Below, in pieces: positions 1 to 32,420 of a stretch of 32,420 nucleotides of DNA. The notes beneath the pieces were generated by a model. It saw only the letters and a program-made list of their open reading frames with translations. It was not told where the DNA came from and ran no database searches. Numbering within the stretch: position 1 is the stretch's first letter; the number at the start of each line of letters is the position of its first letter. The translations under genes were made by a program, and so were the position numbers. This stretch comes from Terriglobia bacterium (lineage in GTDB: Bacteria > Acidobacteriota > Terriglobia > UBA7540), in the NCBI GenBank assembly GCA_030040315.1, contig JASHTY010000041.1, forward strand, positions 1-32,420, in the 5' to 3' direction.

Positions 1-771
1 TTTCCAGAAGTCTCGCCGCGCTACGGCGAAATCACCTATGTCTCCGACCTCGAATCGATCGATCGGGAAGCTGATCTGGTATTGGAAGGCATTGCCGAAG
101 ATATGGCCGCCAAAGCCGCCTTGGGGAGGTCGCTAGCTGGGGCGGCGAGTCGCGGCGCAATCTTCTGCAGCAGCACATCAGGCCTGAGCATTTCGGAAAT
201 GGGGAAGCTGTCCGGTTTTCCCGAGCAGGTTATCGGCACTCACTTCTGGAACCCGCCCCACCTGATGCCCTTGGTGGAAGTTGTCGTGGGGTCGGGTACG
301 GCGGAAACCACCGCGCAGACCACGATCGAGTTCTGCCGCAGTATCGGCAAGTTGCCGGTACGTGTGAACATTGACGCGCCGGGCTTCATTGGTAATCGCA
401 TGTTGCACGCGATGTGGCGTGAAGCAGTCGAAATCGTGGAGCGAGGCATCGCTTCTGCTGAGGACGTTGACACGGTGGCCAAGATGACGTTTGGGCTCCG
501 TCTGCCCGCTGTTGGACCACTGGAGAACATGGACCTCGTCGGGCTCGATCTGGTCCAGACCATTCACCGTTATCTGCTCGCGGACCTGGCCGCGAATCGC
601 GGCCCCGGCCGGTTGCTGGATGACCTGGTCCAGACGGGTCAACTGGGAATGAAGACTCACTCCGGCTTCTATGATTGGGCGAAGCGTGACCCCGCGGCTC
701 TAATTGAGGAACGCGATCGCCAGATTGCTCGCGAATTAAAGAGAAAATCGCAAAGGAAGGAGCATCCGTGA
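1..771 (+). CDS. 3-hydroxyacyl-CoA / 3-hydroxybutyryl-CoA dehydrogenase, 5'-truncated by the window edge
   Basis: Frame 1 is open from base 1 (FPEVSPRYGEITYVSDLESI...) and continues into the listed ORF. Motifs: SSTSGLSISEM, GTHFWNPPHLMPLVEVV, APGFIGNRMLHAMWREA, GPLENMDLVGLD, KTHSGFYDW. Confidence 0.93.
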   Translation, partial: FPEVSPRYGEITYVSDLESIDREADLVLEGIAEDMAAKAALGRSLAGAASRGAIFCSSTSGLSISEMGKLSGFPEQVIGTHFWNPPHLMPLVEVVVGSGTAETTAQTTIEFCRSIGKLPVRVNIDAPGFIGNRMLHAMWREAVEIVERGIASAEDVDTVAKMTFGLRLPAVGPLENMDLVGLDLVQTIHRYLLADLAANRGPGRLLDDLVQTGQLGMKTHSGFYDWAKRDPAALIEERDRQIARELKRKSQRKEHP

Positions 772-774
772 GCG

Positions 775-1773
775 TCAGGACGCTGCGGCACTCTGAAAGG
801 CTTCGGGATTAGCGACGAATTCAGGCCGCTCACCCTTTAGAATTAACAGCACCTGGCGAGCCACCAACTGGGCCATCCTTTCGAGGGCAGCGCCCGTGGA
901 GCTGGAAATGTGGGGTGTAAACAATGTTCGCGGCGCCGCAAGAATGGGGTGATCAATGGGCGGCGGCTCCGTCTCGAATACGTCCAAAGCCGCGCCGTAC
1001 AAATGTCCCCGGCTGAGAGCCTCCGAAAGCGCAACCGTGTCGACAACTGATCCCCGCGCCGTGTTCACGAGCATGGCCGACGGCCGCATATAACCAAGCG
1101 TTTCCGCATTGACCAAATGATGTGTTTCCGGTGTGGCGGGAACGTGCAGCGACACCACGTCCGATTGTTCCAGAAGCTCGCGGAGTGATCCAACTAAAGT
1201 GATTGGCAACCTTCCGGCTTGCGACGAATGGTAAGGATCATAGGCGAGCACCTGCATATTGAATCCGTTGTGGCAGATCTCCGCGACCCTTGTGCCAATC
1301 ACGCCTAATCCGATGATTCCAAGTGTCTTCCCGGAAAGCTCGATGCCGGTGATGGAACGGCGATCATCGAACCGAGCTTCCCGAACCAGCCGGTCGGCCA
1401 CCACCGACTGTCGCGCCAAAGCCAGCATCAGTTGCACCGCATGCTCCGCCACCGCGTTCGCCATGGTCAGCGCGCTGGGTGTGAACACGACCGGAATTCC
1501 GAGCCTTGTCGCGGCGGTCAGGTCAACATTGTCAACCCCAACACCATGCTTGCCGATGACCTTCAGTTTCGGCGCCGCTGCCAGCACCGCCTCCGTCACA
1601 TTGAACAGCCGCACAATTATCGCATCAGCAATGGCCAGATCATGGTCGCCCGGAAGTTGGCCCTCCCGCCAGGGGGCGCAAATCTCACACTCTGCGCTGA
1701 GCGTTTGCAGGCCCACCTCCGCAATGCGCTCGGTAATCAATACGATCGGCTTGTCCGCTATCACGAATTTCAC
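775..1773 (-). CDS. D-2-hydroxyacid dehydrogenase (D-3-phosphoglycerate dehydrogenase-like)
   Basis: LGIIGLGVIGTRVAEI NAD-binding motif, NTARGSVVDTVALSEAL, ALDVFETEPPP, TPHISSST. A GTG start at 1773 overlaps the upstream SDR stop (GTGA), more plausible than the ATG at 1869. Confidence 0.88.
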   Translation of the reverse strand: MKFVIADKPIVLITERIAEVGLQTLSAECEICAPWREGQLPGDHDLAIADAIIVRLFNVTEAVLAAAPKLKVIGKHGVGVDNVDLTAATRLGIPVVFTPSALTMANAVAEHAVQLMLALARQSVVADRLVREARFDDRRSITGIELSGKTLGIIGLGVIGTRVAEICHNGFNMQVLAYDPYHSSQAGRLPITLVGSLRELLEQSDVVSLHVPATPETHHLVNAETLGYMRPSAMLVNTARGSVVDTVALSEALSRGHLYGAALDVFETEPPPIDHPILAAPRTLFTPHISSSTGAALERMAQLVARQVLLILKGERPEFVANPEAFQSAAAS

Positions 1774-2600
1774 TCCACTTTCGCCCAGTCCCGGACGGTA
1801 TTCTTGGCAGGCGATGCCGAGACACCCGTCAAACCGCCCGCGACGATCAGGTTCTGGCCCGTCATCCATTCGCTTTCCTCTGAGGCAAGAAACAGCACGG
1901 CATTGGCGACATCCCTGGGCTTTCCCCAGCGTCCCAGGGGAATCGAAGCGCGCACCCTTTCGACCATGGCCTCCCGAGTAATCCCCAAAGTCGCTGCGCG
2001 CTGCGGCATGACCGTATCGTGGAATTCAGTGGGAACCGGGCCGGGGCTGACGGCGTTGACGTTCACTCCAAACGGCGCCAGCTCAATAGCCAGCGTTTGA
2101 GTCAGGCTCACCACACCGGCTTTCGCCACGTTGTAGGATACGCACAAAGCCGCAGGGCCCGTGGCATTGAGTGATGCAATGTTGATGATCTTGCCGGATT
2201 CCTGCTGAGCCATTACGGAACCCACCTCGCGGCAACAGAGGAACACTCCCATAAGATTGACGCTGAGAACTCTGTTCCACTCTTCCACGCTCAGGTGAAT
2301 CACCGGAACGATATTGGGCGGCACGCCAGCGGAATTTACCAAGATGTCGATGCCTCGGTGCTGGGCTTTGACGATTTTCACCAAGGCGCTCACTGACTCC
2401 TCGCTGGTTACATCCACTTCAGCCGCGCTACAGCGGTGGCCGGCGGCGCGCAGCTTCTCGGCCGACTCCTCGGCACGCTTTTTGCGGATGTCGGCGATAA
2501 TCACGTGCGCGCCGGCGCCGGCCAGCGTCTCGGAGATGCCCAAGCCGATGCTTTGGGCTCCTCCGGTAACTACAGCGACTTTTCCCGTCAGGTTTGACAT
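1770..2600 (-). CDS. short-chain dehydrogenase/reductase (SDR) family oxidoreductase
   Basis: N-terminal VAVVTGGAQSIGLGI, VNSAG, SYNVAKAGVVSLTQTLAIELAPFGVNVNAVSPGPV. C-terminal GGLTG. Confidence 0.92.
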   Translation of the reverse strand: MSNLTGKVAVVTGGAQSIGLGISETLAGAGAHVIIADIRKKRAEESAEKLRAAGHRCSAAEVDVTSEESVSALVKIVKAQHRGIDILVNSAGVPPNIVPVIHLSVEEWNRVLSVNLMGVFLCCREVGSVMAQQESGKIINIASLNATGPAALCVSYNVAKAGVVSLTQTLAIELAPFGVNVNAVSPGPVPTEFHDTVMPQRAATLGITREAMVERVRASIPLGRWGKPRDVANAVLFLASEESEWMTGQNLIVAGGLTGVSASPAKNTVRDWAKVE

Positions 2601-2627
2601 AGGGTGTGTCTCCAGAAACCACGATAT

Positions 2628-2730
2628 CGCTGGCTGGCGCAGACACGATTTTGGTGTCTGCGATTTGCAAACCCCCCACCTGAACTCGCATTGAGGAAAC
2701 GCAGACGTTGAAAGGCATGTCTGCGGCAGC
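2628..2730. repeat. MITE/REP-like element, copy A
   Basis: CGCTGGCTGGCGCAGACACGATTTTGGTGTCTGCGATTTGCAAACC...TTGAAAGGCATGTCTGCGGCAGC. Near-identical to copy B (4706..4804). Ends are inverted (GCTGGCGCAGACA / TGTCTGCGGCAGC, 12/13). Two internal hairpins: CAGACAC/GTGTCTG and GCAGAC/GTCTGC. Confidence 0.75.
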
Positions 2731-2779
2731 CGACCGGGTGTTCAAACCCAAACGCGGGTGGGGAAACGCGCGTACTGCG

Positions 2780-4615
2780 CTACTTCCCGCCGGCCTGCTG
2801 CAACGCCGCGCTAATGTAGGGATAATCGTGCGCGAGGGCGAGTGCCGTCTGGCCTTTCTTGTCTTTCAGGTTGGGATTGGCGCCGGCTTTCAGCAGTTCG
2901 GTCACCGTTGAGGGATCGCCGAAATCAATCGTTGCGGCGTACATGAGCGGTGTATAGCCGAAGCGGTCGACGGCATTCACGTCCGCGCCGGCGGCGATCA
3001 GCGCCTTCGCGGCCTCTGTCTGGTGCGCCACGACTGCCCAATCCAAGGCCGTCATGCCGTCGGGGTCGGTTTCATGAACATTCGCTCCGCCCTTGATGAG
3101 CGCCCTCAGCACTTCCGGATCGCCGAACGTGACGGCGTCGAGCAGGGGACTGGTGGGAAACATTCCGATGAGATCCATCTTCTGGTTCACGTCGGCGTGG
3201 TGATTGAGCAAAAGGGCGACATTGTCCCGATCATTCGACATGGCGGCCAGGAAAAGTGGTGAGGCGTCAAACTGGGCACCCTTTCCGGGATTCGCCTCCG
3301 CTCCGTGGTCAAGCAACAATCGCACTCCCGGAGCCGAGCCGAAATAAGTTGCAGTCACCATCAGGGCCGTAAAGCCGGATTTGGCTTTCGCTTGCACATC
3401 CGCCCCTCGGTCGATGAGCAATTGCATCTTGTCGACGTTTGGCGCGGCCATCATCAGCAGAGTCGTGCCCTCCGGGGTTTTGCTGTTGGGGTCAAGGCCC
3501 GCGTCAAGTTGCGCCTTCAGTTCCGCCGCCGTTCCAAATAGCGCAGTTTCCATCCACGGCTTCAGGCCGGTGGGCGTGAGCACGGCGGGAGGTTGCGGGT
3601 AAAACGGGTTGGCAGCTTTGGGCAATGCCAGCATCAGCGCCATCGCAGCCCAGCATGCGCCGGCGGTCGAAATGTATTGGTCGTGCCCGTAAGGATAGCC
3701 GGACTCAATGTATGGCGGGCTCACGCTGGCGGGCGAGACTTGCCGCGTATGCACGTGCCACGTCCCATCGGCTTCCTGGGTGGAGAGCAGGTATTGCAGC
3801 CCCTTTTGCCAGGGCGCGTCCGTGATTGGTACGCTTCCGGCTTCGTTGAGCGCCGCCAAAGCCTCACCGGTGGAATAGGCGTCGGAAGGCATGTGGGGCA
3901 ACTCACCCCAGCCGCCATCGGACCGCTGCAAGGCCAGCAGTTCCTGCGACGCGCGGCGAATATCGGACGGGTTTGCATTCGCAAAGTGCAGGCCGAAGAG
4001 GCGGAATGTGAAGTCTTCGGTGCTGTGTGGCTCGGTGGTTAGCAGCCACTTGCGCGCGCGTGCTGAGCGCTCCTCGGTTTCCTTGGCAAGCTGAGGGGGC
4101 ATGTACAAATGCATCGCTCGCAATGCCACGGCAGTGGCGGTGAAACGGCTGTAGGACTGCGGCGGGCGGTCATCGCCGGTCGGCCATTGACCATCGGGCC
4201 GCTGCCAGGAGGCGATTCGGCGGGCAAATACTGCAGATATCAGATTGGGTTTCACTCCCACCGAATGCGCCGCCACCAGCGTCCAGCCATCCGACGGCGC
4301 CGGGTCAATCAGCATGGGGTCCTGCACGGCGTGGTCGACGGAACTCAGGTCTGTGGTGCTCACAAACGCCTTGGCGGCCACCTGACTGGCTGCGGCTTCG
4401 TCAACCGGCACTCCGCGCTCGCGCGCCACGTGCTCCATCAGCAAGGGGAGACCGTGGTCGTGGCATGAGAAGCACTGCATCACCTGGGCGAACCCGGATG
4501 AACCCTTCTGCACCATCGCCACCGCACGCGTGGCAGCGGAACGAATCTGCTCCTGCGATGCGGCCTGTGCATGCATCACGGGAACCAGCAGGAAAATCAA
4601 AAGTGCTCGACGCAT
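2780..4615 (-). CDS. exported protein: signal peptide, single CxxCH motif, squalene-cyclase/prenyltransferase-like alpha/alpha-toroid repeats, and C-terminal ankyrin repeats
   Basis: N-terminus MRRALLIFLLVPVMHAQA. CFSCH. QxxDGxW-like repeats (SWQRPDGQWP, LLALQRSDGGWGE, LLSTQEADGTWHV). Multiple ankyrin units (GTTLLMMAAPNVDKMQLLIDRGADV, DGMTALDWAVVAHQTEAAKALIAAGADVNAVDRFGYTPLMYAA). Confidence 0.85.
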   Translation of the reverse strand: MRRALLIFLLVPVMHAQAASQEQIRSAATRAVAMVQKGSSGFAQVMQCFSCHDHGLPLLMEHVARERGVPVDEAAASQVAAKAFVSTTDLSSVDHAVQDPMLIDPAPSDGWTLVAAHSVGVKPNLISAVFARRIASWQRPDGQWPTGDDRPPQSYSRFTATAVALRAMHLYMPPQLAKETEERSARARKWLLTTEPHSTEDFTFRLFGLHFANANPSDIRRASQELLALQRSDGGWGELPHMPSDAYSTGEALAALNEAGSVPITDAPWQKGLQYLLSTQEADGTWHVHTRQVSPASVSPPYIESGYPYGHDQYISTAGACWAAMALMLALPKAANPFYPQPPAVLTPTGLKPWMETALFGTAAELKAQLDAGLDPNSKTPEGTTLLMMAAPNVDKMQLLIDRGADVQAKAKSGFTALMVTATYFGSAPGVRLLLDHGAEANPGKGAQFDASPLFLAAMSNDRDNVALLLNHHADVNQKMDLIGMFPTSPLLDAVTFGDPEVLRALIKGGANVHETDPDGMTALDWAVVAHQTEAAKALIAAGADVNAVDRFGYTPLMYAATIDFGDPSTVTELLKAGANPNLKDKKGQTALALAHDYPYISAALQQAGGK

Positions 4616-4705
4616 GGGCTCTCCTTACGAAAACTGGACTTGAATTGATGGATATTGTGCATCACGAGGACCAAATTCGCAATCCCGCATTGTAGCGCTC
4701 CTTCC

Positions 4706-4804
4706 CGCTGACTGGCACAGACACGATTTTTAGTGGCTGCGTTTTTGCAAACCCTCATCTGAACTCGAGGAATCACGGACATTGAAAGGCATGTCTGCGC
4801 CAGC
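4706..4804. repeat. MITE/REP-like element, copy B
   Basis: CGCTGACTGGCACAGACACGATTTTTAGTGGCTGCGTTTTTGCAAACC...ATTGAAAGGCATGTCTGCGCCAGC. Same orientation as copy A at 2628..2730. Confidence 0.75.
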
Positions 4805-4878
4805 GGGGCGGCGCGCGCCCAATCCCTAACTGATAGCGGGTGGGGACACCTGTGCTACAACGCTGCTAAAATGCCGAA

Positions 4879-5538
4879 ATGCCAACTCACAACGACTGCA
4901 ACCTTTGGACTTCCTCCGAACACGTTCTGGAATACCTGCGCATTGCGGACGCGCTTCCGCACCGCACGGAGGGGGAAGCGACTTTGCTGGAGTTTCTTCC
5001 TCGTGACGCCGCGCGAATTCTGGACGTGGGAAGCGGTGATGGACGACTTCTGGCGCTGGCCAAGGCGGACAGACCGAAGACAGATTTCGTAGCGTTGGAT
5101 TTTTCGCCCGCCATGCTGGAGGCTCTGCATCGCAAGTTTGACTCGGATGCCCGCGTGAAAATCGTTACCCACGATTTCTCGAACCCGCTGCCGCCTCTGG
5201 GGCAATTCGATGCAGTGATTTCGAGTTTTGCCATTCACCATGTTCGGCACGAGCGCAAGCGGAGCCTTTATGGGGAGATTCTCGAGTGTCTTGTGCCGGG
5301 CGGTGTATTCCTCAACCTGGAACACGTCTCCTCTCCCACCGAGCAGCTTCATCTACAGTTCCTCACGGCTTTCGGCATTACTCCGGAGAAGGAGGACCCC
5401 TCCAATAAGCTACTCGATGTCGAGCAGCAGCTAGTCTGGCTGCGGGAGATTGGCTATGTTGACGTAGACTGCCATTGGAAGTGGCGCGAACTTGCGCTGC
5501 TGGCGGGGTTGAAGCGGAATTCGGGCGCCGGCGCGTGA
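4879..5538 (+). CDS. class I SAM-dependent methyltransferase
   Basis: Motif I ILDVGSGDGRLL, then FVALDFSPAMLE, FDAVISSFAIHHV, LVPGGVFLNLEH. Confidence 0.9.
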   Translation: MPTHNDCNLWTSSEHVLEYLRIADALPHRTEGEATLLEFLPRDAARILDVGSGDGRLLALAKADRPKTDFVALDFSPAMLEALHRKFDSDARVKIVTHDFSNPLPPLGQFDAVISSFAIHHVRHERKRSLYGEILECLVPGGVFLNLEHVSSPTEQLHLQFLTAFGITPEKEDPSNKLLDVEQQLVWLREIGYVDVDCHWKWRELALLAGLKRNSGAGA

Positions 5539-5600
5539 AGAGTTCGCATGATTAAAGGGTTGCATTCGCACGCCGCCATTCAATCGGCAGGTCGGCAATT

Positions 5601-6677
5601 TCATTTCACAGCCACCACCGGCCCGGCCGCCTCCTCGCGAACTTGCTTCAACGTGGCAATTGGGATTTTGAGGAACATCTCCACAATGTGCGGATCAAAC
5701 TGCTTCCCGCTGCACCTTTCTATTTCCGCCACCGCCGCTTCAAATCCCGGCGCTTTGCGATAGCTGCGGTCGGAAGTGAGGGCATCCAGGGTATCGGAGA
5801 TGGTAAAGAGCCGGGAACCGAGGGGAATCTGCGGGCCTTTCAAACCGTCCGGGTAGCCCGACCCGTCGAATTTTTCGTGATGGTGACGAACAATTGAGCT
5901 GGCGGGGCGAAGGAATGGAACGCGCTTCAGGATCTCGTCTCCAACGACGGGGTGCTTGCGCATTTCCACCCATTCTTCCTCCGTCAGTTTGGCGGGCTTC
6001 AGCAGAATCGCGTCCGCCACGGCAATTTTTCCGATGTCGTGCAGCAATGCGCCTTGTTCCAGGGACGGCATCAGCGCCGGCGGGTAGCCGGCCTTGCGAG
6101 CCAGAAAGCGAGTGTAGGCGCGCACGCGATGGGAATGCGCGGAGACTTCATGCTCCCGTGCATCGAGAGCCGCCACCAACGCTTCCAGGGTCATCAGGTA
6201 ATTGGATTCCAGCTCACTGAGTGCCACTTCGATCTCCCGCGTGCGACGCTGAATACTGGATTCAAGCGAGCCCCGGTAGGCACGGGCCTGCCGCAGCGTC
6301 ACCACATGATCGAAAGCGCGCGCCACCGAGCGCGTTACTTCCTCCGCCACCAGCGGCTTGACCAGAAAGTCCTGCGCCTGCATGCGCAGCGCGGTGATCA
6401 CGGTTTCAACCTGAAGGGCTCCGGTTACCAGGATGAACCCCACGTCCCAGCGGCTCTGCTGCGCCATGGAGAGCAGGTCGAGCCCGGAGGCGCCGGGCAT
6501 CCAAACGTCGCATACAATGATGTCGAAGTCGCCACTCTCAATGGATTCCAGAGCACATGCGGCATCCGCGGCTTCCCCCACGTGGGAGGCTATGGGGCGC
6601 AGAGCCTCCTTGAAGAACATGCGCACCGCAGAGTCGTCGTCAACGACCAGGATCTTGGGAAGAGTTCGGGTCAGCAT
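5601..6677 (-). CDS. response regulator with receiver and HD-GYP output domains (probable c-di-GMP phosphodiesterase)
   Basis: Receiver ILVVDDDSAVRMFF...DIIVCDVWMPGASGLDLL; HD-GYP HDIGKIAVADAILLKP, HHHEKFDGSGYPDGLKG, RLFTISDTLDALTSDRSYRKA. Confidence 0.93.
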   Translation of the reverse strand: MLTRTLPKILVVDDDSAVRMFFKEALRPIASHVGEAADAACALESIESGDFDIIVCDVWMPGASGLDLLSMAQQSRWDVGFILVTGALQVETVITALRMQAQDFLVKPLVAEEVTRSVARAFDHVVTLRQARAYRGSLESSIQRRTREIEVALSELESNYLMTLEALVAALDAREHEVSAHSHRVRAYTRFLARKAGYPPALMPSLEQGALLHDIGKIAVADAILLKPAKLTEEEWVEMRKHPVVGDEILKRVPFLRPASSIVRHHHEKFDGSGYPDGLKGPQIPLGSRLFTISDTLDALTSDRSYRKAPGFEAAVAEIERCSGKQFDPHIVEMFLKIPIATLKQVREEAAGPVVAVK

Positions 6678-7091
6678 ACGCTTTTGGGCGCAAATCTCCT
6701 CGCGACTTGATTTGACGGCGAATCAACGGTCTCGGGAGATTTTTTCTCAGATAATTGAATCGGCTGCGGGCAGATATCTCTTTAGAATTCGTGCTTCCCG
6801 CGCCGCTGCTTCGTTCGGGACGCCCCTCGGGAGTTAGTTTTGGAGATTTCTAATTTCCCGCAACCAACTGAAAATTTGGCGGCTGAAAACATTTGTTGCC
6901 CATCGCTTCAATCCCTTTGTTGAAATTTACTCATCCTTTATCCGCATCCAGCCGAAATAAGATGTGATTAACGAAGCCAAGACCCATGGAGAGGCGCGAG
7001 CGCTTCCACGATCAATTAAAACCCGTACCGCTCTTCGTCCCGCGGGGCCGGCGCGGCCGAGAAAAATTCGGCCAGGGAAAGAGGTGACAAG

Positions 7092-7766
7092 ATGCGAGTT
7101 CTGATAGCCGAAGATGACAAGCCCGTTGCCAGTTTCGTGCAGAAAGGCTTGGAGGCTGAACAATATGCAGTGGACGTTGCGCAGGACGGCGATGAGGCGC
7201 AGTTCATGGTGAGTCAATTCGAGTATGACGTCGCCGTGCTCGATTTAACGCTGCCGCGCGTGGACGGCTTGGATGTGCTCAGGCATATCCGCCACACCAA
7301 GCCCGCGCTGCCGGTGTTGATTCTGACCGGGCGCAATCGCGTTGAAGACCGCGTTAAGGGGCTTGACCTGGGCGCGGACGATTACCTGACCAAACCCTTC
7401 TCATTTACCGAACTCTCCGCGCGCGTGCGAGCCTTGCTGCGGCGGGCCTCGACGCCCGCGGAAGTCATGCTGCGCGTGAAGGACCTTGAGTTGAACCGTG
7501 TGGAGCGCGTCGTGAAGCGCGGCGGCAGTGCCATCGTGCTGACCCCCAAGGAATTTTCCCTGCTCGAGTATCTTATGCGCAACGTGGGCCGCTGCGTTAC
7601 CCGCGCCATGATCATTGAGCACGTCTGGAATCTTTCCTTCGACACCATGACCAATGTGGTGGACGTGTACATCAACTACTTGCGGAAAAAAGTGGACCAG
7701 GGATTCGACCGCAAGCTGATTCAGACGGTGCGCGGCGTAGGCTATCAAATCGGCGGCGAGGCGTGA
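7092..7766 (+). CDS. OmpR/PhoB-family response regulator
   Basis: Receiver MRVLIAEDDKPVA...VAVLDLTLPRVDGLDVL...KPFSFTELSARVRALLRR; winged helix LTPKEFSLLEYLMRN...DVYINYLRKKVD...IQTVRGVGYQI. RBS-like gaaagaggtgac upstream. Confidence 0.95.
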   Translation: MRVLIAEDDKPVASFVQKGLEAEQYAVDVAQDGDEAQFMVSQFEYDVAVLDLTLPRVDGLDVLRHIRHTKPALPVLILTGRNRVEDRVKGLDLGADDYLTKPFSFTELSARVRALLRRASTPAEVMLRVKDLELNRVERVVKRGGSAIVLTPKEFSLLEYLMRNVGRCVTRAMIIEHVWNLSFDTMTNVVDVYINYLRKKVDQGFDRKLIQTVRGVGYQIGGEA

Positions 7767-7770
7767 TGGC

Positions 7771-8622
7771 ATGCCCGACGATCTCAGGGTGAAACTTCCG
7801 GAGCCGACGGCCGATGCAGGCCCGGATCCATCCAGCATCTCGGGGGGGAATAACGGAAATGCCGCGGAGGCAATGCCGCACGAAGCTGTCAAGCCCCATG
7901 TGAATCACATTCCTCCTGAAGAATGCCGTGAATGCCTGGCGGCCATGACCCACCGTCTGGTTCAGCCCTTAACGGCCCTGCGCGGCGGACTTGAATTGGG
8001 TCTGCTGGGAAAGCCCTCAGAGCTTGATTACCGCGCTCTGCTCCAGCAATCACTGGAACTCACGGATGCGCTGACCCAGATGGTCGTATCCCTGCGAAAT
8101 CTTGGAGAATCGGGAGTATCCTCCGGCCCCCTGCAATGCGTGTCCCTCAATGCCTTCGTCCAGCAATCCATGGCGGAAGTTGCGGCGTGGGCGCAGTCGC
8201 GGAATGTCTCCCTTCAGTTAATGGCCGAAGAAGCCGTCAAGATTAGCGCCAATCCTGAGCGTCTGAGCGAGGCCCTTCAGGCCCTGTTCGCATGGGTGAT
8301 TCAGAATGCTTCCTGGCAGAACACTCCCGGGCAGAACTCAGCCGGCGGTGCAACCCTTTCCATTTTTCTGTCCACCTTCGGAGAGCAGGCGCATTTGCTC
8401 CTGTCGCCTCCGAAAACGGATGGGCATTACCTTCAGGTCAAAATGCTCGAGGACATTACGATTCCCGGCGTCCTTTTCTCGTACGCCTCGAAGGCCGGCA
8501 CTCTGGGCTGGGCCATCAATCAACGCCTCGTGGAAGGGCTGGGAGGCAAACTCGAGATTCTGACCGCTGAGGGGGAGGCTGGCCGCATTCGCGTGCGATT
8601 CCCACTCGCCCCGCAAGGATGA
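7771..8622 (+). CDS. histidine kinase-like protein with degenerate ATP-binding core
   Basis: H-box-like AAMTHRLVQPLTALRGGLELGL and G2-like GTLGWAINQRLVEGLGGKLEI, but no recognisable N-box Asn or DxG motif. Follows the OmpR-type regulator by 4 bp. Confidence 0.65.
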   Translation: MPDDLRVKLPEPTADAGPDPSSISGGNNGNAAEAMPHEAVKPHVNHIPPEECRECLAAMTHRLVQPLTALRGGLELGLLGKPSELDYRALLQQSLELTDALTQMVVSLRNLGESGVSSGPLQCVSLNAFVQQSMAEVAAWAQSRNVSLQLMAEEAVKISANPERLSEALQALFAWVIQNASWQNTPGQNSAGGATLSIFLSTFGEQAHLLLSPPKTDGHYLQVKMLEDITIPGVLFSYASKAGTLGWAINQRLVEGLGGKLEILTAEGEAGRIRVRFPLAPQG

Positions 8623-8785
8623 AGTGGGGATTCCTTCATGAGGTTTTCCTGTGCCGCAGGGGTTGGCTTCTGCGGGGAGCTGCGCTTGGATTGTCGTCAG
8701 GAATTGCTATAGAGAAATTTAATTTGGATTTAATCGTTCTCTAAGAGCCTCATGGGACAAATAGAGCTGCGCCAACGAGGAAACC

Positions 8786-10033
8786 ATGACAAATAGTGCC
8801 TTCAATCCCCTCAGGAAGAACCCTCGGTCTACGCTAATCGCGAGCCCCGACTCCCTCTTCCGCAAGCACGTCTTGCAGCAACTGGCCGCGCGAAATTGTC
8901 TGGCAGTGGAGGCTTGCGGCGGCGCTGAAGCGCTGGCAGTGCTCGAGGAAGGCAAGTGCCAGGCCCTGCTGCTCGATCCCATCCTGCCGGATCTGGACGT
9001 CAGTGAGCTTGTGGCCATCGTTAGGGCGCGCCACCCGCAGGTTGAGGTTCACGTGTTGGACGGCGAGTACGGCAAGCCCGGCCTTGGGGGGGATGGAGAG
9101 ATGCACACCGCTTCAGCGGAGGCTTTTCGCCTGATTCAAAATTCCCGCGAAGCGCGCATTCCAACCGAACTTCCCGACCCTCACAGGTGTGCCGCCCCAA
9201 GCGTGCCACCCCCTGCCGACGAGTCCGGCGAAATTGAAGCTCTGCCCGGCATGACGGGCCAAAGCGAGTCATTGCGCCGGGTCTATCGCCTGGTTCGATT
9301 GGTGGCGCCGCGGCAAACCGCCGTCCTGCTGACGGGCGAAACCGGGACTGGCAAGGAACTGGTTGCTCGCGCCCTGCACATGCTGAGCCCGCGCCGCGAC
9401 CGCCCGTTCGTGGTCATTAACTGCGCTGCCCTTCCTGAGCCTCTGATGGAGGCTGAGCTCTTTGGCTACAATCGTGGGGCCTTTACGGGGGCTTTTCAGT
9501 CGCGCCTGGGACGGTTTCAGGTGGCGCACGGCGGCACGCTTCTGCTTGATGAGGTGGGCGATCTTCCGCTTTCCATGCAGGCCAAGCTTTTGCGCTTCCT
9601 GCAAGAGGGTGAAATCCAGCGGCTGGGCAGTCCGGATACGCTGCGCGTTGACGCTCGCATCATTGCCGCCACCAACGCCAACCTTACACGCATGGTGAAG
9701 GAAGGCCGATTCCGCGACGACCTCTATTATCGGCTGGCGGTGTTTCCCATTGAGATCGAACCGCTGCGCTCGCGCCGCGAAGACATTGTTCTTCTGGGTC
9801 AGTATTTTCTCAACCGCTTTTCCGAAGAAATGCAGTCATCGATCCGCGCCTTGTCACCCGCGGCCGTGAGGGCACTTGAGCGGCATACGTGGCCGGGGAA
9901 CGTCCGCGAACTGCGCCAGGTGATCGAGCGGGCCTTGATCCTGGCTGAAGACCATTTAGAGATTCAACCTGAACATCTCACTTGGGATGGCGAGGGTTCG
10001 TACTCTGAGAGAAATCTTAGAACCACGGCCTGA
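8786..10033 (+). CDS. sigma54-dependent transcriptional activator, FleQ/FlrA-like, without C-terminal HTH
   Basis: AAA+ motifs GETGTGKELVARALH, GYNRGAFTGAF, GGTLLLDEVGDLPLSMQAKLLRFLQEGE, WPGNVRELRQVIERALIL. Degenerate receiver (LIASPDSLFRK). Ends EHLTWDGEGSYSERNLRTTA with no Fis-type HTH. Confidence 0.88.
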   Translation: MTNSAFNPLRKNPRSTLIASPDSLFRKHVLQQLAARNCLAVEACGGAEALAVLEEGKCQALLLDPILPDLDVSELVAIVRARHPQVEVHVLDGEYGKPGLGGDGEMHTASAEAFRLIQNSREARIPTELPDPHRCAAPSVPPPADESGEIEALPGMTGQSESLRRVYRLVRLVAPRQTAVLLTGETGTGKELVARALHMLSPRRDRPFVVINCAALPEPLMEAELFGYNRGAFTGAFQSRLGRFQVAHGGTLLLDEVGDLPLSMQAKLLRFLQEGEIQRLGSPDTLRVDARIIAATNANLTRMVKEGRFRDDLYYRLAVFPIEIEPLRSRREDIVLLGQYFLNRFSEEMQSSIRALSPAAVRALERHTWPGNVRELRQVIERALILAEDHLEIQPEHLTWDGEGSYSERNLRTTA

Positions 10034-10035
10034 AG

Positions 10036-10052
10036 TTGGCACGATCCGTGCT
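10036..10052 (+). promoter_or_regulatory. candidate sigma54 (-24/-12) promoter
   Basis: TTGGCACGATCCGTGCT has GG-N10-GC spacing and a near-consensus TGGCAC-N5-GTGCT. It lies directly after the stop of the sigma54 activator and before the FlrB-like kinase. Confidence 0.5.
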
Positions 10053-10068
10053 CTCAAGGCCCATCGCC

Positions 10069-11421
10069 ATGCACACATTGTCGGTTGACCGGCAAGAAAA
10101 ACTTGCCCCGCAGGCGGACTCTGCTCGCTCAGCGCGGATGGCCCTTGCGGCCGCGTTCGCTTCCTTCACGCAGACGGCTGGAGCGCTAGAGACCACCTAC
10201 ACGAAGCTGCAGGCGGAGGTGGGACGGCTGCGGCATGAGCTCGAGAACAAGAATCGCAGCCTGGCGCAGAGCCTGGAAGAGAACGAGCGGATGCGAAGGT
10301 ATTTGGCCCGAATCGTCGAAGGCCTGCCCTGCGGCGTGGTGGTCTTCGACGGAGAAATGAATTTGCGCATGATGAATCCCGCGGCAAGACGGTTGCTGAA
10401 TTCGGGTGGCCAAGAAGCCTCGGTTCCTCCCTTCATGTCGTCTCTGCTGGCAGCCCTTCCTGAGGGTGAGTCAGGGCAGGAAGAGGAATGGGTAGTGCAC
10501 GACCCTGAGGGCGAGCGGACAGTGGGCGTCAGCCGCGCCACAATTCAGACCCGCGGGGCAAGGGATGAATCCATTCTCATCCTGCGCGACCTTACCGTGG
10601 CAAAGCAATTGGAACGCGAGCGGGAAGTCTCGCGGCGCGCTCAGGCATTGGCGGAGGTCGCCACTCTGCTTGCGCATGAAATTCGCAATCCCTTGGGGAG
10701 CCTTGAGCTCTTCGCGGGGCTTCTGGCGGATGCGTTATCGAGCCGGGCTGAGCTGCAAGCCTGGATCGGCCAGGTTCAAGCCGGCTTGCGGTCTCTGGCG
10801 GCAACCGTGAACAACGTATTGCATTTTCACAGCCAGCCCTCGGCGCAATTCCTCCCCGTGGATCTTCGCCGGCTGGCTGGCGACACGGTGGAGTTCCTGC
10901 GGCCGCTGGCACGCCAACGAGAAATTCAGATCGAGTGGCGGGAACGCGGCGAACCTATCGCGATTTTCGCCGACCCTTCGCGCCTTCAGCAGGCGTTTCT
11001 GAATCTCGCGCTTAACGCTTTCCGCGCCATGAAGCCGGGAAAGGCACTCACCGTCAGCATTGAGCTGAACGAAGGCAAATTTAATCCCACGGCCGCTGTG
11101 GCCTTTGCGGATCAGGGTTGCGGAATTCGCGTCGAGAATCTTGAGAAAATCTTCGAACCGGGATTCACCACACAAGAGGGAAGTCCGGGACTGGGATTGG
11201 CAGTAACGCGCAAGGTGGTCGAGCAACATGGTGGAACGATACAAGTGGAGAGCCACGAAGGTAAGGGAACCACCTTCACGCTGATGTTGCCATTGAGCCA
11301 ACAGCCATTCACAGACCGGCGGCGGGCCGCAGCGGATAAGTGGCACGGCCTTCCAGGCCGTGAACCTGGCCTGGTAGCCCATGCCACAAAAGTCTCGGCT
11401 ACGAGGGGAGAAGACAGATGA
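10069..11421 (+). CDS. PAS-domain sensor histidine kinase, FlrB/FleS-like
   Basis: VEGLPCGVVVFDGEMNLRMMNPAARRLL (PAS), AEVATLLAHEIRNPLGSLELFAGLLADAL (HisKA), QAFLNLALNAFRAM, ADQGCGIRVENLEKIFEPGFTTQEGSPGLGLAVTRKVVEQHGG. The track starts at a TTG (10036); the ATG at 10069 is in frame and more likely. Confidence 0.92.
   Translation: MHTLSVDRQEKLAPQADSARSARMALAAAFASFTQTAGALETTYTKLQAEVGRLRHELENKNRSLAQSLEENERMRRYLARIVEGLPCGVVVFDGEMNLRMMNPAARRLLNSGGQEASVPPFMSSLLAALPEGESGQEEEWVVHDPEGERTVGVSRATIQTRGARDESILILRDLTVAKQLEREREVSRRAQALAEVATLLAHEIRNPLGSLELFAGLLADALSSRAELQAWIGQVQAGLRSLAATVNNVLHFHSQPSAQFLPVDLRRLAGDTVEFLRPLARQREIQIEWRERGEPIAIFADPSRLQQAFLNLALNAFRAMKPGKALTVSIELNEGKFNPTAAVAFADQGCGIRVENLEKIFEPGFTTQEGSPGLGLAVTRKVVEQHGGTIQVESHEGKGTTFTLMLPLSQQPFTDRRRAAADKWHGLPGREPGLVAHATKVSATRGEDR
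11340..11387. repeat. REP-like palindromic element inside the 3' end of the kinase gene
   Basis: Outer GTGGCA...TGCCAC. Internal perfect hairpin CACGGCCT-TCC-AGGCCGTG (11344..11362). Confidence 0.6.
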
Positions 11422-12773
11422 ACCAGGTTCTGGTCGTTGACGACGAAGCGGCAATGCGCGCTGCGCTTGAAGCGAATTTCCGCCGGCAGGGTTGGAAGGT
11501 TACGACGGCCGGGGGAACCAGCGAGGCGCTCGAACGTTTCCGCCAGGCCCCTTGCCCGCTGGTGGTAACCGACATGCGCATGCCGGATGGCGATGGACTG
11601 CGCGTCATGCAAGGGGTGCGCGAACTCGCGCCTGACACGGCCGTAATTTTCCTGACCGCCTTCGCGAATGTACCTGAAGCCGTGCACGCCATGCGCGAGG
11701 GTGCGTGCGACTATCTGGTCAAGCCCATTATCTTTGAACACCTCAAGGAAGCGGCAGCGCGCGTGCTCGATTCCCGCCGGCCTGTGAATCCCGCGCCCGG
11801 CAACGGCGACTTTGTGGGAAGCTCACCGGCAACCCGGCGGCTGATGGAACGCGCGCGGCAGGTGGCGCGCACCGATGCAGACATTCTGCTGGAGGCGGAA
11901 AGCGGCACGGGAAAGGAACTGCTGGCACGCTTGGTTCACCGCTCAAGCCCTCGCAGCCAACGGCCCTTCGTGGCGGTGAACTGCGCGGGCTTTCCCGACA
12001 CGCTGCTGGAAAGTGAGCTCTTTGGCCACGTCCGCGGCGCTTTTACCGGGGCCATGGCTTCGAAGGCGGGGAAATTCGAGCTGGCGCACACCGGCACGTT
12101 GCTTCTCGATGAAATCGGCGAAATGCCGCTCAGCCTTCAGCCCAAGTTGCTCCGCGTGCTGCAGGAGCGCGAAATCGATCGCCTGGGGGACACGAAGCCA
12201 CTCCCCATCGACGTGCGGGTGATCGCCACCACCAATCGCCCGCTTGCGGCAATGGTTTCGGAGGGAAGATTTCGCGCCGACCTGTTTTTCCGCCTGAACG
12301 TCATTCCGCTTTCATTGCCTCCCCTCCGGGAGCGCCGCGAGGACATTCCTGACCTCATCAGCCACTTCATTCGCAAGTACGCGTCTGCCTCGCGCTCGCA
12401 AGCCGTGGGTTTTTCGCCGGAGCTTCTTGATCGGCTGAAAGCGTACGATTGGCCGGGGAACGTTCGCGAGCTTGAAAACTTCGTGCGCCGCGCGCTGGTC
12501 CTGGGGTCGGGTCCCGTGGTCGGTTCGGAACTTCTCCCGGGGGCCGGACTTCAAATCGACGAATCGGCGCCCGCCGGAATCGCGCCGGGTCTGACTCTGC
12601 GCGAACTTGAGCGCTCACTTCTGGAAAAAACTTTGGACGCAACGGGGGGCAATCGCACGCGGGCGGCGGACATGCTGGGCGTCAGCCTGCGCACCGTGCG
12701 CAACAAAATTCGTGAATTCGGCCTGCCCCCGCGGAGCCCCGTACCCGATAGTACAGGGCGGAGGCTGGCATGA
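11418..12773 (+). CDS. sigma54-dependent response regulator, FlrC/FleR-like
   Basis: Receiver VLVVDDEAAMRAAL...VVTDMRMPDGDGLRV; AAA+ GTGKELLARLVH, GHVRGAFTGAM, LLLDEIGEMPLSLQPKLLRVLQE; C-terminal HTH GGNRTRAADMLGVSLRTVRNKIREFGL. Start overlaps upstream stop (ATGA). Confidence 0.94.
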   Translation: MNQVLVVDDEAAMRAALEANFRRQGWKVTTAGGTSEALERFRQAPCPLVVTDMRMPDGDGLRVMQGVRELAPDTAVIFLTAFANVPEAVHAMREGACDYLVKPIIFEHLKEAAARVLDSRRPVNPAPGNGDFVGSSPATRRLMERARQVARTDADILLEAESGTGKELLARLVHRSSPRSQRPFVAVNCAGFPDTLLESELFGHVRGAFTGAMASKAGKFELAHTGTLLLDEIGEMPLSLQPKLLRVLQEREIDRLGDTKPLPIDVRVIATTNRPLAAMVSEGRFRADLFFRLNVIPLSLPPLRERREDIPDLISHFIRKYASASRSQAVGFSPELLDRLKAYDWPGNVRELENFVRRALVLGSGPVVGSELLPGAGLQIDESAPAGIAPGLTLRELERSLLEKTLDATGGNRTRAADMLGVSLRTVRNKIREFGLPPRSPVPDSTGRRLA

Positions 12774-13126
12774 ACTGGCTCGAGGACGCAGGCATGCAGC
12801 GCCTGGAGCACTACCTGGACCTGGTGACGTTTCGGCAGGAGCTGATTTCGAGCAACCTGGCGAACGTGGACACTCCGGGATATCGCACCCAGGACATCAA
12901 CTTCGAGGCGGAAATGCGCCGCGCCCGAATGCGTATGGCGGACGCGCCGGTTTCGCCCCACGTACAGGAAATTAAAGGGCTGATCGAGCGTCCCGACGGC
13001 AATAACGTAAGTCTGGAGCGCGAGACCATGGCCCTGGCGCAGGTTCAGCTCCAGTACCGGGCCGGCGTGGAACTCCTCCGAGACGAGCTCCACACCATTC
13101 AATCAGCAATCAACGAAGGGAAATAA
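12770..13126 (+). CDS. flgB: flagellar basal-body rod protein FlgB
   Basis: LVTFRQELISSNLANVDTPGYRTQDINFEAEM and C-terminal region ETMALAQVQLQYRAGVELL. ATGA overlap with upstream gene; followed by FlgC. Confidence 0.93.
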   Translation: MNWLEDAGMQRLEHYLDLVTFRQELISSNLANVDTPGYRTQDINFEAEMRRARMRMADAPVSPHVQEIKGLIERPDGNNVSLERETMALAQVQLQYRAGVELLRDELHTIQSAINEGK

Positions 13127-13130
13127 AACC

Positions 13131-13571
13131 ATGAACCTTTTTGGAGTCCTTGAAATCAATTCCTCAGCCCTGACCGCGGAGCGCGAGCGGGCGGAAGTGA
13201 CCGCAAGCAACATGGCCAACGCCCAAACCACTCGCACTCCCGGCGGCGGCCCGTACAAGAAGCAATGGGTGGTATTCGGGACCGAACGCCCGGGCAAAAG
13301 CCAGTTCGCACTGACACTCTCGCGCTTTGGCGATCTGCACGCGCGGGGTGTGAAAGTGGAGCAGGTGGTTGAAGACAAGGCGCCGCCGCTTCGCCGCTAC
13401 GAGCCCGGCCATCCCGACGCCGATGCCGATGGGTATGTCGCCTATCCCGACATTAATCCCGTCGAAGAGATGGTCAACCTGATGGGGGCCGCGCAGGCGT
13501 ATCAGTTGAATGTCTCAGCCGTGCAGGCCACCAAGGCAATGATTTCGGAGACGCTGCAGCTCTTGACGTAG
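13131..13571 (+). CDS. flgC: flagellar basal-body rod protein FlgC
   Basis: INSSALTAERERAEVTASNMANAQTTRTPGGGPYKKQWVVF...DPDADADGYVAYPDINPVEEMVNLMGAAQAYQLNVSAVQATKAMISETLQLL-like C-terminus. Confidence 0.96.
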   Translation: MNLFGVLEINSSALTAERERAEVTASNMANAQTTRTPGGGPYKKQWVVFGTERPGKSQFALTLSRFGDLHARGVKVEQVVEDKAPPLRRYEPGHPDADADGYVAYPDINPVEEMVNLMGAAQAYQLNVSAVQATKAMISETLQLLT

Positions 13572-13585
13572 CAGGAGGCTTAGCT

Positions 13586-13885
13586 GTGAGCAACCTTGTT
13601 CCAGGAACACCACAAATCGACTGGGGCAATGTCCAACTGGACGTTCGCCAGCCATCCGGCAACCGGTCGGAATTCTTTTCGGCGCTGGAGGGAGCTATGG
13701 ATAAAGTCCAGGAAGTGCAGTCCGGCGCGGATCAGCAGGTTGCAAACCTTTTGCAGGGGAACGGGCAGGACCTCCACTCCGCCATGATGGCGGTGGAGAA
13801 GGCGGACCTGACGTTTCAGTTGATGATGCAGGTGCGCAACAAGATCGTACAGGCTTACCAGACGATTTCCCAAATGCAATTCTAG
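13586..13885 (+). CDS. fliE: flagellar hook-basal body complex protein FliE
   Basis: LLQGNGQDLHSAMMAVEKADLTFQLMMQVRNKIVQAYQTISQMQF is the typical FliE C-terminus. Confidence 0.94.
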   Translation: MSNLVPGTPQIDWGNVQLDVRQPSGNRSEFFSALEGAMDKVQEVQSGADQQVANLLQGNGQDLHSAMMAVEKADLTFQLMMQVRNKIVQAYQTISQMQF

Positions 13886-13896
13886 GTTCCTGAACC

Positions 13897-15543
13897 ATGG
13901 CCGTGGATGCGAAGCAGATTGCCAGTCAGGTTGTGACCTTCGCGAAGGGCCTGACGCTGCGCCAGAAGATCACGATGGCAGTGGGACTGGCAGCGGTGGT
14001 GGCTACGCTCTGGGTGTTTGTCACTCTATTCGACAAGGCCGAGTACAAGACGCTTTACTCGGGGCTCTCTCCGGCTGATGTGCAGACCATGGAGCAGCAC
14101 CTGACGGAAAAGAGCATTCCCTACGAACTGGCGAGCGACGGCAGCAGCATTCGCGTGCCCGCTGACCAGCTTGACAAAGCCCGCCTTGGCCTCGCAACAG
14201 ACGGTATGCCGCAGTCGGGCCGGATGGGGTTCGAGCTCTTCGACAAGCCCAACTGGGCGGGAAGCGACTTTGCCGAGAAGGTAAATTACCAACGCGCCCT
14301 GGAAGGCGAACTGGAGCGGACGATTCAGACTCTGGGTGAGGTTCAGGCAGCACGAGTTCATCTGGTGATGCCGGAGGAATCGCTCTTCACTGATCAGGAG
14401 CGTCCGGCGAAGGCGTCCGTAGTCGTCAAGCTGCGCAGTGGCCGTCTGGGTGATGATGCGCAGGAAGCGATTACGCACCTGGTGGCCAGTGCGGTGGAAA
14501 ATCTGAAGCCTGAGAACGTAACTCTGATCAACGCCGACGGCGGAATGCCGATTCTCGCTCATAGCGGCGGCTCGTCCAGCCGGCCGCGCGCCTGGGCGGA
14601 GTTTGAAACTGCTCTTGCCCAGAAAGTGGTTGCCACCCTGGCGCCTGTGGTGGGCGAGGGAAAGTCGCGTGCCAACGTGACCGTGGAATATGACCTTGCC
14701 ACCAGCGACAGCACCCAGGAGACCTACGACCCCAACGGCACAGTGGTGCTGACCTCTGAGATTTCTCAGGAGAATGTGCGCGAGGCCGGCGCGGAGGGAG
14801 CCCCGGGAACCCCCTCCAATGTCCCGGGAAAAGAACCGAATCCCCCCGTCAAGCCGGCTTCGCCCGCAGATTCCGAAGCGCAGGGGCTGCACACGGAAAG
14901 CAAGACATTTGCCGTCAGCAAAACCGTCCGCCACACCCAGCAGCCCTCGGGAATGCTCAAGCGCATCACTGCGGCCGTGCTCGTCGATGACGCCACGGAT
15001 GTTCATGAGGACAATGGCCAAAAAGTGGAGACGCACCGCAAGCGCACGCCGGAAGAAATGAAGCAGATCGGCGACCTGGTGGCGGCGGCGATTGGTATTG
15101 ACCCCCAGCGCGGTGACAAGGTGGCGGTTGAGAACCTCTCGTTCCTGACTCTGCCTATTGAGACTCCCACGCCGCCCACCATCGCGGAGCGCGTAGCGCC
15201 GCTGGTGGAGAAGTGGATCAACGTCGTCCGCTACGGCGCTCTTTTCCTGCTGTTTGCGCTCATGTATCTGCTGGTTCTGCGGCCGATCAAGCGTCAAATC
15301 GTGACCACCTTCCTGGATTTCCCCAAGCAACTGGCCATGGCGAAGACCCTGCTTGCACAGGGGGCAGGGCCGGGTGGCAAGAGCGAAAATCTGGAGGCGT
15401 CGCTCCAGGCGCTTGAAGAGTCGCCGACCGAAGCCAAGCAGGCCGCTATGCTCAAAAAGACACTGCTTGAAAAGGTGAAGAAGGAACCTGCTACCGCCAG
15501 CCGCCTGGTGCAGAACTGGATGCGGCAGGAAGGTAAATCATGA
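13897..15543 (+). CDS. fliF: flagellar MS-ring protein FliF
   Basis: LYSGLSPADVQTMEQHLTEKSIPYEL, NYQRALEGELERTIQTLGEVQAARVHLVMPEESLF, VTLINADGG, C-terminal membrane segment YGALFLLFALMYLLVLRPIKRQ. Confidence 0.96.
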   Translation: MAVDAKQIASQVVTFAKGLTLRQKITMAVGLAAVVATLWVFVTLFDKAEYKTLYSGLSPADVQTMEQHLTEKSIPYELASDGSSIRVPADQLDKARLGLATDGMPQSGRMGFELFDKPNWAGSDFAEKVNYQRALEGELERTIQTLGEVQAARVHLVMPEESLFTDQERPAKASVVVKLRSGRLGDDAQEAITHLVASAVENLKPENVTLINADGGMPILAHSGGSSSRPRAWAEFETALAQKVVATLAPVVGEGKSRANVTVEYDLATSDSTQETYDPNGTVVLTSEISQENVREAGAEGAPGTPSNVPGKEPNPPVKPASPADSEAQGLHTESKTFAVSKTVRHTQQPSGMLKRITAAVLVDDATDVHEDNGQKVETHRKRTPEEMKQIGDLVAAAIGIDPQRGDKVAVENLSFLTLPIETPTPPTIAERVAPLVEKWINVVRYGALFLLFALMYLLVLRPIKRQIVTTFLDFPKQLAMAKTLLAQGAGPGGKSENLEASLQALEESPTEAKQAAMLKKTLLEKVKKEPATASRLVQNWMRQEGKS

Positions 15544-16583
15544 CCGCGCCCGAAGAAAATGGCGCACCGGTTCCGGCCGAAAACCTGACCGGCCTTCGCA
15601 AGGCCGCCATTCTTCTGGTTCTGCTCGGCGACGAAGCCGCCAGCCTGGTTTATCGCCACCTTCCGCAGGATGACTTGCAGTTGCTCACGGAGGAAATCTC
15701 CGAGCTGGAGTACATCTCTCCAGAAACCGCCGGCAAAATTCTACAGGAATATTACCGCTTGAGCGTTACGGAGGATTACCTGTCGCAAGGTGGCGCGGAC
15801 TACGCCCGCGCGCTCCTGGTAAAGGCTTTTGGGGAAGAGGGCGCAAAGAATCTGCTTCAGCAGGTTGAATCGTTTCAGGAAGCCCGCGCTACCAACCTGG
15901 ATTCCCTGCAAAGGGCGGATCCGCGGCAACTTGTTATGTTTGTTGAGGGCGAGCACCCGCAGACTATCGCCCTGGTTCTGGCCCACTTGGGATTAAAGTC
16001 GGCCTCCGAAGTGCTTCTGCTGCTGCCAGAAAAAACGCGAGCGGAGGTGGTGCGTCGCCTCGCCGAAATGCATCAATTCTCACCCGAGATGGTCCAGAAA
16101 ATCTCGCTGGTGCTCAACAAAAAGCTGCGGGCTTTGGGCGAACAGAACCGCAGGGCGTACGGAGGCATTTCCGCCGTCTCCGATATGCTCAATCGGGTCG
16201 AGCCCGCCACCGCCAAAACCATTCTGGAAGTGATCGAGCAGGACGATCCCAAGCTGGCGCTGAGCATTCGCAACCTGATGTTTACTTTTGAGGATTTCCT
16301 GTCGGTCCCCGAAGGAAGCATGCGCGAGCTATTGAGCCAGTTGGACAAGAAAACGCTGGCACTGGCGCTCAAAGGTTCGTCGGAAGACATGCGGAACCAC
16401 ATCTTCAAGACCATGTCGTCCCGTGCTTCGCAGATGCTGAGGGAGGACATGGAAGCGCTCGGACCCGTGCGCTCCAAGGAAGTGACGGCGGCGCAGCAGG
16501 AAGTGGTGCAACTTGCGCGCAAGCTTGAGGCTGATGGGAAGTTGACTTTGAAGAGCTTTGGAGATGACGCCTATGTCGTCTGA
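15540..16583 (+). CDS. fliG: flagellar motor switch protein FliG
   Basis: LTGLRKAAILLVLLGDEAASLVYRHL, EGEHPQTIALVLAHL, MFTFEDFLSVPEGSMRELLSQLDKKTLALALKGSSEDMRNHIFKTMSSRASQMLREDMEALGPVRSKEVTAAQQEVVQLARKLEADGKL. ATGA overlap with fliF. Confidence 0.97.
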   Translation: MTAPEENGAPVPAENLTGLRKAAILLVLLGDEAASLVYRHLPQDDLQLLTEEISELEYISPETAGKILQEYYRLSVTEDYLSQGGADYARALLVKAFGEEGAKNLLQQVESFQEARATNLDSLQRADPRQLVMFVEGEHPQTIALVLAHLGLKSASEVLLLLPEKTRAEVVRRLAEMHQFSPEMVQKISLVLNKKLRALGEQNRRAYGGISAVSDMLNRVEPATAKTILEVIEQDDPKLALSIRNLMFTFEDFLSVPEGSMRELLSQLDKKTLALALKGSSEDMRNHIFKTMSSRASQMLREDMEALGPVRSKEVTAAQQEVVQLARKLEADGKLTLKSFGDDAYVV

Positions 16584-17277
16584 ATCGAACACCGCCACCC
16601 AGCCCGCAGAATCGAAAACGCGGGCTTACGTTTATCCGAATCCTCTTGCGCCTGGAGCTGCGCCCAGGGCGGCTACCGCGGGAGCCGATCCCTCCACACT
16701 TGAGCGCCTGTGGGCCTCCGAACCCAGCGCCCCGGGCCAGCCTTCCATAAACGAGGACCAGATTCGCGCCCGGGAAGCGCGCGCGCGACAGCAGGGCCGG
16801 GAAGAGGGCTTGGCCCAGGGCCGCGTGGAATTCGAAAAAAAACTGGGGGGCGAAAAACAGAATTTGCTCCAGGCAATTCGGGAGTTTGTTCAGGAGCGCG
16901 ACAAATACTTCCACCGCGTTGAATCGGAAGTGGTGAGCCTTACGCTGGCGATTGCACGCAAGATCCTTCATCGGGAAGCGCAAGTCGATCCGTTGCTTTT
17001 GGCGGGAGTGGTGCGCGTTGGGCTCGACAACATCGCTGCTGGGACGCATGTGCGCCTGAAGGTTCACCCCGATCAGGTGCAGGCCTGGCAGCAATTTTTT
17101 TCGCTGCAGCCGGATTTGAAGGCGCTGCCGGAATTGATGGGTGACGCCACACTGGGGCCGGGCCGCTGCATTCTGGAAACAGAATTGGGCTCAACCGATC
17201 TGACGCTTGAGACTCAACTAAAGGAAATCGAGCAGGGATTTTTCGACCTGCTGGCGCAAAAGCCCAACAAGCTCTGA
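16564..17277 (+). CDS. fliH: flagellar assembly protein FliH
   Basis: ARARQQGREEGLAQGRVEFEKK; ESEVVSLTLAIARKILHREAQVDP; C-terminal GPGRCILETELGSTDLTLETQLKEIEQGFFDLL. Position between fliG and fliI. Exact start uncertain (TTG 16558, ATG 16564 or ATG 16573). Confidence 0.88.
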   Translation: MTPMSSESNTATQPAESKTRAYVYPNPLAPGAAPRAATAGADPSTLERLWASEPSAPGQPSINEDQIRAREARARQQGREEGLAQGRVEFEKKLGGEKQNLLQAIREFVQERDKYFHRVESEVVSLTLAIARKILHREAQVDPLLLAGVVRVGLDNIAAGTHVRLKVHPDQVQAWQQFFSLQPDLKALPELMGDATLGPGRCILETELGSTDLTLETQLKEIEQGFFDLLAQKPNKL

Positions 17278-17321
17278 TTTGCATTTGCGTCGAACTGCTG
17301 AATCCGTGCCACCAAAGCCGT

Positions 17322-18635
17322 ATGGAAAACCATCACCTTCTATCTCCGTATTTCCGGCGATTAGAGAGCCTCTCCACCGCCCGCTGGTATGGACGCGTCA
17401 CTAAAGCCGTGGGCCACATTGTGGAGTCGGAGGGCCCTTTCAGTTCGCTCGGTGAATGCTGCGAGATTTCCGGGCCCGGCGGCGAAGTTCACGCCGGAGA
17501 AGTGGTGGGTTTTCGCGGAACAAGTGTTCTCTCCATGCCCCTTGAGCGGCTGGGTGGCATCCGCTTTGGCGATCGCATCGCCACCTGGGGCGCCAGGCCG
17601 ACCTTGCGCGTGGGGGAAGAACTGCTGGGGCGAGTGATTGACGGGCAGGGCAAACCGCTCGACTCGCGGCCCGACTACATGGCCTGTGAATACTGGCCGG
17701 TGCATTCGCTTGGCCCATCGCCGCTGAATCGCCACTCGATTCGCGAGCCACTGGGCTGCGGCGTGCGCGCCATCGACGCCTTCATTACCTGTGGCCGCGG
17801 GCAGAGAGTGGGTGTGTTCGGCGGCAGCGGCGTCGGCAAAAGCACACTTCTGGGATTGATGGCGCGCGGCAGCGCTGCTGACGTTACGGTGATGGCGCTG
17901 GTGGGCGAGCGCGGGCGCGAGGTGCGGGAATTTCTGGAGGGAACGCTGGGGGAAGAAGGCCGAAGGCGCTCGGTGGTGGTTGTCTCAACCTCAGACCAGT
18001 CACCGCTGCTGCGCATCCGCGCGGCGCTCGTGGCAACCACGGTGGCCGAATACTTTGCCATGAAGAACAAAAGCGTTCTGCTGGTGGTTGATTCCCTCAC
18101 CCGGCTGGCCATGGCTCAGCGCGAAATCGGCCTTGCGGCGGGTGAGCCTCCCACCGCCAAGGGTTATACGCCAAGCGTGTTTACTTTGCTCGCGCAATTG
18201 ATTGAGCGCGCCGGCTTCTTCAACGGCGGCAGCATCACGGCGTTTTACACCGTACTGATGGAAGGGGATGACCAGCAGGACCCGCTGGTGGATTCGGTTC
18301 GAGCGCTGCTGGATGGCCACGTGGTGCTCGACCGGCGACTCGCTTCGCAGAATCACTACCCGCCGATTGCCGTCCTTGACAGCCTGAGCAGGTTGATGCC
18401 CGCGGTCTGCGCTCAGGACCACCTGGAAAAAGCGCGGCGGCTGCGAAGACTGCTGGCTGCCTACACGGCCTCGGAAGATTTGATTCGTGTGGGCGCCTAC
18501 CAGAAGGGCCTGGATCTGGTTCTGGACCAGGCGATTGAGGTCGTTCCTCCGCTGAACGCTTTTCTTCAGCAACGGGCGCACGAAAAAGCGTCCATGAGCG
18601 ACACACTGGCGGCCCTTCAGGCGTTGCCGGGGTAG
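17322..18635 (+). CDS. fliI: flagellum-specific ATP synthase FliI
   Basis: Walker A GVFGGSGVGKSTLLGLMARG; GERGREVREFLE; VLLVVDSLTRLAMAQREIGLAAGEPPTAKGYTPSVF; YTVLMEGDDQQDPLVDSVRALLDGHVVLDR. Confidence 0.97.
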   Translation: MENHHLLSPYFRRLESLSTARWYGRVTKAVGHIVESEGPFSSLGECCEISGPGGEVHAGEVVGFRGTSVLSMPLERLGGIRFGDRIATWGARPTLRVGEELLGRVIDGQGKPLDSRPDYMACEYWPVHSLGPSPLNRHSIREPLGCGVRAIDAFITCGRGQRVGVFGGSGVGKSTLLGLMARGSAADVTVMALVGERGREVREFLEGTLGEEGRRRSVVVVSTSDQSPLLRIRAALVATTVAEYFAMKNKSVLLVVDSLTRLAMAQREIGLAAGEPPTAKGYTPSVFTLLAQLIERAGFFNGGSITAFYTVLMEGDDQQDPLVDSVRALLDGHVVLDRRLASQNHYPPIAVLDSLSRLMPAVCAQDHLEKARRLRRLLAAYTASEDLIRVGAYQKGLDLVLDQAIEVVPPLNAFLQQRAHEKASMSDTLAALQALPG

Positions 18636-18642
18636 CGCACAT

Positions 18643-19092
18643 ATGCCCTATCGCTTCCCTCTACAAGCCGTGCTGAGTTGCCGCGAAAGCTTCGAACGCC
18701 GCGAGCGCCAGCGTCTTCAGATCATCAGCCGCGAGGTCATTAAGGCGCAGCAGCAGTGGGAGCGCGCCCGAGTCGAGCGGGCAAATAACCTCAGTGCTTT
18801 GCAGCAAAAACTTCGGAAGGGTTCAACGGCCGGAGAGCTGCAGTTTGAACTCTTCTGCGACCACGCGCGCGTCCGCCGCATCTTAGCCTGGCATGAGCGC
18901 TTATCCAAGCTGAAAGAGTTGCAAGGCCGTCAAATCGCAATCTACCGTCACACGCAGCAGCAGCGAAAAATCATGGAGAACCTGCGCGACCGCCAGCGCG
19001 CCGCGTACCAGCTTGTGCAGGATCGGCGAACCCAGCAGCAGATGGACGATCGCTACCTCATCGCCAACGCGGGGCGGTTTTCCCGGTCGTAG
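18643..19092 (+). CDS. fliJ: flagellar export protein FliJ (by size, coiled-coil composition and position)
   Basis: MPYRFPLQAVLSCRESFERRERQRLQ..., 149 aa charged coiled coil directly after fliI. Confidence 0.75.
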   Translation: MPYRFPLQAVLSCRESFERRERQRLQIISREVIKAQQQWERARVERANNLSALQQKLRKGSTAGELQFELFCDHARVRRILAWHERLSKLKELQGRQIAIYRHTQQQRKIMENLRDRQRAAYQLVQDRRTQQQMDDRYLIANAGRFSRS

Positions 19093-19128
19093 CAATGCTT
19101 CCGAAGCCAGCCGGGATTTGCGTTCGCA

Positions 19129-21870
19129 TCAATCCTGCAACTCATAATTCACAGTAATCGTGGTGACAACTTCAATGGGCTTCCCGTTAAGCAAAGTTGG
19201 CTTATATCGCCAGGTCTTTACTGCTTCCAGCGCAGCCTTGGCAAGAGCATCATCAGGGGAAGAAATAACTTTGAGGCTGACCGGAATCCCGTCCTTCGAG
19301 ATCACGGCTTCCATTAAAACCTCACCCTGAATGCCTTTGGCGCGGGCGCTCTCCGGGTATTCCGGATGCGTCGCGGCAATCAGTTTGGCCGCTTCGATCG
19401 ACCCGCCCATGTGGATGCGTTCAGGGGCGGCGGTGGCGGGCGCCGCAGTAGCCGCCGCCGGAGTCTCGCCCTTCACTCTTGCCCCCTTGACGATGACTTC
19501 CTGTTGAATGATGCCGGGATCCAGAACGATCTTCAACGACGTTGCATTCTTTTCCTTGGAATCAACGGTCATTTGCGAAGCCTTAAAACCAGGTTTTGCC
19601 ACACTGAGGTCCCACTCGCCCGGCGCCAAATTTGTAAACGAAAACTCGCCGGAATCATTCGTGACGGTCGATTCTTTCGCGCCATTCGCCTTGCTCAAGA
19701 TCATTACAACTGCGTTCGGCACGCGCCCCCCGCTGGGATCGAACACAGTACCGGACACTGTGGCGGCAGGTTCCCCTTCTTTGCTTGAAGTTAAGCCAGT
19801 CACACCTCCGGCAACTCCGCCCTGTACTCCGCCGCTGACGCCCGCCACGGGACCTCCCGGCGCAATCTGGTCCTGCGGCTGATCTTGGTCCCGAACCAAA
19901 ACGATGGGTTTGGGTAAAACCTTTCCGTCCAGCGGGGGCGCGTCCGCAAACGAGAATTCGGCATTCTTCTCATCCACGAGCCTCATGACGAAGTCATTGA
20001 CCTCACCCGTATCGGCGTCTTTGCACTTCAGGTGGAGCGCGCTCGCGGAGCTCCCCGCGGCAACCACTCGCCAGCCCAGATCAGATCGAATGGCTGCGTC
20101 CGGGCCTGTCGCGCCGTCGGTTCGCCAAGCCGCAAGAACTTCCCAACCGCCCGCGGGATACGCCTCCGCCTGCGAGAGGTTGCCGACCGAATCGAAACTC
20201 ACGCTGAAGGGGGTGAGCGAGCCAGCCAGCCGCTGCCCTTCTTGCCGGAGAGTCAGGGTCAGAAACCGCCTGCCGTGGAACTCTGCGTGCCAGGTTCCAA
20301 GGTATGCGCTCGCAGTACCGCCGCGCTTCACGAAGACCACGCGAGCGTGACCATCGAGATTACGGGCCGGGTCGTGACCGCTGATATCCACGGTCAATGT
20401 CCTGCTGTCATCGGACAGGCGCCGGACCCATCGGCCCGTCGTTTCCGGCCGCCCATCGCGTTCGAGGGTCCAATCGGTGACCAGAGCGCCATCTTCAAAA
20501 TGCGACTTTGACCTGAGCTGTCCGCGTCCGTATGGTTGAACAACTTCACGGTTATCCGTCGAAACGTCCAATTCGGGAATCATTAGCGCAAAGAGCGTAA
20601 CCGCGATTGGCCGGCTGTCGTTCCAGTCTGTCGAACGGGTCGTGATCTTCAGATGAGTGCCGCTTTGCTCGATCACTTGCAGCAGATCTTCCGGCGCAGG
20701 TGAGGGAAGGTCGCTCTGTGACTTGTCCAACTCCCAGCGGCCGGAGAAATTGGGCGATTCGCCGGATGGCAGTGGCTTTGTTGCTTGGACCGAAAACGCG
20801 TTCGCCGTCAATGCACAGGCAGCCAGGGCCAGCGCAGCGCCGGCGAAATGCAGTCGCGCACGGCGCGAACTGACCTTCGCTTGTTGACTCAATAGTTGCA
20901 TGATTCTTTCCTCCAAAATGTTGGCATCAAATACGCCCAGCGTGCAGCCAGGGCGGGTGTTGAGTGCGACGGGGGCGATCGAATTCGCCAGGCTCACGAG
21001 TGACCGGGCGTACGCCGCAGGGCCAACAAAGCACTCGGATGCTGCTTCGTCGCACGCGAGTTCCCGAGTCTCATCGATCCGGCGCTTCAGCAGCCACGCG
21101 GCAGGATGAAAAGCTAGCGCCGCCAGGGCAAATTCACAGACCAAGTTCAGCAAATAATCGCTCCTGCGGACGTGTGCCATTTCGTGGCAGAGGGCTGATG
21201 CGAATTCGTCGGATGGAGGACCATCGAAGAGCGCTGTCGGCAGGATGATGACCGGACGGAAAACTCCAATCGTCACCGGTCCGGCCAAATCGGATGAGGA
21301 GCAAACCGCGACCCTGCGGAGTCCCAGTGCGGCTTGGCATTGCACCAGGAGAACGCGCGATTCCGGGCGAAACGGCCGCGTCCCGGAACTGCGCCGGATG
21401 CTTTGTGTTCTCCGCCAGGCGCGAGCGAGCCGGCTGAGGTGGAGAAAAAGGAACAGCAGGTAGAAGCCCAGCACTGCCCGCGCAACGAGCGAAGGGAAGG
21501 CAACCAAACGCGTTCGGTGCTGGTAGGTGTTCAGCAGCTTATGAACAAACGATGGCTGCGCGCCCGTCGAAACGGGCAAACTACTCACGAGGCTTTGCGC
21601 TGAATCTGCCCCGAGAGGCAGGGGCAGCGATTCGACCTGCAAGGGTGCCGCAGCTTGCGCCGCCAGGGCAGCGAATTTTGCCGAATTGGTAAAACTGCAA
21701 ATGGGCAATAGCACGGAAAGCCCCAGCGCCGCCACCCACAGTGCGTGCCGATAGCGCGCCGGCGCGCGCCGCAGCACTCGCGTGGCTGCTGCTCCGACGA
21801 GCGTCAACAGGGCAGCCTGCCACAGCGCATTCAGGAGAAAGGTCAACACACAATGGCTAAGAGTTTCCAT
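19129..21870 (-). CDS. BlaR1-like M56 membrane metallopeptidase with carboxypeptidase-regulatory-like domain and C-terminal TonB domain
   Basis: N-terminal membrane segments, HEMAHVRRSDYLLNLVCEFALAALAFHPAAWLLKRRIDETRELACDEAA (M56 HExxH), SGTVFDPSGGRVPNAVVMILSK...GEFSFTNLAPGEWDLSV, and HPEYPESARAKGIQGEVLMEAVISKDG...KTWRYKPTLLNGKPIEVVTTITVNYEL (TonB C-terminus). Confidence 0.9.
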   Translation of the reverse strand: METLSHCVLTFLLNALWQAALLTLVGAAATRVLRRAPARYRHALWVAALGLSVLLPICSFTNSAKFAALAAQAAAPLQVESLPLPLGADSAQSLVSSLPVSTGAQPSFVHKLLNTYQHRTRLVAFPSLVARAVLGFYLLFLFLHLSRLARAWRRTQSIRRSSGTRPFRPESRVLLVQCQAALGLRRVAVCSSSDLAGPVTIGVFRPVIILPTALFDGPPSDEFASALCHEMAHVRRSDYLLNLVCEFALAALAFHPAAWLLKRRIDETRELACDEAASECFVGPAAYARSLVSLANSIAPVALNTRPGCTLGVFDANILEERIMQLLSQQAKVSSRRARLHFAGAALALAACALTANAFSVQATKPLPSGESPNFSGRWELDKSQSDLPSPAPEDLLQVIEQSGTHLKITTRSTDWNDSRPIAVTLFALMIPELDVSTDNREVVQPYGRGQLRSKSHFEDGALVTDWTLERDGRPETTGRWVRRLSDDSRTLTVDISGHDPARNLDGHARVVFVKRGGTASAYLGTWHAEFHGRRFLTLTLRQEGQRLAGSLTPFSVSFDSVGNLSQAEAYPAGGWEVLAAWRTDGATGPDAAIRSDLGWRVVAAGSSASALHLKCKDADTGEVNDFVMRLVDEKNAEFSFADAPPLDGKVLPKPIVLVRDQDQPQDQIAPGGPVAGVSGGVQGGVAGGVTGLTSSKEGEPAATVSGTVFDPSGGRVPNAVVMILSKANGAKESTVTNDSGEFSFTNLAPGEWDLSVAKPGFKASQMTVDSKEKNATSLKIVLDPGIIQQEVIVKGARVKGETPAAATAAPATAAPERIHMGGSIEAAKLIAATHPEYPESARAKGIQGEVLMEAVISKDGIPVSLKVISSPDDALAKAALEAVKTWRYKPTLLNGKPIEVVTTITVNYELQD

Positions 21871-22270
21871 GCGGTTCCTCCTTTGCAGATGCCTCCGACC
21901 GCTCCACCAGGCGCTTCAGCTCGGCGAGTTTCTCGGGCTTCAAGTCGCGGCTTTCCACCAGGCTCATCACCAGGCTCTCCGCCGATCCGCCAAAAAAGCG
22001 CGCCATGATGTCCCGAAGGGTGGTGCGCACCGCCATCTCGCGGCTCACAAGCGGGACGTACTCGTAGGCGCGGCCCTTCAGCCGGCGCTTCACCTTCCCC
22101 TTGCGGTGCAGCACGTTGAGCATGGTCTGCACGGTGGTGTAGGCAAGTTTGGGCGCGCCGGCCAGGCCGCCCTGAACGGACTGCACGGTGGCGGGCCCCC
22201 CGTCCCACAGCACCTTCATGATTTCAAGCTCAAGCGGCGTCAACGGACGGGCCGGGGATTTTCTCTCCAT
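21857..22270 (-). CDS. BlaI/MecI/CopY-family penicillinase-repressor-type regulator
   Basis: LTPLELEIMKVLWDGGPATVQSVQGGLAGAPKLAYTTVQTMLNVLHRKGKVKRRLKGRAYEYVPLVSREM. The start at 22270 (MERKSPARP) has AGGAGG 9 nt upstream, so I prefer it to the track's 22291. Overlaps the M56 gene. Confidence 0.9.
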   Translation of the reverse strand: MERKSPARPLTPLELEIMKVLWDGGPATVQSVQGGLAGAPKLAYTTVQTMLNVLHRKGKVKRRLKGRAYEYVPLVSREMAVRTTLRDIMARFFGGSAESLVMSLVESRDLKPEKLAELKRLVERSEASAKEEPHGNS

Positions 22271-22279
22271 GGGTGGATT

Positions 22280-22299
22280 CCTCCTAAACATTTAGGAGG
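22280..22299. promoter_or_regulatory. candidate BlaI-family operator O1 overlapping RBS and -10 of blaI-like gene
   Basis: CCTCCTAAACATTTAGGAGG: perfect 9-bp inverted arms around CA. Contains the AGGAGG RBS for the 22270 start. Confidence 0.7.
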
Positions 22300-22325
22300 T
22301 TACACCGCGAAACTGAGGTTGTCAA
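22297..22325 (-). promoter_or_regulatory. candidate sigma70 promoter of blaI-like gene
   Basis: Minus strand TTGACA (22325..22320), 17-bp spacer, weak -10 TAACCT (22302..22297). Confidence 0.45.
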
Positions 22326-22340
22326 CTAAAAGTTTAGGAG
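22323..22340. promoter_or_regulatory. candidate BlaI-family operator O2 overlapping the -35
   Basis: CAACTAAAAGTTTAGGAG: core CTAAA-AG-TTTAG matches O1 (CTAAA-CA-TTTAG). Confidence 0.55.
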
Positions 22341-22572
22341 AATTCTCGGGGAGGGCGGTCAGCCGGTGCGCCTTGACAGCCGGGTGGTCGAAGTACCGTT
22401 GCGACTGCGGGTTGGATTGTCAGGATTTGCCCAGCCACCCGGCAAAGCTTTCCGCAAGCGGGCGAATTCAGGGTTGATGTTGAATCTTCGAGACATTCGG
22501 CAAGAGCCGGAAAAACTTTAGACTGCTTGGACTTAGGCATCAACGGTGGACCCAAGCTTTCGCGGCCTGGTT

Positions 22573-22588
22573 TGGCGCTGCTCATGCA
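22573..22588 (+). promoter_or_regulatory. candidate sigma54 (-24/-12) promoter of fliK-flgD-flgE
   Basis: TGGCGCTGCTCATGCA: GG-N10-GC spacing, TGGCrC-N5-wTGCA-like. Lies 24 bp upstream of the preferred fliK ATG at 22612. Confidence 0.5.
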
Positions 22589-22611
22589 TACAACTCCGCG
22601 GCTATCCATTT

Positions 22612-25239
22612 ATGGCGACGATTCAGATCCAAACCGTGGGCCAGGCACCCGTGACATCAGCCGGCTCGATGATCGCGGCCAGCACGCCGATGGCGGACGA
22701 TTCCTTCGCAGTAACCCTGGGGCGCGCTCTGGAGAACGGCTCAGTAATTGCGCAGGATGGCGTGTTCATCTCGCCGGAATTGCCTCAGAACCTCAACACG
22801 GACGCAAACGCGAACTCTGGTTCGGGTTCAGATTCGGGCTCCATGCCGGGCATCCTTTTGAATTGCTTCGCGGACAGTCTTTTGCAAATGTCGCCAAGCG
22901 TTACGACCAGCGCTCCAATTCCTCAGGTCCAGCAAGATTTCCAGAATTCACAGGCGGAGCTCACAGTGCCCTCAGCCGCGGATGCGCCGTATTTGCCCGG
23001 CATTCCACAAGAATCGACTGGGAATTCAACTTCGGATTTTGCTCCTGCCTCCAACGCTGCAGCGATGCCGGTGCGAGGGACTGGCAGGGCACATTCGGCG
23101 CCGGCAGGCAGGGAATTCGCCCGCAGGTCCACTATCGCCCCCGCGCAAAATGCACAGATGTTGAAGCCAGCCTCGCGCGTTAAGTGCGGCACAGCCAAGG
23201 CGGACGCTCAATCACCGGTTACGACGCCTGGACAAGCCACGGGGTTTGGGGTCGCCTCCGCCCAGATTCCCCTCGTAACGAGTACATCACTCCCCACCAT
23301 ACACTCGTCCTCCCTGCCCGGGACGAATTATGTTCAGAAATCCAACCGTCAGCCTGAAGAAGAAGTGAGCGCGCCGCCCGCGGCCAGCAATCCTGGCACT
23401 GGCTCCAGCCCACTTCAGATGGCAGGCCCTGGGATCCTTCCGATTTCGTCATGGTGGCCGCAGGGCGGCTCCGGCGCATCAACGAATCAAACTGCCCCAT
23501 CGGCCCTGGGCTCAAACCATCAGGAATCTTCCAACTTCAACCAATTCACTCCCTCAACGGGCGGGTCAGCAACCTCCCTTGAACAGCAAACTCATCTTGC
23601 TTCCACGCCACCAGTAGAAATGCCCAAAGCGCCAACGTTGACTGCAAATCTCAATTTCAACTCAGGCTTCAGCTCAGGCAATGTTCCAGAGGCTTCAACT
23701 GCATCGGCGCCGCCGGACGCGACTTTTGGCGTGAGCACCGGAGCGTCGCAATCTGACAAGGGGCTTAATGCGCCGGCTCAAACCCAGATCTCGAATCCAC
23801 ACCCTGCCCAGCAGCCGGCGCCTGTGCAGGGTGCAATGTTCGTCCAGGGGCCCGAAGGTTCTCCCGGCCTCGTCCAGTCCATTCCTCCAGAAGGCAGATT
23901 TGATCCGGCCCCAGATCAGGCTGAGGCACAAACTGAGGGCGGCCAGAACCCTTCGATGAGCAATGCCCCCTCCACCAGCAGAACTCAAACGTCCCAGACG
24001 GCCCAAGTGGCAGACTCATCCGAACCGGCAGCTTCGCATGCTTCGGCATTCACCGCCCCGACTCCGCCCACATTGGGGCCTCGACTCCAGACTTTGGTTG
24101 AAACTCTTCCCAATGCGCAAGCAAGCGTGCAGGTCACGGGGAACAACCTGGCGCTAACTGCGGCGCTGACCAACTCCGTTCCAGCAACAGAAACGGTACC
24201 TGCTCCCGCACAAAGCAATGCTGCTTCGAGAAGCAGCGCACCAGCAGCCCTATTGCAGTCTGTGCCCAAATCCGGAGATCTGCCAACCAGTCCATCAAGA
24301 GGTTCAATTCATCCTGGCAAAGATTCAAACATCCCTGCTAACGACGAGAGTTGGCAACAATTCACCGAGCCCGACGTGGCAAGCGCGCGAGTACTGAATT
24401 CAGGGACAAGCACGGCGGCGCCCCAGACTGAATCCAAATCTTCGCAGGCTCCCACAGCGAATTCACCACAGCAGCCGGCGTCAACGGAACTTGCTCCAAG
24501 TTCCGCGGCCTCACCGGCCGGCCCGGTCGAGAGCACGAACAACTCCAGCTCAGGGAACTCACAAGCCGCGGGGCAGGGGAAGGCAGGGCCACAGGGCTGG
24601 CCCGCCCCCGCAGAGAATCCGCCGGTAGCCAGTGTTGCGGCTCCCGCCCAATCGAACAGTCCGTCTGCAAGTGCAGGCGCGAATCCTTTGTCAGTGACCG
24701 CACCCGAGGTTTCAACAACTCATTCAGGCGCCTTTACACCATCGCCCCAGACGCAAACTCCCACGCAGCCGCCCGCCACGCTGGCGGCGTGGCAGAATTA
24801 CGACGGCGGCCCGGGAAAAATCGTCCAGTCGGCGTCGCTCAACAATTCCGCCGCGGGCGCGGAGATGCACCTCGAGCTGCGCACAAGTCCACTGGGACCT
24901 GTTGAGGTTCACACGGTGGTTCACGACGGATCGGTTGGGGCGGAAATTCACGTGCAGGGTTCCGAAGCGCACACCCTGCTTACCGCGGGCCTGCCTTCGC
25001 TTGAGCGCGCGCTCGGTGAGCGCAACCTGCGGGTTGAAAACCTGAGCGTCTACCAGGACTCGACCGGGGCAGGAACAACCGGGGGCGGAGCGCAAGACCC
25101 GCATTCGGGAGCTCATTCCTCGATGCAACGCCAGAATTTTCCGTGGGAAAGATCGCCTCAGTCCAACATTCCGTCGAGCTCTTCCACGGAGGAAGAAGAA
25201 CCAGTCATCTCGACAACCGGCCTGAGCGTTCGAGTTTAG
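22612..25239 (+). CDS. fliK: flagellar hook-length control protein FliK
   Basis: Long Ser/Pro/Ala/Gln/Thr-rich low-complexity N-terminus. C-terminal Flg_hook-type domain AEMHLELRTSPLGPVEVHTVVHDGSVGAEIHVQGSEAHTLLTAGLPSLERALGERNLRVENLSVYQ. The track start at 22546 would overlap the candidate promoter; in-frame ATG at 22612. Confidence 0.88.
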   Translation: MATIQIQTVGQAPVTSAGSMIAASTPMADDSFAVTLGRALENGSVIAQDGVFISPELPQNLNTDANANSGSGSDSGSMPGILLNCFADSLLQMSPSVTTSAPIPQVQQDFQNSQAELTVPSAADAPYLPGIPQESTGNSTSDFAPASNAAAMPVRGTGRAHSAPAGREFARRSTIAPAQNAQMLKPASRVKCGTAKADAQSPVTTPGQATGFGVASAQIPLVTSTSLPTIHSSSLPGTNYVQKSNRQPEEEVSAPPAASNPGTGSSPLQMAGPGILPISSWWPQGGSGASTNQTAPSALGSNHQESSNFNQFTPSTGGSATSLEQQTHLASTPPVEMPKAPTLTANLNFNSGFSSGNVPEASTASAPPDATFGVSTGASQSDKGLNAPAQTQISNPHPAQQPAPVQGAMFVQGPEGSPGLVQSIPPEGRFDPAPDQAEAQTEGGQNPSMSNAPSTSRTQTSQTAQVADSSEPAASHASAFTAPTPPTLGPRLQTLVETLPNAQASVQVTGNNLALTAALTNSVPATETVPAPAQSNAASRSSAPAALLQSVPKSGDLPTSPSRGSIHPGKDSNIPANDESWQQFTEPDVASARVLNSGTSTAAPQTESKSSQAPTANSPQQPASTELAPSSAASPAGPVESTNNSSSGNSQAAGQGKAGPQGWPAPAENPPVASVAAPAQSNSPSASAGANPLSVTAPEVSTTHSGAFTPSPQTQTPTQPPATLAAWQNYDGGPGKIVQSASLNNSAAGAEMHLELRTSPLGPVEVHTVVHDGSVGAEIHVQGSEAHTLLTAGLPSLERALGERNLRVENLSVYQDSTGAGTTGGGAQDPHSGAHSSMQRQNFPWERSPQSNIPSSSSTEEEEPVISTTGLSVRV

Positions 25240-25264
25240 CCATGGCCGAAGGAGAACAAAACCT

Positions 25265-25558
25265 ATGATCGTTACCGCTCCCAACATGCTCGACTCAACG
25301 ACCAGCACGACCAGCGCTTCGTCCACCAGCTCTTCAACCTCAAACAATGGCTTGAGTTCCGACGACTTCATGACCCTTCTGGTCGCCGAAATTCAAAATC
25401 AGGATCCGACGAATCCAATGGATCCCACAACCTTCATGTCCCAGCTCGTGGACTTGAATCAACTCGAGCAGGTGACGCAGATCAATCAAGTCGTGCAGGA
25501 TTATGCTCCCGCGGGAACCACTTCGGATTCTTCGAATACTATCGACTCACTACTTTAG
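25265..25558 (+). CDS. flgD: short FlgD-like flagellar hook capping protein (N-terminal domain only)
   Basis: LSSDDFMTLLVAEIQNQDPTNPMDPTTFMSQLVDLNQLEQVTQIN is the conserved FlgD N-terminal motif. The ORF ends at 97 aa. Lies between fliK and flgE. Confidence 0.9.
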   Translation: MIVTAPNMLDSTTSTTSASSTSSSTSNNGLSSDDFMTLLVAEIQNQDPTNPMDPTTFMSQLVDLNQLEQVTQINQVVQDYAPAGTTSDSSNTIDSLL

Positions 25559-25569
25559 GAGGAAAAAAC

Positions 25570-27180
25570 ATGGGATCTTTTTCTACATCGCTTTCCGGTC
25601 TCGACGCCGAGGAACAAGCGCTCTCGGTAATTTCCAATGACCTCGCGAACCTGAATACCACGGCTTTCAAATCGGGCACTCCCGTCTTCAGCGACTTGTT
25701 CTACGAGATGCTGGGAACGGACGGGGCGGGCGACCCTGTGCAATTGGGCGTCGGCACCTCAATGAGTTCCGTCGACTCGCCGTTCACGCAAGGGAGCATC
25801 ACCACCACCGGCGTGCCCACGGACGTGGCTATTCAGGGAAACGGCCTGTTTGTTCTGAATGACGATGGCACGCAGGTTTACTCGCGCGCCGGCGATTTCT
25901 CTCTGAATTCAGCCGGTTATCTTGTATCCGACAACGGCAGTTATGTCATGGGCTACCCCGCCGTCAACGGCGTGGTCGATACCAGCAAGTCCCTGGCCCC
26001 CATTCAAATTTCGAGCGGCGAGACTTTCCCGCCCAATGCCACAAGCAACGTGCAGTTGGATATGAACCTGGACGCTACCGGCGCGCCGACGGCCGCGACG
26101 GGTACGCTCACTTTGACGGGAAACGCCAACAACGACGAGACAGTCACGGTCGGCTCAACCACATACACCTTTGTGACCGCATTATCCACATCTCCCACCG
26201 TAGCGGATCAGGTTTTGATTGGTTCAACCGCGGAGGATACGCTGAGCAACCTGGCGGATGCCATCAACGGAGCATCGGACGTGGGCACCAACTACAGCAC
26301 GGGCACCGTCGCCAGCACATTGGTAAACGCCACGGCATCGGGCGAAACTCTGACCCTTCAGGCGCTCTCCACCGGCACCAGCGGGAACTCCGTGGTGACT
26401 GGAGCGGATATGGCCGACGGATCGTTCGCATCAACCACTCTCACCGGCGGCGCCGCGGGAGGAACGTTCAGCACACCCATCACCGTGTACGACTCCCTTG
26501 GCAACAGCCATGTGCTGACCTTCAATTTCAATGAAACCTCAAACGGCAATTGGGACTATCAAATCACCATTCCCGCCGCGGACGTGGGCCAGACGGGAAG
26601 CGCGGTGACAGTAGCAAGCGGGACATTGCAGTTCAACTCCTCCGGGCAGTTGGTCTCGCCCTCGGCGAATGTGATGAACATCAATGTCACGGGGCTCGCC
26701 GACGGCGCCAAAACCATGACCCTCAACTGGCAGCTCTACAATTCCGCCGGTGCGCCGGTCATCACTCAAACCGCCGAGCCTTCCGCCACTTCCGGAACCA
26801 TTCAAGACGGCTATGGCGCTGGGACATTGCAGAGTTACTCCATCAATTCCAACGGAGTGATCGAAGGAGTCCTTTCCAACGGTCAAACTTTGGGGCTGGG
26901 CCAAATCGCGCTTGCCACCTTCGAGAATTACGACGGCTTGACGAACCTGGGCAGTAACGATTACGAATCGAGCCTGTCTTCCGGCGCGGCCAGCATCTCC
27001 GCCGCCGGCACGGGCGGCAGCGGGACGCTGGATGGCGGCTCGCTGGAAGCGTCCAACGTAGACATTGCCACGGCGTTTACCCAGCTCATCGAGGCCGAAC
27101 GCGGATACGAGGCCAACGCCAAGGCCATCACCACGGCGGATGACGTTACGCAGGCTTCCATCAACCTGATCCAAAGTTAA
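25570..27180 (+). CDS. flgE: flagellar hook protein FlgE
   Basis: MGSFSTSLSGLDAEEQALSVISNDLANLNTTAFKSGTPVFSDLFYEML; GNGLFVLND...YSRAGDFSLNSAGYLV; C-terminal GGSLEASNVDIATAFTQLIEAERGYEANAKAITTADDVTQASINL. Strong RBS TTTAGGAGGAAAAAAC. Confidence 0.96.
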   Translation: MGSFSTSLSGLDAEEQALSVISNDLANLNTTAFKSGTPVFSDLFYEMLGTDGAGDPVQLGVGTSMSSVDSPFTQGSITTTGVPTDVAIQGNGLFVLNDDGTQVYSRAGDFSLNSAGYLVSDNGSYVMGYPAVNGVVDTSKSLAPIQISSGETFPPNATSNVQLDMNLDATGAPTAATGTLTLTGNANNDETVTVGSTTYTFVTALSTSPTVADQVLIGSTAEDTLSNLADAINGASDVGTNYSTGTVASTLVNATASGETLTLQALSTGTSGNSVVTGADMADGSFASTTLTGGAAGGTFSTPITVYDSLGNSHVLTFNFNETSNGNWDYQITIPAADVGQTGSAVTVASGTLQFNSSGQLVSPSANVMNINVTGLADGAKTMTLNWQLYNSAGAPVITQTAEPSATSGTIQDGYGAGTLQSYSINSNGVIEGVLSNGQTLGLGQIALATFENYDGLTNLGSNDYESSLSSGAASISAAGTGGSGTLDGGSLEASNVDIATAFTQLIEAERGYEANAKAITTADDVTQASINLIQS

Positions 27181-27273
27181 TTCGGGCAGGTTGATTTCGG
27201 TAAATTCGCGCGTCGGCGCTCGATAACTGGCGCCGGCGAAGTTCAATGCAAGTCACTCCCCATGACCCCGTCT

Positions 27274-27308
27274 CCGGCGCAAGAACGCCGGGGCCGGGGC
27301 CCCCCTTT
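27274..27308 (+). terminator. possible intrinsic terminator downstream of flgE
   Basis: CCGGCG-caagaa-CGCCGG stem, then a GC-rich run and CCCCCTTTT. U-tract is short. Confidence 0.25.
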
Positions 27309-27367
27309 TCAGCGTAAATAATCCCGTTTCGCGCAACTCGCGCGTGGAACCCCGCGCCGCGCAGGGA

Positions 27368-27373
27368 TATAAT
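27368..27373 (+). promoter_or_regulatory. candidate -10 (TATAAT) upstream of the DHDPS-family gene
   Basis: GGGATATAATG overlaps the track's ATG at 27372, arguing for the downstream GTG start. No convincing -35. Confidence 0.4.
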
Positions 27374-27443
27374 GCCGCGCGCCCGTATTGCCGCATGGGG
27401 ACCGGACGAGCAAAACTGGGTAATTGAAGAAGGGGACGCTGAA

Positions 27444-28412
27444 GTGAGCACTCAACTGAACCGGCGCGAATTTCTCGGCACGATGGCTGCGGCGGGCGGA
27501 CTGGCGCTTTCCACCGCGTCCGCAGTGAAGGAGCCGTGGGCAGGTGCGTTCATCATCATGCAGACCCCGTTTCTTGAAAATCTGGAGGTGGACGGAGCGT
27601 CGTTGATGCGCGAGGCGGATTTCCTGGTGCATTGTGGCGTGCAGGGAATGGTCTGGCCGGCCGGGGCGGGAGAAACCCAGGAGCTTTCGCATGACGAGCG
27701 CGTGAAATTCGCGCGCATGGTCGTGGAAGGGGCGCGCGGCCGCGCTCCGGTTTTGATTGGTGTGCACGCGCCGAACAAATTTGAAGCTGTGGATTACGCG
27801 CGCGAGGCGGAACGCATGGGCGCGGACGGCATGCTGGCCATGTCACAAACCGACGGATCAAATGACCTCTCAATCCTTACGGATTATTTCACTGCCATTG
27901 CCAACGCATCGAAACTGCCGCTCTGCATTCAGGTGACGAGCCCGGCACTGACGGTGGATTTCCTGATCGACCTCACGCACAAGTTGCCGACCTTTCGGTA
28001 CGTCAAGGAGGAGCAGGAGCCCGTGCCCGAGCGCGTCTCGCGGTACGTCAAGGAAGCAAACGGATTGCTTGTGCCCATGACGGGCGGGGGCTCGCGGAAT
28101 TTCCTGAACGAGATGGCGCGAGGATCGCGAGGCACGATGCCCGGCGCCGGATTTGCCGATATTCAGGCGGAAATCTGGGAGTGGTACCAGGCAGGTAAAA
28201 AGAAGGAAGCCCGCGACCTGTTCGCAAAGATGCTGATGATGGCTGTGCTCGAGCAGCACACCGGTTATGTTGTGCAGAAGGAAATCCTGCGGCGACGCGG
28301 CATTTTTGAGACCGTCGTGATGCGCAACACCCGCAAATTCAGTATGGATGCGGGCGACCTGCACGAGCTGGATGAAATCTTTGAGGTGCTCAAGCCTTAC
28401 TTCCGCGTGTGA
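27444..28412 (+). CDS. dihydrodipicolinate synthase (DapA/NAL)-family protein with a twin-arginine-like signal
   Basis: N-terminus MSTQLNRREFLGTMAAAGGLALSTASA (Tat-like). (beta/alpha)8 aldolase features VHCGVQGMVWPAGAGETQELSHDERVKFARMVVEGARGRAPVLIGV and FRYVKEEQEP (Schiff-base Lys region). Confidence 0.85.
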   Translation: MSTQLNRREFLGTMAAAGGLALSTASAVKEPWAGAFIIMQTPFLENLEVDGASLMREADFLVHCGVQGMVWPAGAGETQELSHDERVKFARMVVEGARGRAPVLIGVHAPNKFEAVDYAREAERMGADGMLAMSQTDGSNDLSILTDYFTAIANASKLPLCIQVTSPALTVDFLIDLTHKLPTFRYVKEEQEPVPERVSRYVKEANGLLVPMTGGGSRNFLNEMARGSRGTMPGAGFADIQAEIWEWYQAGKKKEARDLFAKMLMMAVLEQHTGYVVQKEILRRRGIFETVVMRNTRKFSMDAGDLHELDEIFEVLKPYFRV

Positions 28413-28436
28413 CCCGCTTGGCTCGGAGATTCGTAC

Positions 28437-29921
28437 ATGCCGCGATACATTCTGGCGCTGGATCAAGGGACCACGAGTTCGCGGGCCATCTTGTTCGATC
28501 ACGAAGGCCGTCCCCGCTTTTCGGCAAGCCGGGAATTCAAGCAGTATTACCCGCAGCCGGGCTGGGTGGAGCACGATGCGATGGAAATTTGGAAGTCGCA
28601 GCTTGACGTGGCGGAGAAAGTTCTTGCCGAAGCTCAAATCAGCGCAGACGACCTGGCGGCGCTGGGCATCACCAATCAGCGCGAGACAGTGGTGCTTTGG
28701 GATCGCGCCACGGGCGAGCCGCTTTACCACGCTATCGTGTGGCAATGCCGGCGGACCGCGGCCATGTGCGACCGGATTCGCGCCGAAGGTTTCGATCGCG
28801 TCCTCCGCGAGAAAACCGGACTGGTTACGGACGCCTATTTTTCCGGAACCAAGATCGCCTGGCTGCTTGAAAACGTTCCGGGCGCGCGCGCTCGAGCCCA
28901 GCACGGCGAGCTTGCGGTGGGAACGATTGACACCTGGCTGATCTGGAATCTCACCCGAGGCAAGGCGCATGTAACTGATGTGTCGAACGCTTCGCGCACG
29001 CTACTGTTCAACCTGCACACGCTGGAATGGGATCCGGAAATCCTCAGCTACTTTGCCATCCCTGCTTCAATCCTGCCGGAAGTCAAACCCTCGAGCGCCG
29101 AACTGGGCGAAACGCATCTATTTGGCGCTACACTTCGCATTTGCGGCGTGGCGGGCGATCAGCAGGCCGCGCTCTTCGGTCAGCAGTGCTTCCGGCACGG
29201 CATGGTGAAGAACACTTACGGCACGGGATGTTTCCTGCTGATGAACACGGGGACGGAGATTCCGCATTCCAATTCCGGATTGGTGGGGACCGTGGCATGG
29301 GGAATCGACGGGCGAACGGAATACGCGCTGGAAGGCAGCGTGTTCATTGCCGGCGCGGCCATTCAGTGGCTGCGCGATGAAATGAAGCTGCTGAAGGACG
29401 CTGCGGAAAGCGAGGCCCTGGCGCGCTCCGTACGCGACACGAACGGGGTCTATCTGGTTCCCGCATTTGTGGGATTGGGCGCGCCCCATTGGGACGCTTA
29501 CGCGCGCGGAACCATTACGGGCATCACGCGCGGCGCAAATCGCGCTCACCTGGTGCGTGCCGCGCTCGAATCCATTGCCTACCAGACGCGCGAGGTGGTG
29601 GACGCTATGGCGCGCGACTCCGGCCTGCGGCCCCAGGCCTTGCGGGTGGATGGCGGCGCGACGCGCAATGATTTTCTCTGTCAATTTCAAGCAGATATTC
29701 TGGGAATTCCCGTCGAACGCCCCGCGACCACGGAATCCACGGCGCTCGGCGCAGCCTATCTGGCGGGCCTTGCTTCAGGATTCTGGAAGGAAAAACTGGA
29801 GCTCACGGCGCACCTTCACTCGACGCACCGCTTTGAGCCTCAATTGGACTTCTCCCGCCGCGAAGAACTATTCGCGGGCTGGCTGCGTGCCGTGGAGCGC
29901 GCCAAGGGGTGGGCGAGTTAG
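28437..29921 (+). CDS. glpK: glycerol kinase
   Basis: [116 protein letters not shown]. Confidence 0.95.
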
Positions 29922-30052
29922 AAGCACGCGCGGCGGCCGCCTCGCACGCTTCTGGCCGCAATGGTAGAATCCCTTTGGTGCGTCAGTGTGATTGAGTGAG
30001 GTTCGCCGCCGAAAGAAGTAAGTCGTATTCCTGGCTCCCGAAGGTGCACGGT

Positions 30053-31096
30053 ATGTCGGAACTTTTGGATGAAATCTCGCAACAACCCGCACTACTTCTG
30101 GGTTTGCGCAAATACTACACCAGCCCTGGGGCGATTCCCGTCAAAGCCCTGCGAAAACTGGTGCGCCGCTGGCCACCCACTGTGGTTTTTACCGGCATGG
30201 GCTCCTCGCTATTTGCGGCATGCCCGGCGCAGGCCTACCTGACAGAGCACGGAGTTCGCGCCGTGGTGTGGGAAACCGCGGAGCTTGTACACCATCACCT
30301 GAAGTTTCTGGGAGCGGACACGCTGCTGGTGGTGGTCTCGCGATCAGGTCAAACTGCTGAGGTAGTGCGTCTGCTGAAAAGCCTGCCCGCGAAGGCGCGC
30401 GTGCTGGCCGTCACGAATGTTGAGGCCAGCCCCCTGTCAAAATGCGCCAACCTGCTTCTGCCCATGATGGCGGGGCCGCAGGCTACCGTCGCCACCAAAA
30501 CCTATACGTGTTCCGTTGCGGTTCTGATGTACCTGGCCTTTGCCATCGCTGGAAAGCCCACCGGACCGCTGACCCAGGAACTGATGTTCGCGGCCGATGC
30601 TGAAGAGAAAATTCTTGAGCGCCGCGAAGAGCTGATGCCGCCGATTGTGGAATTCTTTGGCCGGCCGCCCTACGTGGCGCTGATGTCGCGTGGAGCGGAC
30701 CTGGCCACGGCCTACCAGGGCGCGCTGATGCTGAAGGAAGTAGCGCGGCTTGCGGCCGAACCCATCAGCGCCGCGCAATTCCGGCACGGACCGATTGAAA
30801 TCGTTGATCCGAGCCACCGCTACATCCTGTTTGCCCGCCAGGGGAAAACCGCCAGGCTGCTCCTGAAGCTCGCGGACGACATTCGCAATTCCGGAGGCAG
30901 GGTGTTGCTCTTCACCGACCTGCCCTTTGACAACCTGACGAACGTGCGGCTGATTCGCCTGGAGCATGTGCGCCTGGGAATGGGAACGCTGGTGGATAAT
31001 GTCTACATGCAATTGCTCGCGCATGACACGGCGCTGCACGCGGGCTTTGTGCCTGGAAAATTCAAAATTGCGGAAAACGTCACACGCGAGGAGTGA
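30053..31096 (+). CDS. SIS-domain sugar-phosphate isomerase/deglycase (GlmS isomerase-domain-like, no glutaminase domain)
   Basis: VVFTGMGSSLFAACPAQAYL, TLLVVVSRSGQTAEVVRLLKSLP, MLKEVARLAAEPISAAQFRHGPIEIVD. In-frame ATG at 30053 or upstream start 29996. Confidence 0.85.
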   Translation: MSELLDEISQQPALLLGLRKYYTSPGAIPVKALRKLVRRWPPTVVFTGMGSSLFAACPAQAYLTEHGVRAVVWETAELVHHHLKFLGADTLLVVVSRSGQTAEVVRLLKSLPAKARVLAVTNVEASPLSKCANLLLPMMAGPQATVATKTYTCSVAVLMYLAFAIAGKPTGPLTQELMFAADAEEKILERREELMPPIVEFFGRPPYVALMSRGADLATAYQGALMLKEVARLAAEPISAAQFRHGPIEIVDPSHRYILFARQGKTARLLLKLADDIRNSGGRVLLFTDLPFDNLTNVRLIRLEHVRLGMGTLVDNVYMQLLAHDTALHAGFVPGKFKIAENVTREE

Positions 31097-31144
31097 AGTA
31101 CACCTCACTCGCTTCACATTAGTGTGCGCCGAGGAAGAGCCCTA

Positions 31145-31210
31145 ACCACAGAACGCACAGAGAGCCACAGAGTAGTCCTTTCTCTGTGTACCTCTGCGAT
31201 CTCCGTGGTG
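31145..31210. repeat. dispersed palindromic repeat of the ACCACAGAG.../...CTCCGTGGT type
   Basis: ACCACAGAACGCACAGAGAGCCACAGAG...TTTCTCTGTGTACCTCTGCGATCTCCGTGGT: the 3' half is the imperfect reverse complement of the 5' half over about 28 nt. Confidence 0.7.
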
Positions 31211-31414
31211 AAGGTCCTTTTGTTCTGCGGATCAGCGACGCAGGCGGAGAAGCCGCTCACCCTTTTCAAGGGATTTAATCCTGACCCGGCGGGCGCACGC
31301 CTACTCAATCCTGGCGACGTGCTTTCCGCCGGACTCAATTGCTGAAATAACCGCCCTGCCGGGATTGAGCATTCCCGGCTGAGTGATTCTGGCTGGAATC
31401 GGGAAACGAAGCCC

Positions 31415-31765
31415 TTAATTCCGCGAGCGCAGTTCCTGACAAGTGAGGCAATACCGTGCCCAGGGGATAGCCTTGAGGCGATTGGGGGAAATATCGTCGC
31501 CACACGCTTCGCATACGCCGTACGTTCCACCCGCGCAACGCAAAAGCGCCTTATCAATTTCCTTCAACGTTTGACTGCGCAGGTTGGCAGTTACTACCGT
31601 GACATCCTGCTCCACGGTCCTGACGGCGAATTCCACTTCGTCAGGTGACTGCACATTGGCAGACAGAGCTTCGGGTTCGCTCCGCGTCGAAGCCAAAATC
31701 TCATTGCGCTTCTTCAGCAACAGACTCTTGTAAGCCTTCTTTGCGACCTTTACCACTGTACGCAT
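31415..31765 (-). CDS. TraR/DksA-family zinc-finger protein
   Basis: KEIDKALLRCAGGTYGVCEACGDDISPNRLKAIPWARYCLTCQE: CxxC...CxxC zinc finger of the DksA/TraR family. Confidence 0.92.
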   Translation of the reverse strand: MRTVVKVAKKAYKSLLLKKRNEILASTRSEPEALSANVQSPDEVEFAVRTVEQDVTVVTANLRSQTLKEIDKALLRCAGGTYGVCEACGDDISPNRLKAIPWARYCLTCQELRSRN

Positions 31766-31907
31766 ACCGTCCTTATCTATTTCCTAACGTCCTGCCCTGA
31801 CTTCTTTACCTTGGCAGTCCGAGCAATCGGATGATGCAGATGATATCAAGGTTGCACAATTTTTTAAAGTTTTTTAGCCCGTCATTATTTCCTTGTTTTT
31901 CAACGAA

Positions 31908-31935
31908 TTGCGCGCCGGTGGAGGCGTGGTATAAT
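31908..31935 (+). promoter_or_regulatory. candidate sigma70 promoter of the LUD-domain gene
   Basis: TTGCGC (31908..31913), N16, consensus TATAAT (31930..31935), 45 bp before the ATG at 31981. Confidence 0.5.
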
Positions 31936-31980
31936 GGCCGCAATAGTTTGGCAGCGGAATTGATCGGCGGAATACCAACT

Positions 31981-32420
31981 ATGACTACACGCGACGAAAT
32001 GCTGGCCAGGGTTCGAACGGCCTTGGGCCGGAGCAATTCGCTTTCCAATTTCAAGCCACTGCCTCCGCTTGATCTTGCCGGTGTCATGCCAGTGCTGGAC
32101 ACGGCGGACTATCAATCCCAGTTCGCGGCCGAACTGGAAAAGGTCGGGGGAGTTATTCACAGAGTAAATACCCTTGAAGAGGTGACGGAGGTGTTCCGGC
32201 AGATCCTGGAGCGTGCCGAGTCCCCCGCCGTAGCGCTTTCCGGCAATCCCCTGCTGAAGGAATTGGGAGTCGCCACCCGCCTGGCGGCTCTTCACAAGCA
32301 GGTAACCTCCTGGGAGTCCGGTGCAGGGGCTGAGTCGCTCCCTGCGTTCAATCAGGCCGCATTTGCCGCCGGAGCAGGAATCACCGGAGTGGATTTTGCA
32401 CTGGCGGAAACAGGCACCCT
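31981..32420 (+). CDS. LUD-domain protein (LutC/YkgG family), 3'-truncated by the window edge
   Basis: Open frame from ATG 31981 to the end (not in the ORF track): MTTRDEMLARVRTALGRSNSLSNFKPLPPLDLAGVMPVLDTADYQSQFAAELEKVGGVIHRV...AAFAAGAGITGVDFALAETGT. The GITGVDFALAETGT motif is characteristic. Confidence 0.88.
   Translation, partial: MTTRDEMLARVRTALGRSNSLSNFKPLPPLDLAGVMPVLDTADYQSQFAAELEKVGGVIHRVNTLEEVTEVFRQILERAESPAVALSGNPLLKELGVATRLAALHKQVTSWESGAGAESLPAFNQAAFAAGAGITGVDFALAETGT

Follow-up and report, generated by a model that had tools for sequence, protein, structure and literature searches.

REPIN-like repeats with a variant foot beside a toroid/ankyrin gene in a Terriglobia genome, and their probable spread by a RAYT

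The window, a stretch of 32,420 nucleotides from a soil acidobacterium of the Terriglobia, contains a gene for a 611-aa protein (2780..4615, minus strand) flanked by two repeats of about 100 bases, copy A at 2632..2731 and copy B at 4710..4804, both on the plus strand. The protein combines a CFSCH motif of the haem-type CxxCH kind with ankyrin repeats and toroid repeats of the squalene-cyclase-like sort, and its conservation extends to several relatives. An initial annotation of this DNA had reported the two repeats in the same orientation at 2628..2730 and 4706..4804; they are present there, about 81% identical to each other and, as it also stated, without coding capacity for any protein, although their limits are better placed at the positions that we give. 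Copy A is a REPIN-like element in which a REP unit is followed by a spacer of 37 bases and a second REP unit in inverted orientation. Its left unit (2632..2662, plus strand) has the foot GGCTGG and the stem CGCAGACAC/GTGTCTGCG, and its right unit (2700..2731, minus strand) has a decayed foot, GGCTGC (CTGC), and the stem CGCAGAC(A)/(C)GTCTGCG. Copy B has the same organization but is more decayed: the left unit (4710..4741, plus strand) has the foot GACTGG and a mismatched stem, and the right unit (4774..4804, minus strand) reads GCTGG CGCAGACAT...ATGTCCGTG. The inverted ends noted earlier are therefore real, but every one of them is a hairpin of its own, in A and B alike. A second dispersed palindrome lies downstream of both copies on the plus strand (GCGGGTGGGGA... 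at 2754..2770 after A and GCGGGTGGGGACACC... at 4836..4852 after B). The palindromic repeat GCGGGTGGGGACACCCGCGCTACA is also found 3' of the RAYT unit described below (G000:C420:688-712), as well as 3' of A and B, elsewhere in the same genome (G000) and in the relative G005.

The genome in question is a metagenome-assembled genome (MAG) of 5.39 Mb in 636 contigs, estimated to be 73% complete. A BLAST comparison of the repeat with this genome, as proposed in the initial annotation and run with copy A as the query, recovered about 10 relatives of near full length along with numerous partial ends, which makes the A/B pair part of a dispersed family. The annotation had named the existence of just two copies as evidence against its reading; the core hairpin pattern, GGCTGGCGCAGA-N4..20-TCTGCG, instead occurs as 67 exact units in this genome, whereas the reversed control pattern has none. 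Diagnostic 18-mers likewise gave 2 and 3 matches in the window, against 0.07-0.11 expected by chance. Of 37 genomes searched from the same bacterial family, our own among them, 30 have the pattern, as against none of 24 genomes from outside that family. An empty site is seen on contig C380, where a 4.35-kb stretch with three members of the repeat family is missing in G005, G006, and G001, the two flanking genes being 10-30 bp apart in all three. This contig also carries two other families of short dispersed repeats (L124, G000:C380:20500-28000, at 2041-2130 and 6455-6535), with numerous matches throughout the genus.

Each member has the anatomy of a REP doublet. In the REP unit, the hairpin CGCAGAxxx...xxxTCTGCG is immediately preceded on its 5' side by the foot GGCTGG, whose core is CTGG, and the complete element comprises one unit, a spacer, and a second unit in inverted orientation. 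About 43 such inverted doublets could be read in the loci of this genome, with spacers mostly of 24-60 bases and reaching 135. Because the search pattern fixes the outer stem alone, the next three inner positions offer a fair test of pairing: across 104 units, 93.6% of the inner stem cells are paired, against 55.1 +/- 2.5% when partners are shuffled. The stems fall into the subtypes CTC/GAG, GAT/ATC, CAC/GTG, CAT/ATG, and GCG/AGC, and doublets often combine two of them, such as CTC with GAT, or CAC with CAT in A and B. Within the subfamily of A and B, 96.4% of the stem cells are paired and no covariation is found, since its stems hardly vary; the pairing signal comes from the comparison between subfamilies. 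Thus, the family displays the inverted doublets, paired hairpins, and dispersed multicopy distribution of REPINs, but its CTGG foot takes the place of the canonical GT[AG]G, and we accordingly file it as a variant and call it REPIN-like.

Three genes coding for Y1_Tnp proteins were identified in the genome, and the REP-associated (Y1) transposase anticipated in the initial annotation is among them as an intact RAYT between hairpin units of the same kind. This protein, encoded on contig C420, is 183 aa long, scores 110 bits against NF047646 (cut-off, 80), and falls below the cut-off of the IS200 profile (40.4 against 55 bits). Its catalytic motifs are intact, with HUH represented by HFH and Y---NP by YMHNNP, and the best fold match of its structure model (18 homologues; pLDDT of 85) is 4er8, the E. 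coli RAYT bound to a REP hairpin. Inverted REP units lie directly outside the gene (C420:1-34 and 655-688), and the 12 homologues in relatives that come closest to it (56-89% identity) are likewise bracketed by REP units, whose stems vary together with the RAYT lineage. The named relatives with a matching RAYT are Terriglobia or Acidobacteria MAGs.

These RAYTs multiply together with their ends. The REP-RAYT-REP unit is present in 2-3 copies of 89-97% identity in each of the genomes G001, G016, G030, and G035, so that in these four the RAYT is not a single-copy gene that does not move as a unit; one copy was seen in our own genome. In G001, G016, and G030, the identity between copies breaks off exactly at the outer REP edges or no more than a few bases away from them, into unrelated flanks that show no evident target duplication; G035 has a less sharp left edge. 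Internally deleted units also occur in G016 (L126 and L127, on G016:C251 and C287, respectively), where residues 1-38 are joined to residues 145-182; one of these has an open fused frame and the other has a stop.

On the basis of these observations, the family was very probably spread by a RAYT, an HUH-Y1 enzyme of the TnpA-REP kind. The ends of the C420 RAYT carry CTCC stems, while A and B carry CAC and CAT, and no RAYT with exactly the A/B type of ends was found, the MAG being 73% complete. A and B might have been moved by the C420 RAYT acting on related hairpins, or by a sister RAYT that has been lost or lies in the unassembled quarter of the genome. Taken together, we consider it highly likely that A and B are old, partly decayed members of a REPIN-like nonautonomous mobile family that was spread by a RAYT and that did not carry the gene between them.

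The "MITE/REP-like" label of the initial annotation was apt: the repeats are REP doublets, and a bracketed RAYT is present in the same genome. That they are instead MITEs of a DDE transposase, with their inverted ends serving as ordinary terminal inverted repeats, would suit the size of about 100 bp and the inverted repeats of about 13 bases at the ends. However, the stem bases match inside each end and often differ between the two ends: on the inner bases of doublets, 91% of the cells pair locally, as opposed to 63% end to end. As local pairing holds even where the two ends of an element differ, they are best viewed as local hairpins and not as DDE-type terminal repeats. The same ends are found on RAYTs, and no target duplication is evident by eye at A, B, or the flanks of the family, with no exact empty-site junction for either copy. 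We therefore rejected the DDE-MITE reading on the pairing and regard it as very improbable. A somewhat better, though still improbable, alternative is that the hairpins no longer move and are retained because they serve the host, as a terminator or in mRNA stability or supercoiling. The hairpins of A and B fold stably (z-scores of -2.7 to -3.1), both copies are decayed as mobile units, and their placement, with A following one gene and preceding another of the same strand and B between divergent genes, would be compatible with such a role. Against this, an Rfam scan of A and B gave no match, and the dispersed multicopy family, its empty sites, and its association with a RAYT call for mobility, at least in the past.

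The initial annotation had also raised the possibility that the two copies, which flank one gene exactly, delimit a 2-kb inserted or mobilized cassette. The exact flanking is true on the map, and both the shared orientation of A and B around one accessory-looking gene and a gene context on the left that differs from that of relatives would fit a composite unit that moved the gene. The flanking by itself is unremarkable: when about 41 doublets are scattered at random, at least one pair falls within 2.1 kb in 47% of the trials, although 3 such pairs are seen against 0.6 expected, a rough comparison given that the doublet positions were compiled by hand. Orthologues of the gene are present in seven relatives (G005, G008, G016, G001, G031, G018, and G003), none of which has REP units beside it in the flanking DNA examined. 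The G005 orthologue, which is 85% identical, has the methyltransferase and HD-domain regulator of the window as its neighbors, with no copy B in between; the stretch of approximately 4678..4853 that includes copy B is absent from the orthologous site (G005:C154). This is the outcome that the annotation had set as counter-evidence, a gene at this locus in a relative without the flanking copies, and it holds on the B side, although the gap in G005 could be a deletion instead of an empty site. On the A side, no empty site was found among the relatives examined. The SDR operon to the left of the gene is present in G003 and G001 without the 611-aa gene in the flank examined, which places copy A at a synteny break, but we do not count this as evidence of mobilization, such breaks being common at this divergence. 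Further, the identity of A to B (81.6%) is no closer than that of A to a copy on C454 (80.2%, to which A is nearly as close). The composite cassette was thus rejected on synteny, since the gene stays with its right-hand neighbors in G005 without copy B, and we give it hardly any credence; judging from gene order, the gene is a resident that was not carried in by A and B and is not a mobile cassette. The annotation had treated independent insertions or a duplication as equally possible; we favor separate insertion of each copy, or local copying of a single element, over the cassette. Within the favored explanation, one of the two copies might have arisen locally from the other, B from A or A from B, by copying or duplication that carried the GGGTGGGG palindrome along. 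A and B are mutual best matches that share spacer words, and, among ten copies compared, this palindrome follows A and B only (at 128 and 132 bases, counted from where the element begins). Conversely, besides the comparable closeness of the C454 copy, a tree gives no support for a sister relationship of A and B, and the second palindrome recurs elsewhere, such that coincidence is possible; we hence view local copying as possible but unlikely.

The likely mobility of the REPIN-like family can be conceived by analogy with characterized RAYTs, which bind single-stranded DNA, cut beside the hairpin, and rejoin it (PMC8266576). The RAYT would recognize the foot and hairpin on single-stranded DNA and cut beside them, with the element then reinserting without target duplication. 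A and B would thereby have landed on either side of the resident toroid/ankyrin gene, one in each intergenic region, through independent insertions or through the local copying of a single element. In being dispersed inverted REP doublets of about 100 bp whose units also flank a RAYT, the elements resemble REPINs with their RAYTs (Bertels and Rainey 2011, PMC3116915). They differ from those in the CTGG foot, as against GT[AG]G, in numbering tens of copies and not hundreds, in the frequent joining of two stem subtypes in one doublet, and in the multicopy RAYT units of several relatives. A further parallel is provided by the TIRYTs and TIRtrons (Di Nocera et al. 2013, PMC3733652), which include an acidobacterial group of RAYT-like genes whose flanking inverted repeats have no GTAG foot; in Koribacter versatilis, one such inverted repeat is a dispersed family (PMC3733652). 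Going by the published description, the repeats studied here differ from those of TIRYTs in being plainly REP-like hairpins with a one-base variant of the foot. The HUH-Y1 transposase, subterminal hairpins, lack of any evident target duplication, and internally deleted copies are also shared with the IS200/IS605 elements, but the C420 protein passes the REP_Tyr_transpos cut-off and fails that of IS200.

The foot merits separate consideration. The canonical REP foot is GT[AG]G (PMC6006769), also given as GTAG (PMC3733652), whereas that of the present family is CTGG, which is a new aspect of these elements. In a tree of 29 RAYTs, those with CTGG feet and one with TTGG form a single clade (support of 100/99), and RAYTs outside it with an assignable foot have GTGG or GTAG. 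Position 129 of the RAYT alignment, which aligns with E100 of the E. coli TnpA-REP, a residue among those discussed for GTAG recognition (PMC6006769, PMC8266576), is P in 13 of the 14 clade members, T in the lone TTGG member, and D in all 14 sequences outside. Positions 10, 11, 14, and 73 also separate the clade, the first three of them within the β1 region, which is reported to contact the foot (PMC8266576). We hypothesize from this sequence pattern that the change at residue 129 might have caused the foot switch, a link that draws on one switch and one further change only. A search across the phylum, in which 3 of 396 genomes gave a match at E <= 1e-25, turned up no further case of an independent switch, and the genome of origin also has 19 GTAG/GTGG palindromes with related stems. 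Whether these strands combine is, in our estimate, evenly balanced: the clade may be a mobile IS-like RAYT whose REP-RAYT-REP units multiply whole and shed internally deleted and REPIN-size derivatives, and whose foot went from GTGG to CTGG (once TTGG) through the residue matching E100 (position 129, where P or T replaces E/D) together with the β1-region changes at 10, 11, and 14. If so, it would constitute a natural series for reading the foot recognition code of RAYTs.

Few repeats are commoner in bacterial genomes than REPs and RAYTs, and the family bears on how RAYTs are matched to their REPs and whether they can still behave as transposons. Its RAYTs form a graded set in which the cognate feet and stems are known, one switch of the foot is well supported and has a candidate residue, and copies within a genome show sharp REP edges. 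Beyond this family, the third Y1_Tnp protein of the genome (G000:C184; L031:191-1231) reads HCL where the HUH motif would stand (NHCLMVL) and thus looks catalytically dead. A RAYT-like gene at G000:C407 (L033:985-1797) lies between inverted copies of another palindrome, of the CGTGGCACGGGCTTCCAGCCCGTG type, with which it perhaps makes up another RAYT/repeat pair of this genome.
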